In this document: one piece after another, positions 1 through 64,000 of the stretch | Position numbering within the stretch: position 1 is the stretch's first letter | Layout of the letters: every line of letters starts with the position of its first letter | Assembly (NCBI RefSeq): GCF_001026905.1 | Contig: NZ_LAQL01000002.1 | Coordinates: 186,001-250,000 of the forward strand | Direction: 5' to 3' | Origin: Kiloniella spongiae | GTDB lineage: Bacteria; Pseudomonadota; Alphaproteobacteria; Kiloniellales; Kiloniellaceae | DNA: 64,000 nt | Translations under genes and position numbers: made by a program | Notes under the pieces: generated by a model | Seen by the model: the letters and a program-made list of their open reading frames with translations, nothing else | Databases searched by the model: none | Told to the model about the DNA's origin: nothing

Positions 1-767
1 TCCGCGCTGCTGAAAAAGCTGCCCGTAGCCTGAAACGCGATTTTGGTGAAGTTGAAAATCTACAGGTTTCAAAAAAGGGACCTGCCGACTTCGTTTCGAC
101 AGCCGATCTTAAAGCTGAAAAAATCCTCATAGAAGAGCTGAAAAGAGCACGTCCTGAATTTGGCTTTCTGACAGAAGAAGCCGGGGAAGAAAAAGGCGAG
201 AGCAAAGACGAGAGATGGATCATTGATCCTCTGGATGGCACAACAAACTTCCTCCACGGTTTGCCACACTTCGCTATTTCCATTGCACTGGAAGTACGTG
301 GCGAAATTGTTGCTGCACTTGTATATGATCCAATCAAAGATGAGATGTACACTGCCGAAAAAGGCAACGGTGCATATCTCAATGATCGCCGCCTGCGTGT
401 TTCTGGCCGTGTTAGCCTAGACAGCACGATCATTGCGACAGGAACCCCGTTCCTGGGCCGTGGAGACAGAGGTCCATTCCTTCGTGAAATTAACGCTGTA
501 ATGGCTCAAACTGCGGGTGTTCGCAGATGGGGCGCGGCAGCCTTGGATCTCGCTTATGTCGCTGCCGGACGTTATGACGCTTTCTGGGAAAGAGATCTGT
601 CGTCTTGGGATGTCGCTGCGGGCTTGCTTCTTGTGAAAGAAGCTGGTGGATCTGTCACAGAAATTGACGGACGCGCATTCAAGCTGAAAAGTCAGAGTAT
701 TCTTTGTGCAAATATTGACTTGCACCCTAAGATGGTAAAATTGTTCAAAGAGTCCGGTAAATACTAG
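1..767 (+). CDS. suhB: Inositol monophosphatase family protein, 5' truncated by window
   Basis: The reading frame is open from base 3 to the stop at 767 and lacks only its N-terminus, which lies upstream of the window. About 254 residues are visible. The metal-binding motif DPLDGTTNF is at about residue 75 of the fragment, and the second family motif WDVAAG at about residue 202. A TEE pair upstream supplies the expected acidic ligand. The family hydrolyses inositol-1-phosphate and related sugar phosphates; SuhB also has a role in rRNA antitermination in enterobacteria, which cannot be judged here. A strong hairpin terminator follows at 806-840. Assignment to the family is firm; substrate is inferred. 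Confidence 0.93.
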   Translation, partial: RAAEKAARSLKRDFGEVENLQVSKKGPADFVSTADLKAEKILIEELKRARPEFGFLTEEAGEEKGESKDERWIIDPLDGTTNFLHGLPHFAISIALEVRGEIVAALVYDPIKDEMYTAEKGNGAYLNDRRLRVSGRVSLDSTIIATGTPFLGRGDRGPFLREINAVMAQTAGVRRWGAAALDLAYVAAGRYDAFWERDLSSWDVAAGLLLVKEAGGSVTEIDGRAFKLKSQSILCANIDLHPKMVKLFKESGKY

Positions 768-805
768 TTTTCTGCTCTCTGAGAACTTCAATTTAGACTA
801 TAGCA

Positions 806-840
806 CAAAGGCTCATCTTGTATGAGCCTTTGTTTCTTTT
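806..840 (+). terminator. Rho-independent terminator after suhB
   Basis: Perfect 11-bp stem (806-816 pairing with 822-832), 5-base loop and a T-rich tail to 840. Confidence 0.85.
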
Positions 841-924
841 AGCCTTCCCTATTGTCGTATCCCTCTATGAGCATTAAGCTACGGACAAAGATTCACATTT
901 GGGAATCATCCTGGGGGATGGAAA

Positions 925-2463
925 TTGTTCAAGCCTATGAGCTATATGCATAAAAATAGACACCAAAATCGCTCAACAATGCTACAGGCAAGCTGCGCCA
1001 CACTAGCACTACTATGCAGTGCATCAGCCGCAGCTGCACAGAACACAACAATCATTGGCGGGTCCGGAAGTTCTGGTGTTTACATTAATGAGCAACTGAT
1101 TGGTTCAGTTCCAGCCTATTCCAATGGGTACTCCTATGGCGCGCAAGCAACACCCTCTGGTTATCCCGGTGCTGGAAACAATCAGTACCTCAGTAGGCCT
1201 GGCAACCTGCTTTTTCCACCAGCAAGCTTTCCCCATAGCCAAGTTACGATAAACAATTTCGCTGATTTTCAAGGCTCTGGATATAACCAGACAACCTATT
1301 CAGCACAGGATAATCCACAGTCTTATAATTCTTGGCAACAACGCTACGGGCAAAATTCCTATGCTCAAAGTGGCTACCTGCAACAACCCGGACAGGCGAC
1401 AGGATCAAGTCTCTATAACCCCTACGGACAGCCACTTGTTCCCTTGTCTCAAGTATCCAGCACACACGTAGCAAGTACCGGGCAACAACCACAGTATCCA
1501 TCACAAGTACCAGCGTTTTCGCCGCAATCACAGCTACTGGTTCCTCCACCTAGTGGCGGAAACCGTGTTGTACAAAACGCACCAGACGTAAAAAGATCCG
1601 CCCCATCAGCGCAAGCACCTGTAGCACAGACAGCTTCTATAACACCGCCTGTTCCCCCTAAAGTGACAGCAAAAAAGGCTGAACCTGTCAGTCAGACACA
1701 AGCACCAAGTTCGATTATTCCGCCGGCCCCAACTGTCGAAGAAACACTGCCAACCAAAATTGAACCCGTTGCAACACCACAAGCTGTTGCCCCCAAAACG
1801 CCAAAGGTAGAAGAGACTGTAAAGGCAACAACAGCAGCGGCAGAGGGCACAACCTTCTCTGCTCCGGCACCAACTGTCACTGCCCCCTCTGTTACAGCTC
1901 CGGCTCCAAAGATTGAAACCGTGACGGCAGAGCCCGTATTAACCCCACCACCAGTGCCTGAACCAGAAGCGCCTATCGCAGAAACAGACATTCCAACAGC
2001 GCCAACAATTGCAGGGACAGCATTAACAGAAAGCACAGAGGCACTTGCACCACCACCGCCTCCACCTGTTGCGGAGATCCCACAAGCCGAGACCGTCCCT
2101 GTTGAAATTCGACCTGCAACAGAAGAAACAGCCGCGATTACACCTTCGGGTGAGCTTGGTCCTATTCAGTTATTGTTTGAGCCAAGTGAAGCAGATTTGA
2201 GTTCAGAAGCAAAAGCACAGTTAAACACGCTTGCAGATCAACTTTTGGCGGATCAAAGCAAGATTGTTCAACTTTTAGCCTACGCTGGGGACAACGAGAG
2301 CAATGCTCAGGCGCGTCGTATCTCTCTTTCCAGAGCACTTGCTGTTCGTGGTGTGTTGATGGAACGCGGTATTCCAAGTACGCGAATGCACGTCCGTGCC
2401 TTGGGCAATAAAGCTAAAAACGGCAACCCAGATCGGGTAGAGATTATTCCAGTACAGAACTAA
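925..2463 (+). CDS. Exported OmpA-family protein with long low-complexity linker
   Basis: 512 residues. A signal peptide covers about residues 18-39 (hydrophobic core, then AAAAQ). Residues about 50-205 are rich in Gln, Tyr, Ser and Gly; about 215-405 are rich in Pro, Ala, Thr and Val. The last ~105 residues are an OmpA-like peptidoglycan-binding domain that keeps the Asp and Arg expected to contact diaminopimelate (AYAGDN, then LSRALAVRG), although the usual GHTD is altered. The start is a TTG at 925, chosen because GGGGG lies at 912-916 at good spacing; ATG 937 is an alternative. It stands just upstream of a channel/stator-like pair and probably works with them at the cell wall. The role is inferred. 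Confidence 0.85.
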   Translation: MFKPMSYMHKNRHQNRSTMLQASCATLALLCSASAAAAQNTTIIGGSGSSGVYINEQLIGSVPAYSNGYSYGAQATPSGYPGAGNNQYLSRPGNLLFPPASFPHSQVTINNFADFQGSGYNQTTYSAQDNPQSYNSWQQRYGQNSYAQSGYLQQPGQATGSSLYNPYGQPLVPLSQVSSTHVASTGQQPQYPSQVPAFSPQSQLLVPPPSGGNRVVQNAPDVKRSAPSAQAPVAQTASITPPVPPKVTAKKAEPVSQTQAPSSIIPPAPTVEETLPTKIEPVATPQAVAPKTPKVEETVKATTAAAEGTTFSAPAPTVTAPSVTAPAPKIETVTAEPVLTPPPVPEPEAPIAETDIPTAPTIAGTALTESTEALAPPPPPPVAEIPQAETVPVEIRPATEETAAITPSGELGPIQLLFEPSEADLSSEAKAQLNTLADQLLADQSKIVQLLAYAGDNESNAQARRISLSRALAVRGVLMERGIPSTRMHVRALGNKAKNGNPDRVEIIPVQN

Positions 2464-2563
2464 TTCTTCGACCTACTCTCCGGTGGGAAATAGCTGTCTT
2501 AGTTTTGCCTAATAAAAGCTGTAGCCTGCGGAGAGTTTCTAAACACCAGAAGGCGCTTAACGC

Positions 2564-3724
2564 ATGAAACGGCCAACACGCTACCTAATCCGGATGGGGA
2601 TTTTCTTAGGAATAGTTAGTCTCGCTGTTGCAGCACTGGCACCAAGCCTTCATGAAGCATTCATAGCCAATGCAGTTATGAATGGCATGATTCTGGGCGT
2701 TCTTTTCCTAGGAATTATTTATATATTCCGACAGGTATTATCCCTTAATCCTGAGCTTGCCTGGCTAGAACATCTAAAAAGAGAAACAGAAGGTGGTTTG
2801 GTCTTCGCTGGCTCAATGAACGAGATCAGAGAACCAAGACTTCTTGGCCCCATGGCAACGATGATTGGAGAGAAAAAAGGAAAATTAAGCCTCTCTACTC
2901 TGTCCATGCGAACACTTCTTGATGGTATTCAAAGCCGTATAGAAGAAAGCCACGATATTTCCAGATACTTGATAGGCCTACTAATTTTCCTTGGGTTACT
3001 TGGAACTTTTTGGGGCCTGTTGGAAACCGTCAATGCCGTCGGCGATACCATCGCCGGATTAAGTACGACAGCAGATGATCCTTCTGCTATGTTCGATGAA
3101 CTTAAATCGGGCTTGGCGACGCCACTATCCGGCATGGGAACAGCTTTTAGTTCATCGTTATTTGGATTAGCAGGTTCACTCGTACTCGGTTTTCTAGAAC
3201 TCCAGGCTGGGCAAGCACACAACCGTTTCCTCAATTATCTGGAAGAATGGCTGTCAGGCATTACCAAACTTTCCAGCGGCGGCCCTGGCGCTGAGGGAGA
3301 TCAGTCTGTTCCGGCCTATATATCCGCATTGCTGGAGCAAACGGCTGAAAGCTTGGAAAAGCTTGAAAGAACCATGGCTCGTGATGAAGAAGAGCGCGTT
3401 CGGGCAAATCAGTCTTTGATTACGCTAACAGAGCGCATGTCCACACTGACCGATCATATGCGCGCAGAACAAAGCGTTATGCTCAGCATTGCAGAGACAC
3501 AGTCACAGTTAAAGCCAATCCTCGGGCAATTGGCGCAAAAACAGATCGCTCCTGTAAACGCAGGTATCGACGAAGCCTCCAAAGGCCACCTGAGAAACAT
3601 GGATCTTCGACTGGAACAGCTTTCAGGGGAGATTGCCAATGGCAGGGAAAGCTCTGTTCAGGAAATAAGAAGCGAAATCCGTCTATTAACACGCACATTG
3701 GCAGCCATGGCAGAAGGGGAATAA
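2564..3724 (+). CDS. MotA/TolQ/ExbB-like proton channel protein
   Basis: 386 residues with four predicted membrane segments at about 12-30, 36-56, 137-157 and 195-215. The segment with FLGLLGTFWGLLETV is typical of the MotA/TolQ/ExbB channel family. Residues after about 255 are charged, Glu/Gln-rich and probably coiled coil, so this is not a standard flagellar MotA. Six bases separate it from the next gene, which encodes the matching MotB-like subunit, so the two are surely co-translated. Together they should form an inner-membrane ion-driven complex that acts on the wall. No flagellar genes are near; the actual process is unknown. Confidence 0.85.
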   Translation: MKRPTRYLIRMGIFLGIVSLAVAALAPSLHEAFIANAVMNGMILGVLFLGIIYIFRQVLSLNPELAWLEHLKRETEGGLVFAGSMNEIREPRLLGPMATMIGEKKGKLSLSTLSMRTLLDGIQSRIEESHDISRYLIGLLIFLGLLGTFWGLLETVNAVGDTIAGLSTTADDPSAMFDELKSGLATPLSGMGTAFSSSLFGLAGSLVLGFLELQAGQAHNRFLNYLEEWLSGITKLSSGGPGAEGDQSVPAYISALLEQTAESLEKLERTMARDEEERVRANQSLITLTERMSTLTDHMRAEQSVMLSIAETQSQLKPILGQLAQKQIAPVNAGIDEASKGHLRNMDLRLEQLSGEIANGRESSVQEIRSEIRLLTRTLAAMAEGE

Positions 3725-3730
3725 CCCCGC

Positions 3731-5053
3731 ATGTTTTCGGCAAGTCGTAGAAGCAGCAAAAGATCAATCAACATCTGGCCTGGTTTCGTTGACGCCTTGG
3801 CAACGCTGCTCCTTGTAATCATTTTCGTACTCATGGTCTTTATGGTTGCACAATTTACCCTAAGCAATGCGCTAAGCGGTAAAGATAAAGCGCTATCGAA
3901 CCTGAACAGGGAAATAAGCGAACTTGCCGAATTACTCTCACTCGAAAAATCTGCAAATACCAGACTGCGTTCCAGCGTTACCCAGCTTACGACAGAGCTA
4001 CAGAGTTCAATATCTTCACGTGACAGTTTAGCAAACCAACTGGCCGCTCTTTCAGAAGACAAGGAAAACCTGGAAGGTGAGTTACTTTCCGTCAGTAAAG
4101 AATTAAAAGATATTATCAGCGCACAGTCCTTACTACAGGAAAATAATGACCAGCTTGAAGCAGAGAAACAAAAGCTTCTAAATGAGCAAAAAACTATTCA
4201 AGATCAGCTTTCAGCACTGGAACTCGCTGCAGCAAAATTATCGGCGGAATCTGCACTCGTGAATGCAGAACTGGAAGATGCATACAAGGTTATTGAAGCC
4301 GACAAAGAGAAAGTCGAAACTCAGCTTGCAGAAATAGCCTTATTAAAAGAACTCCGCGATAATCTAACCGAAAAGCTAGCGACAGCAGAGACTGATATTT
4401 CCGGCCAAAAGGCACTTACAGAAGAGGCCCAAACCGAAGTCGTACTTCTAAATCAACAGATTGCTGCACTTCGCAAACAGCTTTCAGATATCTCGGCGAC
4501 CTTGGAAATAACCGAAGCCATCAATGCCGCACAGGAAACCCAGATTATTGACCTCGGCAAGCGTTTGAACGTTGCTCTCGCGACCAAAGTTCAGCAGCTT
4601 GCTAAATACAGATCAGAATTCTTTGGCAAGCTACGCGAGGTCCTTGGAAACCGACAAGACATACGTATTGTTGGCGATCGCTTCGTCTTTCAGTCAGAAG
4701 TTCTCTTTTCCAGTGGAAAAGCAACATTAGAAGCTGGCGGTCAAGAACAACTGGGGCAACTTGCAAAAACGCTCCGAGAGCTGTCTGGCAACATCCCTGA
4801 TGATATTGATTGGATTCTACGTGTTGACGGGCACACTGATGTTCAACCAATCTCCACTGCCGAATTTCCCTCTAACTGGGAACTTTCAACAGCAAGGGCT
4901 ATATCGGTGGTCAAGTACCTTATAACTCAGGGCATACCAGCATCAAGACTAGCGGCCACTGGCTTTGGTCAATTCCAGCCCCTGGATAGCAGTCGTGATG
5001 AAATAGCCTTCAGACGTAATCGCCGAATCGAACTTAAGCTGACACAGCGATAA
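3731..5053 (+). CDS. MotB-like protein: membrane anchor, coiled coil, OmpA C-terminal domain
   Basis: 440 residues. One N-terminal membrane helix (about 19-43) carries Asp21 in the context WPGFVDALATLL, the position of the proton-binding Asp of MotB/TolR. Residues about 50-275 are a long heptad-like coiled coil rich in Leu, Glu, Gln and Ala. The C-terminal ~140 residues are a full OmpA/MotB peptidoglycan-binding domain with DGHTD, NWELSTARA and FRRNRRIEL. It is the second subunit of the channel pair with the preceding gene. The long periplasmic coiled coil would let the complex reach the wall. A terminator follows directly. Confidence 0.88.
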   Translation: MFSASRRSSKRSINIWPGFVDALATLLLVIIFVLMVFMVAQFTLSNALSGKDKALSNLNREISELAELLSLEKSANTRLRSSVTQLTTELQSSISSRDSLANQLAALSEDKENLEGELLSVSKELKDIISAQSLLQENNDQLEAEKQKLLNEQKTIQDQLSALELAAAKLSAESALVNAELEDAYKVIEADKEKVETQLAEIALLKELRDNLTEKLATAETDISGQKALTEEAQTEVVLLNQQIAALRKQLSDISATLEITEAINAAQETQIIDLGKRLNVALATKVQQLAKYRSEFFGKLREVLGNRQDIRIVGDRFVFQSEVLFSSGKATLEAGGQEQLGQLAKTLRELSGNIPDDIDWILRVDGHTDVQPISTAEFPSNWELSTARAISVVKYLITQGIPASRLAATGFGQFQPLDSSRDEIAFRRNRRIELKLTQR

Positions 5054-5099
5054 AAAAGGCTCCTGAGATGAATTAGACATTCTCAGCAGCCTTTTTTAA
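5054..5099 (+). terminator. Terminator after the envelope module
   Basis: Inverted repeat GGCT-CTGAGA...TCTCAG-AGCC followed by TTTTTT; the A-run before it makes it potentially bidirectional, serving the ABC exporter gene on the other strand. Confidence 0.75.
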
Positions 5100-5184
5100 T
5101 TTTTCAAAACCTGTGTTTATTAAAATAATCTTATCAATGTCCTCTTTTCCCCAGAAGACGAAATTAAAAGATTACAACAATATC

Positions 5185-7017
5185 TCAGCTTGCAGCTTGA
5201 ACCGTTAGTTCAGCTTCCATATCCGGACCGAACTGTAACTCTGCCAATCGTGCATAGAGGCCGTCCTGCTTAACCAATTCAGCATGCGTTCCACTTGCGA
5301 CAATACGCCCTTCGTCCATAACGAGAATACGATCCGCTTTTAAGACTGTCGCCAAACGGTGAGCAATCATCAGTGTTGTTCGACCATCCAGAAGGTTATC
5401 CAAAGCCTTCTGAACCGCCACTTCACTTTGAGAATCTAAAGCTGAAGTAGCCTCATCCAGTAGTAAAATCTCAGGATCTCTCAAGATCGCCCGGGCAATA
5501 GCAAGGCGCTGTCTCTGCCCACCAGAAAGGCGTACGCCCTTTTCGCCAAGATAGGTGTCATACCCGTCAGGAAGCTTTTCCAAAAACTCATGCGCAGAAG
5601 CCGCTTTAGCTGCATTGACAATCTCATCGCGACTGGCATCTGGACGGCCATAACGAATATTTTCGTAAGCAGTGACCGAGAAAACCACAGGCTCCTGAGA
5701 AACCAGACCGATATGTTTGCGCATTTCCACAGGATCAAAGTTAGGAATATCCACACCATCAATCTTCACCCCCCCCTTTTGCACATCATAGTAGCGGAGC
5801 AACAATTGGAAAACAGTGGTCTTGCCAGCTCCTGAAGGGCCGACAATCGCGACCTTCTCACCCGCCTTAATATCCGCAGAAAAACCGATCATCGCCGATT
5901 GCGTGGGCCGCGATGGATAATTGAAACTCACATCAGAAAAAGAAACAGCACCTTTGATCTTTGCCGGCAACGGCGTTGGCACTTCTGGTGCCGCAATATC
6001 TGTTTCAAGAGCCAATAAGCTTAACAATCTCTCTGTTGCCCCTGCAGCACGTTGCAAATCACCAATAACCTCGCTAAAGGCCCCGAGAGATCCAGCAACA
6101 ACAATTGCATAGAAGACAAAGGATGACAGCTCACCCGCAGTTATACGTCCCTCCAAAACGTCGCGTCCACCAACCCAAAGAATCGCGCTGATAGAGCCAA
6201 AAACCAAAACAATCACAATGGCCGTCAAAAGAGCACGAAAACGGATTCGCGTTACAGCTGTTGTAAAAGCATCTTCAACCCGGCTAGAAAAATATTGGCG
6301 ATCAAGGTCCTCGTGACTAAATGCCTGAACCGTTCGAATCGCTCCGATTGTCTCATCTGCATAGACACCGACATCCGCAATCCGATCCTGACTGTCTTTA
6401 CTCAATGTCCGCACTTTGCGCCCAAAAAATAGAATCGGTATTAAAACAAAAGGAATAACAAGCGCAACAAACCCTGTTAATTTCGGCGATGTGATAATGA
6501 GAAGAACTAAGCCACCAAAAAACATCAATAAATTACGAAGAGCAATCGAGAAGGATGATCCGACAACCACCTGTAGAAGTGTTGTATCCGTTGTCAGTCT
6601 CGAAAGGACCTCTCCGCTCCTGGTGACTTCGAAAAAGGCAGGTGACATTTTGATTATATGCCCGAACACGGCTGAACGAATATCAGCAACAACCCGTTCC
6701 CCAATCCACGAAACCAGGAAATATCGCGAATAACTGGCCAAGGCTAAAAGCACCGTCACACCAAACAAAACAAAAACAGCCTGATCAAGTAATGCGCTAT
6801 TACCACTAGAAAATCCCTGATCAATCAAGGCTCTAAGCCCTCTTCCAAGACCAAGAACTGTACCCGCAGCGATAACAAGCGCAATCATCGCACCACAAAT
6901 CTGAAGTTTATAGGGGCGCACAAATTGCCACAGCAGCAACAGGTGTTTTAACTCTTTGCTTTTAGGTGCATCTTCTTTTGATGCGACAGCTAAATTCTTT
7001 TCACCGTTGCGGCTCAT
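5185..7017 (-). CDS. ABC exporter, fused permease/ATPase (MsbA/BmrA type)
   Basis: 610 residues with an N-terminal six-helix exporter domain (about 40-330) and a C-terminal ATPase. Walker A GPSGAGKTT is at about residue 390, the signature LSGGQRQR at about 497, Walker B ILLLDEATSALD at about 516, and the switch His lies in IAHRL. One gene encodes the half-transporter, so it should act as a homodimer. Lipid A, lipid or multidrug export are all possible for this family; the sequence does not decide. It is monocistronic, convergent with the MotB-like gene and divergent from rpmE. Confidence 0.9.
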   Translation of the reverse strand: MSRNGEKNLAVASKEDAPKSKELKHLLLLWQFVRPYKLQICGAMIALVIAAGTVLGLGRGLRALIDQGFSSGNSALLDQAVFVLFGVTVLLALASYSRYFLVSWIGERVVADIRSAVFGHIIKMSPAFFEVTRSGEVLSRLTTDTTLLQVVVGSSFSIALRNLLMFFGGLVLLIITSPKLTGFVALVIPFVLIPILFFGRKVRTLSKDSQDRIADVGVYADETIGAIRTVQAFSHEDLDRQYFSSRVEDAFTTAVTRIRFRALLTAIVIVLVFGSISAILWVGGRDVLEGRITAGELSSFVFYAIVVAGSLGAFSEVIGDLQRAAGATERLLSLLALETDIAAPEVPTPLPAKIKGAVSFSDVSFNYPSRPTQSAMIGFSADIKAGEKVAIVGPSGAGKTTVFQLLLRYYDVQKGGVKIDGVDIPNFDPVEMRKHIGLVSQEPVVFSVTAYENIRYGRPDASRDEIVNAAKAASAHEFLEKLPDGYDTYLGEKGVRLSGGQRQRLAIARAILRDPEILLLDEATSALDSQSEVAVQKALDNLLDGRTTLMIAHRLATVLKADRILVMDEGRIVASGTHAELVKQDGLYARLAELQFGPDMEAELTVQAAS

Positions 7018-7157
7018 ACCAGACTTTCCTGAAAGGGGACTCCATTTCTGGGTCCCATAAAAAATAATTACTTAACCTAATAACGGAATTGACCTTTCCA
7101 CTCCAGTGTGAGAAACCACAATTTATTAACGGCTTCAATGCGACCCTATGCCTCTGA

Positions 7158-7179
7158 CAGGTAAATTTCAGGTAAATTT
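7158..7179. repeat. Two tandem copies of an 11-bp repeat upstream of rpmE
   Basis: CAGGTAAATTT occurs twice head to tail (7158-7168, 7169-7179), about one helical turn apart, between the divergent ABC-exporter and rpmE genes. It may be a protein-binding site; no matching regulator is recognised. Confidence 0.45.
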
Positions 7180-7256
7180 TTGCGATTCGTGGAATTAACT
7201 TGCCTCTTGGCGCAGGTTCGGTTAAATAGCCCCCGCTTCCTAAGGGGATACGGACT

Positions 7257-7481
7257 ATGAAAAAAGATATTCATCCAGAATACCACACCATCAAAGTTGT
7301 AATGACAGATGGTAGTGAATTCGAAACACGCTCTACATGGGGCAAAGAAGGCGATGTAATGCGTCTTGATATTGACCCTAAGAGTCATCCAGCTTGGACT
7401 GGCGAACACCGCTTGGTTGATACCGGTGGTCAGGTTGCTAAGTTCAACAAGCGTTTTGCAGCTTTTGGCATTAAGAACTAA
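7257..7481 (+). CDS. rpmE: 50S ribosomal protein L31, zinc-free form
   Basis: 74 residues beginning [10 protein letters not shown], with the family's STWGKEG and SHPAWTG segments and the VAKFNKRF tail. There is no cysteine, so this is the C-minus form that does not bind zinc. It is a component of the large ribosomal subunit bridging to the small subunit. AAGGGG precedes the ATG by about 8 bases. A terminator follows at 7501-7534, so it is transcribed alone. Confidence 0.95.
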
Positions 7482-7500
7482 GCCAAACTGTGTAAATGTT

Positions 7501-7534
7501 AAAAAAGGTTCCGTTTTACGGAGCCTTTTTTTTT
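7501..7534. terminator. Bidirectional terminator between rpmE and the DUF1465 gene
   Basis: A-run, 8-bp stem (GGTTCCGT/ACGGAGCC with one G-T pair), 3-base loop, then nine T. It partly overlaps the 3' end of the convergent DUF1465 gene. Confidence 0.85.
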
Positions 7535-7923
7535 GCTCGATCCACCCTGTCCAACTGAGAATCCAATCGAGTCACACGCATATAAAGCTGATGACTACGC
7601 CCCATCAGATCAGCCATCCTGGGATCGGCACCATCCGGTAGCTCATCCGGCGGTTCACACACATTCTGGCCGGATATTCGGTTATCAGGGCCTCTGGCTT
7701 CATCTACGCTGATTTCACCATTAAGAACAGCTCTCTGCACCAATAGCCAAGCCATAACCTGTGTCAGGCGCGTTGTAAGACGCATACTCTCACAACAGAT
7801 TTGTAGTCGATCCTCTGGCTTTAGCCATGGGTGACGGTTACGGGTTCTATCCGCCAGATAGTCTCTTGCCTCTTTTGTCAGAGACAAAGCTTCCTGATAA
7901 GTCGAATCCAGATACGTAACCAT
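7516..7923 (-). CDS. DUF1465 family protein, RcdA-like regulator of CtrA degradation
   Basis: 135 residues from the ATG at 7923. That start was chosen because AGGCGG lies just before it, whereas a GTG at 7953 has no ribosome-binding site. The protein is helical and charged, with the segments YQEALSLTKEARDYL and LTTRLTQVMAWLL followed by a disordered Pro/Asp-rich stretch and a last helix. I recognise the DUF1465 family of Alphaproteobacteria, to which Caulobacter RcdA, an adaptor for ClpXP proteolysis of CtrA, is assigned. That link is from memory; function here is inferred. Convergent with rpmE. Confidence 0.75.
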   Translation of the reverse strand: MVTYLDSTYQEALSLTKEARDYLADRTRNRHPWLKPEDRLQICCESMRLTTRLTQVMAWLLVQRAVLNGEISVDEARGPDNRISGQNVCEPPDELPDGADPRMADLMGRSHQLYMRVTRLDSQLDRVDRAKKKAP

Positions 7924-8175
7924 AAGCCGCCTGATAGTCTTTGTTCTTTGCACTTAAAACACAGATTCGTGCAAAGTTTTCACCAGTCTATCATAAGGGC
8001 CTTAACAAATTCTTGGCCAAGCAACAAAGCTCATAATCATTCACATCCTGTTGATCAGGAGATTCTAAATGATCACTCTTCCCTCAAATTTTTTCGAGAA
8101 TTCGTTTTCAATGAATTATTTTTTTGCGGACATATCTTGAAAACAAAGACAGCCTCTCTTAACTCAATCAGTACA

Positions 8176-8268
8176 AGAAGTGCCAATCGGGCTTCTCTGT
8201 ATTCACTGGCCTGACCATGAAGGTAGGCTAACTGTTAAGCTTGTTGCTCAAAGGGAGAACACGCAATG
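8176..8268 (+). promoter_or_regulatory. ROSE-like RNA thermometer in the hsp20 leader
   Basis: Three consecutive hairpins precede the start codon. Hairpin 1: AGAAG 8176-8180 with CTTCT 8192-8196. Hairpin 2: GCCT-ACC 8209-8216 with GGTAGGC 8222-8228 (one bulged G). Hairpin 3 holds the Shine-Dalgarno GGGAG (8253-8257): GTT[G]CTC at 8243-8249 pairs with GAGAAC at 8255-8260, extended outward by T8242-A8261, C8240-G8263 and G8239-C8264. The bulged G8246 sits inside TTGCT, matching the UYGCU signature of ROSE elements. A CTTGAAA at 8136-8142 could be a heat-shock -35 box, but no clear -10 was found. Confidence 0.75.
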
Positions 8269-8727
8269 CACCATCGTGACCTAACACCATTACTACGCGC
8301 AACCGTCGGCTTTGATCGCATGATGAACATGCTTGATGCATCGACTCGACCAGACACAGCGTCATCCAGCTATCCCCCTTATAATATAGAAAAAACAGCC
8401 GAACACGATTATCGTATCACAATGGCTGTTGCGGGATTTGCTCAGGAAGAGCTTGAGATTACAATCAAAGAAAACTCTCTTCACATTGCGGGGAAGAAAG
8501 AACGTGATAAGGAAGATAAGGTAACTTATCTCCACAGAGGGATTGCAAACAGGTCTTTTGAAAGAAGTTTTGATCTTGCAGATCATATCAAAGTTACGGG
8601 CGCAAACCTTGAAAACGGACTTCTAATCATTGAGCTGGCACGCGAGATTCCTGAATCAAAGAAACCGCGTAATATCCCCATTTCAAATGGCACACCAAAC
8701 GAGCCAGAGCTGATAGATCAGCAATAA
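8266..8727 (+). CDS. Small heat shock protein, Hsp20/IbpA family
   Basis: 153 residues. The alpha-crystallin domain spans about residues 40-130, with YNIEKTAEHDYRITMAVAGF at its start and the GLLIIELAREIPE end that is typical of IbpA-type proteins. The C-terminal IPI motif (RNIPIS) that docks neighbouring subunits is present. It is an ATP-independent holdase that binds unfolding proteins during heat stress. The leader carries a ROSE-like thermometer, so translation is probably opened by heat. A strong terminator follows; the gene is alone. Confidence 0.93.
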   Translation: MHHRDLTPLLRATVGFDRMMNMLDASTRPDTASSSYPPYNIEKTAEHDYRITMAVAGFAQEELEITIKENSLHIAGKKERDKEDKVTYLHRGIANRSFERSFDLADHIKVTGANLENGLLIIELAREIPESKKPRNIPISNGTPNEPELIDQQ

Positions 8728-8746
8728 TCTACTCAGTAGAAACGCC

Positions 8747-8788
8747 AAGGGCCGAGCTTACAAAATAAGCTCGGCCCTTATTATTTTT
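8747..8788 (+). terminator. Terminator after hsp20
   Basis: Perfect 14-bp stem (8747-8760 with 8766-8779), 5-base loop, then a T-rich tail. Confidence 0.88.
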
Positions 8789-9288
8789 GGCAATATATCT
8801 AACAGACATTACGATCTATGTCGTTTGGTCTGTTCGTCCACCCTGTCAACTTGCCTTTGTTACGCAAGAGGTTATGAAGACTCGAGCCTCTCGTCAAGGA
8901 CTTGTTTTGTTTTTTGACATTTTTACGACAAATTTCGCCTTTTTTCAGGCGCTTTTCTTTGTTCCAATTTAAGCATAATCAAATAATATCAAAGTATTAA
9001 ACAAAAAAAATCCGCCGGTAAAAAACCGGCGGCAAGTCAACAGGGAGGCATCAAAAAAAAGATAAATAGTAATAAAGGAACTAAAAAACCCTTTTTGACA
9101 TTACAAGATTATAACAAATCAACTAAAAAAGAGTTAACAGCATAATGCTTGCTTCTACTCTTAAAGATTTAAGGTCTGATTTCTCATTTTCAAGAGGCAA
9201 AAACAAAGGGAAGCATAATAAAAAACTTCCCCTGTTCTTCTTGATTTATCCAAACAGGAATAAATAACAATAATAATAGCTTGCAAAG
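8789..9288. other. 500-bp AT-rich non-coding stretch
   Basis: No credible gene. It holds the minus-strand terminator at 9003-9032 and a weaker hairpin (GGGAAG...CTTCCC near 9211-9234). A short open frame in 8787-8972 lacks a ribosome-binding site and resembles nothing known. The 3' untranslated region of the hydroxybutyrate dehydrogenase gene would run through much of it. Confidence 0.5.
9003..9032 (-). terminator. Minus-strand terminator downstream of bdhA
   Basis: Perfect 8-bp GC-rich stem (CCGCCGGT 9012-9019 with ACCGGCGG 9025-9032), followed on the minus strand by eight T. It lies about 260 bp past the bdhA stop. Confidence 0.8.
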
Positions 9289-10077
9289 CTATTGTGCCAT
9301 CCAACCGCCATCAACCGAATAAGGCGCACCCGTCATTTGATCCGCAGCATCACTACACAAAAAAGCTGCAAGTTTTCCGATTTGCTCTGGTGTAGAAAAA
9401 TCCTGAGTAGGCGTTTTCTCTGAAACTAAAGCCCGTTTTTCATCATCAAAAGTCTTGCCGCTCTCCTTTGCACGCGCTTCAATCTGCGCACGAACCAGAT
9501 CAGTTAAAACCCAACCGGGGCATATCGCATTCACAGTAACGCCCTGTGTTGCAACTTCCAGGGCAACAGCCTTCGTCAACCCAACAACACCGTGTTTCGC
9601 CGCAACATAAGCTGATTTGTTTGGCGAAGCCGTTAAACCATGCGCAGAAGCGACATTGATAATACGCCCCCACCCCTTTTTTTTCATCTCAGGCAATGCA
9701 GCCTTAATACTGTGAAAGGCCGACGAGAGATTAATCGCAATAACCGCATCCCAACGATCTTCGGGAAACTCATCCACAGGCGACACATTTTGAATACCTG
9801 CGTTGTTTACAAGAATATCAACACCACCAAGTGTTTTCTGAGCCTCGGCAATCATGTCTCTGATATCATCAGGCTTGCTCATATCTGCAGATGAGTAAGC
9901 CACTTTAACACCATGAGCATGAGCAATTTTTTTCTCCAGATCTGCAATTTCAGATCGATCGCCAAAACCGTTCAACATGATATCAGCACCTTCAGCAGCA
10001 AGGCATTCAGCAATTCCTTTGCCAATACCACTGGTCGATCCTGTAATAACCGCCACTTTCCCTTTGAGGCCGGGCAT
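9289..10077 (-). CDS. bdhA: D-3-hydroxybutyrate dehydrogenase (short-chain dehydrogenase)
   Basis: 262 residues, the usual length. The NAD-binding motif TGSTSGIG is at about residues 12-19, NNAG at about 90, and the catalytic Ser-Tyr-Lys in NVASAHG and SAYVAAKHG. The long insert before the C-terminus (RAKESGKTFDDEKRALV, then TPTQDFSTPEQIG) and the GGWMAQ end are typical of 3-hydroxybutyrate dehydrogenase rather than other SDRs. It oxidises 3-hydroxybutyrate to acetoacetate with NAD+, a step in use of polyhydroxybutyrate. AGGAGA lies before the ATG. An AEC carrier gene sits 33 bp upstream, probably in the same transcript. Confidence 0.9.
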   Translation of the reverse strand: MPGLKGKVAVITGSTSGIGKGIAECLAAEGADIMLNGFGDRSEIADLEKKIAHAHGVKVAYSSADMSKPDDIRDMIAEAQKTLGGVDILVNNAGIQNVSPVDEFPEDRWDAVIAINLSSAFHSIKAALPEMKKKGWGRIINVASAHGLTASPNKSAYVAAKHGVVGLTKAVALEVATQGVTVNAICPGWVLTDLVRAQIEARAKESGKTFDDEKRALVSEKTPTQDFSTPEQIGKLAAFLCSDAADQMTGAPYSVDGGWMAQ

Positions 10078-10110
10078 TTATTTCTCCTGTAAAACAAACG
10101 TTGAGGAATA

Positions 10111-11070
10111 TTACTTAGGTAAGACGTTCACATAGTATGCGATCAACAAGGTTACGGTGACAACAGATAGAATCGTAGAAGACAAGACCACAGATGCTGC
10201 TCTGGCTGTGAAAACCCCATATTGCTGGGCAAGGATAAAAACATTCACGCCTGTCGGTTGGGCGGCCAGGATGACGGCAACAGCAGCCCACAAAGGCGGC
10301 ACGTCAATAACATTAAAAACAAGAAACGCAACAATGCTTGGGTAGATAATTGTCTTCAATACCACAATTAAAAAACTTTGTTTTAAGTCACCCGCCAATT
10401 TGAATTCAGTCAGAGAAACCCCTAATGAAAAAAGAGCGCAAGGAACAACCGCGCCACTTAATATGGATGTAAAACGATCCAGAACGGATATAAATTCAAG
10501 GTTAGAGAGCTGAAAGAGCCCCCCCGCAATCAACCCGAGAATAATTGGGTTACTCCAAATTGCTTTTGCCAGCGAAAGAATAATGGCTTTAACGCCCTGC
10601 CCTCCATCCCCCTCTCTTGAGAGATCATATTCCGTGAGCATTGAGGTCAGAGCCATAAGGATCGGTGCCTGAAAAGCGATCAGCATGGTCAAAGGAACCA
10701 TACCCTCGTCGCCAAAAGCTGAATAGACCAAAGGAAAACCAAGTAACAATAGATTTCCATACGTCGCCCCCATTGCCATAACAGCCGCCTCTTTAAGTCC
10801 GTGGCCATATAAAAAACGCCCCAGAAAAGCACTGCAAATGAAGATTGTCAGGGAAACGCTATAGAACGTAATGATAAGAGAAAAATTGATATCTGCAGAT
10901 AAATTACCCTGAGCCATTGTGCGGAACAAAAGAGCAGGAATAGCCAAGTAGTAAACAAAGAATGACAATCCTTTCAAAGCAGAAGGCGAGACCCACTGCT
11001 TTTTGCCAACCGCATATCCCGATAAAATAACCGCAAATACAGGTATGACGATTTCTAAACTGCCAAACAA
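10111..11070 (-). CDS. AEC (auxin efflux carrier) family transporter
   Basis: 319 residues, almost wholly hydrophobic, with about ten membrane helices in two inverted halves as expected for AEC carriers (for example YAVGKKQWVSPSALKGLSFF near the start, and an AQPTGVNVFILAQQYG crossover in the second half). The start is a TTG at 11070 preceded by AAGGGGG. Family members export or import small organic acids. The adjacent bdhA suggests a carboxylate such as hydroxybutyrate or acetoacetate, but this is only inference from position. Confidence 0.85.
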   Translation of the reverse strand: MFGSLEIVIPVFAVILSGYAVGKKQWVSPSALKGLSFFVYYLAIPALLFRTMAQGNLSADINFSLIITFYSVSLTIFICSAFLGRFLYGHGLKEAAVMAMGATYGNLLLLGFPLVYSAFGDEGMVPLTMLIAFQAPILMALTSMLTEYDLSREGDGGQGVKAIILSLAKAIWSNPIILGLIAGGLFQLSNLEFISVLDRFTSILSGAVVPCALFSLGVSLTEFKLAGDLKQSFLIVVLKTIIYPSIVAFLVFNVIDVPPLWAAVAVILAAQPTGVNVFILAQQYGVFTARAASVVLSSTILSVVTVTLLIAYYVNVLPK

Positions 11071-11110
11071 AAAAGCCCCCTTGCCCCTAAAAGATACCTA
11101 CTGATTGAAT

Positions 11111-11293
11111 TCAGACTTTAAACAGACCATCCAATCCCTGACGATGTTTTTCTTTTCTGTCAATTTCAGCACGGGTTCGAAGAATCTCGCCTTCCAATAT
11201 CGAAATATATTCCTGTAATTCTTCCAACCCCATCGGCTCCAGATTTTTTAGCTGAGGCTTACCCTTTCTGGGCTCTAGATCATCTAGGTCCAT
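11111..11293 (-). CDS. DUF1192 family protein
   Basis: 60 residues, with the DLEPRKGKPQLKNLEPM opening, a central helix LEELQEYISILEGEILRTRAEI and a conserved tail DGLFK. This is the DUF1192 family of small alphaproteobacterial proteins, whose role is unknown. GAGGG precedes the ATG. It lies head to head with the quinone oxidoreductase gene and 41 bp upstream of the AEC gene on the same strand. Confidence 0.85.
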   Translation of the reverse strand: MDLDDLEPRKGKPQLKNLEPMGLEELQEYISILEGEILRTRAEIDRKEKHRQGLDGLFKV

Positions 11294-11443
11294 ATCATTA
11301 CCCTCGTTACATCATTTTTCACTATTAATTCCCCGTTTCAATTTCGGGCAATTCCATTGTTGCCATTGGCAATAGTCTAGCCAACATACTAGACTGAATA
11401 TCAAAAAGAAAAACAGTCGATTAATAACTGACAGGGCAAGCGC

Positions 11444-12463
11444 GTGGCACAAAATACTATCGGGCAAATTCCCGAACAAATGACCGCAATCGAAATAAAA
11501 GAGTACGGCGACGCAGACCAACTGTCGCCAACACATCGCACCGTTCCGACTCCAGGTGAAGGCGAAATCCTTATCCAAGTCAGCTATGCAGGCGTAAATC
11601 GGCCTGATGTTATTCAGCGTAAAGGCCTCTACCCACCGCCACCTGGAGAATCCGATATTCCCGGTCTCGAGGTTTCAGGAACAGTCGTGAGCTTGGGCGC
11701 GCAAGTAACTCAATATACAATTGGCGATCAGGTACTCGCACTGGTTGGCGGCGGAGGTTATGCGGAATATTGCACGGCACCAGCAGGACAATGCCTGCCG
11801 GTGCCTAAAGGCCTTTCGTTGGAACAGGCCGCAGCTTTACCAGAAACCTATTTCACCGTCTGGAGCAATATCTTTGACCGTTGCCAACTTAAATCTGATG
11901 AAACAATTCTTATCCACGGCGGAACTTCGGGTATAGGCACAACGGCCATTCAACTGGCCAAAGCTTTTGGTGCCAAAGTTATTACCACAGCCGGAAGCGA
12001 TGAAAAGTGCCAAGCTTGCCGGGATCTCGGTGCCGACCTGGCGATTAATTATAAAACACACGACTTTGTGGAAGAATCTAAAAAATTTACCGCAAAAAAG
12101 GGCGTTGATGTCGTTCTCGATATGGTCGGTGGAGATTATATACAACGCGATATCTCCAGCCTGGGAACAGATGGCCGCCTCTGCTTTATTGCTTTCCTTT
12201 CCGGGTCCCAGGCAGATGTGAATTTCATGCCTGTTATGCTCAAACGATTAAAGATCACAGGCTCGACGCTGCGTGCGCGTTCCAGAACATTTAAAGCCGA
12301 GATAGGTAACAACCTGACAGAAAAAGTCTGGCCATTAATTGAAGATGGAAAACTTGGCCCTCTTATTTACAAGATCCTGCCATTGGAAGAAGCAGCAGAA
12401 GCTCATAAATTAATGGAATCATCCAAACACATTGGCAAAATTGTTTTAAAACTTGAAAAATAG
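11444..12463 (+). CDS. NAD(P)H:quinone oxidoreductase, zinc-free MDR family (PIG3-like)
   Basis: 339 residues in the medium-chain dehydrogenase/reductase superfamily. YAGVNRPDVIQRKGLYPPPPG near residue 50 is the hallmark of the PIG3/QOR-like subgroup, and HGGTSGIGTTAIQLAKAFGA near 160 is the nucleotide-binding loop. The catalytic-zinc cysteine/histidine set of alcohol dehydrogenases is absent. It should reduce quinones or reactive enones with NAD(P)H. The GTG at 11444 has AGGGC in front; ATG at 11480 would give the more usual N-terminus and is possible. Confidence 0.87.
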   Translation: MAQNTIGQIPEQMTAIEIKEYGDADQLSPTHRTVPTPGEGEILIQVSYAGVNRPDVIQRKGLYPPPPGESDIPGLEVSGTVVSLGAQVTQYTIGDQVLALVGGGGYAEYCTAPAGQCLPVPKGLSLEQAAALPETYFTVWSNIFDRCQLKSDETILIHGGTSGIGTTAIQLAKAFGAKVITTAGSDEKCQACRDLGADLAINYKTHDFVEESKKFTAKKGVDVVLDMVGGDYIQRDISSLGTDGRLCFIAFLSGSQADVNFMPVMLKRLKITGSTLRARSRTFKAEIGNNLTEKVWPLIEDGKLGPLIYKILPLEEAAEAHKLMESSKHIGKIVLKLEK

Positions 12464-12608
12464 CCCTGAAGTCGGCTAATTAACAAAAAAAACACCTCAA
12501 TCCTTTATTTACTGCTTGGCCTCGCGGTATATTCGGGGTAAGCCACCCGTTGGATACGTATTACCGTAGCCGAAGGACCATTAGCCGACGGCACGATTAG
12601 GAGAACCA

Positions 12609-13262
12609 ATGTCTCAACCACTAATGCCAAAAGCGACCGCCGTTTGGTTGGTCGAGAACACATCGCTAACCTTTGAGCAGATTGCTGAATTCTGCCAACT
12701 TCACACACTCGAAGTGCAAGGAATTGCCGATGGTGAAGTCGCTGTAGGTATTCGGGGTATGGACCCCATTGCGAATTCCCAGATCACGCGCGCGGAACTA
12801 GAACGCTGCGAAAAGGATTCGTCAAAGGCTCTGCGTTTTTATCAACAAGATGACTTGCCGCAACCTTCCAAGCGAACAAAAGGACCACGCTACACACCAA
12901 TTGCAAAACGTCAGGATAAACCAGACGGGATTGCATGGCTGGTTCGTCACCACCCTGAGCTCACAGACAACCATGTTTCAAAACTGATTGGTACAACAAA
13001 GAAAACCATTCAGGCAATAAGAGACAGATCTCACTGGAACATCAGCAATATTCGTCCTCGTGACCCGGTATTGCTTGGCCTTTGTAAGCAGGTAGATCTG
13101 AACGCGACAATCGACAAAGCGATCAAAGAAGCTGAAAAAGCTGGCCGCATCATTCCAAAACCAGAACCAATGGAAGAGGAAGTTGTTGCAGCACCAGTTA
13201 AAGAAGAGCTACCAGAAGATCCGTACGAAGCCTTCACACGAGCTTTCAAAAAGACTGATTAG
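12609..13262 (+). CDS. trcR: DUF1013 cell-cycle transcriptional regulator, TrcR-like
   Basis: 217 residues. Residues about 1-60 include WLVENTSLTFEQIAEFCQLH, a helix-turn-helix-like unit; residues about 110-150 repeat it (WLVRHHPELTDNHVSKLIGT, TKKTIQAI). The remainder contains DPVLLGLCKQVDL and an acidic Pro-rich tail. This is DUF1013, found across Alphaproteobacteria and named TrcR for a cell-cycle transcription factor. GGAG precedes the ATG. It is monocistronic, with a strong terminator after it. Confidence 0.88.
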   Translation: MSQPLMPKATAVWLVENTSLTFEQIAEFCQLHTLEVQGIADGEVAVGIRGMDPIANSQITRAELERCEKDSSKALRFYQQDDLPQPSKRTKGPRYTPIAKRQDKPDGIAWLVRHHPELTDNHVSKLIGTTKKTIQAIRDRSHWNISNIRPRDPVLLGLCKQVDLNATIDKAIKEAEKAGRIIPKPEPMEEEVVAAPVKEELPEDPYEAFTRAFKKTD

Positions 13263-13283
13263 TATTCGTATATCACTACTAAT

Positions 13284-13318
13284 TGAAAAAGGCCTCTTGC
13301 TTAAGAGGCCTTTTTTAT
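13284..13318. terminator. Bidirectional terminator between trcR and prpE
   Basis: A-run, AAGGCCTCTT/AAGAGGCCTT stem, then six T; convergent genes on both sides. Confidence 0.85.
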
Positions 13319-13350
13319 TGAACAAAATATCCGAGTCTATAAAGACGGCA

Positions 13351-15252
13351 TTACGCCTTCACGCCATAACCAATCGTTTGAAGTGCGGTTCTAATCTCAT
13401 CAAGAATAGCCGGGTCATCAATGGTCGCAGGCACTTTATAATCTTCATTATCTGCAATTTTACGCATCGTCGCACGCAGAATTTTACCTGACCTCGTCTT
13501 GGGCAAACGTCCGACAACCACCGCGAGCTTGAAGGCAGCAACAGGCCCAATATCATGCCTGACCTTTTGCACAACTTCAGTGACAACATTACTATGAGAT
13601 TTTTCCGCTCCGGCTTTTAGAACCATAAAACCCAGCGGTAGCTGGCCTTTGAGTTTATCAGCCACGCCAATTACCGCGCACTCAGCAACATCTTCATGAG
13701 CCGCCAAGACTTCTTCCATCGCCCCTGTAGATAAGCGATGTCCTGCGACATTGATAATATCATCTGTCCGGGACATGACGTAGATATAGCCATTTTCATC
13801 CTTATACCCAGCATCCCCTGTCTCATAAAACCCAGGGAAGCCTGATAAATATGCCTCTCGATGGCGCTCTTTAGCGTTCCAAAGAGTGGAAAAGGTCCCT
13901 GGAGGCAAGGGAAGCGTACAAACAATCGCTCCAATATCCCCTGCAGACATTTCGCTATGGTCTTCTGCATCAAGAATGCGAACATCCCATCCCGGAACAG
14001 AGCGGGCCGGAGATCCAGCAACAATGGGTAATTCTTCGATTCCAAGACAGTTAGACGCGATAGGCCATCCGGTTTCCGTTTGCCACCAGTGATCAATAAC
14101 GGGAACCTTTAGCTTTTCCAGCGCCCAGTTCAATGTATCCGGGTCACACCTTTCGCCAGCCAAGAACAAGGTCTTGAAGTGGGATAAATCGTATTTATCC
14201 AGATAAGTTGCATCCGGATCTTGCTGCCGGATTGCCCGAAAAGCCGTAGGCGCCGTAAAGAGAACAGAAACATTGTGTTCCGATATAACGCGCCAAAAAG
14301 CACCGGGATCAGGCGTTCCCACAGGTTTGCCCTCGTACATGACAGAGGTCGCCCCATAGATCAGAGGCCCGTACACTATATAGGAATGCCCAACAACCCA
14401 CCCCACATCCGATGCACCCCAGAAGACTTCACCGGGTTCAACATTGTATATATTCTTCATTGACCAATGCAGAGCAACAGCATGCCCACCATTATCACGG
14501 ACAATACCTTTGGGCTGCCCCGTCGTCCCAGAGGTGTAGAGAATATAAAGCGGATCAGTCGCGGCTACAGGAACGCAATCAACACCAGATGCACTTGCTT
14601 CAGCACTCTTCCAATCAACATCCCGGTTCGCCACCATAGATGCTTCAGCTTGCGAGCGTTGCCAGATAACACAGTGATCAGGCTTATGGGTTGAGAGATC
14701 AATCGCCTCATCAAGCAAAGGCTTGTAGGAAATGACTTTGCTAACTTCGATACCACAAGAAGCCGAGACAATAACTTTCGGGCTACAATCATCAATCCGC
14801 GTCGCGAGTTCATTGGCCGCAAATCCACCGAAAACGACTGAATGAACTGCACCAAGCCGCGCACAGGCCAACATTGCAACCGCAGCTTCCGGGATCATTG
14901 GCATATAAATAATTACGCGATCACCTTTTGATACGCCAAGTTCGGCAAGAGAACCTGCAAATTTCGAAACCCGCGTAAGAAGGTCAGAATAGGTAATATT
15001 TTCTTTCGTATCTGTAACCGGGCTATCATAAATCAATGCCGTTTGCGTGCCGCGGCCCTGCTCGACATGTCGATCAAGTGCATTATAACAGGTATTTAGT
15101 TCTCCCCCGCTAAACCATCGATAAAAAGGTGCGTCAGTATCATCCAACACTTTCCTATATGGTTTATACCAGTCAATTTCGGATGCGGCTTCAGCCCAGA
15201 AAGCTTCTGGCTTTGCCAAAGAACGCGCTTGCACGTCATCAAATGAACCCAT
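13351..15252 (-). CDS. prpE: Propionyl-CoA synthetase-type acyl-CoA synthetase
   Basis: 633 residues from the ATG at 15252, chosen over upstream ATGs because the family begins near MGSFDDV and GGGA lies before it. The AMP-binding loop YTSGTTGQPKGIVRDNGGHA is at about residue 255; the GIVRDNGGH continuation is characteristic of PrpE rather than acetyl-CoA synthetase. VMSRTDDIINVAGHRLSTG and the terminal KTRSGKILR (acetylatable Lys) complete the ANL fold. It activates propionate, and probably other short acids, to the CoA ester with ATP. It stands alone; no methylcitrate genes are adjacent. Confidence 0.9.
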   Translation of the reverse strand: MGSFDDVQARSLAKPEAFWAEAASEIDWYKPYRKVLDDTDAPFYRWFSGGELNTCYNALDRHVEQGRGTQTALIYDSPVTDTKENITYSDLLTRVSKFAGSLAELGVSKGDRVIIYMPMIPEAAVAMLACARLGAVHSVVFGGFAANELATRIDDCSPKVIVSASCGIEVSKVISYKPLLDEAIDLSTHKPDHCVIWQRSQAEASMVANRDVDWKSAEASASGVDCVPVAATDPLYILYTSGTTGQPKGIVRDNGGHAVALHWSMKNIYNVEPGEVFWGASDVGWVVGHSYIVYGPLIYGATSVMYEGKPVGTPDPGAFWRVISEHNVSVLFTAPTAFRAIRQQDPDATYLDKYDLSHFKTLFLAGERCDPDTLNWALEKLKVPVIDHWWQTETGWPIASNCLGIEELPIVAGSPARSVPGWDVRILDAEDHSEMSAGDIGAIVCTLPLPPGTFSTLWNAKERHREAYLSGFPGFYETGDAGYKDENGYIYVMSRTDDIINVAGHRLSTGAMEEVLAAHEDVAECAVIGVADKLKGQLPLGFMVLKAGAEKSHSNVVTEVVQKVRHDIGPVAAFKLAVVVGRLPKTRSGKILRATMRKIADNEDYKVPATIDDPAILDEIRTALQTIGYGVKA

Positions 15253-15403
15253 GATGTGTCCCAACATGATTATATAATTTTTTTCTCCAGCCTCCCTGAC
15301 CGGTTCGAATAGCTTGCTGTATATTGAATAGCGGATCAATTTTCCCTACAGACCGAAACCGCTATTAGATAATTATTTTACAAATTTTTTACAGGCAAGA
15401 TAA

Positions 15404-15450
15404 CAAAAAAAACACCCGCCAAAATATAATCAAGACGGGTGCTTTCTTTT
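15404..15450. terminator. Terminator between prpE and the DUF465 gene
   Basis: CACCCG 15413-15418 pairs with CGGGTG 15436-15441. The A-run on the left gives a T-tract for minus-strand transcripts from the DUF465 gene. Confidence 0.7.
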
Positions 15451-15492
15451 ATTCAAGTGCAAGCATTAGGTACGCAAATACCTTAGCATTTA

Positions 15493-15663
15493 TCAGTGAG
15501 GGTCACTCAACATTTGCATTTCGTCTTTAACGCGAAGCTTTTGCTTTTTAAGTGACATCAATAGGGATTCATCGGGATGCGGGCGCGTACTCTCCTGATC
15601 AATAGCGCTCTCTAAAGTAACGTGTTTTGTACGCAAGGACTCGATGCGTTCGGCAGTGGCCAT
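15493..15663 (-). CDS. DUF465/YdcH family small protein
   Basis: 56 residues beginning MATAERIESLRTKH, with the family pattern of two helices linked by RPHPDESLLMSLKKQKLRVKD. GAGGGAGA precedes the ATG at ideal distance, so the frame is real although short. The family is widespread in Alphaproteobacteria, often as tandem copies beside ubiX or purE; its role is unknown. A second member lies at 17532-17747, on the other side of ubiX. Confidence 0.85.
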   Translation of the reverse strand: MATAERIESLRTKHVTLESAIDQESTRPHPDESLLMSLKKQKLRVKDEMQMLSDPH

Positions 15664-16053
15664 ATTCGTCTCCCTCTAATACCAAAGTTTCAATTGCTAC
15701 CAATCACACTTAATGTCGTGAATATTGACTTCAATTAATTTTCTCAAGAATCGTTATTGCACCAGAAATTTTAATGAAAAATCTCCATTACAATACTTAA
15801 GAAAATTTTTGGGAAGTACTGATCGTGTTTGAGATGGCGTAACCAAGACCGCTGGCCGTTTGTTCGGCTTTCGTGTATGGGATATTTCCAAAGCGTCCCA
15901 ACCGCAGTTATCTTGTATATTTCGTACCAACCCAAACCCACAACATTGTTGAGAAGACAGCGTATGTATATGGTAGACCTGTCAGGTGAACTTGCCAAGG
16001 GCCAGCCAACATATATTTCATTTTTCCATCACAAATGTGAAAGATAATTACCC
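15664..16053. other. 390-bp intergenic region upstream of ubiX
   Basis: Divergent promoter region for the DUF465 gene and ubiX. An open frame in 15829-16047 on the plus strand has no ribosome-binding site and no recognisable protein. A short ACCTG..CAGGT-like palindrome is at about 15977-15987. Nothing else is evident. Confidence 0.45.
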
Positions 16054-16641
16054 ATGACCAAGAAGAGAATTATTGTCGGAATAAGTGGTGCAAGCGGTGT
16101 CACCTATGGCATTCGGCTCTTGGAGCTTTTAAAATCTACTGACATTGAAACTCATCTAATCATGAGCAATTCTGCTGAAATTACACTAACTTACGAAAGC
16201 AATCTCAAAGTAACAGATGTCAAAAACCTTGCGGATGTTTCCCATAACGTCAAAGACATTGCTGCTTGTCTTTCAAGTGGTTCCTACAGAACGCTTGGTA
16301 TGGTCATAGCGCCCTGCTCTGTCAGGACCATGTCTGAAATATCAAGTGGTGTGACCTCGAGTCTCTTGACCCGTTCGGCGGATGTTATCTTAAAAGAACG
16401 CAGAAAACTTGTACTTATGGTTCGGGAAACACCACTTCATACCGGGCATCTTCGTACCATGGTCAACCTCTCCGAGCTTGGAGCTATCATCGCACCACCC
16501 GTGCCCGCTTTTTACGCCAAACCCGAAAGTCTAGGCGAGATGGTAGATTATAGTTTGGGTCGCATTCTTGATCTATTCAATATCGAACTTCCGGGTATGA
16601 ACCGATGGGATGAAAATAGTAAAAAACGCCCAACGTCTTAA
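16054..16641 (+). CDS. ubiX: Flavin prenyltransferase UbiX
   Basis: 195 residues. GISGASGVTYGIRLLELL at the N-terminus is the FMN-binding loop; IAPCSVRTMSEISSG at about 90 and the R-K-L-V-L-MVRETPLH segment at about 125 are diagnostic. The C-terminal VPAFY element is present. The enzyme attaches a dimethylallyl group to FMN, giving the prenylated cofactor for UbiD, the decarboxylase of ubiquinone synthesis. ubiD is not in the window. COQ9 and an ABC1-kinase gene elsewhere in the window belong to the same broad pathway. Confidence 0.93.
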   Translation: MTKKRIIVGISGASGVTYGIRLLELLKSTDIETHLIMSNSAEITLTYESNLKVTDVKNLADVSHNVKDIAACLSSGSYRTLGMVIAPCSVRTMSEISSGVTSSLLTRSADVILKERRKLVLMVRETPLHTGHLRTMVNLSELGAIIAPPVPAFYAKPESLGEMVDYSLGRILDLFNIELPGMNRWDENSKKRPTS

Positions 16642-16749
16642 ATTAAGAAGCTTCATTGTGACCAGACTTCACAGCAAAAAGCCTGTCTCATAAATCCAAT
16701 TCTGTAGGGCGCGACCGAAAGAAATCGCGCAAAATTTACAGGATTGATT

Positions 16750-17295
16750 TTACTGAAAAAGCCATACAGCTTCCAAGGGTGGTAATTCAGGAAATCCGCC
16801 GCGAACAATTGCGGCCAGATCAGCGCAATCGACTGTGCCAATAGCATCAACTTCACAGAGCTCAAGATACAGAACCATATTTTTTGCAGCCATTTCCGAT
16901 GACGGTAAAAGAGCTGGCCGAAGAGTCATATGAAGATGCATGAAGTTTTGTTGTAGTGCTTCGGCCCACAATTCGGAATCTTTGACCAAATTGCGCAAAC
17001 CTTCGGTATGACGGAAACCGTTAATGGTTTCCGATTTCATCCAGGTCCTAATATCCCGTAAAGGCTGGATCACGTGATCTCGCCATTTTTCTATACCAGA
17101 AATCAATCTGGACATTTCTTTTGTGCTCAGCTGTTTACCGCAAAAGCCGGCCCAACAACAAAACAGCAGTAAATTCACATCCAGATCATACTTTTCTTGC
17201 AAAACCAAACAGGCAGGTGCAACCCCTTGTTGCCCATAGACATCAAGCGAAAAATTCCAAAAAGGGTTTATTGGCAACTGGTTTTGATCAAACAT
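16750..17295 (-). CDS. TIGR02444 family protein (DUF2390)
   Basis: 181 residues from the ATG at 17295; a GTG two codons earlier is equally possible. The opening NPFWNFSLDVYGQQGVAPACLVLQ and the LLFCCWAGFCG segment identify TIGR02444/DUF2390, a proteobacterial family without an assigned function. The protein is helical and has no signal peptide. It is convergent with ubiX and divergent from the second DUF465 gene. Confidence 0.85.
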   Translation of the reverse strand: MFDQNQLPINPFWNFSLDVYGQQGVAPACLVLQEKYDLDVNLLLFCCWAGFCGKQLSTKEMSRLISGIEKWRDHVIQPLRDIRTWMKSETINGFRHTEGLRNLVKDSELWAEALQQNFMHLHMTLRPALLPSSEMAAKNMVLYLELCEVDAIGTVDCADLAAIVRGGFPELPPLEAVWLFQ

Positions 17296-17531
17296 TTTCA
17301 CACCAGCTTATAGCGTACTGTGAATAAAGAACAAACTATCGAATCGCTTCTATTTGCATTCTAAAACGTCATTTAGTGGCACAAAAAAGAACCACTTTGG
17401 CCGATCAATATTGATCTCTCCTCTGTGAATTCGGGAATTCCGAAATAAAACTTACACAAAAACTATGTTTATTTTTAAAGTCAGCGTATAAGTAACTCCT
17501 TCAGTTAATGTGAGTTTAAGAGATCCCGCAC

Positions 17532-17747
17532 GTGGCAAATACAACAGGCAGCAGTAGAAAAGAGCTAATCGAAGAACTCGAAAGGCTCAAACAGGAACAT
17601 CGAGACATGGATGATGTCATTGCCCGCCTGCAAGAACACGCGCCTTTTGACCAATTACAGCTCGTAAGACTGAAAAAGAAAAAGCTTAATATGAAAGACA
17701 GCATGAATAGAATTGAAAGCCAGCTGCTACCAGATATTATTGCCTAA
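17532..17747 (+). CDS. DUF465/YdcH family small protein, second copy
   Basis: 71 residues from a GTG start at 17532. The pattern LKQEHRDMDDVIARL then FDQLQLVRLKKKKLNMKDSMNRIESQLLPD is the two-helix DUF465/YdcH fold, with a KKKKL core shared with the copy at 15493-15663. Function unknown. Convergent with the GGDEF gene that follows. Confidence 0.85.
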   Translation: MANTTGSSRKELIEELERLKQEHRDMDDVIARLQEHAPFDQLQLVRLKKKKLNMKDSMNRIESQLLPDIIA

Positions 17748-17823
17748 GGCATTATAGCCGAAAATTACGGCTGAGACATTATTGCCAGAACATTTTTTAA
17801 AACATAACCGACTCAAATTTGCG

Positions 17824-18582
17824 CTAAGAAACATCTGTTTCTTCTGAAGCCTGTTGCTTGGCTTTTTTCTGCTCATACATTGCCATATCTGCCGCCTTAA
17901 GAGCAGAATCAGCATCCCCGCCCTGAAAGTTGTGGACGCCGTGGGAAACGTGAACATTCACGGAATTTCCCTCGTAATCAAAAGGAATTTTGGCAACTTC
18001 ACCCGATAAAAATTGAGCCTTTTCAGCAGCTATATCCGGTGAGGCCTGGAGCAAAATCACACCGAATTCATCCCCACCCAATCGGCCAACAATATCTGAT
18101 GAACGTACATTCCTAACCAGTGTTGATGCGACATGTTTAATTGCTTCATCACCCGCTTCATGTCCTAATCCGTCGTTAATTTCTTTCATGCCATTAACAT
18201 CAATATAAATGACACTACCAGGGACTTCATAACGTTCGCTGTAGGCCATCATTCGATCAAGCTCGCGTACAAAGGCACGGCGATTTAAAACAGGAGTCAG
18301 AACATCCTGATCCGCAAGTTTCTCAAGGTAATCAACCCGCTTTTTTGCCTGATCCAATTCCTGCCGGACGTCTTGAACTTCTTTCATAAGCTTCTCAATC
18401 GCAGCACGAACTTTTGGCGTAAACTCGGCTTCGGGGATACCGCCAATTGAGGCAACATCTACAGGAGCTGTCGCATCGGACACTCCGTCAACTCTTTGTG
18501 CAGGCTTTACACTCGGTGCGGCTGAAACACGCCCGACACTGCTAACAGAGCCGGTTCCACCAGTTGGTCTTTGGACCTTCAT
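17824..18582 (-). CDS. GGDEF-domain diguanylate cyclase
   Basis: 252 residues. The N-terminal ~70 residues look disordered (Gly, Val, Ser and Pro rich). A helix at about 75-110 (VQDVRQELDQAKKRVDYLEKL) leads to a GGDEF domain with the intact active-site loop GGDEF at about residue 172 and an RSSD inhibitory site five residues before it. It should therefore make cyclic di-GMP and be subject to product inhibition. There is no sensor or membrane domain, so input probably comes from a partner. DVLTPVLNRRAF is the usual domain start. Confidence 0.9.
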   Translation of the reverse strand: MKVQRPTGGTGSVSSVGRVSAAPSVKPAQRVDGVSDATAPVDVASIGGIPEAEFTPKVRAAIEKLMKEVQDVRQELDQAKKRVDYLEKLADQDVLTPVLNRRAFVRELDRMMAYSERYEVPGSVIYIDVNGMKEINDGLGHEAGDEAIKHVASTLVRNVRSSDIVGRLGGDEFGVILLQASPDIAAEKAQFLSGEVAKIPFDYEGNSVNVHVSHGVHNFQGGDADSALKAADMAMYEQKKAKQQASEETDVS

Positions 18583-18831
18583 TCCACAAGCAATCCCTTT
18601 GCTTTATTTCTCATTCCGGCTTCCTGCCAGAACATCTGTTATTTTAAGGCGATCTCACAAAACGAGAAGGCACAAAAATAAGTACTTTACGGACTTTATA
18701 TAGAATCATTTTACATAAAGTTACTAAAAAACGGTAATTCACGGTCAAAACTTAGTGTTCTCTTTACTTGCCTTCTTTTCTCACACGTCTTAATAATGCG
18801 CTCCAATACACAGCTAAATCAGGATTAAGCA

Positions 18832-19329
18832 ATGTCCGAGAAGTCTCCGCAAGTTGGTATAATCATGGGTAGCCAATCCGATTGGCCCACGATGAAACAT
18901 GCGGCCGAAACCCTCGAAGCCTTGGGTATATCTTACGAAAAGCGTATTGTATCTGCTCATAGAACACCGCAACGCCTTGTCGAATATGCCACGACAGCAC
19001 GGGATAGAGGCCTGAACATTATAATCGCAGGTGCTGGTGGTGCCGCGCATTTACCCGGAATGGCAGCCGCGATGACTCCATTGCCTGTATTTGGCGTACC
19101 AATTGAGAGTAAAAGCCTAAAAGGACAAGATAGTCTGCTCTCTATTGTTCAGATGCCCGGTGGCGTACCTGTTGGAACACTTGCAATTGGTAAAGCAGGC
19201 GCAATTAATGCCGCGCTCTTGTCCGGTTCTGTACTCGCGCTGCAAGATAAAAACATTGCAAAGGCTTTGGATAACTGGCGACAAAAACAAACTGATGCTG
19301 TTGCTGTCGAACCAATTGATACCCTTTAG
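18832..19329 (+). CDS. purE: N5-carboxyaminoimidazole ribonucleotide mutase PurE
   Basis: 165 residues, class I Pur[14 protein letters not shown] at about residue 9, SAHRTPQRL at about 43 and [16 protein letters not shown] at about 68 are the substrate-binding motifs, including the catalytic His of SAHRTP. It converts N5-CAIR to CAIR in purine synthesis. AGGATT precedes the ATG. purK follows 55 bp later. Confidence 0.96.
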
Positions 19330-19384
19330 TTAAGACGCCTATTATTAAGGCAACGTTTTACGGACATCCGTGGAGACAACGATT

Positions 19385-20485
19385 ATGAGCAAATCGCTTT
19401 CAGCCCCACTCGCACCAGGTTCCATCATTGGTATTCTTGGCGGCGGACAACTCGGAAGAATGGCTGCGTCTGCAGCCGCAGAGTTGGGGTATCATTGCCA
19501 CATCTATTGCCCCGACGCTGATAGTCCTGCCAGTGAAGTTTCCAAATACGCAACAACGGCTGCCTATGATGATGAAAAGGCTCTTGCTGCCTTTGCCGAA
19601 CACGTTGATGTTGTTACTTATGAATTTGAAAATGTTCCAGCAAAAACAGCCGCGTTTCTAATTGATCGTATCCCTGTCAATCCCGGACCAAATGTTCTGC
19701 ACATTTGCCAGAATCGCTTACGGGAAAAAGATTTTTGTAATTCCATAAATGTTCCAACGACACGCTATATGGAAGTCACAAGCCCTAAATCACTTGATCG
19801 TGTGGTCAGGGACATGGGACGCCCTTGCATTTTGAAAACCACTGAAATGGGATATGATGGCAAGGGGCAAATCTTCATTGCTGCAGACACGAATTTAACC
19901 GACGCATGGAATGCTGTTGCACCAAACCTGGATCAGGCTGAACTGGTTGTAGAAGCTCTTGTCGATTTCCGCATGGAAATTTCGGTTATTGTCGCCCGGA
20001 GTATTCAAGGTGACTGCCAAGCTTACATTCCTGTAGAAAATCGCCACAAAAATCATATCCTTGACCAAACGATCGTTCCTGCACGTATCTCGCAAAAAAT
20101 TAGTGATCGCGCAGAAGCTTTGGCACGACACATGGCCGAAGAAATGGAACTTGTTGGCATGATGGCGGTGGAGATGTTTGTCACCACTGATGATGAAATC
20201 CTGATCAACGAAATGGCACCACGCCCCCACAACTCGGGCCATTGGTCCATGGATGCTTGTGTTACATCCCAGTTCGAGCAATTCATTCGCTCCGTTGCCG
20301 GGTTAAACCTGGGATCAGTTTTCCGCCATTCAGATGCTGTTATGACAAATCTATTGGGTGATGATGTTGAAAAGTGGGAAGAGATACTCTCTGACCCCGC
20401 AAGCAAGCTACACCTCTACGGCAAAGATGCAGCAAAACCCGGGCGAAAAATGGGACACTTTACCCGCATCATTCCCCGGAACTAA
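19385..20485 (+). CDS. purK: 5-(carboxyamino)imidazole ribonucleotide synthase PurK
   Basis: 366 residues from the ATG at 19385, which has GGAG nine bases upstream; a GTG at 19370 would overlap that site. GILGGGQLGRM opens the N-terminal domain, ATP-grasp elements include KTTEMGYDGKGQ at about 155, and NEMAPRPHNSGHWSMDA at about 270 is the hallmark of PurK. It makes N5-CAIR from AIR, bicarbonate and ATP, feeding PurE. Confidence 0.96.
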   Translation: MSKSLSAPLAPGSIIGILGGGQLGRMAASAAAELGYHCHIYCPDADSPASEVSKYATTAAYDDEKALAAFAEHVDVVTYEFENVPAKTAAFLIDRIPVNPGPNVLHICQNRLREKDFCNSINVPTTRYMEVTSPKSLDRVVRDMGRPCILKTTEMGYDGKGQIFIAADTNLTDAWNAVAPNLDQAELVVEALVDFRMEISVIVARSIQGDCQAYIPVENRHKNHILDQTIVPARISQKISDRAEALARHMAEEMELVGMMAVEMFVTTDDEILINEMAPRPHNSGHWSMDACVTSQFEQFIRSVAGLNLGSVFRHSDAVMTNLLGDDVEKWEEILSDPASKLHLYGKDAAKPGRKMGHFTRIIPRN

Positions 20486-20501
20486 TCAACATCATAACAC
20501 G

Positions 20502-21353
20502 ATGCGTGTTATCCTGAGCCGGAAAGGATTTGATGCCCAATATGGGGGCGGCCCAAGTCCCATTATGCCGAATGGAAAAATGTTTTCTCTTCCCATTCCT
20601 CATCCAATGGGCCCAAAGACCTATCAGGATATAGCATCCCCTATAGGAAATCTTGGAACGGTTATCGAGCAGCTAAAGCCCAAAGCTGCTTCCCCGCAAG
20701 ATAGAGCGCATCTGGACCCGGATATTTACCCCGAAAGCCTTCCCCGCCACCACGATTGGAATTGTTGCTTTGGACAGTATGGAGCAGCTCAACAACACCT
20801 TGCCAATCAAGGTGTTACTGGTGGAGACCTCTTTCTGTTCTTTGGTTGGTTCAGGTATGTCGATGAGAACCTTCAGCCTTTACCAAAGCAGCCTGATTTG
20901 CATGTAATCTATGGTTGGTTACAGGTTCAAAAAACACTCAATATTGGCACAGAAATTGACGCCGCTGCGAAACAGTATCCCGCCTATGCCAACCACCCCC
21001 ATCTGACACATTCCTTTGGTGCAAACAACACTCTCTATATTGCCAAAGACACATTACAAATCGGGCGACAAGAACTCGACATTCCCGGTGGAGGTATCTT
21101 TTCTCACATAAATCAAGACAGAGTATTAACTACAGCAGGTGCAACACGCTCTGTCTGGAATTTACCAAAATGGTTTGCTCATCCAACGCCCGCGCTATCT
21201 TATCATCTGAAGTCAGAAAAATGGACGGCCACATCCAAAGGGTGGAGATTGAAATCAGCGCCTAAAGGGCAGGAGTTTGTCATTAATACTCGTGCTCGTA
21301 ATCGACAAGCCAATCACTGGCTCAAAAGATTATTTAGCGATCAAATTTTCTGA
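20502..21353 (+). CDS. Nmad3 family protein (nucleotide modification associated domain 3)
   Basis: 283 residues from the ATG at 20502, 16 bp after purK; a longer open frame upstream overlaps purK and is rejected. The opening MRVILSRKGFDAQYGGGPSP and FSLPIP, then YPESLPRHHDWNCCFGQYGAAQQHL and GVTGGDLFLFFGWF, match the family named Nmad3, predicted by genome context to take part in modified-nucleotide metabolism. The biochemical role is not established. Cotranscription with purEK is likely from spacing. No other DNA-modification gene is nearby. The family assignment rests on my recognition of these motifs. Confidence 0.75.
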   Translation: MRVILSRKGFDAQYGGGPSPIMPNGKMFSLPIPHPMGPKTYQDIASPIGNLGTVIEQLKPKAASPQDRAHLDPDIYPESLPRHHDWNCCFGQYGAAQQHLANQGVTGGDLFLFFGWFRYVDENLQPLPKQPDLHVIYGWLQVQKTLNIGTEIDAAAKQYPAYANHPHLTHSFGANNTLYIAKDTLQIGRQELDIPGGGIFSHINQDRVLTTAGATRSVWNLPKWFAHPTPALSYHLKSEKWTATSKGWRLKSAPKGQEFVINTRARNRQANHWLKRLFSDQIF

Positions 21354-21381
21354 TAAAGAACAAAGAGGTTCAAATTTGTTC

Positions 21382-22020
21382 TTAAGTGCTCTTTTTAGCA
21401 AAAGGAGAGCAGACATGAAACTTGTTCGCCAACGCACTTATCTTGCCGACTGTCTTTCCAAGGGTACCACCGATTTTGAGCACTTCAGCAATACGTCGGT
21501 CAAGAAAAGTCCAGGTTTTTTCGAAATCTTCAGAACTATCGTCCAACCAGAATAGAAGGGTGAAACTATAGACACCCGCAAGCAAGAACCGTTTGCTATA
21601 GAAATTATAATCGGTAGATTTATCGCCCGCAGCTAACCACATTGCATCGACAGTATCATAAACGTTATGCATACCTTCGGTTGCCTTAAGCGGCATTGTG
21701 AAAAAACTGACACCTTTGCGAATAGCTTCACGATCTGGCGTCATGAGTTCCAGCTTGGTTCGCACCGCCAAGGTGATCCGATCGCGCACCTTCATATCAA
21801 CAAGGCCGTTATTTTCCAAAGTTTCCATAACTTGATGATCAAGCTGCTGATTATAAAATCGCAACACATCGGTTATGCCCCTTGGAAACAGAATAGAAAC
21901 CTCTTGGGATGAAAGGTCACATTTGCCTCCTGCTTCAGCAAGAGCCGCCTCACACCACCCTTCAAAAGGAACAATGGATAACAGAGCTTTCAACAGTTGG
22001 GCTTTTTTTACTTCGCTCAT
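21382..22020 (-). CDS. COQ9 family protein
   Basis: 212 residues. LLKALLSIVPFEGWCEAALAEA resembles the TetR-like helical opening of COQ9, and the C-terminal FYSKRFLLAGVYSFTLLFWLDDSSEDFEKTWTFLDRRIAEVL segment is the conserved core of the family (also named rpsU-divergently transcribed protein). In mitochondria COQ9 binds lipids and helps the hydroxylase COQ7 in ubiquinone synthesis; the bacterial role is presumed alike. AAAGGA precedes the ATG. rpsU is indeed close and divergent, with def between. Confidence 0.88.
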   Translation of the reverse strand: MSEVKKAQLLKALLSIVPFEGWCEAALAEAGGKCDLSSQEVSILFPRGITDVLRFYNQQLDHQVMETLENNGLVDMKVRDRITLAVRTKLELMTPDREAIRKGVSFFTMPLKATEGMHNVYDTVDAMWLAAGDKSTDYNFYSKRFLLAGVYSFTLLFWLDDSSEDFEKTWTFLDRRIAEVLKIGGTLGKTVGKISALANKFHVCSPFAKKST

Positions 22021-22128
22021 ATCACAATCCTTTAAAATTCCTGGCTCACGTCCAAATTCATTCTGCTTAATTTACTCTGGCGAATTGGTGCTAAGAGAAC
22101 ATCCCAAATAAACCAGAAACATATTCAT

Positions 22129-22689
22129 CTATCCTGCATCAGTTTTTTGATACCCGACTTCCGATGAAAAAATAAGTGATTTAATGTCCGATATTCGTTC
22201 AGGATAGAGAACACCGTCTAGATGATCATATTCATGCTGAACAACACGTGCATGAAATCCCGTGGCTTCACGCTCAATAAGCTTACCATCAAGCCCCAAA
22301 CCGCGATAGAGGATTGATCGGTGGCGAGGAATTTTTCCCATCAACCCGGGAATAGACAGACACCCTTCCCAGCCTTCATCAATTTCATTACCAATAAACT
22401 CAATTTCCGGGTTCACGAGAACCGTCAAAGGCACCCCAGCCTCTGCTTCCTGTGAAAGCCCCAATCTTTTGGCTTCCGCTTTGGCACGTTCTTCGGAAAC
22501 AAAGAAGACAAAAATGCGTTTCGACTCGAAAACCTGCGGGGCCGCTATACCTGTGCCACCAACCTCTGTCATGGTCTCAACCATATTTTCAACCAACTCG
22601 CGAATTTCCGGTGCTGACGGATCTGAAACAGTCTCGGCAACTTGTCGTAAAACAGGATGCCCCATCTTTGATATCTTTAGTAAGGTCAT
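22129..22689 (-). CDS. def: Peptide deformylase
   Basis: 186 residues with all three family motifs: GTGIAAPQV at about 46 (normally GxGLAAPQ), EGCLSIPG at about 108 with the metal-ligand Cys, and QHEYDHLDG at about 150 with the catalytic Glu and two His ligands. It removes the formyl group from nascent proteins. The substitution of Ile for Leu in motif 1 and the sequence of the middle insert suggest a non-canonical paralogue; a second def elsewhere in the genome, next to fmt, would be expected. Confidence 0.92.
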   Translation of the reverse strand: MTLLKISKMGHPVLRQVAETVSDPSAPEIRELVENMVETMTEVGGTGIAAPQVFESKRIFVFFVSEERAKAEAKRLGLSQEAEAGVPLTVLVNPEIEFIGNEIDEGWEGCLSIPGLMGKIPRHRSILYRGLGLDGKLIEREATGFHARVVQHEYDHLDGVLYPERISDIKSLIFSSEVGYQKTDAG

Positions 22690-22978
22690 GTTTATACTAT
22701 GGAACTCGGGTTACACAGGGTCAAAATAAAACGCCGCATTTTGATAGAAACTATCACACTATTGCTCTAAAGCGCAGAAATAAGGGAAAAACGAATCTCC
22801 AAAGAATATCAGGTACGCCATATTCTTTCCTTCACATTCATAAAAGGCTGTGATAGGTACTGCCATGAACCTGTTGTGCCATTGGCTCAGCGGATGTTCT
22901 TTATGTGTTCAACTCGGGTAACCGAGAAAACTCTGTCAGACCAATCATGGACTGACGTTAGAAAGGAGCTGATCGCCC

Positions 22979-23182
22979 GTGCAAGTACACGTTCGTGATA
23001 ATAATGTTGATCAGGCTCTTCGCGCGCTTAAGAAAAAGCTGCAACGCGAAGGTGTCTTCCGTGAAATGAAGTTGCGTCGTCACTTCGAAAAACCATGTGA
23101 GCGCAGAAAGCGCGAGGGTGCCGAAGCAGTTCGTCGCTATCGCAAACTTCTTCGTAAGCGTATGGAACGTGAAGGCTATTAA
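22979..23182 (+). CDS. rpsU: 30S ribosomal protein S21
   Basis: 67 residues from a GTG start at 22979 with AAGGAG upstream. The start [20 protein letters not shown] and the very basic helical remainder ending KRMEREGY are typical of S21. It is a small-subunit protein near the anti-Shine-Dalgarno region of 16S rRNA. It lies divergent from def and coq9, a common alphaproteobacterial arrangement. Confidence 0.95.
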
Positions 23183-23244
23183 AGTCTGATCGACGTTCTG
23201 TGAACGTCGCTTAAGGCGAGATATCTTCCTCTAGGAAGAAGAAT

Positions 23245-23278
23245 GGGCTGCCCTCTAACTCAGACGGCGGCCCGTTTT
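23245..23278 (+). terminator. Terminator after rpsU
   Basis: GGGCTGCC 23245-23252 pairs with GGCGGCCC 23266-23273 (one T-G pair), followed by a short T-run. Confidence 0.65.
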
Positions 23279-23362
23279 GCGTCTAAAACAAATTTAACTA
23301 GAATTTTCTATTGAGTGAGTATCCTCTTTAAGAACCTCGTTATTCAGATAAACGACGACCAG

Positions 23363-24661
23363 CTAGACAGCCCAGTTTTGGGCATCAGGATCCTGTCCGA
23401 CTAAGGCAAGTCCGTAAGCAACGGATTCAAGTTGTTTCCCGCTTGCCAGCTTATCTCGGCCAAACAGCTTGGCAAAAAGAGCCTGCACAGCAGGAACATA
23501 TGATGTACCACCCGTCATAAAAACCTTATCAATCTGGGACAGAGGAATCTTACTTTCCTGCAACAAGCCATCGACCTTTTTTTCGATAACAACCAGATCC
23601 TTGGCAATCCAACTTTCAAAATCTTCCCGCTTAATCGTTTTCTCAATTTTCTTATCACTAAAACGGACTGAAAAATCGGTTTCGTTAGAGTTGGTCAAGG
23701 CCATTTTTGCTTTGGAAATCGCGTCATAAATGTCCATACTCCAGTCATTATCGACCACATCAATAAAGGCTTCGATCATTTCCGGGTAAACTGCTACCGA
23801 CTTTAGTTCACGGAGTTCGCGTAGCGTTGTCGGGCTTTTCAGCACTCCAAGTTCATGCCATTTGGAAAAACGATTATAAAAGCTATTGGGCATGTCCAGG
23901 ACCTTACGATCTAAAGAATAATATCCACTGCCCTTTCCAAGAGACGGCGAAACCACATGGTCAATCAACCGACTGTCAAAAGTATCCCCCGCAATACCAA
24001 CACCAGCATACCCCAACGGCGTAGATCTTAATGATGAACCGGATCTTTCAAACTTGATAAGAGAGAAATCGCTCGTCCCTCCGCCGAAATCAGCAACGAG
24101 AATAGTTGCTTCCTTCTCAATATTTTTTGCGTAGTAGTACGCTGCCCCTACAGGTTCATAGACATAATTTACATCAGAAAAACCAACGCTTTTATAAGCC
24201 GCATCATATCTCTCGCGTGCCAAGTCTTCATCCGGGGAATGTCCTGCATAGATAATCGGGCGTCCTGCTATGACCTTGGTCTTATCGTCAGGGATCTGGT
24301 CCCCAGCGTCAGAGACAAACTGCGTAAAGAAATCAGCCATGATATCTTGCAGCGTATAGCGCTTGGAAAAGATTTGCGTTTCCTGAAACAACTTACTGGC
24401 GATATGACTTTTAAAAGATTGTAAAAAACGGACCTCGCCACGTGCGGTAAGATACTGCTCCAGCGCCCAAGGACCACCGGCCACATCTACTCGGGAATTT
24501 TTAGCCGGGCTATGCTTTTCGTAACAAAGTAAACTACGATAGACATCATGCAGAATATCATCATGTTTGAATTTTACGGATTTTACCACTCCCTTTGGGT
24601 CAGCCAAAGCAATCACAGTATTCGTCGTACCGAAATCAATACCAATTGAGATATCACTCAT
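23363..24661 (-). CDS. Hsp70-family protein, YegD-like, ATPase domain only
   Basis: 432 residues. The actin-like ATPase motifs are intact: IDFGTTNTVIAL at about residue 7, VADFGGGTSDFSLI at about 190 and MTGGTSYVPAVQALF at about 385. The chain ends shortly after the ATPase domain, so the substrate-binding domain and lid of DnaK are missing. YegD proteins share this layout; their clients are unknown. GAGGAT precedes the ATG. The gene is alone, between rpsU and pntB. Confidence 0.88.
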   Translation of the reverse strand: MSDISIGIDFGTTNTVIALADPKGVVKSVKFKHDDILHDVYRSLLCYEKHSPAKNSRVDVAGGPWALEQYLTARGEVRFLQSFKSHIASKLFQETQIFSKRYTLQDIMADFFTQFVSDAGDQIPDDKTKVIAGRPIIYAGHSPDEDLARERYDAAYKSVGFSDVNYVYEPVGAAYYYAKNIEKEATILVADFGGGTSDFSLIKFERSGSSLRSTPLGYAGVGIAGDTFDSRLIDHVVSPSLGKGSGYYSLDRKVLDMPNSFYNRFSKWHELGVLKSPTTLRELRELKSVAVYPEMIEAFIDVVDNDWSMDIYDAISKAKMALTNSNETDFSVRFSDKKIEKTIKREDFESWIAKDLVVIEKKVDGLLQESKIPLSQIDKVFMTGGTSYVPAVQALFAKLFGRDKLASGKQLESVAYGLALVGQDPDAQNWAV

Positions 24662-24803
24662 GGCTTCATCCTCGTCTATATAGGTTGGAAAAAGGGACGC
24701 GATACATGATCCCTTTCAAGCCAAGTATCAAGCAATAATTTGTAAAAACACTACTATCTATTGCTTCTTTTGTGCGGAATTCGCTCCTCTCCCTTCAAAC
24801 AAA

Positions 24804-24836
24804 CAAACAAAAAGGGCACCCGAAGATGCCCCTTTC
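24804..24836 (-). terminator. Terminator of the pnt operon
   Basis: On the minus strand AAAGGGGCATC-TTCG-GGTGCCCTTT forms a hairpin with a stable UUCG loop, followed by a T-run. It lies 25 bp past the pntB stop. Confidence 0.8.
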
Positions 24837-24860
24837 TAAAACGTCAGCAATAATAGGCTC

Positions 24861-26264
24861 TTAGAGCTGCTCCAAAGATTTCACAATCTTCTCGCACATT
24901 TGCTTTGCATCACCGAACAGCATCATGGTGTTGTCACGGAAGAAAAGCTCGTTCTGAACACCAGCATATCCAGCAGACATACCACGTTTCACAAAGAGAA
25001 CGGTCTGAGCCTGATCAACTTCCAGAATAGGCATTCCATAAATTGGCGATTTTGGATCAGTCTTCGCCGCCGGATTTGTAATATCATTCGCCCCAATAAC
25101 AAAAACAACGTCCGTTGATTTGAAATCACGATTGATCTCGTCCATCTCCAGCACTTCGTCATAGGGCACAGATGCCTCAGCTAAGAGCACGTTCATATGC
25201 CCGGGCATACGGCCCGCAACAGGGTGAATAGCATAACGCACGTTCACACCGTCAGCTTTCAGCAAATCAACCATTTCACGCAACGTATGTTGGGCCTGTG
25301 CAACAGCCATACCGTATCCCGGAACAATAACCACTGATCCTGCATTTTTCATCAAGAAGGCAGCATCATCACCAGAGCCGGATTTGACCATACGGTCATC
25401 ATCACCACTGCTTCCGGCGGGGCCATCATCGTCCACGGCACCAAAACCACCAAGGATAACGCTGATGAAAGAGCGGTTCATAGCTTTACACATGATGTAA
25501 CTGAGAATTGCTCCTGAAGACCCAACCAAAGCACCTGTAATAATCAACAGGTTGTTTTGCAGAGTAAAACCAATGCCACATGCGGCCCACCCTGAATAGG
25601 AGTTCAGCATGGACACCACAACAGGCATATCGGCACCGCCAATTGGTAAAATCAGCAGGAAACCAAGCAGCAACGTAACTGCGATTAATATCCAGAGATA
25701 AACAGGTTCCTGTGTTGTACAAAGCAGGACAATCAGAACAACAACCAAAGCCCCTAGAGCAGCATTAAGCATATGCTGCATTTTGAAAACCAGAGGTGCC
25801 CCTGAAACAAGCCCTTGTAGCTTGGCAAACGCGACCACTGACCCCGTAAAGGTAATAGCACCAACAGCTGTACCGATTGTCAGCTCGACCAGGCTTGAAA
25901 TCTGAATATCGCCAACCCGCCCGATACCATAGGCTTCTGGCTTATAGAAGGTTGCCAAAGCAACACAAACAGCGGCCAGACCAACAAGGCTATGAAAGGC
26001 AGCTACAAGCTGAGGCAAAGCCGTCATTTGGATGCGAAGGGCGATAACGGTACCAATTGCACCGCCGACAAGCAGCCCCAGAAGAATGGTTCCAAAACTC
26101 ACCACTCCAGGGGCCATCAGGGTTGTTCCGATTGCCAGAACCATCCCGACGATACCAAAAATATTTCCCTGACGACTTGTCGTTGGATGTGAAAGCCCGC
26201 GCAGTGCCATAATAAAGCAGACTGAAGCAGCCAGATATAACAGAGCAGAAAGATCTGATGACAT
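24861..26264 (-). CDS. pntB: NAD(P) transhydrogenase beta subunit
   Basis: 467 residues. Residues about 1-260 hold about nine membrane helices that form the proton path. The C-terminal ~190 residues are the NADP(H)-binding domain III, with VPGYGMAVAQAQH at about 315, HPVAGRMPGHMNVLLAEA at about 345 and GANDITNPAA at about 395. It is the last gene of the pntAA-pntAB-pntB operon, 12 bp after pntAB. The complex uses the proton gradient to reduce NADP+ with NADH. Confidence 0.96.
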   Translation of the reverse strand: MSSDLSALLYLAASVCFIMALRGLSHPTTSRQGNIFGIVGMVLAIGTTLMAPGVVSFGTILLGLLVGGAIGTVIALRIQMTALPQLVAAFHSLVGLAAVCVALATFYKPEAYGIGRVGDIQISSLVELTIGTAVGAITFTGSVVAFAKLQGLVSGAPLVFKMQHMLNAALGALVVVLIVLLCTTQEPVYLWILIAVTLLLGFLLILPIGGADMPVVVSMLNSYSGWAACGIGFTLQNNLLIITGALVGSSGAILSYIMCKAMNRSFISVILGGFGAVDDDGPAGSSGDDDRMVKSGSGDDAAFLMKNAGSVVIVPGYGMAVAQAQHTLREMVDLLKADGVNVRYAIHPVAGRMPGHMNVLLAEASVPYDEVLEMDEINRDFKSTDVVFVIGANDITNPAAKTDPKSPIYGMPILEVDQAQTVLFVKRGMSAGYAGVQNELFFRDNTMMLFGDAKQMCEKIVKSLEQL

Positions 26265-26276
26265 AGTAAGCGCCCC

Positions 26277-26687
26277 CTATTGCTTTTTCTTGAACATTTG
26301 CAGCATACGCTGCGCAACGATAAAGCCACCAAAGATATTCACTGCGGCCAATACAATGGCAATGAAACCCATGATTTCGCTAAACCCAACATCAGCTGGA
26401 CCCGCCGCGATCAATGCACCGACAATAATCACCGATGAAATCGCATTAGTTACCGCCATCAAAGGCGAATGCAGAGCAGGTGTCACATTCCAGACAACGT
26501 AATAACCAACGAACACAGCTAATACCAACACAGTAAGCCCCATGATAAACGGGGATCCAGCACTCTGCCCGGCCGTATCCACAGCAAGGCGGCTGGCCTC
26601 TGATGCAAGGGATGCAACCTCGTCAGATAAGGCCCGCGCTGAATTAGCAACATCAGTGGCCTTGTTTATAAATTCCTCACTAGACAT
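26277..26687 (-). CDS. pntAB: NAD(P) transhydrogenase alpha subunit, part 2 (membrane)
   Basis: 136 residues. The first ~40 residues are hydrophilic and Ala/Ser rich; three membrane helices follow (about 47-68, 75-97 and 105-130). The MAVTNAISSVIIVGAL segment is highly typical. In this lineage the alpha subunit is split, so this protein joins soluble PntAA to PntB. The ATG overlaps the pntAA stop (TGATG), showing translational coupling. Confidence 0.95.
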   Translation of the reverse strand: MSSEEFINKATDVANSARALSDEVASLASEASRLAVDTAGQSAGSPFIMGLTVLVLAVFVGYYVVWNVTPALHSPLMAVTNAISSVIIVGALIAAGPADVGFSEIMGFIAIVLAAVNIFGGFIVAQRMLQMFKKKQ

Positions 26688-28024
26688 CAGGCATTCCCCT
26701 CATCTTTAGGTTCGGTTTTCGTACCGGACTTGGTTGCCGCTTTTTTCGGTACAGCTTTCGTCGTTGTTTTCTTTGCTGGTGCCTTCTTGGCAGGTGTTCT
26801 TTTTGCGGTTGTGGATTTCGTCGATGAAGAAGTACTTTCAGCTAGTGCCTTTGTTTCTGATTTAGAAACCGGCTTCTTTTCAGCATGCGCCAAGGCAGGA
26901 TGAACGATTGAACCTTCGTGAGTTACGCAGGTTCCTTTTATAATTTCATCATTCCAGTCGATTTTTAAATCCTTGGCTTCTTTATCGAACAGAAGCTCAA
27001 AGAAATTAAAGACGTTTTTGGCATAGAGCGAAGATGCATCCGTCGCTAGACGTCCGGGAACATTGTTATAGCCAACAATAAAAACACCGTCTTTCTCTAC
27101 GACTTTTCCGGCAACAGACAGTTCACAGTTACCACCGGTTTCAACCGCAAGATCAACAATAACAGATCCCGGTTTCATTGATTTGACCATTTCTGCTGTG
27201 ACCAGAACCGGCGCAGGGCGTCCCGGTATCAATGCCGTGGTAATAACCATATCAACCTTGGCAATGGTCTCCGCAATCAGGGTTGCCTGTTTTGCCTTAT
27301 AGGCATCCGACATTTCTTTTGCATAACCGCCAGCAGTTTCAGCCTGTTTAAATTCATCATCTTCAACAGCAACAAACTTTGCCCCAAGCGATTCAACCTG
27401 CTCTTTCGAAGCCGGACGGACATCAGTCGCCGACACAACAGCCCCAAGACGCCGTGCCGTTGCAATAGCTTGCAATCCAGCAACACCAGCGCCCATGACA
27501 AAAACCTTGGCTGGAGCAACGGTTCCAGCAGCCGTCATCATCATTGGAAACGCCCGATTGAATACTCCGGCACCATCCAGAACAGATTTATATCCCGCTA
27601 GGTTTGACTGACTGGACAGAACGTCCATCGACTGTGCGCGAGTAATACGTGGCACAAAATCCATCGCAAAAGCTGTTAATTCTGCCTTTGCATAGGCGTC
27701 CAGTTCTTTCTCGGAACGATAGGGATCTGCAATAGAGATAACCACGGTGCCTTTGGATAAGACTTTTAGTTCGTCATCTTTGCTGCCCGCAATGGGTTTT
27801 TGAACCTTGAGAACAGCTTTCGCATCCTTGTAGGTCGCCGCCGCATCTTTCCCAATAGTTGCACCAGCATCTTTAAAAGCTGTATCCGTAAAACTGGCAG
27901 CTACACCTGCCCCTTTTTCAACAAAGACATCACACCCCAAAGCAACAAGTTTTTTCACTGTCTCTGGAGAAGCAGCGACCCGTGTTTCATTCGGGCGACG
28001 CTCCTTGGGAATAGCAATTTTCAT
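26687..28024 (-). CDS. pntAA: NAD(P) transhydrogenase alpha subunit, part 1, with basic C-terminal tail
   Basis: 445 residues from the ATG at 28024, which has GGGGAGA before it and gives the standard MKIAIPKERRPNETRV start. The alanine-dehydrogenase-like fold binds NAD(H): GAGVAGLQAIATARRLGA at about 170, DLAVETGGNCELS at about 285. The family normally ends near residue 380. Here about 64 extra residues (bases 26690-26884) follow, made almost only of Lys, Ala, Thr, Ser and Pro with repeated AKK, PAKK and TTK units, like a histone H1 or polyhydroxybutyrate-granule protein tail. The catalytic body is clear; the tail's role is unknown. Confidence 0.95.
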   Translation of the reverse strand: MKIAIPKERRPNETRVAASPETVKKLVALGCDVFVEKGAGVAASFTDTAFKDAGATIGKDAAATYKDAKAVLKVQKPIAGSKDDELKVLSKGTVVISIADPYRSEKELDAYAKAELTAFAMDFVPRITRAQSMDVLSSQSNLAGYKSVLDGAGVFNRAFPMMMTAAGTVAPAKVFVMGAGVAGLQAIATARRLGAVVSATDVRPASKEQVESLGAKFVAVEDDEFKQAETAGGYAKEMSDAYKAKQATLIAETIAKVDMVITTALIPGRPAPVLVTAEMVKSMKPGSVIVDLAVETGGNCELSVAGKVVEKDGVFIVGYNNVPGRLATDASSLYAKNVFNFFELLFDKEAKDLKIDWNDEIIKGTCVTHEGSIVHPALAHAEKKPVSKSETKALAESTSSSTKSTTAKRTPAKKAPAKKTTTKAVPKKAATKSGTKTEPKDEGNA

Positions 28025-28276
28025 ATTATCTCCCCACAAGAATGGTCGTTGGATCAGAACGCCCAACAAATTATCACTGTTATTAAAGCGGGATTAAAAT
28101 CAAAGCTGCAAGTGTGCACTGCACAAAAATGTTCTAAAACCGCCATAAAAAGAAGAAAACACCTGTGCCAATGGGGAAATAATACCTATGAAGAATTACA
28201 TTTTATTGCTGTACTATATGCAAAAGATCGATTCGTCTGTATAGACAGGTGCTAAAAGCACTTTGATTGAAATTTT

Positions 28277-29665
28277 CTAGATAGCCGTCGGAATTGGAAC
28301 ATCAAACTTATTCAAAGCTGATGTTTGTCTTTCGAGTAAAGCGAGGTGATCAAAATCTGAAATCAGATCATGGAACAGTTGATGCCAGTTGATTTCTGCT
28401 TTCAAATGCATGAAAACGGATCCTAAGCCGACGGCAGCCCGGTCCATCAGAACGAATTCTCTCGGTGGCTTCACGCCGCCTAAACGACGTAGTTTCTGAT
28501 GAACTTTGTTAGCAACTTCAGCACCATAGGCGCCTCCCTCATAATCATCAACAATGGTTCGCTTTCGATCCTGAAGCAAAGGACCATAAAGAAAATGCGC
28601 CCAGATATTCAGGGTATCCAACATCTCGCGGTTTTGAATTTTAAAGCCCCAGCTTTCATAGGCCTGCACGGCGAGGTCTTCGTCATCCCTTTCAAGCCCG
28701 AAATAGAGATCAATAACGCCTTTAACAAAAGAAGCATCAAAAACACGAATACAGCCAAAATCCAATAAATTGACATCACCATTTTCACGTATCGAGTAAT
28801 TACCTAGATGTGGATCACCGTGAATAACGCCATATTTATAAAAGGGAACATACCAGGCTCGAAACATATTCATAGCGACCTGATTTCTGATTTCCAGATC
28901 ACCTTCATGAGATTTGATGTAATCCAGAAGTGTCACACCATCGAGCCAGTTCATGGTAATCAAACGATTTGTCGTCAACTCAGGAACAGCCCTCGGCACA
29001 CACACATGCTTTTCATCGCCAAGCATCTGTTCATAAAGCCCCATATTTCGAGCTTCACGTTCATAGTCTAACTCTTCGCGCAGACGGTCGGTCAATTCCT
29101 GTAAAATATTTGAAGGATCGATTGCCTTGTCATAACGCCGGTAGATACCAAACAGTAAAGCAAGTTGTTTTAAATCAGCCTCGACTGCTGAAATCATATC
29201 CGGATATTGCAATTTGCAGGCAAGCTCTTGCCCATTCAGATCAATCGCACGATGGACCTGCCCAAGTGACGCAGCTGCAGTTGCCACCTGCTCAAAAGAT
29301 TGAAATTTTTTCTGCCATACCGTTCCAAGTTCGGTCTTCATCCGGCGCTTCACAAACAGCCACCCCATAGACGGTGCATTTGATTGGAGCTGTCGGAGTT
29401 CTTCGGCATACTCTTTTGGCAGTGCGTCTGGAATTGTTGCAAGAATCTGCGCAGCTTTCATCAAGGGGCCTTTAAGCCCTCCCAAAGCCTTTTTTAACTC
29501 AGCAGAGTGTTTGGTCGAATTAAGACCTGTTCCCAAAACACGGTTTCCGACAACCTGTGCAGCAAGTCCGCCGACAGAACTTCCAACTTTTGCATAACGC
29601 TTCAAACGTCCGGACAAACGTGACCCTGAATCGCTTATATCCTTAAGATCTTCGTCATCCTGCAT
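28277..29665 (-). CDS. ABC1/UbiB-family atypical kinase
   Basis: 462 residues. Family landmarks are the KAAQ motif (in place of KxGQ) in GPLMKAAQILATIPD at about 65, the alanine-rich loop ATAAASLGQVHRA at about 130, the catalytic HGDPHLGN at about 280 and LLDFGCIRVF at about 300. No C-terminal membrane helices are seen, so it differs from E. coli UbiB and is nearer the soluble ABC1/COQ8 type. Such ATPases support ubiquinone synthesis or lipid homeostasis. Function here is inferred from family only. Confidence 0.88.
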   Translation of the reverse strand: MQDDEDLKDISDSGSRLSGRLKRYAKVGSSVGGLAAQVVGNRVLGTGLNSTKHSAELKKALGGLKGPLMKAAQILATIPDALPKEYAEELRQLQSNAPSMGWLFVKRRMKTELGTVWQKKFQSFEQVATAAASLGQVHRAIDLNGQELACKLQYPDMISAVEADLKQLALLFGIYRRYDKAIDPSNILQELTDRLREELDYEREARNMGLYEQMLGDEKHVCVPRAVPELTTNRLITMNWLDGVTLLDYIKSHEGDLEIRNQVAMNMFRAWYVPFYKYGVIHGDPHLGNYSIRENGDVNLLDFGCIRVFDASFVKGVIDLYFGLERDDEDLAVQAYESWGFKIQNREMLDTLNIWAHFLYGPLLQDRKRTIVDDYEGGAYGAEVANKVHQKLRRLGGVKPPREFVLMDRAAVGLGSVFMHLKAEINWHQLFHDLISDFDHLALLERQTSALNKFDVPIPTAI

Positions 29666-29937
29666 CCTGCGGATCTCTCATACAATTTTTGCAACCGGCT
29701 TATCTGATAACTTCAAACCTTTATATGGTGGTTCAACACCAAAAGTACCAACTCAATCTTTCCTCAACAGATCACGATTAAAATTTGAGAAATTATCCCA
29801 ATAAAATTGAAATTAAGCTCATATTTGAGAAAATATAACGCCTTTGTTCATATACTTTCCCCTAATAAAGACATCATCAGGATCAAAGTTTGTGTTATCC
29901 TGATATTTTAAAGAACAAAGATTTTTCGGAACACGTA

Positions 29938-31017
29938 ATGAATAAAAAACTTTGGGTTAAGCAAGCTCTCAACAAAATAGAAGCGGACTATAACCGATCT
30001 TCCGACACGCACCTTATTAAGCTGGACTTACCAAGCTGTCTCGGTGTGGACTTATATTTTAAAGACGAAAGTACCCACCCGACGGGTAGTCTGAAACACC
30101 GCCTGGCAAGATCACTCTTTCTTTACGGCCTCTGTAATGGATGGATCGGACCAGATACAACCATTATTGAAGCTTCATCCGGAAGCACGGCAATATCAGA
30201 AGCGTACTTTTCAAGATTACTTAATCTTAGATTTATTGCTGTTGTCCCCAAAACCACAGCCCGCAGAAAGCTTGCGCAAATCGAATTTTATGGCGGTGAA
30301 TGCCATCTGGTCGATGCCAAGGACATCTATACGGAATCGGAACGTCTGGCGCGAGAATTAAATGGTCACTACATGGATCAATTCACTTATGCAGAGCGTG
30401 CAACAGACTGGCGGGGCAACAACAATATTGCCCAATCTCTGTTCTCTCAAATGGCTCTGGAACCTCATTCCTGCCCGGAATGGATTGTTGCAAGCGCAGG
30501 TACCGGTGGTACATCAGCGACACTCGGTCGCTACATCAGATATGATAAATCCTGTACACACGAAACGAAGCTATGTGTGGTTGATCCAGAAAATTCAGTC
30601 TTCTATGACTTTTACAAAACAGGCGATGAAAACCTGACAAGCCCTAAAGGTTCAAGGATTGAAGGTATTGGGCGACCAAGGGTCGAGCTTTCTTTTGTCC
30701 CAAGCCTGGTTGATCGGATGATCCAAATTCCTGATGCAGCATCTATTGCCACAATCCATGTTTTGGAGAAATTACTGGGGCGAAAATGCGGCGCATCCAC
30801 AGGGACCAATCTTTATGGCGCCTTTCTTCTCATGTCGGAAATGAAAGCCCGCAAAGAAAAGGGCAGTATCGTTACGCTAATCTGCGATTCTGGAGATAGG
30901 TACCTCGATACCTATTACAGCCAGGAATGGCTTGACCGTCACAACATTGATACTGCACCTTACATTAAACAACTGGAATCGTTTCTTGAGACAGGCTCAC
31001 TGTCTTTAGCGGATTAG
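29938..31017 (+). CDS. PLP-dependent cysteine synthase/desulfhydrase family enzyme
   Basis: 359 residues from the ATG at 29938. The PLP lysine lies in [12 protein letters not shown] at about residue 53, the substrate loop is [16 protein letters not shown] at about 80, and the phosphate-binding loop is [13 protein letters not shown] at about 190. The HPTGSLKHR form and the C-terminal extension (residues 300-359) place it with the Cds1-like branch, some of which act as L-cysteine desulfhydrases, rather than with CysK or CysM. Substrate is uncertain. Its stop overlaps the stop of the convergent OmpW gene by four bases. Confidence 0.82.
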
Positions 31018-31646
31018 AACCGATATCCAAGGCCTACACCGACAATCCAGGGGTCGACATCAACGTCACCCTTGATTGCGCCACCATTAATTGACGCATC
31101 AGTATTTAACCAAAGACGCTTTACATCTAGGTTGAGAGACCACGCATCATTAAGCTCATAATCAACGCCGACCTGTGCTGCGGCACCAAAATTGTTATCA
31201 TAGTCAACATCAAGACCGTTTGCGCCATCAGCGTTATAGAAAATAGTATAATTAACCCCTGCACCAATATAGGGCTTAAATTTACCAAAATTCGTGAAAT
31301 GGTATTGAAGCGTTAGAGTCGGCGGCAGTAACATAACATCACCAAGATCAGCAGTTCCACCACCATTAATATTTTCAACCTTCGCGTTATGTTTTGTTGT
31401 TGCAAGAATCAATTCCACGGCAATATTTTTGGTAAAGAAATAACTGATGTCCAATTCAGGAACATAGGAATTGCTTAAATTAGGCTTGCCACCAATCGTC
31501 GTATTCCCACCGTCATCCGGGATAACACCAATACCACGTAGACGAATAAGGATGTCCCCCGCTTCACTGGCCTGAGCAGGAACATAAGACAATATTGAAC
31601 CTGCACTCACGGCCAATATTGCTAGAGATCTTAAAATTTTACGCAT
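31014..31646 (-). CDS. ompW: OmpW family outer-membrane protein
   Basis: 210 residues from the ATG at 31646, selected because GGAGC lies eight bases upstream. A signal peptide (about 1-24, ending PAQAS) is followed by alternating beta-strand sequence. [23 protein letters not shown] and [11 protein letters not shown] are OmpW hallmarks, and the chain ends in an aromatic residue (GLGYRF), the usual signal for outer-membrane assembly. It should form an eight-stranded barrel for small hydrophobic molecules. Confidence 0.9.
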
Positions 31647-31781
31647 GGCAAATAGCTCCATTTCCACAACATAGAGACACGGAATATCTCGTCATGGTTT
31701 CAAATACTTAACTTTATGAAGTACTATTATTCCTAGATTAAGATCAGAGCATTGAGACAGATCAAAAGATAATATTATTGT

Positions 31782-31815
31782 AAAAAAAAGACCTCCCTAA
31801 AAAGGAAGGCCTTAT
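31782..31815 (-). terminator. Terminator after pepF
   Basis: On the minus strand AAGGCCTTCC pairs with GGGAGGTC (G-T pairs included), followed by eight T. Confidence 0.75.
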
Positions 31816-31838
31816 AGATAAATCTACTTGTGCAGTTC

Positions 31839-33641
31839 TTATTCCATATCTTCGAGCTGATCAATAAAGCCAGACACAACTTTGAGTCCCTGTTTCCAAA
31901 AATCCGGGTCGCTTGCATTCAGACCAAAAGGAGCAAGCAATTCTTTGTGGCGTTTTGAACCGCCGGCAGAAAGCATATCCAGATACTTTTCCGCAAATCC
32001 ATCTTCACTTTGCTGATAAACAGCATAGAGAGAATTGACCAGACAATCACCAAACGCATAGGCATAAACATAGAACGGCGCGTGGATAAAGTGTGGTACA
32101 TAAGACCAATAGGCAGCGTATTCATTTTCAAAACGAATGGCAGGCCCCAAGCTTGCTTTTTGTGTCTCCATCCAGATTTCACCGAGTTGCTCGGGCAAAA
32201 GTTCCCCCTTGCGACGTTCGTCATGAACCCGTGTCTCGAACTGATGCATGGCAACCTGTCGCACCACAGTGTTCAACATATCTTCGACCTTGGAAGCCAA
32301 CATAATCCTGCGAGCCTTGGCATCCACCTTCTTTTTCAAGACAGACTGGAAGGTCAACATCTCACCAAAAACAGAGGCCGTTTCAGCAAGGGTTAGCGGC
32401 GTATCCGCCATGAGCGGGCCTTGAACACCGGCCAAAACCTGATGCACACCGTGCCCAAGCTCGTGGGCCAGCGTCATTACATCCCTTGTACGTCCTTGAT
32501 AATTAACAAGTAAATAAGGGTGGGCACAAGGAACGGTCGGATGAGCAAAAGCACCAGGAGCCTTCCCCGGACGTACAGGTGCATCAATCCAAGGGTTATC
32601 AAAAAACTTTTGCCCCACTTCGGCGAGCCTCGGTGAAAATCCGGCGTAAGCCGTTAATACAGTCTCTGTCGCATCATCCCAGCTAATAACATCATCATCA
32701 TCATCTGGCAGTGGTGCATTTCGATCCCAGTAAGGAAGCTGTTCTACTCCAAACCACCTTGCTTTTAGTTTGTAATAACGGTGCGCAAGGTCCTGATAAG
32801 AATCAGAAACAGAACTCACCAATGCATCGACAACTTCGTCTTCGACAACGTTCGCCAAGTTTCGAGAAGAAACTGGTCGAGCGAAACCACGCCACTGATC
32901 TTCGACTTCTTTATCTTTGGCCAGAGTATTGGTGATATGGGCGAAAAGTCGTTGATTTTCGCCAAGTACTTTACCCAAAGATTGAGCAGCTTCCTTACGT
33001 GCTTTCGGGTCGCGATCACTGAGTTTATTCAGGATCTGTGCAGAACTGAACTCTTCCCCCATATAAGGAAAACGAAGGCTCGCCATGGTTTCATCAAACA
33101 AGCGTACCCAGGCAGAGCGGCCGGAAACGCGCTTTTCATGGAGTATTTTTTCGACATCATCAGACAGCTGATAATCTTTCTGTGCGCGTAAATCTCTCAA
33201 CCACGGCGCATATTTGGCAAGAGAGCTACCACCGATCTTCGATTGCAGTTCCTTATCATCCAGCTGATTCAATTCAAGAGTAAAGAATAAGAGGTGCGAC
33301 GAAATCCCCGTGCTACGTTCTTGCATAGATTGGAAGAACTTTCCAACTTCAGGATCGCTCATGTTTCCTGCATAGACCAGATAGGCATAACTCATTACCT
33401 TGCCCATGATCTCTTGAGAATCCTCATATGATTCGATCGCAGCGCAAAGAGCATCTCCATTAAGATCAGCTAACTTGCCTGCATATTTGCCATTGAAAGC
33501 AATCGCTGACTTTTCGACAGCAACCAGATCAGCTTCCAACTCGGTAGAATCTGGTGCAGGATAAAGATCGGTCAAATCCCAGGCAGGTAAAGTACCAAGC
33601 TTTTCATCAATAATGTCTTTAGGGTGAGCAGCTTCGGTCAT
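31839..33641 (-). CDS. pepF: Oligoendopeptidase F (M3 family)
   Basis: 600 residues from the ATG at 33641, with GAGAGGA at good distance; an upstream ATG in frame has no such site. The zinc motif HELGH is at about residue 391 in LAHELGHGVHQ, and the third ligand Glu is in LAETASVFGEML about 25 residues on. YWSYVPHFIHAPFYVYAYAFG is the substrate-channel signature of the M3B group. It is a cytosolic metallopeptidase that trims oligopeptides. It has its own terminator and is divergent from the acyl-CoA ligase gene. Confidence 0.94.
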   Translation of the reverse strand: MTEAAHPKDIIDEKLGTLPAWDLTDLYPAPDSTELEADLVAVEKSAIAFNGKYAGKLADLNGDALCAAIESYEDSQEIMGKVMSYAYLVYAGNMSDPEVGKFFQSMQERSTGISSHLLFFTLELNQLDDKELQSKIGGSSLAKYAPWLRDLRAQKDYQLSDDVEKILHEKRVSGRSAWVRLFDETMASLRFPYMGEEFSSAQILNKLSDRDPKARKEAAQSLGKVLGENQRLFAHITNTLAKDKEVEDQWRGFARPVSSRNLANVVEDEVVDALVSSVSDSYQDLAHRYYKLKARWFGVEQLPYWDRNAPLPDDDDDVISWDDATETVLTAYAGFSPRLAEVGQKFFDNPWIDAPVRPGKAPGAFAHPTVPCAHPYLLVNYQGRTRDVMTLAHELGHGVHQVLAGVQGPLMADTPLTLAETASVFGEMLTFQSVLKKKVDAKARRIMLASKVEDMLNTVVRQVAMHQFETRVHDERRKGELLPEQLGEIWMETQKASLGPAIRFENEYAAYWSYVPHFIHAPFYVYAYAFGDCLVNSLYAVYQQSEDGFAEKYLDMLSAGGSKRHKELLAPFGLNASDPDFWKQGLKVVSGFIDQLEDME

Positions 33642-33795
33642 AAAAATTCCTCTCATTCCGCACACGCGGTCTTCAAATACAAGCGTTGTCTCTATAAGTT
33701 AGGATCTAGAAATTGAAAACAAGGCGTGAATCGCCAAATATTACAATGCATAATGATAAGAAATCACAAGAACAGGTAAAGGCCTAACAAGGAAC

Positions 33796-35634
33796 ATGGA
33801 ACAAACTATTTCTCCCCCGCACTACAAGAACCTTGTCAGTCTCTTTTACACGCACGCAAAAGAGAAGAAAGAACAACCTTTTCTCTGGTTTAAGGAAAAC
33901 AAGCAATACTGGCCCATTAGCTGGGAAGAAACATCTCGACGCATCACCGCAATGGCCCGTAGTCTTAAAAAGCTGGGTCTCGAAAAAGGTGATCGAGTTG
34001 TTCTTGTTGCCGAGAACAGGCCCGAATGGTTTATTGCTGATCTCGCCATTATGGCTGCCGGGGGAATATCTGTTCCCGCCTACACAACAAACACCCACGC
34101 CAACCACAAGCACGTACTGGATCATTCAGGCGCCATAGGAATTATTGTTTCCACTGCGGCACTTTGCAAAAAATCCCTGCCCGCAGCACAGGAAGCATCT
34201 GGCTGTCAGTGGGCTATTACGATGGATACGATCAACAAAGAAGATATAGACACCAGAGATATTGGTGGGGGTGACATTAATTTGCCCCTACATGATTGGG
34301 AACACTTAATCGCCGAAGGTGATAGCCTACCAGGAAACATCGAAACCGAGGCGCAAGAACTCACCAGAAAAGATATTGCCTGCCTCATTTATACCTCTGG
34401 AACCGGGGGACTTCCCAAAGGAGTGATGCTTAGCCACGGTGCAATTCTATGTAATTGCGAGGGTGCCTGGGATGTTCTTTATCATCTTGGGTTGGGGGAT
34501 GACGTCTTCCTGTCCTTCCTTCCCCTTTCCCATGCCTACGAACATACGGCGGGACAATTTTTTCCTTTGTTATTAGGGGCACAGATCTATTACGGCGAAG
34601 GGGCAGAGCATCTATTACGCAATATGGCAGAAGCGCGCCCAACCATCATGACTGCCGTTCCCAGACTGTTTGAATCCATGCACAGCCGTATCACCCGTGG
34701 CCTTGAAAAGGAAAAACCTCTCAAACGTAATCTGTTTTACAAAGCCGAAGCTCTTGGGCGCAAAAAATACTACCAATCTGACAATCTGGGGCTGATCGAA
34801 AAACTCCAGGATCACCTTCTGGAAAAATTGGTCCGTAACAAGCTTCGTCAGCGTTTTGGCGGGCGACTAAAAGCCATGGTTTCCGGCGGCGCAGCCCTTA
34901 ATGAAGACATCGGCCTTTTCTTTCACGCACTTGGCTTGCCAATTTTACAGGGTTATGGACAGACCGAGGCGGCTCCTGTTATCGCCGTTAACCGTCACGA
35001 TAAGATAGACATGTCGACCGTAGGCCCTCAGCTTCGGGGGGTTGAAATCAAGATTGCTGACGACGGAGAGATTCTGGCGTCCGGTGAGCTTTTGATGTCC
35101 GGCTACTGGAATGACCAGAAATACACCGATGAAACCATCAAAGACGGCTGGCTTCATACCGGGGACATTGGTGAAATCGATCACCGCGGACGCTTGAAAA
35201 TCACCGATCGGAAAAAGGATATTATTGTTCTATCGGGGGGAGATAATGTTTCCCCGGCGCGGGTCGAAGGCGAATTATCTCTACACCCCGCAATTCATCA
35301 GGCCATGGTGTATGGCAACAAACACCCTCATCTAACGGCTGTTATCGTGCCGGATGATGAATTTCTTGACCGTTGGGGCGAAGCCAACGGAGTTGCCGCT
35401 GTTCTTGCCTCGGTACACGACAATGCCTCTTTAAAAATCTCTATCGCAAAGGCTGTTGATCAAATCAACAAGCAGCTCTCTCCGTTAGAGAAAGTGCGAA
35501 AATTTGTGATCGCCAGGGAACCATTCACAATCGATAACGAAATGATGACACCAACCCTGAAGGTCAGGCGTCATAAAGTGTTAGAGGTATATAAAACCGA
35601 AATAGAAGCCCTCTATCCAAAAATCTCTAAATAA
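33796..35634 (+). CDS. Long-chain acyl-CoA synthetase (FadD15-like AMP-dependent ligase)
   Basis: 612 residues. The AMP-binding loop IYTSGTGGLPKGVMLSHGA is at about residue 198, the adenine motif GYGQTEAAPV at about 390, and the hinge/P-loop pair GWLHTGDIGEID and ITDRKKDIIVLSGGDNVSP at about 450-475. Length and the NLFYKAEALGRKKY region fit the eukaryote-type long-chain ligases rather than E. coli FadD. It activates long-chain fatty acids with ATP and CoA. AAGGAA precedes the ATG. Monocistronic. Confidence 0.88.
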   Translation: MEQTISPPHYKNLVSLFYTHAKEKKEQPFLWFKENKQYWPISWEETSRRITAMARSLKKLGLEKGDRVVLVAENRPEWFIADLAIMAAGGISVPAYTTNTHANHKHVLDHSGAIGIIVSTAALCKKSLPAAQEASGCQWAITMDTINKEDIDTRDIGGGDINLPLHDWEHLIAEGDSLPGNIETEAQELTRKDIACLIYTSGTGGLPKGVMLSHGAILCNCEGAWDVLYHLGLGDDVFLSFLPLSHAYEHTAGQFFPLLLGAQIYYGEGAEHLLRNMAEARPTIMTAVPRLFESMHSRITRGLEKEKPLKRNLFYKAEALGRKKYYQSDNLGLIEKLQDHLLEKLVRNKLRQRFGGRLKAMVSGGAALNEDIGLFFHALGLPILQGYGQTEAAPVIAVNRHDKIDMSTVGPQLRGVEIKIADDGEILASGELLMSGYWNDQKYTDETIKDGWLHTGDIGEIDHRGRLKITDRKKDIIVLSGGDNVSPARVEGELSLHPAIHQAMVYGNKHPHLTAVIVPDDEFLDRWGEANGVAAVLASVHDNASLKISIAKAVDQINKQLSPLEKVRKFVIAREPFTIDNEMMTPTLKVRRHKVLEVYKTEIEALYPKISK

Positions 35635-35647
35635 AATCCCCAACAAA

Positions 35648-35682
35648 AAACGGCCCCTAACACATAGGCAGGGGCCGTTTCA
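35648..35682. terminator. Bidirectional terminator between acyl-CoA ligase and BCCT genes
   Basis: Perfect 11-bp stem AAACGGCCCCT (35648-35658) with AGGGGCCGTTT (35670-35680); A-run on one side and T-run on the other, between convergent genes. Confidence 0.85.
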
Positions 35683-35697
35683 TTTAGTGCTGTATGT

Positions 35698-37314
35698 CTA
35701 ATCGATCAAGCTACCGCTAACACGGTCACCCCTTTGTGCGTAGGCAATCCCCAAATCTTCCTGACGAAGGGATTTAACCAAACCAATCATCATAAAAATC
35801 ATGATAATTGAGAACGGCAATGCCGCCGCAATTGCCGCCGCCTGAAGCGCTTTCAAACCACCTGCCATTAATAGTGCAGCAGCAACAAAGCCTTCACCGA
35901 GTCCCCAGATAACACGGTGTACAGTTGGCGGGTTTTCATCGCCCATGGATAAAAGCGTATTAACCACCAAAGTCCCGGAATCAGATGACGTAATGAAATA
36001 GGTCGCAATCAAAATTGTCGCAACAATTGCTGCGATTGATCCCATAAAGCCTGCATTCATTTTTGCAATCGTCACATAAAGAGCAGAGGTAAGGTCAGCC
36101 TGAACGGCTTCGACAATACCACCATCACCAAATAGTTCGATATGCAACGCCGTTCCACCAAACGCAGTCAACCAAACAGCACCAAGCAATGTTGGCACCA
36201 AAAGAACACCGAGAATGAATTCCCGAATTGTTCTACCCCGTGAAATTCGGGCGATAAACATACCGACGAAAGGCGCCCATGACATCCACCAGCCCCAATA
36301 GAAAGCTGTCCACCAACCTTGCCATTGGCTAGCTTCGTCATTTGCATTGGTCCAGAGGCTCAAAGGAATAACCTGCCCCATGTAATCACCAATGTTCTGC
36401 AGGAATGAGCCAAGAAGATAGCGTGTTGGGCCAAAAGCAATAAAGAATGCCAGAATCGCAATGGACAACCACAGGTTCACTTCGGAAAGGATCTTAACCC
36501 CTTTGCCAACACCTGACACAACCGAGATTGTTGCCAAGCCAGAAATAATGGCAATCAAAACCATCATGGCTACCAAGGCTGGTTCAGTTTTAGTTACCCC
36601 GTCTGTGACAGTTTCTGTGATCCAAAAACCCCATCCTGTAATCTCGTACAAGCCGGTTGCCATTTGCTGAACACCAAGACCAAGGGACGTTGCGACACCA
36701 AAGACTGTACCATACACAGCCAATAGATCAGCAAGATGCCCAATCGGACCATAAATCCGGTCACCAATAAGCGGATAGAGCGATGAACGAATGGTCAAAG
36801 GCAAATCTTTGCGGTAAGCGAAATAAGCCAGTGCCAAGGCAACAATTACGTAGATTGCCCAAGGATGTAATCCCCAGTGAAACAGTGTGATGCGCATGGC
36901 GACTTGTGCCGCTTCTGCTGTTTGCGACGCATCTTCTGTTATAAAGGGGTTTGACTGGAAGTGGTAAATCGGTTCGGCAATGGACCAGAAGACCAGACCG
37001 ATCCCCATACCAGCGCCGAACAGCATTGCAAACCAAGAAAAATAACTGAATTCCGGTCTGTCGCTGTCTTTACCTAAACGTAGATTACCGTATCGACTAA
37101 ACAGCAACCAAATAACAAAAAACAAGAACGATGCAACAATTCCCAAGTAGTACCATTTCATGGTGCCAACCAGGAAATTATTAATTCCTGTAAAAAAGTC
37201 ACCTACCCCTTCGGTGGCAACGAACGCCATAACCACCAAAGCGAAGACAAGAAACTTCGACCATATTGCCATGGTCGGATTCAAGCCTTTCAGAAAGCCT
37301 GATTTTGCTCTCAT
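35698..37314 (-). CDS. BCCT family betaine/choline/carnitine transporter
   Basis: 538 residues with about twelve membrane helices. WTAFYWGWWMSWAPFVGMFIARISRGRTIREFI at about 335-367 is the BCCT signature with its tryptophan box, and GAGMGIGLVFWSIAEP at about 95 is the first-half motif. There is no long cytosolic tail, so osmosensing of the BetP kind is not obvious. It probably imports betaine or a related trimethylammonium solute, for osmoprotection or as nutrient. GGGAGG precedes the ATG. A 470-bp gap separates it from the divergent acyltransferase gene. Confidence 0.92.
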   Translation of the reverse strand: MRAKSGFLKGLNPTMAIWSKFLVFALVVMAFVATEGVGDFFTGINNFLVGTMKWYYLGIVASFLFFVIWLLFSRYGNLRLGKDSDRPEFSYFSWFAMLFGAGMGIGLVFWSIAEPIYHFQSNPFITEDASQTAEAAQVAMRITLFHWGLHPWAIYVIVALALAYFAYRKDLPLTIRSSLYPLIGDRIYGPIGHLADLLAVYGTVFGVATSLGLGVQQMATGLYEITGWGFWITETVTDGVTKTEPALVAMMVLIAIISGLATISVVSGVGKGVKILSEVNLWLSIAILAFFIAFGPTRYLLGSFLQNIGDYMGQVIPLSLWTNANDEASQWQGWWTAFYWGWWMSWAPFVGMFIARISRGRTIREFILGVLLVPTLLGAVWLTAFGGTALHIELFGDGGIVEAVQADLTSALYVTIAKMNAGFMGSIAAIVATILIATYFITSSDSGTLVVNTLLSMGDENPPTVHRVIWGLGEGFVAAALLMAGGLKALQAAAIAAALPFSIIMIFMMIGLVKSLRQEDLGIAYAQRGDRVSGSLID

Positions 37315-37785
37315 ATTTAATCCTCCCTGAATGAACCCGAATTGGGCCGAGGATATAATGGGAATGCGGAAATCCTTTTCATGGTTATAAACGACCTTTT
37401 CTCGAAAGGTTCGGGAACAAAAATACCAATTAGCTCATGTGAACATGAACTCGCGTTTCCCCAAAAACTTTCTTTCCCCTCGAAAAAACTCAATAAAAAC
37501 AACCGCAGCCGCAAATTAAAAGTTAGCACCGTCAAGTTTTACCCGACTGAGAAACAGTTTATTTATGACATTTCTATTAACGACTATTTTTATCTAATAA
37601 TTGTAATTTTTCATTCCTTCTATACTCACTTTCATGTCACCTGCTTGACTTTTATCAAAAATATTTCTAATAATAAGTGATCACTCACTTACTATATAAA
37701 TTAGTAAAATCACAAAGTTAGTTTATATCAACGAAACAATTCGGCACTATACAACAAAAGACGACAACGATGCGGAGTACCAAGA
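37315..37785. other. 470-bp AT-rich divergent intergenic region
   Basis: Lies between the divergent BCCT carrier and acyltransferase-fusion genes. Apart from the promoter/operator at 37645-37691 nothing is recognised. An open frame in 37342-37680 on the plus strand lacks a ribosome-binding site and has low-complexity AT-driven composition; it is not taken as a gene. Confidence 0.5.
37645..37691 (+). promoter_or_regulatory. Sigma-70 promoter with overlapping palindromic operator
   Basis: TTGACT (37645-37650), 17-base spacer, TAATAA (37668-37673). Directly adjoining the -10 box is a perfect 7-bp inverted repeat TAAGTGA-TCAC-TCACTTA (37674-37691), placed over the expected transcription start. 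A repressor of TetR or similar type would fit. It reads toward the acyltransferase fusion gene about 95 bp downstream; no regulator gene is adjacent. Confidence 0.6.
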
Positions 37786-40700
37786 ATGTCATCAGAAGAT
37801 CAGATCAGGGAAGACAAAACTTTGGGAAACCAAGATCCTGAGAAACAAGCTGGTGGCGAAAACCTTTTGCATCTGCTGCAAAGCAAACGCTTTCTGCCTC
37901 TTTTTCTCACTCAGGCACTGGGCGCTTTAAACGATAACGTCTTTAAAAATGCCCTTGTTCTCTTGATTACTTACAAGATGCTCCACCTGTCCCCGGATGA
38001 AGCCAAGGCAATGGTCACTCAGGCTGCGGGCATCTTTATTCTTCCCTTCTTTCTCTTCTCTGCGATCGCAGGTCAAATTTCGGATAAATTTGAAAAATCA
38101 CGGTTGATCCGACTGACAAAGTATCTCGAAATCATCATTATGGGGCTTGCCAGCTATGGCTTTCTGACGAACTCCCCCGTCTATCTGATGGTTGTATTGT
38201 TCCTGATGGGAACACAGTCAGCCTTCTTTGGTCCTCTTAAATACAGTATTCTTCCTGATCACATGCGCGATGAAGAGCTTATCGGGGCAAACGGGCTGGT
38301 CGAAGCAGGAACATTCTTGTCCATCCTTATCGGCACAATCATCGGCGGCATTGTCATTATGACAGAGGATGGCTTGATGACTGTCTCCCTCCTCATCATA
38401 GCGTTATCCCTTATCGGCCTTGCCACAAGTTACTTCATTCCCAGAGCCGAAGCGTCAGATCCTACGATAAAAATCAACCCTAACTTTCTGGCAGAAACCT
38501 ATAATCTGGTTAAACACAGCGCGGGCAACCGCCCTGTGTTTCTCTCCATCATGGGTATTTCCTGGTTCTGGTTTTTTGGCGCAACGTTTCTTTCTCTATT
38601 CACGCCATTGGCAAAGCAAATCATTGGCGGAAACGAGTTGATCAGTGTTCTCTTCCTCACCATGTTTTCTGTCGGAATCGCTCTCGGCTCGCTGATATGT
38701 AACAAATTACTCAAGGGCGAAATTACAGCACGTTACGTTCCCTTTGGCGCTCTGGGTTTATCGCTTTTCAGCTTTGACCTGTATCTCGCATCTAACACAA
38801 TAACACCCGCGTCATCCTCGTTAATTGGCCTAGTAGAATACTTCCTACGCCCCGAACTTATCCGTATTTTGGTCGATCTGCTGCTAATCTCCATCAGCGG
38901 TGGCCTTTACATCGTACCGCTTTATGCCATCCTTCAACATGAAAGTAGCGATAGCCATCGGGCAAGAAATATTGCCAGCAACAATATCGTCAATTCCCTG
39001 TTCATGGTTGTCTCTGCCATCGGGGCAACAGGCCTGTTCATACTTGGCTTTACCATCCCCGAAGTATTCCTGATCGTTGGGGTACTCAATCTGGGTGTTG
39101 CTCTCTATGTCTGCAAACTTCTGCCCGAAGTTCCGACAAAACTTTTCTTCAGACTCCTGCTAAAGATCTGCTTTCGCGTGGAAGTCAGAGGCGAAGAAAA
39201 CCTTGACGAACTGGGGCCAAAAGCCGTTATCGTCATCAACCATGTTTCCTTCCTTGATGGCGTCCTCCTTGCAGCTTTTTTACCCGGTCGCCCCACTTTT
39301 GCAATAGACACCTATGTTGCCCAGCGTTGGTGGGTAAAACCTTTCCTCTCTGTCGTTGATTTCTACCCGATTGATCCGACCAACCCCATGGCAACCAAGA
39401 CCATGATTAATGTGGTCAAGTCCGGCAAGCGCTGTGTGATCTTTCCCGAAGGCCGCATTACCGTCACCGGAGGCATGATGAAGATATTCGAAGGCCCCGG
39501 CATGATTGCAGATCACGCAAATGCGCCTTTGCTACCTGTTAATATTGAAGGGGCGCAATATACCCCCTTCTCACGTCTGAAGGGTAAAATACACCAGCGC
39601 TGGTTCCCCAAGGTTATTATCACTATTCATCCGCCCAAGAAGCTTCGCCTCAGTGAAGATATTCGTGGCAGAGAACGTCGTTCAGCCATCAGTGTCGGTC
39701 TCCACGATCTAATGAGTGAGACAGCTTTTAGCTCATGCCCGCCCGAGGGCGGCCTGTTCAAGAACCTGTTGGATGCCCGTGATATTCACAGTGGTGACGC
39801 CGTCGTCGTCGAAGACATTCAACGTGCGCCGCTTTCCTACGACAAACTGATAACATCCAGTTTTGTTCTCAGCGACAAGTTTGCCAGCTTTACAAAACCG
39901 CAAGAGATTGTTGGCCTCTTACTCCCCAACTCTTCGGCAGCAGCGGTGTCCTTCTTTGCCATACAGGCCATCGGACGCGTCGGTGCCATGCTCAACTTTA
40001 CCATGGGCGAAAAGAACCTGTTGTCCTGTTGTAAAACAGCCGAGATCAAGACCATCATCACATCCCGCAAGTTTATTGAACTGGGACGCCTTGATGAACT
40101 CGCTGATGCGCTAGGCCGTAATCACAAGATTGTCTATCTTGAAGACCTCAAAGAAGAAATCTCTCTCGGTAACAAGCTATGCGGCTGGGTCAAAAACCAC
40201 TTTGCCAGATCATTCCACAATAAAACTGCACCAGAGAGTAACGATGCAGCTGTCGTACTGTTCACATCAGGATCAGAAGGGGTGCCAAAGGGTGTCATGC
40301 TCAGTCATAACAACCTTCTGTCCAACAGAAACCAGCTTGCTGCCGTGGTCGATTTCAACTCGACAGATACCGTTTTCAATGCCCTGCCCATCTTCCACTC
40401 ATTTGGCTTAACGGGCGGCCTTCTCCTGCCCATTCTTTCAGGCATTAAAACCTTCCTCTATCCGTCGCCCCTTCACTACCGTATCGTTCCCGCCCTTGTG
40501 TACGATACCAATGCAACTATTGTCTTTGGCACAGACACCTTCCTGACAGGCTACGCCCGTGTTGCCCACCCTTACGACTTCTATTCAGTCCGACATATCT
40601 TTGCCGGGGCAGAAAAGGTCAAGGACAGCACCCGAAAAACATGGTCAGAGAAATTCGGCCTTAGAATTCTGGAAGGCTACGGCGCGACAGAAACCTCGCC

Positions 40701-41271
40701 AGTCCTGTCCACCAATACCCCGCTTCAATACAAAGCGGGTACGGTCGGACGCTTCCTGCCCGGCATTGAAAGCAGGCTGGAACCTGTACCCGGAATCCCC
40801 ACAGGCGGACGCCTCTTTGTCAAAGGCCCCAATGTCATGAAGGGATACCTACGCGCCGAGGCCCCCGGACAGCTTCAACCACCCGAAGACGGCTGGTACG
40901 ATACCGGGGACATTGTTGTTATGGACATTGATGGTTTTATCTCTATTCAGGGCCGCGCCAAACGCTTTGCCAAGATTGCAGGTGAAATGGTTTCCCTGAC
41001 CGCCGCAGAAGATCTCGCCAGTAAAATCTGGCCCGGATTTATGCACGCCGTCATCGCACGCCCGGACGTCAAAAAAGGCGAGCAACTCATCCTCGCCACA
41101 GAATGCCCCGAAGCCACCCGTGCAACTTTGTTAAAAGAAGCTCAGGAGCAAGGCATCAGCGAACTGATGATCCCCCGCGAAATCGAAATTATGGATAAAA
41201 TCCCTGTCCTCGGCACAGGGAAAACCGATTACCAGACACTCCAGAAGGAGCTAGTGCCTGAGGAGGCTTGA
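37786..41271 (+). CDS. aas: MFS - acyltransferase - acyl-ACP synthetase fusion (LplT-Aas-like)
   Basis: 1161 residues in three parts. Residues about 25-440 are a twelve-helix major facilitator domain (LTQALGALNDNVFKNALVLL), like the lysophospholipid flippase LplT. Residues about 450-650 are a PlsC-type acyltransferase with NHVSFLD at 484-490 and FPEGR at about 552. Residues about 660-1161 are an AMP-binding ligase with LFTSGSEGVPKGVMLSH at about 825 and GYGATETSPV at about 965. E. coli uses separate LplT and Aas to bring lysophospholipid inward and re-acylate it; here one chain does all steps. GGAG precedes the ATG. Confidence 0.93.
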   Translation: MSSEDQIREDKTLGNQDPEKQAGGENLLHLLQSKRFLPLFLTQALGALNDNVFKNALVLLITYKMLHLSPDEAKAMVTQAAGIFILPFFLFSAIAGQISDKFEKSRLIRLTKYLEIIIMGLASYGFLTNSPVYLMVVLFLMGTQSAFFGPLKYSILPDHMRDEELIGANGLVEAGTFLSILIGTIIGGIVIMTEDGLMTVSLLIIALSLIGLATSYFIPRAEASDPTIKINPNFLAETYNLVKHSAGNRPVFLSIMGISWFWFFGATFLSLFTPLAKQIIGGNELISVLFLTMFSVGIALGSLICNKLLKGEITARYVPFGALGLSLFSFDLYLASNTITPASSSLIGLVEYFLRPELIRILVDLLLISISGGLYIVPLYAILQHESSDSHRARNIASNNIVNSLFMVVSAIGATGLFILGFTIPEVFLIVGVLNLGVALYVCKLLPEVPTKLFFRLLLKICFRVEVRGEENLDELGPKAVIVINHVSFLDGVLLAAFLPGRPTFAIDTYVAQRWWVKPFLSVVDFYPIDPTNPMATKTMINVVKSGKRCVIFPEGRITVTGGMMKIFEGPGMIADHANAPLLPVNIEGAQYTPFSRLKGKIHQRWFPKVIITIHPPKKLRLSEDIRGRERRSAISVGLHDLMSETAFSSCPPEGGLFKNLLDARDIHSGDAVVVEDIQRAPLSYDKLITSSFVLSDKFASFTKPQEIVGLLLPNSSAAAVSFFAIQAIGRVGAMLNFTMGEKNLLSCCKTAEIKTIITSRKFIELGRLDELADALGRNHKIVYLEDLKEEISLGNKLCGWVKNHFARSFHNKTAPESNDAAVVLFTSGSEGVPKGVMLSHNNLLSNRNQLAAVVDFNSTDTVFNALPIFHSFGLTGGLLLPILSGIKTFLYPSPLHYRIVPALVYDTNATIVFGTDTFLTGYARVAHPYDFYSVRHIFAGAEKVKDSTRKTWSEKFGLRILEGYGATETSPVLSTNTPLQYKAGTVGRFLPGIESRLEPVPGIPTGGRLFVKGPNVMKGYLRAEAPGQLQPPEDGWYDTGDIVVMDIDGFISIQGRAKRFAKIAGEMVSLTAAEDLASKIWPGFMHAVIARPDVKKGEQLILATECPEATRATLLKEAQEQGISELMIPREIEIMDKIPVLGTGKTDYQTLQKELVPEEA

Positions 41272-41342
41272 GCTAGAAGTTGCAACACTGGAGAGCTTTT
41301 ACAAGTCTAAAATTTGTTGTTTAAAAATAACTAATTTCTGCA

Positions 41343-42236
41343 CTAGCCTTTAAAACAATATAACGACTGTTTAATAAGCTCTCGCCCTTCTTTTTCACCT
41401 CTATAATTAGAAAAGATTTTTTTAATATCAGGGCACAAAGATTTAAAATCTTGATCAATTAAATCCAGCTCCATAGCCCTTTTCCTGAGAAGCACTCTAT
41501 CGTCTAGCCTTTCTAGTTGATTTTTAACTTTTAAAAGGCTTTGAAAAAAAAGTTTAAATTCCTCAGGAGAGAGATAAGACAATAAAACGGTGACTCTTGT
41601 TATAACAGGAAGGCATTCTAGTGAAGAAATGCATATATCCGATATAGAGTATGCAAACAGGCTTCCGTTCAACAAGCTTAACCTGCATCCTTTTGATATT
41701 ACTTCTGGGAATGCAATAATTTCTATGGTGTAAACTTTAGTATACGAACAACCACTAGATTCAAAATATGCATCGCCAAGCGATTTAAAGAGTGCATTAT
41801 TGTTTTGTTTCGGTCTAGTTTGGATCAAAGCACTTAAATGAACAATTCTTTCCGCAGAACTAACTGAATTTTTGATTAAACTTTTTTCAAAAGGAATATA
41901 GTTCTCAGGAAGAAGTAAACTCTCATTCTCGAGGTTTTCAGCACTAGTTTCAAAACGTGTTTCAAAAATATCACCCTTAATTCGCACGATATATTTAACA
42001 TAGTTGTTTGCGTTATCTGTTCTTTCCTTGCAATCAGAGCCTTGGCAAATCGTAACTGTAGAGTTTGGATCTAAAGAAAGGATTTGACGTTGAAATCTTG
42101 CAGCATGTTCTTCAGCATTTTCAGCATACTCAATGATAATTTCATTAGCTGCCGCTTTCCCGACTCCGCCCACAATGACAAGCCCAAAGCAAACAAATAA
42201 CAAAATAGAATTAATAGAGTGCATTAACCAAAGCAT
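41343..42236 (-). CDS. Hypothetical secreted protein, AT-rich orphan
   Basis: 297 residues, no family recognised. Residues about 8-30 are a hydrophobic signal segment (SILLFVCFGLVIVGGVGKAAAN), suggesting export. The mature part has seven Cys, several in pairs close in sequence (TICQGSDCK; GCRLSLL; ISDICISSLECL), which would fit disulfide bonds in the periplasm. The gene is clearly richer in A and T than both neighbours and codon use differs, pointing to recent acquisition. It sits between the fusion acyltransferase and gapR with no operon partner. The ATG at 42236 is taken; ATG 42224 is possible. Confidence 0.65.
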   Translation of the reverse strand: MLWLMHSINSILLFVCFGLVIVGGVGKAAANEIIIEYAENAEEHAARFQRQILSLDPNSTVTICQGSDCKERTDNANNYVKYIVRIKGDIFETRFETSAENLENESLLLPENYIPFEKSLIKNSVSSAERIVHLSALIQTRPKQNNNALFKSLGDAYFESSGCSYTKVYTIEIIAFPEVISKGCRLSLLNGSLFAYSISDICISSLECLPVITRVTVLLSYLSPEEFKLFFQSLLKVKNQLERLDDRVLLRKRAMELDLIDQDFKSLCPDIKKIFSNYRGEKEGRELIKQSLYCFKG

Positions 42237-42397
42237 ATAATTCTTTTTCTTTTCAAATAAACTATTGTGATGTTGATTTTTTAATTCTCACTATGTGGCT
42301 TTATATTACCACCTCCAAAGATAACGTAATGATCACAACACGACACCCTTAGTTTTACTCAAATACAATCAAAATCTTAAACAAATCAGTAATCACA

Positions 42398-42425
42398 AAA
42401 AAGCCCGCCGATTGGCGGGCTTTTT
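42398..42425. terminator. Terminator after gapR
   Basis: Perfect stem AAAAAGCCCGCC/GGCGGGCTTTTT with a GATT loop; symmetrical A and T runs allow function in both directions. Confidence 0.88.
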
Positions 42426-42448
42426 CTTCAACAATGTGCAATGTGGAA

Positions 42449-42796
42449 TTACACCATACCAAGAGCATGCTTATAGACGTCGATAAGCTCTTCCTGCTCC
42501 ATGCGTTCTTGTTGTTCCAGTTTGCGAAGAGAGACGATCTTGCGCATGATTTTTGTATCGAAACCAAGCGCTTTAGATTCGGCATAGACTTCCTTGATAT
42601 CGTCGGCGATGCCTTTTTTCTCTTCTTCCAGGCGCTCAACGCGCTCGATAAAACCACGCAGACGGTCCGCCGTTATGCCAGCGATTTCACCTGGCACGGG
42701 CTCTGCGCTAGAGGAACTTGTTGTTTCTGTTGCCATATCATCTGTCTGGCTTTCGTCAGAAGTATTTTCTTCATAGCCTGATTCGAAATCGCTCAT
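42449..42796 (-). CDS. gapR: DUF2312 family protein, GapR-like nucleoid protein
   Basis: 115 residues. After ~35 acidic, Ser/Thr-rich residues comes the DUF2312 domain: [20 protein letters not shown], then [15 protein letters not shown] and a helical ending YKHALGMV. In Caulobacter GapR binds AT-rich, overtwisted DNA ahead of replication and transcription forks and is essential for normal growth. Family identity is clear, so the same role is likely. The start at 42796 follows AAAGGG; an internal ATG (42736) would give a length closer to Caulobacter GapR but has no ribosome-binding site. Confidence 0.92.
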
Positions 42797-42990
42797 GCCC
42801 GGGGCCCTTTTATAAAATCACGTGTAATGAGTTGTCTCATAAATTGTCTGAGCGGAAATTAACGCCCTGCTTCTGCTTTGGCAATGCCCTGCATTAGGTA
42901 GGGAAACTTTTTTATCAAATGTCTCTCGCTTACCACAGTCTGCTTAATGGCTGGCTTAATTGACAAGCAAAGGATTAATTGATTGGCAAA

Positions 42991-43290
42991 CTAGTTGTGC
43001 GCAGGTTTGCTTTTCTCAAAGGCAGCTTTTTGTTCTGCGGTTGCTTCCAGCTGGTGTTTCGCTTTCCACTCGTCATAAGGCATACCATAGACAGTCTCGC
43101 GTGCCTGTCCATAATCCATTGTCTCGCCTTTTTCTTCGGCAGCGGCCATATACCATTTAGATAGGCAGTTCCGGCAAAATCCGGCGAGGTTCATCATATC
43201 AATATTCTGAACATCCGTGCGATCTTGCAGATGTGAAACAAGGCGTCTGAAGGCGGCAGCTTCCAGTTCCAGTTTGGTTTGTTCGTTCAT
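42991..43290 (-). CDS. DUF1244 family protein
   Basis: 99 residues from the ATG at 43290. LEAAAFRRLVSHLQDRTDVQNIDMMNLAGFCRNCLSKWY and DYGQARETVYGMPYDEWKAKHQ are the DUF1244 core, a small helical family common in Proteobacteria and of unknown function. Two Cys three residues apart (CRNC) could bind a metal or form a disulfide. AGAAGAAA upstream is a weak ribosome-binding site. It follows the N-formylglutamate amidohydrolase gene by 44 bp on the same strand, and the pair may be cotranscribed. Confidence 0.88.
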   Translation of the reverse strand: MNEQTKLELEAAAFRRLVSHLQDRTDVQNIDMMNLAGFCRNCLSKWYMAAAEEKGETMDYGQARETVYGMPYDEWKAKHQLEATAEQKAAFEKSKPAHN

Positions 43291-43334
43291 AATTTTCTTC
43301 TCCCAAAACAAGGTATCTCTTTATGTGCTTATCC

Positions 43335-44123
43335 TTACAGGTAGCACTTTATTTCTTTGAGTGACGGGCAATGCAATACCTCTTCAAAGGCATTGATCAT
43401 ATGTGTCGTCCATTGATCTATCCCTGCCTGATCAGAAATCAGGTCCTGACGAATTTCGATCAAAACATTGGGCAGGCCTCGCCGATCCGCATGGATTTCC
43501 ATTGTATGTCCATGATCATCCCGTCCAGAGTAAGGGACATTATCCCCGCAATTAAACCCCTGGCGCTTAAAAGTTTCAATCAATGGTACCGGAATGCGCG
43601 GATCCTGGTTCCATAGCACACAGACAGGCCACGGGCGTTCAACACCCGCCATTTCATGAGTCATGCTGTGCATGGACACGACAATCGGCACCTGTCCCTG
43701 TTCAATCATGCGATCCAGCGTCATCTGAATTTGGTTGTGATAGGGCCAGTAAAAAGCGTTCAGGCGGGCTTCACGTTCAGCCTCGGGCATATCCAGATTG
43801 GCTGGCACATGGCACCCGTCGCTGACCACAGGCATCAGACCCTCGTTATCCAACTTGCGGTTTGGATCAACCAACAGGCGCGAAAAGTTACTGAAGATCG
43901 CACGGGATTTAAAGTGTTCGGCAAGGCCCTCTGTCACGCCCTTGATGCCAATATCATAGGCCACGTGGCGCGTCAGATGGTGATCTTCAACACCAAGGCT
44001 GTTGCGGGATTTAGGAATAAAGGATGTCGCGTGATCGCACAGAAAAACAAAAGGGGTGTCAGCATCTTCATTAATAACGTTCACCGGGCTTGGTTCATCC
44101 GAAGCCAGAATTTGGATATCCAT
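43335..44123 (-). CDS. N-formylglutamate amidohydrolase family protein
   Basis: 262 residues. FLCDHATSFIP at about 28, HVAYDIGIKGVTEGLAEHF at about 52, LLVDPNRKLDNEGLMP at about 84 and VVSMHSMTHEMAGVERPWPV at about 148 are the motifs of this family, with conserved His and Asp for zinc binding. HADRRGLPNVLIEIRQDLI near 220 closes the domain. It would hydrolyse N-formylglutamate or a similar N-acyl amino acid; the histidine-degradation genes usually paired with HutG are absent, so the substrate is open. Confidence 0.88.
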   Translation of the reverse strand: MDIQILASDEPSPVNVINEDADTPFVFLCDHATSFIPKSRNSLGVEDHHLTRHVAYDIGIKGVTEGLAEHFKSRAIFSNFSRLLVDPNRKLDNEGLMPVVSDGCHVPANLDMPEAEREARLNAFYWPYHNQIQMTLDRMIEQGQVPIVVSMHSMTHEMAGVERPWPVCVLWNQDPRIPVPLIETFKRQGFNCGDNVPYSGRDDHGHTMEIHADRRGLPNVLIEIRQDLISDQAGIDQWTTHMINAFEEVLHCPSLKEIKCYL

Positions 44124-44482
44124 TATCTTCCTATTACTTTTAACTTAACACAGCCCAGAGCAAGGTGTCTCAACTCGAGGCTTTAACTTTGCACAATATT
44201 TATTGACCACTACATTAGAGCGCAAGACTTTGGGCCTCTCTCAATATTGTAATGGCTTGGTGTGATTTCCATAGGAGCTTTTTCCATGACAACTGAAAGC
44301 CATTTCATGTAAAGCCCGACAAGCTATCTACCATCAAAGGCAAAAACCGACCAGATTTTTCATCACAACGTCAAAGAAAGACGGGAATCACCTCTTTTGC
44401 ACAGGCTTCTCTTGACGAAAGGCCCTGTTCATTTCCATAAAGGCATCTTGGTTATGACACTTGATAAGCGAAGGCCCTGTAG
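44124..44482. other. 359-bp intergenic region upstream of glycerate kinase
   Basis: Divergent promoter region. It contains an 8-codon frame (44286-44312, MTTESHFM) with a good site TAGGAG at 44272-44277, which may be a leader peptide or chance. No recognisable gene, RNA or riboswitch. Confidence 0.4.
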
Positions 44483-45769
44483 ATGAACGCGATATCCCCT
44501 CAAAAGTTCCTACGAGATCTCTTCCAGGCTGGTCTGGATGCAGCAAATCCCCGATTGGCTGTCCCGGATTATTTACCAAAACCTCCCAAGGGAAAAACCG
44601 TGGTGATTGGTGCCGGAAAAGCCGCTGCGGCCATGGCCAAAGCGGTCGAGGAAAACTGGGAAGGCCCCATCGAAGGTCTTGTCGTCACCCGTTATGACCA
44701 CGATATGCCAGAAGGCGAAAAATGTACTCGCATTGAAGTTGTCGAAGCCGCCCATCCCGTACCCGATGCAGCCGGTCGTGAGGCTGCAAAGCGGATCCAT
44801 GAAATGGTTCAGGGTCTCAGTCCCGATGACCTTGTTCTTTGTCTTATTTCCGGCGGCGGTTCGTCTCTGCTGGCCCTGCCCGCCGATGGCCTGTCCCTTG
44901 AAGACAAACAGACGATCAACAAGGCCTTGTTGAAATCCGGTGCAAACATCATCGAAATGAACACGGTGCGCAAGCACCTGTCAGCCATTAAAGGCGGACA
45001 GCTTGCCGCCGCTGCGGCCCCGGCACAGATGGTCAGTCTATTGATTTCTGACGTTCCCGGCGATGACCCTGATGTCATCGCATCCGGCCCAACAGTTCCG
45101 GACCCCAGCACCTTTGCAGATACCCGCGCCATTCTGACCAAGTACGATATTACGCCACCAGCATCGGTTGTCGCCCATCTTGAAAAAGCCGAGAAAGAAA
45201 CGCCAAAACCAAACGATCCAGTTTTTGCCAACTGCTCAATGCATATGATTTCCCGTCCGCAAGATTCCCTTGATGCGGCCAAGCTTGTTGCTGAGAAGCA
45301 TGGTTTTACACCTGTGGTCCTAGGCGATTCAATCGAAGGGGAAGCCCGTGAAGTCGCCAAGGTTATGGCCGCCATTGCAAGACAGGTCACCAACCACGAT
45401 CAGCCTGCGCAAGCCCCTTGTGTTCTGTTATCCGGTGGCGAGACAACTGTAACGGTCAAAGGAAATGGTCGCGGGGGCAGAAACGCAGAGTTCCTGCTCG
45501 CTCTTGCTGTTGAATTGGATGGTGCCGCGGATATCTATGCCCTTGCCTGTGATACCGACGGCATCGACGGCAGTGAAGACAACGCTGGTGCGATTTTAGG
45601 TCCCGATACGCTTGAACGTGCAGAAAAACTTGGTATCAGTGCCAAAGAACATCTTGCTAATAATGACGGTTATAGCTTCTTTGAAGCTCTTGACGACCTC
45701 ATCATCACTGGGCCAACACGTACAAACGTCAACGATTTCCGCGCTATTGCGATTATGCCCAAGAGTTAA
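44483..45769 (+). CDS. Glycerate 2-kinase (MOFRL family; TtuD/GckA)
   Basis: 428 residues. VIGAGKAAAAMAKAVEENW at about 35, LISGGGSSLLALP at about 118 and NTVRKHLSAIKGGQLA at about 153 are the N-terminal domain motifs. The C-terminal MOFRL domain has LSGGETTVTVKGNGRGGRNAEF at about 315 and DTDGIDGSEDNAGA at about 358. The enzyme phosphorylates D-glycerate at carbon 2; older annotation as hydroxypyruvate reductase is less likely. It would take glycerate derived from glyoxylate, linking to the glcDEF genes in this window. GAAGG precedes the ATG. Confidence 0.92.
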   Translation: MNAISPQKFLRDLFQAGLDAANPRLAVPDYLPKPPKGKTVVIGAGKAAAAMAKAVEENWEGPIEGLVVTRYDHDMPEGEKCTRIEVVEAAHPVPDAAGREAAKRIHEMVQGLSPDDLVLCLISGGGSSLLALPADGLSLEDKQTINKALLKSGANIIEMNTVRKHLSAIKGGQLAAAAAPAQMVSLLISDVPGDDPDVIASGPTVPDPSTFADTRAILTKYDITPPASVVAHLEKAEKETPKPNDPVFANCSMHMISRPQDSLDAAKLVAEKHGFTPVVLGDSIEGEAREVAKVMAAIARQVTNHDQPAQAPCVLLSGGETTVTVKGNGRGGRNAEFLLALAVELDGAADIYALACDTDGIDGSEDNAGAILGPDTLERAEKLGISAKEHLANNDGYSFFEALDDLIITGPTRTNVNDFRAIAIMPKS

Positions 45770-45808
45770 TGACTGCGAAATAAAGTTACGCTAATTACAC
45801 GACCTAAG

Positions 45809-45839
45809 ACAGGTTGCCTAAAGAGCAACCTGTTTTTTT
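45809..45839 (+). terminator. Terminator after glycerate kinase
   Basis: ACAGGTTGC (45809-45817) pairs with GCAACCTGT (45825-45833), followed by seven T. The hairpin overlaps the last codons of the convergent rarD gene. Confidence 0.82.
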
Positions 45840-46717
45840 GCGCGTTTCATATCCACAAATGACTGTGCAGAAAACAGAAAAACCGCGAACCAGATCAACC
45901 CAAAAGAAATCGCGTGTACTTCGGTAAAGGCTTCACCAAAAAGCAACGTTGCCAACAACAGATTAACCGTTGGTCCCACGTATTGAATCATACCAATTGT
46001 TGAATAGTTCAAACGTCTGGCAGCCGCAGCAAAACAAACCAGCGGTACGGTTGTCACGACACCAGCCAGCATCAACATCAAACTGATCTCAGCACCACCA
46101 GCTATATAAGTCATCTCGTTCTGAGCACCAATCCAGATCAGATAGCCCAAAGCGATCGGTGTTACCATTGCCGTTTCCGCAAAAAGCCCGACCTGTGCCC
46201 CCACGGGCAAACGCTTTCTGATTAGCCCATAAAACCCGAATGACATTGCCAAGATCAAAGAAATCCAGGGAAATTCGCCCCCGATGTAAGTCAAATATCC
46301 CACAGCCACGGCGGCTAATCCCACCGCAATCCCCTGTAGCAACTTCAACCGCTCACCAAGTATGACAACGCCAAGAACTACGTTGACCAAGGGGTTGATA
46401 TAATAACCCAAACTTGCTTCAACCAAGTGTCCATTGGAAATTGACCAGATAAAAACCAACCAATTCACCGCCACAAGTACGGCACTCAATAACAGCCATC
46501 CCCAGATTTTTGGCGAACTGAACGTCTCTTTAATCTCGGACCATCTTTTCCTTGCTAATAGCAGGAGAGTCAGAAGAACCAAAGACCAGATCACGCGATG
46601 ACTCAAGACTTCCATAGGTCCTGCAGCTTCTACCTGCTTAAAATAAAGCGGCGTCAGCCCCCACCATAAAAATGCTGTCAGGGCGAGAAATACACCCTGA
46701 AGAGTATCACGTGTCAT
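45818..46717 (-). CDS. rarD: EamA family transporter RarD
   Basis: 299 residues with ten membrane helices. GVFLALTAFLWWGLTPLYFK at the N-terminus, EVLSHRVIWSLVLL at about 37 and LNYSTIGMIQYVGPTVNLLLATLLFGE near 235 are typical of RarD. The family are drug/metabolite transporters; RarD is loosely tied to chloramphenicol resistance in some species, but the true substrate is not known. Confidence 0.9.
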   Translation of the reverse strand: MTRDTLQGVFLALTAFLWWGLTPLYFKQVEAAGPMEVLSHRVIWSLVLLTLLLLARKRWSEIKETFSSPKIWGWLLLSAVLVAVNWLVFIWSISNGHLVEASLGYYINPLVNVVLGVVILGERLKLLQGIAVGLAAVAVGYLTYIGGEFPWISLILAMSFGFYGLIRKRLPVGAQVGLFAETAMVTPIALGYLIWIGAQNEMTYIAGGAEISLMLMLAGVVTTVPLVCFAAAARRLNYSTIGMIQYVGPTVNLLLATLLFGEAFTEVHAISFGLIWFAVFLFSAQSFVDMKRAKKQVAL

Positions 46718-46923
46718 TTTGGAAATCCTTACCAGAGAATTTCAGACTACTCTGGGTCTATAAACTTTGCTAGTCAGATTGCACCTTAAGATCATTATTT
46801 TATAAAATATGCTATAAGAGGTTTTTCAACATTATCAGATGCTTCATTATTGGTGGGCAAGACCTCCCCTTATAGCTTTTGAACACAGTTTCAGGTTATT
46901 TTATTCTTAATTTAATAGCTTCT

Positions 46924-46953
46924 TGTCGGTTTCAGGCTTTCCCAAACGTCCTT
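46924..46953 (+). promoter_or_regulatory. ECF42-type promoter before the DGPF/YCII gene
   Basis: TGTCGG (46924-46929), 17-base spacer, CGTC (46947-46950) followed by CTT. The same boxes at the same spacing recur at 48638-48667. ECF42 sigma factors are reported to recognise TGTCGA and CG(A/T)C-like boxes, and the sigma gene is in the operon downstream, so autoregulation is likely. Confidence 0.7.
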
Positions 46954-46985
46954 CGCTTAATGACACTCAATGAAGAGGAAACATA

Positions 46986-47366
46986 ATGCTCTATTCATTC
47001 CTAATTTATTCTGCCGAGGGTATTCACGGACGCCTTTCCCCCGAAGAACAAAAGCTGGCTTTCAAACGGCATCGCCTACTACAAGAGAAACTCGATGAAA
47101 GAGGGACTTTTGCATCAGCGAGGCTTATGCCCGTCAGCAACGCAGTCACCCTGAAACCCACAGTAGATCAGGACCAGAAAACATTGGTAACAGATGGTCC
47201 CTTTGCCGATACCAAAGAACAGTTCGTTGGCTTCTATGTGGCAGAGTTTTCAAATCTCGACGAAGCCATCAACATGGCGGACATGATCTCTACCCCCTAT
47301 CACAGTATAGAAGTCAGACCGGTTTCATGGTCACGCGGTATGCTATCAAACTTAAAAGATGATTAA
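46986..47366 (+). CDS. YCII-related DGPF-domain protein, ECF42 partner
   Basis: 126 residues with a YciI-like fold. The TDGPFADTKEQFVGFYV segment at about 76-92 contains the DGPF motif that names this family; the rest (LSPEEQKLAFKRHRLLQEKL, ADMISTPYHSIEVRPV) fits. DGPF proteins occur almost always beside ECF42 sigma factors, and here the sigma gene starts 31 bp later. The biochemical role is unknown. A good site AGAGGAA precedes the ATG, and the promoter motif is 33 bp upstream. Confidence 0.9.
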   Translation: MLYSFLIYSAEGIHGRLSPEEQKLAFKRHRLLQEKLDERGTFASARLMPVSNAVTLKPTVDQDQKTLVTDGPFADTKEQFVGFYVAEFSNLDEAINMADMISTPYHSIEVRPVSWSRGMLSNLKDD

Positions 47367-47397
47367 TCTCGCGGTCAACCAACCGGAATAATCCAAC

Positions 47398-48627
47398 ATG
47401 CCTCATCATCCTTGGCTTCAGGCCAGATTTGCAGATATCCGTCCCAAGGCCATTGCCGCACTGGCCCGTTATTTCCGGGATATTGATCTTGCCGAAGAAA
47501 GCTTTTCTCTCGCCTGTGTTAAAGCGCTGGATGTATGGCAAAAGCAAGGATTACCCGATGATCCCTTTGCCTGGATTTTAACAGTTGGTCGCAATGCCGG
47601 GCGGGATATCATTCGCAAGAATAATACTCGTGACAATCACAAAACGCTCCAAGCTCAAGAAAGCACAAATCACGACGCTTTCGACGATGTTCCCCAAGAA
47701 AATGAATTCCGCGACGATGTTTTACGTCTGCTTTTTATTTGTTGTCATCCAAAGCTATCCATTCAGGATCAATCAGCACTCGCCCTGAAAATCGTCATCG
47801 GCTTGTCCGTCGAAGAAATTGCCTGTGCATTTCTTGTAAAACCCAAAACGATGGAACAGCGGATTACCCGGGCGAAAAAAACAATCGCAAAAGATAACAT
47901 TCCTTTTCAAAGTCCGGATTTGATCGAACGTGCAGAACGCCTCAAAACCGTATCCCTGATGCTTTATCTGCTTTTTAACGAAGGTTGGTCCGCCAGTTCC
48001 GGCGAAGTACAGATAAAGGTTCTGTTGTGTGAAGAAGCAATTTATCTCACCAGACTTCTTTTAAGCCTCTTCCCTTCTCAAACAGAGACTATGGGCTTAC
48101 TGGCCCTTATGTTATTTCAACACGCCAGATATCCGGCTCGCACTGATAATGACAAGCTTATCCTTCTAGAGCATCAGAATAGAAAACTTTGGAACCAGTC
48201 CATGATCGCCGAGGCCCACGTACTGTTGGAAAAAGCACTTCGGCATGGCACCCCGGGGTCCTTCCAAATTCAGGCGGCTATCGCAGGTGTTCATTCAAAC
48301 GCAAAGGCATATGGGGTGACAGACTGGTTCGAAATTGAACGCCTTTATGCCGTGCTCTATGAATTTGAACCCACCCCGATTGTTAGGCTAAATCACGCTG
48401 TCGCCATTGCTAAAACCAAGGGAGTGGGAATAGCCCTAGCAATACTCGATGATCTTGGCGAAGAACTCCAGAACTACCGCTGGTTTCATTCAACCCGTGC
48501 TGCTTTTTTATTTGAATCTGGACAAAAAGAAAGAGCCAAAACTGCCTATCAAACAGCTTTGACATTAACGCCTACAGAACCGGAACAGGCCATTCTTCGG
48601 GAAAAAATTCTCGAGTGTGAAAAATAA
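47398..48627 (+). CDS. ECF42-type RNA polymerase sigma factor with TPR-like C-terminal extension
   Basis: 409 residues, about twice a typical ECF sigma. Sigma region 2 is at about residues 10-80 (YFRDIDLAEESFSLACVKALDVW, PFAWILTVGRNAGRDIIRK) and region 4 at about 105-165 (LFICCHPKLSIQDQSALALK, SVEEIACAFLV, EQRITRAKKTI). The remaining ~240 residues (DUF6596) are helical repeats, as in ECF42, where the extension is needed for activity and replaces an anti-sigma factor; none is encoded nearby. Targets are probably the two promoters with TGTCGG-N17-CGTC. Confidence 0.92.
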   Translation: MPHHPWLQARFADIRPKAIAALARYFRDIDLAEESFSLACVKALDVWQKQGLPDDPFAWILTVGRNAGRDIIRKNNTRDNHKTLQAQESTNHDAFDDVPQENEFRDDVLRLLFICCHPKLSIQDQSALALKIVIGLSVEEIACAFLVKPKTMEQRITRAKKTIAKDNIPFQSPDLIERAERLKTVSLMLYLLFNEGWSASSGEVQIKVLLCEEAIYLTRLLLSLFPSQTETMGLLALMLFQHARYPARTDNDKLILLEHQNRKLWNQSMIAEAHVLLEKALRHGTPGSFQIQAAIAGVHSNAKAYGVTDWFEIERLYAVLYEFEPTPIVRLNHAVAIAKTKGVGIALAILDDLGEELQNYRWFHSTRAAFLFESGQKERAKTAYQTALTLTPTEPEQAILREKILECEK

Positions 48628-48637
48628 TTACTCCTCT

Positions 48638-48667
48638 TGTCGGTATTCACCTCTGTCATCCGTCCTT
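48638..48667 (+). promoter_or_regulatory. Second ECF42-type promoter, before the VOC gene
   Basis: TGTCGG (48638-48643), 17-base spacer, CGTC (48661-48664) then CTT. The nine bases CTTGTCGGT around the -35 and the seven of CGTCCTT are identical to the copy at 46922-46953, while the spacer between them differs. Confidence 0.7.
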
Positions 48668-48712
48668 GGTTTATCTGCATCAGGCAGAAAGCATAAATCA
48701 AAGGATGAAACT

Positions 48713-49099
48713 ATGTCACAAACAGCAATGACAACACCCGGCGCAGCTGGATGGATTGGCTATTCAGGTCCTAACAGAGACGAAGCTGTAAAATTCTACC
48801 GCGATGTTATGGAATGGACCTTAACTGATCTACCTATGAAAGACGGATCAAGTGTCCCTGGTATTCTTGTCGAAGATGAACTGATTGGCGGCTTTTCACC
48901 AGAACCTGCCGATCAAGGAGTATGGACAGTTTACATCACCGTCATAGATGTCGACGGTGCCACGGATAAAGCCCGTGCTGCAGGAGCTAGAATCCTCAGT
49001 GAACCCACTGACGTGCCCGGCGTTGGTCGTATTGCCGTCATCAATGATCCCTGTGGCGCTCGGATTGCCATGGTCACATACGAAAGCATGCAGAAATAG
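48713..49099 (+). CDS. VOC (glyoxalase/bleomycin resistance) family protein
   Basis: 128 residues from the ATG at 48713, with AAGGA before it; a longer frame back to 48617 overlaps the promoter and sigma gene and is rejected. GWIGYSGPNRDEAVKFYRDVMEWTL opens the first beta-alpha-beta module and VYITVIDVDGATDKARAAGARIL the second; VPGVGRIAVINDPCGARIAM is the usual ending. The family contains dioxygenases, lyases and antibiotic-binding proteins; the reaction is not evident. It should belong to the ECF42 regulon through its own promoter. Confidence 0.85.
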   Translation: MSQTAMTTPGAAGWIGYSGPNRDEAVKFYRDVMEWTLTDLPMKDGSSVPGILVEDELIGGFSPEPADQGVWTVYITVIDVDGATDKARAAGARILSEPTDVPGVGRIAVINDPCGARIAMVTYESMQK

Positions 49100-49183
49100 T
49101 TCTCAGCAATCTGCTCCATTCGCAAAGCTGCGGGCAGAAATGTTGGCAGCTTTTACTCCTATATTGTTTCTAAGGATTTTAAG

Positions 49184-49612
49184 ATGAAACACTTTCTATC
49201 CCTGCTTGCCTTTGTGATCATCACCTTCGCAACTCAAGGCACATCACATATGTTGATCAATATCGAACATTATGAAGCTTTGGGTTTCCTGCGAGCTGAA
49301 CCGATCTTTCTGCTGGGTTTTATTGCCATGCTTATCCAAGGGGCGATCATGACCGGGTGTCTCCACCTTTTGGCCCCCGAGGGCGCAACGATCAGATTGG
49401 GACTGATTGTTTCCCTCGGTTTCGGCCTATTCCTCTCGTCCTATATAAGCTTTGCTTCGCCCGCGAAATATGCCGTGCCCTTAATCTGGGAATGGATCAC
49501 CGTCGAGTTGTCGGTCAGTGCCATCCAGTTCACTACTTTTGGCATAGTCCTTGGTTTCATTCACTCACTTTTCAAAGCTAAAACGAGATCAGAACTTAAG
49601 CAGGCACTTTGA
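49184..49612 (+). CDS. Small integral membrane protein, unknown function
   Basis: 142 residues, four membrane helices at about 5-22, 42-62, 68-90 and 108-130. The start MKHFLSLLAFVIITFATQGTSH and the FASPAKYAVPLIWEWITVELSVSA segment resemble small uncharacterised membrane proteins seen beside YCII and VOC genes, but I cannot name the family. It lies 84 bp after the VOC gene on the same strand and is probably the last gene of the ECF42-driven unit. AAGGATTTTAAG precedes the ATG. Confidence 0.75.
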   Translation: MKHFLSLLAFVIITFATQGTSHMLINIEHYEALGFLRAEPIFLLGFIAMLIQGAIMTGCLHLLAPEGATIRLGLIVSLGFGLFLSSYISFASPAKYAVPLIWEWITVELSVSAIQFTTFGIVLGFIHSLFKAKTRSELKQAL

Positions 49613-49656
49613 ATTTCGTTAATCCTTTTGCAGAGGGTAAGTTGTGCGATACAGAG

Positions 49657-50601
49657 CTAGTTGGCTTCCTGCTGTTTCAACCACTTTAGAATTGCTTGAT
49701 TGGCCTCTTCCGGCTTTTCCTGCTGGATCCAATGTCCGCAATCCAGATTAACCACGTCAACATTTGGCACGAACTCTGATAGCTTTTCTGACTTCGCAAC
49801 CACATCCCTGTCACCGTATATCATAAGAGCAGGTTGCTGAATGATAGGGCTTATATTCGCCAATAGATACCAGTTGCGGTCAAGGTTCCTGTACCAGTTG
49901 ATACTACCCGTGAACCCTGATGCCTCAAATGCAGAGACAAAAACAGCAAGATCGTTGTCACTCATGATTGCGTCACCCTGCAGTGTTTCTGTTCTAGCCA
50001 GATTGATCATCATCATACCCGGTTGAGGTGGGGCTGGAGGTACATTTTTGCGAAATATATTACGAAGAAACCGGGATGTATTTTTATCCAATACAGCGTC
50101 TGCGACACCTGGCTGTCGATTAAAGTGCACAAAATAGAAATCCCTGCCAAAGATCTCTTCCATCAATTCGATCCAGGGCTTCTCTCCACGCTCCTGATAA
50201 GGCAAAGACAGGTTTATGACTTTATTTACCCGATCCGGGTGTAACAAGGTCAGGCCCCAAACGACCATTGCCCCCCAATCATGCCCGACGAAAATGGCAT
50301 CTTCGTATCCATAATGATCAAGAAGTCCAACAAGATCACCGGACAAGTGTTCAATGTCATAGTCAGATACTTCGACCGGGCAGGATGAATTACCATACCC
50401 TCGCTGATTGGGGACGATGACGTGATAACCGGCCTCGGCAAGTACAGGGATCTGATGGCGCCATGAAAAGGCGTGTTCTGGCCACCCGTGACAGAGAATG
50501 ATCGGGTTTCCTGCATTCTGCTGACCAGCTTCAAAGACTTCCAACTCCACGCCGTTAACAGAAACAAAGGTGGGTTTTGGAAAGTCGGTTGCAATAGACA
50601 T
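49657..50601 (-). CDS. Alpha/beta hydrolase, epoxide hydrolase type
   Basis: 314 residues from the ATG at 50601 (AAAGGAA upstream). HGWPEHAFSWRHQI at about 38 is the oxyanion motif (HGWP). The nucleophile elbow VGHDWGAM at about 104 carries Asp instead of Ser, which marks epoxide hydrolases and haloalkane dehalogenases; the catalytic His lies in DCGHWIQQEKPEE near 285. Two lid Tyr expected for epoxide opening are plausible (FYFVHF; INWYRNL). It is divergent from a WYL-type regulator with an operator between, so that regulator probably controls it. Confidence 0.85.
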   Translation of the reverse strand: MSIATDFPKPTFVSVNGVELEVFEAGQQNAGNPIILCHGWPEHAFSWRHQIPVLAEAGYHVIVPNQRGYGNSSCPVEVSDYDIEHLSGDLVGLLDHYGYEDAIFVGHDWGAMVVWGLTLLHPDRVNKVINLSLPYQERGEKPWIELMEEIFGRDFYFVHFNRQPGVADAVLDKNTSRFLRNIFRKNVPPAPPQPGMMMINLARTETLQGDAIMSDNDLAVFVSAFEASGFTGSINWYRNLDRNWYLLANISPIIQQPALMIYGDRDVVAKSEKLSEFVPNVDVVNLDCGHWIQQEKPEEANQAILKWLKQQEAN

Positions 50602-50695
50602 TGTATTTCCTTTTAGCTTTTGTTCCAGAGTCTTACGGACGTGTGGGGTAACCACAAAACTTCCTTATCGACCTCTGCACACATTGATTAAAAGA

Positions 50696-50722
50696 AAATG
50701 GTGCCAGATAATGGCACTATTT
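50696..50722. promoter_or_regulatory. Palindromic operator between hydrolase and WYL regulator genes
   Basis: AAATgGTGCCA (50696-50706), 5-base spacer, TGGCACtATTT (50712-50722): 10 of 11 positions are symmetrical, with a perfect GTGCCA/TGGCAC core. It lies 17 bp before the regulator ATG and about 95 bp before the divergent hydrolase ATG. Confidence 0.65.
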
Positions 50723-50739
50723 ATTGGTAATCTCACAGA

Positions 50740-51459
50740 ATGAATGTACGCCTTCGACATGACACTATTGTGCGCAGTCTTCGCCGCAACGGGACCTCGA
50801 CAATCGCAGACTTAGCAGAAGAGGTTGGGGCATCAAGACGAACAATACTGCGTGACATTAGTGCACTGCGCGACGAGGGCTTTGTCATTCATTCCGAGCC
50901 TGGCCGTGGGGGCGGCTTGCAACTTGATCCGCAATCAGTTCAGACCACTGCACGGCTTTCTGTTGATGAAATTTTTGCACTTCTCATCAGCGTCGCATCC
51001 ATGCGTGCAGCCGGAATTTTACCCTTTTCGGCCCTCGCAGATGCCGGGCTCGCCAAAATAGAAAAGGCCCTGCCATCAGACAAAATACGCGACTTGCGGC
51101 AGTTTTTGGATTGTCTGTACATCGGAAAACTTTCACCGCTGGTCGATATATCAGATATGAAAGCTATAGATCCTGAACTATTGCCGGCATTCGAAACAGC
51201 TTTTCTCCAACGCCTGCACTTAAGTTTCCAATACAGTGACGCAAAAGGGGCTGTAACAGCACGAATTGTTGAACCACAAGCTATGCTGATCTTACCGCCG
51301 CTGTGGTATTTGGTCGCCTGGGATCCTGAGCGTGAAGATTTTCGTCACTTCCGAATGGATCGCATCAGCAAACCAGAATACCTTCCAAATACAACATTTC
51401 GACGACGACATGTCCCCTTCGAAAATCATGTCTCCCCAATTCGTGATTTATCTCGCTAA
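50740..51459 (+). CDS. YafY-type HTH and WYL domain transcriptional regulator
   Basis: 239 residues. Residues about 1-55 form a DeoR-like winged helix (RHDTIVRSLRRNGTSTIADLAEE, RRTILRDISALRDEGFVI). The C-terminal half is a WYL domain (LHLSFQYSDAKGAVTARIVEPQAM, LPPLWYLVAWDPEREDFRHFRMDRI), where WYL itself is altered to WYLVAW. The chain ends soon after the WYL domain and lacks the usual C-terminal WCX extension. Such proteins sense a ligand through WYL. It should bind the palindrome in its own upstream region and act on itself and the divergent hydrolase. Confidence 0.87.
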   Translation: MNVRLRHDTIVRSLRRNGTSTIADLAEEVGASRRTILRDISALRDEGFVIHSEPGRGGGLQLDPQSVQTTARLSVDEIFALLISVASMRAAGILPFSALADAGLAKIEKALPSDKIRDLRQFLDCLYIGKLSPLVDISDMKAIDPELLPAFETAFLQRLHLSFQYSDAKGAVTARIVEPQAMLILPPLWYLVAWDPEREDFRHFRMDRISKPEYLPNTTFRRRHVPFENHVSPIRDLSR

Positions 51460-51482
51460 CTTTCAGAAGACTTATTCGTTTA

Positions 51483-52787
51483 TCACTCCAAAACCTCCGG
51501 CTTCGGTCCACCTGTGGCCCAGTCGAGCAGTTCGACGTTATGAACAACGGGGATATCTGTTCCTGAAGATATCTGACACTGACAGCCGATATTACCAGTA
51601 GCAATGATATCCGGTGTCAGTGTTTCAATGTTTTTAACTTTGCGATCACGGAGCTTCTCAGCTAACTCAGGCTGCATAATGTTGTAGGTTCCTGCTGAAC
51701 CACAGCACAGATGCCCCTCGGGTACATCGCGCACGACAAAGCCAGCACCCGTTAAAAGTTCTTTTGGCTGCTTGGTAATTTTCTGACCATGCTGAATTGA
51801 ACAGGGGGCGTGGTAGGCAACAATCTTTGCAGGTTGATGCTCCTCCTCTTTATCTACCAGTGTCAAAGGTTCAAGCTCGGCAAGGTATTCTGTGATATCT
51901 TTTGCTAGGCCAGAGATCTTCGCCGCACGTTCTGCCCATTCAGGGTCATTGCGAAGCATAAAGCCATAGTCTTTGATAGTCGTCCCGCACCCGGACGCAT
52001 TGGTAATAATGGCATCCAGTCCCGCACCCTCGACTTCGGCCATCCAACCTTGAATAGCAGCTTTCATCTGCGGCTCTGCCATTGTCTCTTTGCCCATATG
52101 GTGAACAAGCGATCCGCAGCACCCCACACCTTTAGCAACAACGACTTCGATACCATGCCTGGTTAAAAGCCTGATCGTTGCTTCATTTATAGAAGGCGCA
52201 AGAACAGTTTGAGCGCATCCCGATAACAATGCCACACGTCCTTTCTTTTCTCCGACAGCTTTGAAGGTTTGAGGCTGATCAACAACACTTGCAGCGGGGA
52301 GTTCCTTTGGCGCAAGATCAACCAGCGCCTTTATCCTTCCAGAGACAAAGTTCTTCACCAACGGTTTTGTCAAAGAGGCAATGTTCAATGCGCCGCGAAA
52401 CCAAAAGGGTCGAGGGATAAGATAACTCAAAAGATTGCGCAATATCCGCTCGAACAAAGGGCGCTTATAGGTATGTTCCACATGGTTTCGGGCATGGTCC
52501 ACCAGATGCATATAGTTCACCCCCGACGGACAGGTCGTCATACAGGACAGACAAGACAAACAGCGGTCGAGGTGCTTTGTCACCTCTGCTGTTGCTGCTT
52601 CTCCTTTTTCCAACATCCCCTTGATCAAATAGATCCGCCCGCGAGGACTATCCAGTTCATCCCCCAACAACACATAAGTCGGACAGGTTGCCGTGCAAAA
52701 CCCGCAGTGCACACATTTTCGCAATATGTTCTCTGCTTCTTCAATGTTAGGGTCCGCCAACTGCGCGAGAGAAAAATTGGTTTGCAT
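51483..52787 (-). CDS. glcF: Glycolate oxidase iron-sulfur subunit
   Basis: 434 residues. Two [4Fe-4S] motifs lie near the N-terminus: CVHCGFCTATCP at about 25 and CLSCLSCMTTCP at about 75. Two CCG domains follow (CGSLVHHMG and CCGSAGTYNIMQPELA). This is the electron-carrying subunit of the GlcDEF complex, passing electrons from glycolate to the quinone pool. It is last in the operon, nine bases after glcE. Confidence 0.95.
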   Translation of the reverse strand: MQTNFSLAQLADPNIEEAENILRKCVHCGFCTATCPTYVLLGDELDSPRGRIYLIKGMLEKGEAATAEVTKHLDRCLSCLSCMTTCPSGVNYMHLVDHARNHVEHTYKRPLFERILRNLLSYLIPRPFWFRGALNIASLTKPLVKNFVSGRIKALVDLAPKELPAASVVDQPQTFKAVGEKKGRVALLSGCAQTVLAPSINEATIRLLTRHGIEVVVAKGVGCCGSLVHHMGKETMAEPQMKAAIQGWMAEVEGAGLDAIITNASGCGTTIKDYGFMLRNDPEWAERAAKISGLAKDITEYLAELEPLTLVDKEEEHQPAKIVAYHAPCSIQHGQKITKQPKELLTGAGFVVRDVPEGHLCCGSAGTYNIMQPELAEKLRDRKVKNIETLTPDIIATGNIGCQCQISSGTDIPVVHNVELLDWATGGPKPEVLE

Positions 52788-52796
52788 TTGTCTCTC

Positions 52797-54002
52797 CTAT
52801 AGATCTGCGTATAAGCGACCGGGGTTCAGGATCGCCTTGGGGTCAAAGTTATCCTTTATCCGCTTCATCAGAGCATGCTCTCCCGGTTCAAGAGGCTGTT
52901 GGGGGTTTTCAGCGTCTTCAACACCTATAGCCGACCTCACTAACGTCGCATGTCCACCAACACTCTTTAGCTTATCCCGAAGAAGAGAAGCATTATGATC
53001 TCCTGTAAGTGACAGCCAGATAAGTCCCCCTGCCCAGTCATAATAATACTCAGCCTGCTCGTTGAACTTCAAACAGCCCATAAAAGCATTTCCTTGTGCT
53101 GGCGGTAGTGATATACGCCAAATAGATCTTTCCTCTGACTTTGATAGAACCTCTGCATCACGAAGCTTTTGCCATAAAGATCGACTTTCCGGATCGGCAA
53201 CCAAACTCCCTTGTCCAAAATCGACCAAAATCGATGCCAGTTTGTCTACCCTGTACGCAATTGACGGACCATGCCCCTCTAACCTGAACAGTGTCATCGC
53301 CCGCTCTTCAGCTTCCTGAGTAAGCTTATTGGAAATTATTTGCGGTATATGCGCAGCCGAAGAAACTTCGCACGAAGAGTTCAAGGCGACTGACATAGCC
53401 CTATTTGCCTCTTCATCTGAAAGCTCATAGAGAACATAACTTTTTTCTTCTGGAGGAGCAGGCAGAACCTTGATGGTAATGTCACTCATTACAGCAAGAG
53501 TTCCATAAGATCCCGCCATAAGCTTCATAAGATCATAGCCGGTCACATTCTTGACCACTCGACCACCGGATTTGAATGTTTCTCCTCGCCCGGAAACACC
53601 GGAAAAGCCGAGGAAATGATCTCTGGCAGCACCAGCCTTTAATCGACGTGGGCCCGATAGGTTACAAGCGATCATACCGCCAATCGTGCCAGCATCAGCT
53701 TTTCCCTTTAAAAGCGGGCCATAATCCATAGGCTCAAACGCCATGTACTGGTTATGCTTGGCAAGCTCTTCCTGGATTTCCATAAGCGATGTGCCTGCCC
53801 TAGCAGATAACACCAACTCTTCAGGTTCGTACAGGGTGATACCAGTTAACGCAGATACATCCAGTTGGTGATCAGCCTTCACAGATCTTCCAAGCTTTCG
53901 CTTACTTCCAGAACCGATAATCTCCATAGTCTCTTCTTGAGACAAAACCCATTGAATGGCCTCTTCCAATTGAGCTGCATTTTCTGGCTTGATATGACTC
54001 AT
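52797..54002 (-). CDS. glcE: Glycolate oxidase FAD-binding subunit GlcE
   Basis: 401 residues. The FAD-binding type 4 domain has ELVLSARAGTSLMEIQEEL at about 60, GGMIACNLSGPRRLKAGAARDHFLG at about 108 and KSGGRVVKNVTGYDLMKLMAGSYGTLAVM at about 145. The C-terminus ends DPKAILNPGRLYADL, typical of GlcE. It works with GlcD and GlcF; loss of any one abolishes activity in E. coli. It starts 80 bp after glcD. Confidence 0.94.
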   Translation of the reverse strand: MSHIKPENAAQLEEAIQWVLSQEETMEIIGSGSKRKLGRSVKADHQLDVSALTGITLYEPEELVLSARAGTSLMEIQEELAKHNQYMAFEPMDYGPLLKGKADAGTIGGMIACNLSGPRRLKAGAARDHFLGFSGVSGRGETFKSGGRVVKNVTGYDLMKLMAGSYGTLAVMSDITIKVLPAPPEEKSYVLYELSDEEANRAMSVALNSSCEVSSAAHIPQIISNKLTQEAEERAMTLFRLEGHGPSIAYRVDKLASILVDFGQGSLVADPESRSLWQKLRDAEVLSKSEERSIWRISLPPAQGNAFMGCLKFNEQAEYYYDWAGGLIWLSLTGDHNASLLRDKLKSVGGHATLVRSAIGVEDAENPQQPLEPGEHALMKRIKDNFDPKAILNPGRLYADL

Positions 54003-54082
54003 AAAAACTCTCGTGACGTTTCTTATTATTCTTTTTTAATGGTCTGATTTTGTATTCTTCACTAGATAGCTTCAGAGCAAAT

Positions 54083-55570
54083 CTAGAAACGAGGGATATC
54101 AGGAAAGGGTAATTTCCCTTTATGAATGTGCATGCGTCCCAGTTCGGCACAACGGTGTAGTTCTGGAAACACCTTACCCGGATTTAAAAGTGCCTTGCTA
54201 TCAAACGCACATTTCACCCGTAACTGCTGCTTGAGGTCAATCTCGTTAAACATTTCCGGCATCAGATCCCGTTTTTCAACACCAACACCGTGCTCTCCGG
54301 TAAGGACGCCACCAACTTCAACACAAAGCTTTAGAATATCCGATCCAAAATCTTCGGCCTTTTCCAACTCTCCTGGATTATTCGCATCGTACATAATCAA
54401 GGGATGCAGATTGCCATCACCAGCATGAAAAACATTGGCAACACGTAGACCGTAGTGTTCGCTCATCTCTCTCATACGTTTGAGAACAAGGGGAAGCTTG
54501 TTACGAGGGATTGTGCCGTCCATACAATAATAATCCGGCGTCAATCGACCTACAGCCGGAAAAGCAGCCTTACGGCCAGCCCAAAATAGCTGTCGTTCGT
54601 CTTCATTCTGGCTAATACGACTGGTAACAGCCCCACATTTTTTAGAAATCCGAGAGACCTGAGCAATAAGGTAATCAACTTCGGCCTGAGGGCCATCTAG
54701 CTCAACAATCAGAAGCGCCTCGACATCCAGAGGATATCCTGCATTCACAAACGCTTCCGCAGCCTCAATGGCGGGCTTATCCATCATTTCCATACCGCCA
54801 GGCACAATACCTTCGGATATGATTGCGGCGACACAATCCCCCGCGCTTTCCGAGCTGGAAAAACCGAGCAAGAGTGCTCTTGCTGTTTCCGGTTGCGGCA
54901 AGATACGAACGGTTACCTCAGTGACAACCCCGAGAAGTCCTTCCGAGCCAGTCATTAATCCCAAAAGATCATATCCGGGACTATCCAGATGTTTACCCCC
55001 AAACCTTAAAACCGTCCCGTCAATAAGGACCATTTCAATACCCAGAAGATTGTTGGTAGTCAGACCGTACTTAAGACAATGTACGCCACCAGCATTCTCG
55101 GCAACATTACCGCCAATAGAGCACGCAATCTGGCTGGAAGGATCAGGGGCATAATAGAACCCTTTGCTCTCTACAGCTTTTGTAATCCCCAAGTTAGTGA
55201 CACCGGGCTGGACAACGGCACAACGGTTATCATAATCAACTTCAATAACCTGATTAAACTTGCCCATACACAGCAAAATAGCATCTGCCAGTGGCAAAGC
55301 TCCACCCGACAGAGAAGTTCCTGACCCACGAGGAACAACTTTAACCCCCTCGGCATGGCAATAGGCCAAAACCTGGCTCACCTGTTCAACTGTTTGAGGA
55401 AGGACAGCCATCAAAGGAGGTTGACGATAGGCTGTTAGGCCATCTGATTCGTATACCTGTAATTCCCGATCACTTAATATCACGCCTTCACCGGGAACAA
55501 TCTCCCTCAGGGTTTCAGCAATCTCATCTCTTCGAGCCATGATCGACCGATCAGGATCAGGCATCTTCAT
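54083..55570 (-). CDS. glcD: Glycolate oxidase subunit GlcD
   Basis: 495 residues, flavoprotein catalytic subunit. PRGSGTSLSGGALPLADAILL at about 80 and NVAENAGGVHCLKYGLTTNNLLG at about 155 bind FAD; NVFHAGDGNLHPLIMYD at about 380 and GVLTGEHGVGVEKRDLM at about 420 form the substrate domain. It oxidises glycolate to glyoxylate. First of glcDEF. The start at 55570 has GGGAGA upstream. Glycerate kinase at 44.5 kb could use the downstream product. Confidence 0.95.
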   Translation of the reverse strand: MKMPDPDRSIMARRDEIAETLREIVPGEGVILSDRELQVYESDGLTAYRQPPLMAVLPQTVEQVSQVLAYCHAEGVKVVPRGSGTSLSGGALPLADAILLCMGKFNQVIEVDYDNRCAVVQPGVTNLGITKAVESKGFYYAPDPSSQIACSIGGNVAENAGGVHCLKYGLTTNNLLGIEMVLIDGTVLRFGGKHLDSPGYDLLGLMTGSEGLLGVVTEVTVRILPQPETARALLLGFSSSESAGDCVAAIISEGIVPGGMEMMDKPAIEAAEAFVNAGYPLDVEALLIVELDGPQAEVDYLIAQVSRISKKCGAVTSRISQNEDERQLFWAGRKAAFPAVGRLTPDYYCMDGTIPRNKLPLVLKRMREMSEHYGLRVANVFHAGDGNLHPLIMYDANNPGELEKAEDFGSDILKLCVEVGGVLTGEHGVGVEKRDLMPEMFNEIDLKQQLRVKCAFDSKALLNPGKVFPELHRCAELGRMHIHKGKLPFPDIPRF

Positions 55571-55704
55571 CAGGTTTCTCCCGGATTTTTCGTTCTGGCT
55601 TAGCCTCGCTTAACTTTTCAATAAGAACAAGCCTGAAGATAAAGAGTTTCTGTCACAGTATTTGAGACAGATAGGCATATCTAAGATTTATCTGATTAAA
55701 AAAG

Positions 55705-55742
55705 AAAAAAACCGCTCTCTCTAACGAGAGGCGGTTTTTTTC
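55705..55742. terminator. Terminator after rpmJ
   Basis: A-run, ACCGC-CTCTC/GAGAG-GCGGT stem with one bulge, then seven T; read on the minus strand it ends the rpmJ transcript. Confidence 0.82.
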
Positions 55743-55781
55743 TTAAACTTCATTCTGACCAAGCGGCCAGACTGAACAAGA

Positions 55782-55907
55782 TTAGCCCTGACGCGCTTTA
55801 AAGCGAGGGTTCTTCTTGTTGATGACATAAACCCGGCCGCGACGACGAACAACACGGCAGTTCTTATCGCGCAGCTTGGCAGTCTTCAGAGAGTTTACAA
55901 CTTTCAT
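55782..55907 (-). CDS. rpmJ: 50S ribosomal protein L36, zinc-free form
   Basis: 41 residues, [20 protein letters not shown] then [21 protein letters not shown]. Only one Cys is present, so the CCCH zinc site of the classical form is lost and this is the C-minus type. GGTAGGACC precedes the ATG. It stands alone between glcD and a methyltransferase gene. Confidence 0.95.
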
Positions 55908-56080
55908 GGTCCTACCTTTGGCAAAAAATGTGCCCGCTGATCGGGCTGTCGAGAAGCCCGGACAATATGTAAGGACCTCTAAGATGTCAACCGCCTGATC
56001 AAGCAGTGTGAAAACTGAGCGCTTCTATACGCAACTTTTCTGAGAAACAAAAGGGAAAAGAGACTCTTTTTTTGGATTCT

Positions 56081-57019
56081 TTACCAATCAGACAGCATTT
56101 GGGTCTGAGATTGCCTGATTGCGAGGAAACGATAGAGTCTTATCGTTCCCGATTCAAGGGCATGCGTCCGACGCGCCCACAATTCCATCTCGCTGACCAA
56201 AACTTCTTCCATCTTCTTGTCGGCACCATTTTCTTTCATTTGGCTCAAATAATTTGCCCAACCTCTTTTGACCATCTCTAGATAGCGATCTGTCATATCT
56301 TCAAAAATTCGACTTTGAACGTTACCTTCCGTAAAGCCTTTTTCGTATTCAAGCTTTGTCCAAACTTGAAGGTTCCCCCCTTCACCTTCTTTCCACGATT
56401 TCAAGATCTCTTCGTCAGGTTCACCATCAACAATGAAGTCCGTGAAAAGAAACTGGCCGCCGTCTTTCAAGGCACGACAGCTATCTTTGAAAAACTGCTC
56501 TTTATTTTGAATTGTGTAGAGAGATTCTTTCGAAAAAATGCAATCAAATGATTTAGGCTTGAACTCAAATTTTTCGGGATCGAAAGTCAGAACAGGTGCT
56601 TTTTTAGCCATCCCTGCCATGGTCGATATTTCCATTCCAGCCTCAACCATTTCGTGTTCGCGCTCCATACAAGTCACCCAAACACCAAACTTATCGGACA
56701 TCGTCCGACCCACGCCACCAAGGCCTGCGCCAATATCAAGCACATTTTTGGAAGGATCTAACCCAAACGGCTTAATCAGCTCTTCAATGTACTCTTCGTC
56801 GCCAGGGCTTCCGTTCCCCGCCCCCCATACATCTTGAATAAGTTGAATACGAAGATTTTCCCACTCATGACTATCCGCCCGAACGTTGTGTTCTTTTATA
56901 ACAGGCATCGGCGGCGCTTTTGGAACGATGCGTAACTCATAGCCGAACCACCAGGCCTTCAATCGATCGAAGAACGATATCTGGCCTTTCATGACTTGTG
57001 TATTGGCTGATTTTGCCAT
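56081..57019 (-). CDS. SAM-dependent methyltransferase, class I
   Basis: 312 residues. Motif I VLDIGAGLGGVGRTMSDKFG is at about 92-111 and an acidic residue ends strand 2 (CMERE). FDCIFSKESLYTIQNKEQFFKDSCRALKDGGQFLFTDF is the typical motif II-III region, as in methyltransferase family 11 and the sarcosine/phosphoethanolamine methylases. The N-terminal ~60 residues hold FFDRLKAWWFGYELR, a segment that could bind a membrane or partner. Substrate unknown. GGAGC precedes the ATG. Confidence 0.85.
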   Translation of the reverse strand: MAKSANTQVMKGQISFFDRLKAWWFGYELRIVPKAPPMPVIKEHNVRADSHEWENLRIQLIQDVWGAGNGSPGDEEYIEELIKPFGLDPSKNVLDIGAGLGGVGRTMSDKFGVWVTCMEREHEMVEAGMEISTMAGMAKKAPVLTFDPEKFEFKPKSFDCIFSKESLYTIQNKEQFFKDSCRALKDGGQFLFTDFIVDGEPDEEILKSWKEGEGGNLQVWTKLEYEKGFTEGNVQSRIFEDMTDRYLEMVKRGWANYLSQMKENGADKKMEEVLVSEMELWARRTHALESGTIRLYRFLAIRQSQTQMLSDW

Positions 57020-57226
57020 CTAAGCAGTGCTCCTCATGCCCAGAAGGCTACCGTACTGATATGCAAACCACAAACGCGAACAAACTCATCTCCTACACTA
57101 ACCACTGACGTAGTGGTTACCCCCCCAGGTACTTATAGCGTCAGTCATTTAAAATATAATGATTTTTGGTATAATAACACAATCACATCGAATATTTACA
57201 GAGATGATAATAACAGCACTTCGCTG

Positions 57227-57862
57227 TCAGGGGCAACCATCCGTTTGTCCGGGATCACGCTGAATTGATATTAAGGCTGATATACGTGGACTATAGATTG
57301 CCGCACGTGAAATCTGAGTATCTTCAACAATATTATCAAATATCAAAGGTTTATAATCGTAATAAACCTCTGCAATAATAATATTGTCCAACGGGTCAAC
57401 ATCTAAAGCATTCGGAATTGTTGCTGTCGTTCCCGCGAGACCAACAGTACCTGCCACAGCTAAATTACCTGCTCCACACTGTTTCCAATTCACCTGTGGA
57501 GGATCTTCGCCGGTTCCACTTACCGATGAAACAATGATAATCCCGTTCGCCCTTAAGTCAAATGGATGAATAATATAATCCGCTGCATTAAAGAGGACAT
57601 TCATCTCTGTTGCGGACATATTTCTGGATTGCGTCACAAGGTCACTAATTTCTGCAGTTAGCCTCAATATCTTATGTTGTATCCATATATACCTGCTCAT
57701 TTCAATGGCACCAGACAATATGATCAACAGAATAGGGAGAATAAGCGCCAATTCGACAAGTGCAACACCACCATCGCACTTTAGAAGGCGTCGTAAGAAC
57801 AAACCGCACCTGGATACATACAGAAAAATAAAACGCTGTATTGAAAATATATTTTTCAACAA
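57227..57862 (-). CDS. TadE-like pilus assembly protein
   Basis: 211 residues. After a basic N-terminus, GGVALVELALILPILLIILSGAIEMSRYIWIQHKIL at about 31-66 is the TadE prepilin-like membrane segment with the conserved Glu. The start is a TTG at 57862 overlapping the end of the previous gene by seven bases, with GGGGG upstream; no later start would keep the membrane segment. It is the last gene of a three-gene unit of Tad-type minor pilins. The main tad secretion genes are not in the window. Confidence 0.82.
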   Translation of the reverse strand: MLKNIFSIQRFIFLYVSRCGLFLRRLLKCDGGVALVELALILPILLIILSGAIEMSRYIWIQHKILRLTAEISDLVTQSRNMSATEMNVLFNAADYIIHPFDLRANGIIIVSSVSGTGEDPPQVNWKQCGAGNLAVAGTVGLAGTTATIPNALDVDPLDNIIIAEVYYDYKPLIFDNIVEDTQISRAAIYSPRISALISIQRDPGQTDGCP

Positions 57863-58461
57863 GAAGCACCCCCGCCATAGGGTTCATTTCTAACGGCAAC
57901 ACTTGCCCGGAGTTTAACCTTACCATTCTGCCCAACTATATGAGCAATATACCCCGTAATGAGTTGTGTCTCGTGCTCAACAGAATAGAGCACAACTTCT
58001 GAGCCATTCCCGGCACCATCAAAACCGGCATCCTCATCCCAAGAACCGTTACAATTCAGATCGGTAAAAACTTCACCAACGTCATAGGCATTATTTCCAT
58101 CAGCATCGACATAAGGTTCAGGGTCTCCAATGGAATCAAAATCCTTATAAACCAACGTTGACAATTCATCAGCTTGAACCTGAACAAAACCTGCCCCATG
58201 TGCGTTGATCGTCTCCAGTATTTTTTCTTCTTTTGTTACGCCTGGCTCTAAATTTCCGGTAACACCATAGCGAGCCGCTTCCCTTAATCCGCCTTCCAAT
58301 AAAATTGTGGCAAAATAAACGCCCCCCAGGTCAAAAATACCCAGAACGAAGGTAAGGAAAATTGGTAAACCAAGCGCATACTCCAATGCAACAGAACCTC
58401 GGTTGCACATTCGGAGCCTTTGTATTCGGCTTTTTCGAAAAAGAGTTTTCATCAAAGTCAT
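57856..58461 (-). CDS. TadE/TadG family pilus assembly protein
   Basis: 201 residues. NRGSVALEYALGLPIFLTFVLGIFDLGGVYFATILLEGGLREAARYGVTG at about 20-69 gives the TadE-type processing site, conserved Glu and membrane helix. The periplasmic part is acidic (DLNCNGSWDEDAGFDG, a possible calcium-binding loop). Its ATG overlaps the stop of the gene before it (ATGA), and its stop overlaps the start of the next, so the three are tightly coupled. Confidence 0.85.
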   Translation of the reverse strand: MTLMKTLFRKSRIQRLRMCNRGSVALEYALGLPIFLTFVLGIFDLGGVYFATILLEGGLREAARYGVTGNLEPGVTKEEKILETINAHGAGFVQVQADELSTLVYKDFDSIGDPEPYVDADGNNAYDVGEVFTDLNCNGSWDEDAGFDGAGNGSEVVLYSVEHETQLITGYIAHIVGQNGKVKLRASVAVRNEPYGGGASC

Positions 58462-59843
58462 TTTGATAGTCGAAGCTCGGATAGTTCTGTGCCAATCTTC
58501 TCAAATGCCTTTTCCAGCTCTGCCGCACTATCTGCTTTAAAATAATACGGCGCTGTCGTTGCACTTGCGACACTCTTCATTAAGTTTGTTTCAACATGAT
58601 ACTCGACAACATATATATCTACACCCGTTGCTTTAATCTGTGCAGCAACTGCCGATAACCGATCATTCATCTCGGAAACATTCAAATCACCTTTGTAGGC
58701 ATCTCTATACGAACTGGTATTTAATCCATCTGTCATTATGACGATTGCTCGACGCAGATTGCTTTTAATACTTGCTTGATTATAAGGTTCTCCGGGCATC
58801 AGAGTACGCCAGGCCCAGACTAATCCCTGAGCAATCGTTGTCGTACCAGTTGGATTGGAAAGTTCTTCAATAGCATCTGTCGCATGACTTTTTGTACCTG
58901 AAAGCTTCGAAATTCCCCACTCAGGACAACGAACAGTATATAAATTACCATTACTCGGATTAACCACACGACGGGGCATTGGCTCCCAAGCTTCCCAGAT
59001 CGTACCCCCGACATCAGCATCATACAGAAGATGGTCAGCATCATCATCATTACTATTGTCGGTATAACGAGCATAGGCGCATCCCTGCCAATCACTATCA
59101 GGCTCTGTTATAAATGGTACCGGAGAATTGTTTGTATACCAGTGTCCATCGACAAAAGTATTTAAGCCAGAGTCATAAGAAACACCGCGCTCGGCAACGT
59201 TTACTGCCGCAGACCATGGCACTAGACCAACTTGTAAATTATCACTCTCGGTTTCATTACCGAAAAGTTTATTAACAAGAATATCAGCAGCATCCTTGGC
59301 AGAACTCAAGCGTGTACCAGAACCATCAGAACTCCCCATTGACCCTGTAGTATCAATAGAAACCACCACATCAAGTGGCGTGATAAGTCGAGTTACTTCT
59401 GAACTGGCGGAAACAGACATTGTGTCTTCCCCAAGAACACTCATCAATGTTGTATCTAAAATTGCCGAAGCTGAAACAGTTACTTTGGTTCCGTTGTCAC
59501 TAATAACAGGCGGCGCAAGTGTAATATCCACACCCATAAAACTACTAGGGAAGTTAGCATCAAAATACTTAGTGAACTCAGCCTGCAATTTAACGACATT
59601 GTCAGCATAAGGTGCTGCAGCCAAGGCAGAAGCATCCAATGCCTGGCTTAAGCGTGCTTTAACAACATAACCTCGCCCCACATCGACACCCAAACCAACC
59701 ACGGCAATAAGAGGCACAACAATTACACCAAAATTAATGAAGATAGAGCCTTTCTCGCAGGCATAAAACGTCCTTGCCGCTTGATTAATGCGGATCGTAC
59801 GTTCGACAAGTCTTGTCGCTATCACAGAAAAAGGTTTTATCAC
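58458..59843 (-). CDS. TadG-type pilus protein with von Willebrand factor A domain
   Basis: 461 residues from a GTG start at 59843. Residues about 28-60 (GSIFINFGVIVVPLIAVVGLGVDVGRGY) are the Tad-type N-terminal membrane segment. Residues about 155-455 are a VWA domain with a MIDAS-like motif DTTGSMG at about 164 (variant of DxSxS) and the later Thr/Asp region IVIMTDGLNT near 370. It begins the three-gene Tad unit. Such proteins lie in the outer membrane or periplasm and support pilus assembly or adhesion. Confidence 0.85.
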   Translation of the reverse strand: MIKPFSVIATRLVERTIRINQAARTFYACEKGSIFINFGVIVVPLIAVVGLGVDVGRGYVVKARLSQALDASALAAAPYADNVVKLQAEFTKYFDANFPSSFMGVDITLAPPVISDNGTKVTVSASAILDTTLMSVLGEDTMSVSASSEVTRLITPLDVVVSIDTTGSMGSSDGSGTRLSSAKDAADILVNKLFGNETESDNLQVGLVPWSAAVNVAERGVSYDSGLNTFVDGHWYTNNSPVPFITEPDSDWQGCAYARYTDNSNDDDADHLLYDADVGGTIWEAWEPMPRRVVNPSNGNLYTVRCPEWGISKLSGTKSHATDAIEELSNPTGTTTIAQGLVWAWRTLMPGEPYNQASIKSNLRRAIVIMTDGLNTSSYRDAYKGDLNVSEMNDRLSAVAAQIKATGVDIYVVEYHVETNLMKSVASATTAPYYFKADSAAELEKAFEKIGTELSELRLSK

Positions 59844-60202
59844 TAGCTCGCCCTATTAATTTGAGCACCAATGGCTATTTAATGCATCGCTTCTGATGCT
59901 TCAGCTTAATTCAGACACATGGAATTAACTCATCATGCACTTTTACCAAAAGAGCAATTAAAAAAAGATTAACGCTAACCCATTAAAACAAAACGATAAT
60001 TTAGATAAAATTTGAGCTTTATTTTCAAACAAAAATAAAACTAACGATAACAACCCTGTACCTCGCCAAATTAATTTTGACCAAATTAATTCCGATAAAA
60101 CAATTTGCTTAAGCACGAGAAGTTTTGACTTCAGAAATAACGTGGGTAAGTTTACTCATTTATTTATCTTATAAGACCTCCACAAACGACGAAGGCAGTG
60201 GA
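59844..60202. other. 359-bp AT-rich divergent region with an 11-bp direct repeat
   Basis: CCAAATTAATT occurs at 60066-60076 and again at 60081-60091, a period of 15 bp. A small hairpin GCATC...GATGC is at 59884-59899. It is the shared upstream region of the Tad unit and the TauE/SafE gene. No gene is seen. Confidence 0.5.
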
Positions 60203-60916
60203 ATGGAGCCCTATATTTTTCTCATTATAGCTTTTCTAGACTCCCTGATCTCCGCCGTATTTGGCCTAGGTAGCGGATTTATTGTTCTATCCTTCGGATC
60301 ACTCTTCATCCCCATAAAAGATTGTATCGCGCTGACCACAATCCTTTTTATGGCATCGACATTCACGAAAACAATTCTATATCGTCAGCATATAAATTGG
60401 CGTCTCTCTGCAACAATAGCTTTGGGAAGCCTACCTTTTTCCTGGTTAGGCGCTGAAACGCTGGCCACAATCAATCCGGAACCGCTACGCCCACTATTAT
60501 CAGGATTTATTATCCTCAGTGTTATTATTAGCACCCTTGGATTAAAGTTATCTCTCCCTCAAAGAACCTCCATCGCTCTCGGTGTCGCCGCCCTATATGG
60601 ATATGTATCCGGATTACTTAGTAGCGGAAATCCCATCAAGGCATTAGCACTAGACCGCATGGGCTTTGAGAAACAGTCTTTTATCGGTGTAATGGCGGCA
60701 ACCGCACTTGGCGTAAACACCACCAAATTAATCAGCTATTCAGATAACAGCATATTACGGGCAGAGCATTATCCAATTGGCACAGCCTTAATAATCATCT
60801 CAATCGCTTCAGCTCTGATCGGAAAAAAACTAATCTATAAAATTGAGAACCACAGATACAAACAAGGCCTGTCTATAATTCTTATTTTCTCTGCGATCAT
60901 CTTGCTATTTAAATGA
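60203..60916 (+). CDS. TauE/SafE (TSUP) family membrane transporter
   Basis: 237 residues from the ATG at 60203, with AAGGCAG just before; an upstream TTG at 60125 in frame would add a non-hydrophobic extension. About eight membrane helices in two repeats; FLDSLISAVFGLGSGFIVLSFGSLF near the start and LYGYVSGLLSSGNPIKALALDRMGF in the second half are TSUP-type. The family exports sulfite, sulfoacetate or other sulfur-containing anions, but many members have unknown substrates. Confidence 0.85.
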   Translation: MEPYIFLIIAFLDSLISAVFGLGSGFIVLSFGSLFIPIKDCIALTTILFMASTFTKTILYRQHINWRLSATIALGSLPFSWLGAETLATINPEPLRPLLSGFIILSVIISTLGLKLSLPQRTSIALGVAALYGYVSGLLSSGNPIKALALDRMGFEKQSFIGVMAATALGVNTTKLISYSDNSILRAEHYPIGTALIIISIASALIGKKLIYKIENHRYKQGLSIILIFSAIILLFK

Positions 60917-60938
60917 CGGTGAAAAGGGTAGGTAAAAG

Positions 60939-60966
60939 AAAACCCCAAGGTTTCCCTTGGGGTTTT
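60939..60966. terminator. Bidirectional terminator between the TSUP gene and the tRNA-Val 3' end
   Basis: Perfect 12-bp stem AAAACCCCAAGG (60939-60950) with CCTTGGGGTTTT (60955-60966). It would end the TSUP transcript and, on the minus strand, originally the tRNA transcript. Confidence 0.85.
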
Positions 60967-60968
60967 CA

Positions 60969-61016
60969 TGGTGGGCGTAACTGGGATTGAACCAGTGACC
61001 CCTTCGATGTCAACGA
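60969..61016 (-). other. 3' half of tRNA-Val(GAC): attachment site of an integrative element
   Basis: On the minus strand these 48 bases read as a tRNA from the anticodon stem to CCA: anticodon loop TTGACAT (GAC), 3' stem CGAAG, variable loop GGGTC, T-arm ACTGG-TTCAATC-CCAGT, acceptor strand TACGCCC and ACCA. The 5' half (which should begin GGGCGTA) is not found upstream on that strand. A cut within the anticodon stem beside an integrase is the usual sign of an att site created by recombination at a tRNA gene. Confidence 0.82.
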
Positions 61017-61072
61017 AAACGTAGTGCTTAAATGTCAAAGCTTTAGCCATTCCGTTCACAATGGAGATGTGA

Positions 61073-62047
61073 ATGGCAAGCATTAGACAGCTAAAAAGCG
61101 GTAAGTTTAACGCTCAGATAAGACTAAAGGGACTTAAGCCGATTTCAGGCACCTTTATCACTAGAGAAGAAGCAGAACATTGGGTCGCACAACAAGAAAG
61201 TCGACACACACTTAACGTCAATGAACTCAAGGAAAATCATCTAACATTATTTGAGCTAGGTTCAGCATACAGCGAACAAGTACTCAAAGGCCGTAGCTCA
61301 TACGAAACAACAGTTAGAAGACTAGAGAGATTTAGGAAACGACTGCCACATCTTCTTACTGAGATCACGAAAGAGCATGTAAATAACTACAGACTTGCAC
61401 GCTTAAAAGAAGTTGGGTCTGTAGCTGTAAGAGATGAGTTGCAACTCCTCAACAGGTTCTATCGGTGGGGCTACGGAGAACTCTTAATTGATAAGAAGAC
61501 TATCCCTAATCCTGTCAAACCAGTTAAGCTTCCCAGAGCTTCAAAACCAAGCACAAAGATAGTCAGCAGAGAAGAGCTTAGAGAGCTATTAGACGGTCTA
61601 ACGGGTGATTGTAAGATTATTGTCGAGTTGCTCTTTGAGACGGCTTGCAGACGCTCTGAGATCGTATTTATAACGGCTGGAGCAATAGATCTAACTGAGC
61701 AAACAATCTTCTTAGAACAAACGAAAACTGATGTTGAGCGATATGTCCCTCTCACCACCAGAGCAGTAACAATTTTAGAGAAATGTATCGCCAACAAAAA
61801 TCATAACGACAGACTCTTCAATATAACACCAGCCGCAGTTACACGAGCCTGTGCACGAGTTAGGAAAGCAAAGAACCTTCACCCCCATGTAAGACCACAT
61901 CAGCTTAGACACAGTAGAATCACCGAAGTAGCGAGAAAAGGCTTTAATCAAGGACAGCTAGCCTTAGTATCTGGCCATAGAGATGCCAGATCTTTAACTC
62001 GTTATACTCACTTAAGCGTAAAGGACGTAATTAAACTTATAGAATAA
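61073..62047 (+). CDS. int: Tyrosine recombinase / integrase
   Basis: 324 residues. An N-terminal AP2-like/arm-binding region (MASIRQLKSGKFNAQIRLKG), a core-binding SAM-like domain (about 60-150) and a catalytic domain follow. The active site is complete: Arg193, His276, Arg279, His302 and Tyr311 (HQLRH, SGHRD, TRYTHL). GGAG lies upstream of the ATG. It starts 56 bp from the tRNA fragment, as expected for an enzyme that recombines at that site. A short hairpin (62093-62121) overlaps its downstream region and the end of the opposing gene. Confidence 0.93.
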   Translation: MASIRQLKSGKFNAQIRLKGLKPISGTFITREEAEHWVAQQESRHTLNVNELKENHLTLFELGSAYSEQVLKGRSSYETTVRRLERFRKRLPHLLTEITKEHVNNYRLARLKEVGSVAVRDELQLLNRFYRWGYGELLIDKKTIPNPVKPVKLPRASKPSTKIVSREELRELLDGLTGDCKIIVELLFETACRRSEIVFITAGAIDLTEQTIFLEQTKTDVERYVPLTTRAVTILEKCIANKNHNDRLFNITPAAVTRACARVRKAKNLHPHVRPHQLRHSRITEVARKGFNQGQLALVSGHRDARSLTRYTHLSVKDVIKLIE

Positions 62048-62100
62048 GATACCTAACTTATTTTATATGATTTAAACAGCTTTCAACCCCAATTGGAGAG

Positions 62101-63792
62101 CTAACTTTGATGGCTCTCCAACGTTTCGTTTAACTTCTTTTGATCAATCCAATTTATCAACTGGAATAACTCGCATAGCTTTAACCCACGTTTTGATAAT
62201 GAATAACTCAGAAGCTTATCCTCAGTACTATCGTGACGTACAGCATGCTCAGGTAAACTTTTCAATGCACGGTTGGTATTATATTTTCGAACGGGCTTTA
62301 TCTCTTTAGATGAAGAAAATTCAATTCTTTTAATAGCATCAGATATTTCTTCACAAGTAGCGATTTTTCCTAAACTCTCCAACCCCACAATACATCTCGG
62401 TAACTCGCGATGAAAAACGTCTCGATCACTTGTTAAGAAGTCAAGTTTTCGAAAAATATTGCTAATTTTTTCATGATAGTCCCTCATAGATCCTTCATTC
62501 GAGATTGTAATATCAGCGACGACCTCAGCGACACGTAACAATCCAAAACTAGCTTCCAGCTCATCATTGTTTTGAAAATCTTTAGGAGTACTACTAGCTG
62601 ATGAGCGTGCTCTAGCAACATTTCTTCCGTACCTTGTACGCATATCAGCAGTCACATGAACAACTATTGTATTTGGAAATACTTTTAAATACTCCAAGAG
62701 CTCTTCTGTCGTTCTTAACCCTGTCACTACAGTTATACAGTTATCACTCTCTCTACTGGTGTGATACTCAATAATTTCCTCAGCAACAGCTGCAAACCCT
62801 ATACTTTCCAAAAAGTTAAAAGCATCTTGTCCATCGGCTATTTCGTACTCTGCTTTACTTGCTATTTCCCTAAGAACTGTAGATGCCTCAATATGCTGAA
62901 TTATCAAGTTAGAGCCTGCGGAATTAAAGCGATGAAGATAATCACCAAACGTTGTTTTACCTGCACACTTCTCTCCAATAACAACGATATTATGATTTAG
63001 TTGTTTGAAGACATCTAATTCAAGTTGACTGGATTGAGAAGGCTCTTCATCAAAAGCCAACGTAGCTTCTGGTTGTTTCCGTAAAGAATAGTTTGTGGGC
63101 TTCAGGTTCATAGCAGCATTAAATTCATTTATGCGTTCTGCCAACATTAGAAGAGATTTCGCTCTAAAATCGTAATTTAATGACTCTTCAAATTCCATTT
63201 CCCCCAATCTTTTATCAGCTTCATCAGGGATCACCCAACCATTGAAAGTATCTGGTGTTAGCCAAGGGTATTGAGCATTAACGTTAAATCTAGGGGGTGT
63301 ATCTGCAACCACGCCTCTCGTCTCGCCATAAAAAAACATAGGTTCTGAAAGCGTTGGAATATGTAATGCTATATCAGACTTCACCGTAGCACTTCTATTG
63401 TTACCACGCTCTCTTAAAATTGCGTCTAGTTCTGAAAAGGATGTATCTTTAAACCACTCTTTAACTAACATACCAGGCACATCATCTTCACAGCTTAAAG
63501 CATCAATCCTCAAGGAAGTATCTTCGATAAAGAAGGCAGACTTCAACTCAACTTCTTCTTTTAATTGCTTGATTGCTTCTCTAAGAAGGTGCTTGGTGTT
63601 CTCTGAATAAGTCTCATCATATGGCTCTCTATGTGTAGAGTAATGACTGACTGATTGTCCCATTCTCCCAAAAACAGTTGTCGCTTGTAAAAATTTCTCA
63701 GGATTTGACGTGTAAAAATATACTTTCAACACCTTCTCATGGCGGTATGTATCATTATATGTCGGACGTATATTACGCAATTTTGAAGCCAT
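62101..63792 (-). CDS. HAM1-like nucleotide pyrophosphatase fused to a P-loop kinase
   Basis: 563 residues from the ATG at 63792; a TTG at 63807 is less likely. Residues about 22-225 resemble HAM1/RdgB inosine triphosphatase: VYFYTSNPEKF at the start, FIEDTSLRIDAL (Glu90, Asp91) in place of ADDSGLxVDAL, KSDIAL, FYGETRGVV, and a C-terminal YDFRAKSLL. Residues about 265-450 are a P-loop kinase with Walker A GEKCAGKTT at 273-281 and VVTGLRTTEELLEYLKVFP, like dephospho-CoA and archaeal UPF0200-type kinases. The last ~110 residues are unassigned. The start overlaps the stop of the upstream GHMP-kinase gene by 20 bases. Role unknown; a nucleotide or nucleotide-like substrate is inferred. Confidence 0.78.
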   Translation of the reverse strand: MASKLRNIRPTYNDTYRHEKVLKVYFYTSNPEKFLQATTVFGRMGQSVSHYSTHREPYDETYSENTKHLLREAIKQLKEEVELKSAFFIEDTSLRIDALSCEDDVPGMLVKEWFKDTSFSELDAILRERGNNRSATVKSDIALHIPTLSEPMFFYGETRGVVADTPPRFNVNAQYPWLTPDTFNGWVIPDEADKRLGEMEFEESLNYDFRAKSLLMLAERINEFNAAMNLKPTNYSLRKQPEATLAFDEEPSQSSQLELDVFKQLNHNIVVIGEKCAGKTTFGDYLHRFNSAGSNLIIQHIEASTVLREIASKAEYEIADGQDAFNFLESIGFAAVAEEIIEYHTSRESDNCITVVTGLRTTEELLEYLKVFPNTIVVHVTADMRTRYGRNVARARSSASSTPKDFQNNDELEASFGLLRVAEVVADITISNEGSMRDYHEKISNIFRKLDFLTSDRDVFHRELPRCIVGLESLGKIATCEEISDAIKRIEFSSSKEIKPVRKYNTNRALKSLPEHAVRHDSTEDKLLSYSLSKRGLKLCELFQLINWIDQKKLNETLESHQS

Positions 63793-64000
63793 CGTTGTTA
63801 AATTCAACTACTTGGAAAAAATTTAAATCTTGAGAAGAAGCAATCTTATTAATACATTCAAAAGCGTCCCAATTCTCCTCCTCAAAGATAGCATAAATCA
63901 ATGGCCCCATACTACTCATGCCACTTGCCACACCATCAATTTGATTTAGTTTTTTGATCAACAATCCAACTTGATTTGGCTGATTTACGATTTCTCTACG
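63773..64000 (-). CDS. GHMP-kinase superfamily protein, C-terminal part (cut by window)
   Basis: The frame is open to the right edge; the 75 visible residues are the C-terminus and the ATG lies outside. GVASGMSSMGPLIYAIFEEE is the glycine/serine-rich motif 3 of GHMP kinases such as beta-RFAP synthase and pantoate kinase, where GxGQSSWGPxVYA is usual, and the chain ends with an N-N-G element (EFNNDGFKIA). It overlaps the start of the HAM1-kinase fusion gene, so the two are translationally coupled. Substrate unknown. Confidence 0.65.
   Translation of the reverse strand, partial: RREIVNQPNQVGLLIKKLNQIDGVASGMSSMGPLIYAIFEEENWDAFECINKIASSQDLNFFQVVEFNNDGFKIA

Follow-up and report, generated by a model that had tools for sequence, protein, structure and literature searches.

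A mobile operon of Kiloniella spongiae with a HAM1/P-loop kinase fusion, a putative C-glycoside synthase and a membrane PLD-like protein: a possible pathway for a non-standard ribonucleotide

In Kiloniella spongiae, a HAM1/ITPase-like domain and a P-loop kinase domain are fused in one protein, encoded by the last gene of an operon on the minus strand whose order, 5′ to 3′, is membrane protein, synthase and fusion. The operon is rare and patchily spread, and it is carried on an integrative element. Judged from the sequences, we rate it new as an assembly, with parts that belong to known families. Our preferred reading, to which we give somewhat less than an even chance, is that this mobile operon serves to build and manage a non-standard ribonucleotide, its likeliest setting being a conflict with phages or other mobile elements.

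The window, i.e., the whole stretch of 64,000 nucleotides that was analysed, covers positions 186001-250000 of a contig in a genome of 4.47 Mb and 76 contigs. The features of the operon and of the adjacent island end are listed in Table 1. The overlap of the fusion gene with the synthase gene depends on the start codon: the TTG start gives 35 bases, the ATG gives 20, and the GTG, which is the point where homologues begin, gives none. The 20-base overlap in the initial annotation thus holds for the ATG start and for neither of the other two. When the sequence was extended to the right of the window, as had been suggested there, the operon was completed by the rest of the synthase gene and by the membrane PLD-like gene. 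A promoter scan returned 6 sites, fewer than in shuffled sequences (mean 12.8).

Table 1. Operon and island-end features, in window positions (window-equivalent beyond position 64000)
Feature	Position	Strand	Basis and remarks
attL, the left of two 79-bp direct repeats (one mismatch between them), containing the tRNA-Val 3′ part	60939..61017	.	Repeat search
Tyrosine recombinase (integrase), 324 aa	61073..62047	+	Pfam Phage_integrase, 82.5 bits
Terminator-like hairpin, 11-pair stem	62093..62121	.	Between the convergent integrase and operon; consensus match only
Fusion gene, 568 aa	62101..63807	-	Open reading frame; start uncertain (TTG 63807, ATG 63792 or GTG 63732)
C-terminal region of the fusion, residues 458-568, no assigned fold	62101..62436	-	Structure prediction, family scan
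UPF0200/adenylate-kinase-like P-loop kinase domain, residues 271-457	62437..62997	-	Profile and predicted structure
HAM1/ITPase-like domain, residues 27-237	63097..63729	-	Pfam and predicted structure; catalytic-type residues kept, SHR replaced by DFR
Beta-RFAP synthase/ForT-family gene, 324 aa	63773..64000 (3′ end, in window), up to window-equivalent 64747	-	Family scores, profile PDB match
Probable membrane PLD-like gene	window-equivalent 64747-65559, beyond the window	-	Structure model, homologues

We conclude that the HAM1/P-loop kinase fusion is real. It is not a product of chance, because ten loci carry it, and in 10/10 it follows the membrane protein and synthase genes in an unchanged order. 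Its two domains had been recognised correctly from the start. Pfam Ham1p_like (PF01725) matched residues 29-224 with 55 bits (cut-off 22.5); the score against the RdgB/HAM1 equivalog TIGR00042 was 39.2, below the cut-off of 145.35. Structure prediction, the check named beforehand, returned both folds. Residues 27-237 superimposed on the HAM1 fold of 1v7r (Z 20.2, rmsd 2.4 over 185), and residues 271-457 on the AMP-bound, adenylate-kinase-related 3lw7 (Z 21.4, rmsd 2.0 over 168). The mean pLDDT of the model was 63.6, with both domains mostly at 70-90 and residues 458-568 below 50. No family scored above its cut-off in the C-terminal region of the five homologues tested (HTH_36 at E 0.042 in one and DUF2004 at E 0.0024 in another). 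By eye, this region of the homologues looks winged-helix-like.

In the kinase domain, AAA_18 (29.3 bits, cut-off 29.4) and AAA_33 (23.8 bits, cut-off 27) fell just short of or below their thresholds, both within residues 274-421, and the profile of the domain matched the UPF0200/AdkA-like 3lw7 at E 6.3e-18. The fusion also gave weak matches to phage kinase families (phrog_10255, E 5.4e-7; the deoxynucleoside monophosphate kinase phrog_139, E 3e-5), which would fit a nucleotide monophosphate as the substrate of the kinase.

Residues K38, E61, E95, D96 and K116 of the HAM1 domain, among them the acidic catalytic pair E95/D96 and the SNxxK lysine K38, were kept in 10/10 family members (counts that exclude the G535 operon, L017, which lacks a HAM1 domain). 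The motif EDTSL, which the initial annotation took as a sign of a shifted substrate, is present, but we discard that meaning: both acids are kept, and the equivalent site is EDSGL in PH1917 and DDTGL in the Plasmodium falciparum ITPase, so that it is close to the EDSG/DDTG of solved relatives. A better sign of an altered substrate may lie near the end of the domain, where the SHR of PH1917, TM0159 and MJ0226 is DFR in 10/10 family members, preceded by a PWL...F-N-W segment. In HAM1/ITPase proteins, SHR is a base-binding motif of the base pocket. Since it is changed here, these proteins probably prefer another base than ITPases do, and it would be unsafe to take activity on ITP or XTP for granted. 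The fusion is not the housekeeping HAM1 of the cell, because the host carries a separate canonical copy elsewhere in its genome (202 bits). The G535 operon, which has the other three parts and a stand-alone kinase, suggests that HAM1 is an accessory part of the operon.

The neighbour of the fusion had been called a GHMP kinase, and this assignment did not survive. The protein scored 194.6 bits against TIGR00144 (cut-off 113.5), far above its Pfam scores for GHMP_N (23.4, barely over the cut-off of 22.3) and GHMP_C (17.2, below the cut-off of 21). A profile of 11 homologues found ForT (6yqq, E 4.7e-44) as the best solved match. The family scores, the PDB match and the residues described below speak against a GHMP kinase; by family membership the protein would use PRPP rather than ATP, and would have the GHMP fold without being a kinase. 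Since no other solved synthase of this family was listed by the search, the match alone does not favour ForT chemistry over RFAP chemistry. As described in excerpts of PMC8183095, ForT joins PRPP to an aromatic dicarboxylate, giving a C-nucleotide that is an antibiotic intermediate, and contacts PRPP through R19, H99, T106, R135 and S139. The equivalent residues R8, H90, T97, R126 and S130 were kept in 11/11 homologues. In a methanogen RFAP synthase, R26 affects pABA binding and D19 is needed (part of PMC6787355). The equivalent of R26 (R22) was kept in 11/11 operon synthases, and the equivalent of D19 (D15) was Asp in just 4/11; therefore, the aromatic substrate may differ from pABA, or the reaction may be another. 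By homology, the synthase would link PRPP and an aromatic acid through a C-C bond. It is the single TIGR00144 match in its genome, and each of the five other genomes (5/5) likewise had one.

A role in H4MPT synthesis is disfavoured. The score against NF040726, the equivalog of the H4MPT beta-RFAP synthase, was 222.5, below the cut-off of 328, and the operon synthases formed a clade apart. Three clades were obtained in the synthase tree, i.e., H4MPT with Halobellus, ForT with L018, and the operon, whose own fork had a support of 91/86. The tree is unrooted, with a long branch for the K. spongiae row, and no statement on which clade is nearest is therefore made. In 100% of 200 bootstrap trees, one branch separated the 11 operon synthases from the five rows of H4MPT context, a test in which the ForT, L018 and Halobellus rows do not count. 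No H4MPT-type gene was seen within the operons examined. By context and score, the synthase of the operon would thus not be an H4MPT enzyme.

The model of the membrane protein (mean pLDDT 75.6) has N-terminal helices, probably transmembrane as read from the model, followed by a PLD-like domain. The structural matches of this domain were 4urj (Z 13.8, rmsd 2.4 over 138), NucT (6ehi, Z 13.7) and TrmB (2f5t, Z 12.4); a profile of the protein against PDB sequences gave no significant match. The HxK(x)4D (HKD) motif was missing in 11/11, with only its Asp left; therefore, PLD-type nuclease activity is not expected, and the protein is probably neither a PLD-type nuclease nor a lipase. By analogy with TrmB, we infer that it may be a sensor or an effector.

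Relatives of the operon were drawn from plasmids, genome contigs and whole genomes. The 11 loci are that of K. spongiae, two in Rhizobium, one each in Cupriavidus and Mesorhizobium, those in MAGs of Dechloromonas, Bacteroidales and Prevotella, one in a MAG labelled Stygiobacter, and those in genomes G396 and G535. The operon thus ranges over Alpha- and Betaproteobacteria, Bacteroidota and the one Stygiobacter-labelled MAG (presumably Ignavibacteria), with the reading that MAG assignments, that of Stygiobacter above all, may reflect contamination. Membrane protein, synthase and kinase were present in 11/11 loci and HAM1 in 10/11, each time in one chain with the kinase. A D12-type DNA methyltransferase gene lies upstream in 8/11; none was found within 18 kb at L016 and L017, nor in the K. 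spongiae genome in a search run without a positive control. The scan of genome contigs, based on short peptide patterns that can miss relatives, matched 73 stretches, of which 5 were confirmed, and all four genes were present in 5/5 of these. A Cupriavidus EM10 locus (L006) that resembles L004, with genes frameshifted in the record, was excluded from every count of 11, and kinase-only matches in G907 and G799, outside such an operon, were left out of the operon counts. The survey of neighbourhoods proposed in the initial annotation gave no ordinary nucleotide salvage at any of the 11 operon loci.

Pairwise distances of the three core genes correlated at 0.927-0.951 over 10 loci (L017 left out) and at 0.840-0.885 when the near-duplicates L011 and L013 were dropped, the lowest value, 0.840, being reached by 1/5000 permutations. 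The genes therefore travel together. Searched for with the profile or the protein, the fusion was found in 1/385 genomes of the class (that of K. spongiae), in 2/398 of the phylum (the same genome and G396, with the kinase alone in G535), in 1/393 of the order of G747 (G747 itself, with two others matching over the kinase alone), in 1/394 of the family of G744 (G744 itself), and in 1/41 relatives (again that of K. spongiae), with 8 others of the same genus. A phage origin for the fusion and the synthase was discarded: neither matched phage records, and a scan of viral contigs with short peptide patterns, which can miss relatives, gave no match.

The initial annotation had placed the genes on a mobile element, and this is confirmed by the integrase, the att repeats and the empty site in relatives. 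The right copy of the 79-bp repeat (contig 264854-264932) overlaps a tRNA-Val gene, and the island between the two copies spans 17,915 bp; a tRNA search found none within the window. Of the 8 other genomes of the genus, at least 4 (G1534, G1539, G1538 and G257) have the two flanks joined at one uninterrupted att copy. The flanks overlap likewise in G1536, the right one matching over a shorter length, and in the remaining 3/8 both flanks were not found at one place. Besides the integrase and the operon, the island holds a UzuA-like GIY-YIG protein, a NucC-like DUF6602 protein, unknown genes and type I restriction genes. Of the last, hsdR matched REase_I with 1057.5 bits, and hsdM and hsdS are our reading of the open frames.

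The three proteins of the K. spongiae operon matched no PADLOC 2.0.0 model at E 1, and the membrane protein of relatives gave just E 0.011 and 0.039; the methyltransferases of two relatives matched type II methyltransferase models. The context was probed with PADLOC on 20 flanking proteins of other loci, hand-picked from among the neighbours. In the first set, 8/10 matched at E 1e-5. Among these matches, dCTPase (E 6.4e-136) was found beside the G535 operon (L017), HerA and PD-Lambda-5_B at L012, PDC-S71 and PDC-M29A at L014, and PDC-M62B and PDC-S01 at L015. In the second set it was 1/10 (L011, helicase-type models that we regard as generic). The scanned flanks of L004, L005, L007, L013 and L016 gave no match, L005 and L007 being represented by one flanking protein each. 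Neighbours labelled as defence were thus present at 5/11 loci (the K. spongiae island, L012, L014, L015 and L017), a model match being a label and not proof of function. From this context, a defence role of the operon is plausible. ABC-transporter genes are among the neighbours at L005 and L007.

The idea of an unusual-nucleotide pathway, already present in the initial annotation, stays plausible, on grounds other than those then given. The synthase, as judged by homology and by the residues kept, would make a C-nucleotide monophosphate by linking the ribose 5-phosphate of PRPP with an aromatic carboxylic acid, which may be p-aminobenzoate. The UPF0200-type kinase domain would phosphorylate this C-nucleotide, and the triphosphate could then be completed by a kinase of the host. 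The PLD-like pseudoenzyme domain of the membrane protein would bind the product and act at the membrane, and HAM1 would cleave the triphosphate to monophosphate and pyrophosphate, ending the response or protecting the host. The D12 methyltransferase found at 8/11 loci may mark host DNA. That a modified nucleotide can act as a signal has a precedent in Kongming (excerpts of PMC12948488 and PMC12774641). In its more specific form, which we advance only tentatively, the proposal amounts to a new immunity class, in which a PRPP-dependent C-glycoside synthase makes a C-nucleotide alarm (or a viral poison) that is read by a PLD-like pseudoenzyme of the membrane and cleared by HAM1.

The main rival reading is a poisoning like that by viperin or by formycin-type antibiotics. 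The C-nucleotide triphosphate would be an antimetabolite directed against the RNA or DNA synthesis of phages, HAM1 would destroy the excess, and the membrane protein would be an anchor or a sensor of infection. Rather unlikely as we judge it, this reading gains from the single chain shared by HAM1 and kinase at 10/11 loci, from the formycin-type precedent of ForT, which makes the C-nucleotide intermediate of an antibiotic (part of PMC8183095), and from the tie of HAM1 to base-analogue resistance in yeast (parts of PMC5940212 and PMC3792807). However, the presence of the PLD-like protein at all 11 loci suits a reader of the product, and the G535 operon does without a HAM1 domain. Alternatively, HAM1 could itself be the sensor, as in Kongming, binding an abnormal nucleotide that appears upon infection and switching on partner proteins. 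The structural matches do include KomB (9xvc, Z 19.1), SHR is changed in 10/10, and dITP activates KomB-KomC, in which KomC has an NADase role (passages of PMC12948488 and PMC12774641). Yet ordinary ITPases match at least as well as KomB does (1v7r, Z 20.2), all catalytic-type residues are kept, and neither a SIR2 protein nor an adenosine deaminase was seen among the island proteins scanned (hsdM and hsdS lay outside the scan). We hold a HAM1 sensor to be unlikely.

There are two further explanations. The operon could serve ordinary accessory metabolism and have no part in conflict, its product being a secondary metabolite or a cofactor (a C-nucleoside or H4MPT-like). Of ten other neighbourhoods of synthase homologues, all on plasmids (from 40 matching records), six lie in H4MPT/C1 gene sets and two near purC/purH-like genes, which points this way, as do L005 and L007, where the single flanking protein scanned at each had no defence match. 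Against these stand the lack of any H4MPT-type gene seen in the operons, the NF040726 score below its threshold, the patchy spread, the island location and the restriction- or defence-labelled neighbours at 5/11 loci, and we consider this explanation quite unlikely. The operon could also serve DNA modification or resemble a restriction system, with the methyltransferase at its core and the remaining genes modifying nucleotides destined for DNA. The D12 gene stands ahead of the operon at 8/11 loci, type II methyltransferase models of PADLOC match it in two relatives, and the PLD fold is found in restriction enzymes such as BfiI; but the methyltransferase was not found within 18 kb at L016 and L017, nor in the K. 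spongiae genome (the search lacking a positive control), and the HKD motif is absent in 11/11. This last explanation appears very improbable.

Among the matches listed in the open-access literature there was no description of the operon, no link of beta-ribofuranosylaminobenzene with phage defense and none of HAM1 with a GHMP operon; by title, none of the open-access papers on ribofuranosylaminobenzene dealt with defence. The settings in which that literature places the synthase family are methanopterin synthesis and C-nucleoside antibiotics, and a mobile operon is a third. If the preferred reading, a pathway for a non-standard ribonucleotide, is true, it would bring C-nucleotides into bacterial conflict, point to new nucleotide analogues and to a putative function for PLD-like membrane pseudoenzymes.

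Each part of the operon has known counterparts. The synthase shares with beta-RFAP synthases (TIGR00144/NF040726) the family score, the PRPP-site residues and the equivalent of R26, and differs from those of H4MPT synthesis by its NF040726 score, its clade, the operons without visible H4MPT genes and the loss of the D19 equivalent in 7/11. With ForT, the formycin C-nucleoside synthase and best solved match, it has the PRPP contacts in common; it differs in its separate clade, and no purC/purH-like genes were seen in the operons. The middle domain of the fusion is like UPF0200/AdkA-like kinases (3lw7, 3h0k) in fold and sequence and, unlike them, is joined to HAM1 and to a C-terminal region. The membrane protein has the PLD-like fold of TrmB/TrmBL2 and FAM83, the TrmB chain 2f5t being titled a sugar-binding domain; here, the fold sits behind predicted N-terminal helices, and a ligand is only putative. 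As a whole, the operon recalls Kongming (KomABC), where KomA is a deaminase and KomC a SIR2 protein: both have a HAM1-fold protein in a small operon, together with nucleotide kinase chemistry. The operon described here, as judged by its gene content, is not a member of that system: HAM1 is fused to the kinase, and the synthase and the membrane PLD-like protein replace the deaminase and the SIR2 protein.

Besides the operon, the island encodes a NucC-like DUF6602 protein and two further proteins for which family searches returned no significant family match; these three genes are possibly additional defence genes. An inverted 26-bp copy of part of the tRNA-Val lies just within the island's right end.

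Outside Kiloniella, the Cupriavidus sp. EM10 record (L006) carries a version of the operon at L004 with its genes broken by frameshifts as recorded, reflecting either true decay or sequencing error. A UPF0200-like kinase was also observed as a stand-alone protein, and since its gene immediately precedes a dCMP-deaminase-family gene, this adjacency hints at a role of the kinase family with deoxynucleotides.

Features of the island and of homologue loci
Locus	Position	Feature
L002 (own island)	8165-9094, 9938-10783, 11083-12627	NucC-like DUF6602 protein and two others
L003 (own contig)	6728-6753 (contig 264728-264753)	inverted tRNA-Val copy
L026	8935-10028	stand-alone UPF0200-like kinase
L020 (Neorhizobium sp. 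EC2-8 plasmid)	7884-9028	synthase homologue
L018 (Mesorhizobium sp. L-2-11 plasmid)	8986-10017	synthase

Synthase homologues were found on plasmids as well. The Neorhizobium homologue is broken across two frames, and its neighbours, as judged by eye, are GTP cyclohydrolase-, pyruvoyl-tetrahydropterin-synthase-, xanthine dehydrogenase- and amidohydrolase-like. The Mesorhizobium synthase clusters with ForT in the unrooted tree (100/99). Genes resembling purC and purH lie near the synthase on this plasmid and on that of Aminobacter sp. SS-2016 (L019), and the two gene sets are candidates for a formycin-like C-nucleoside cluster in Lotus-associated bacteria.
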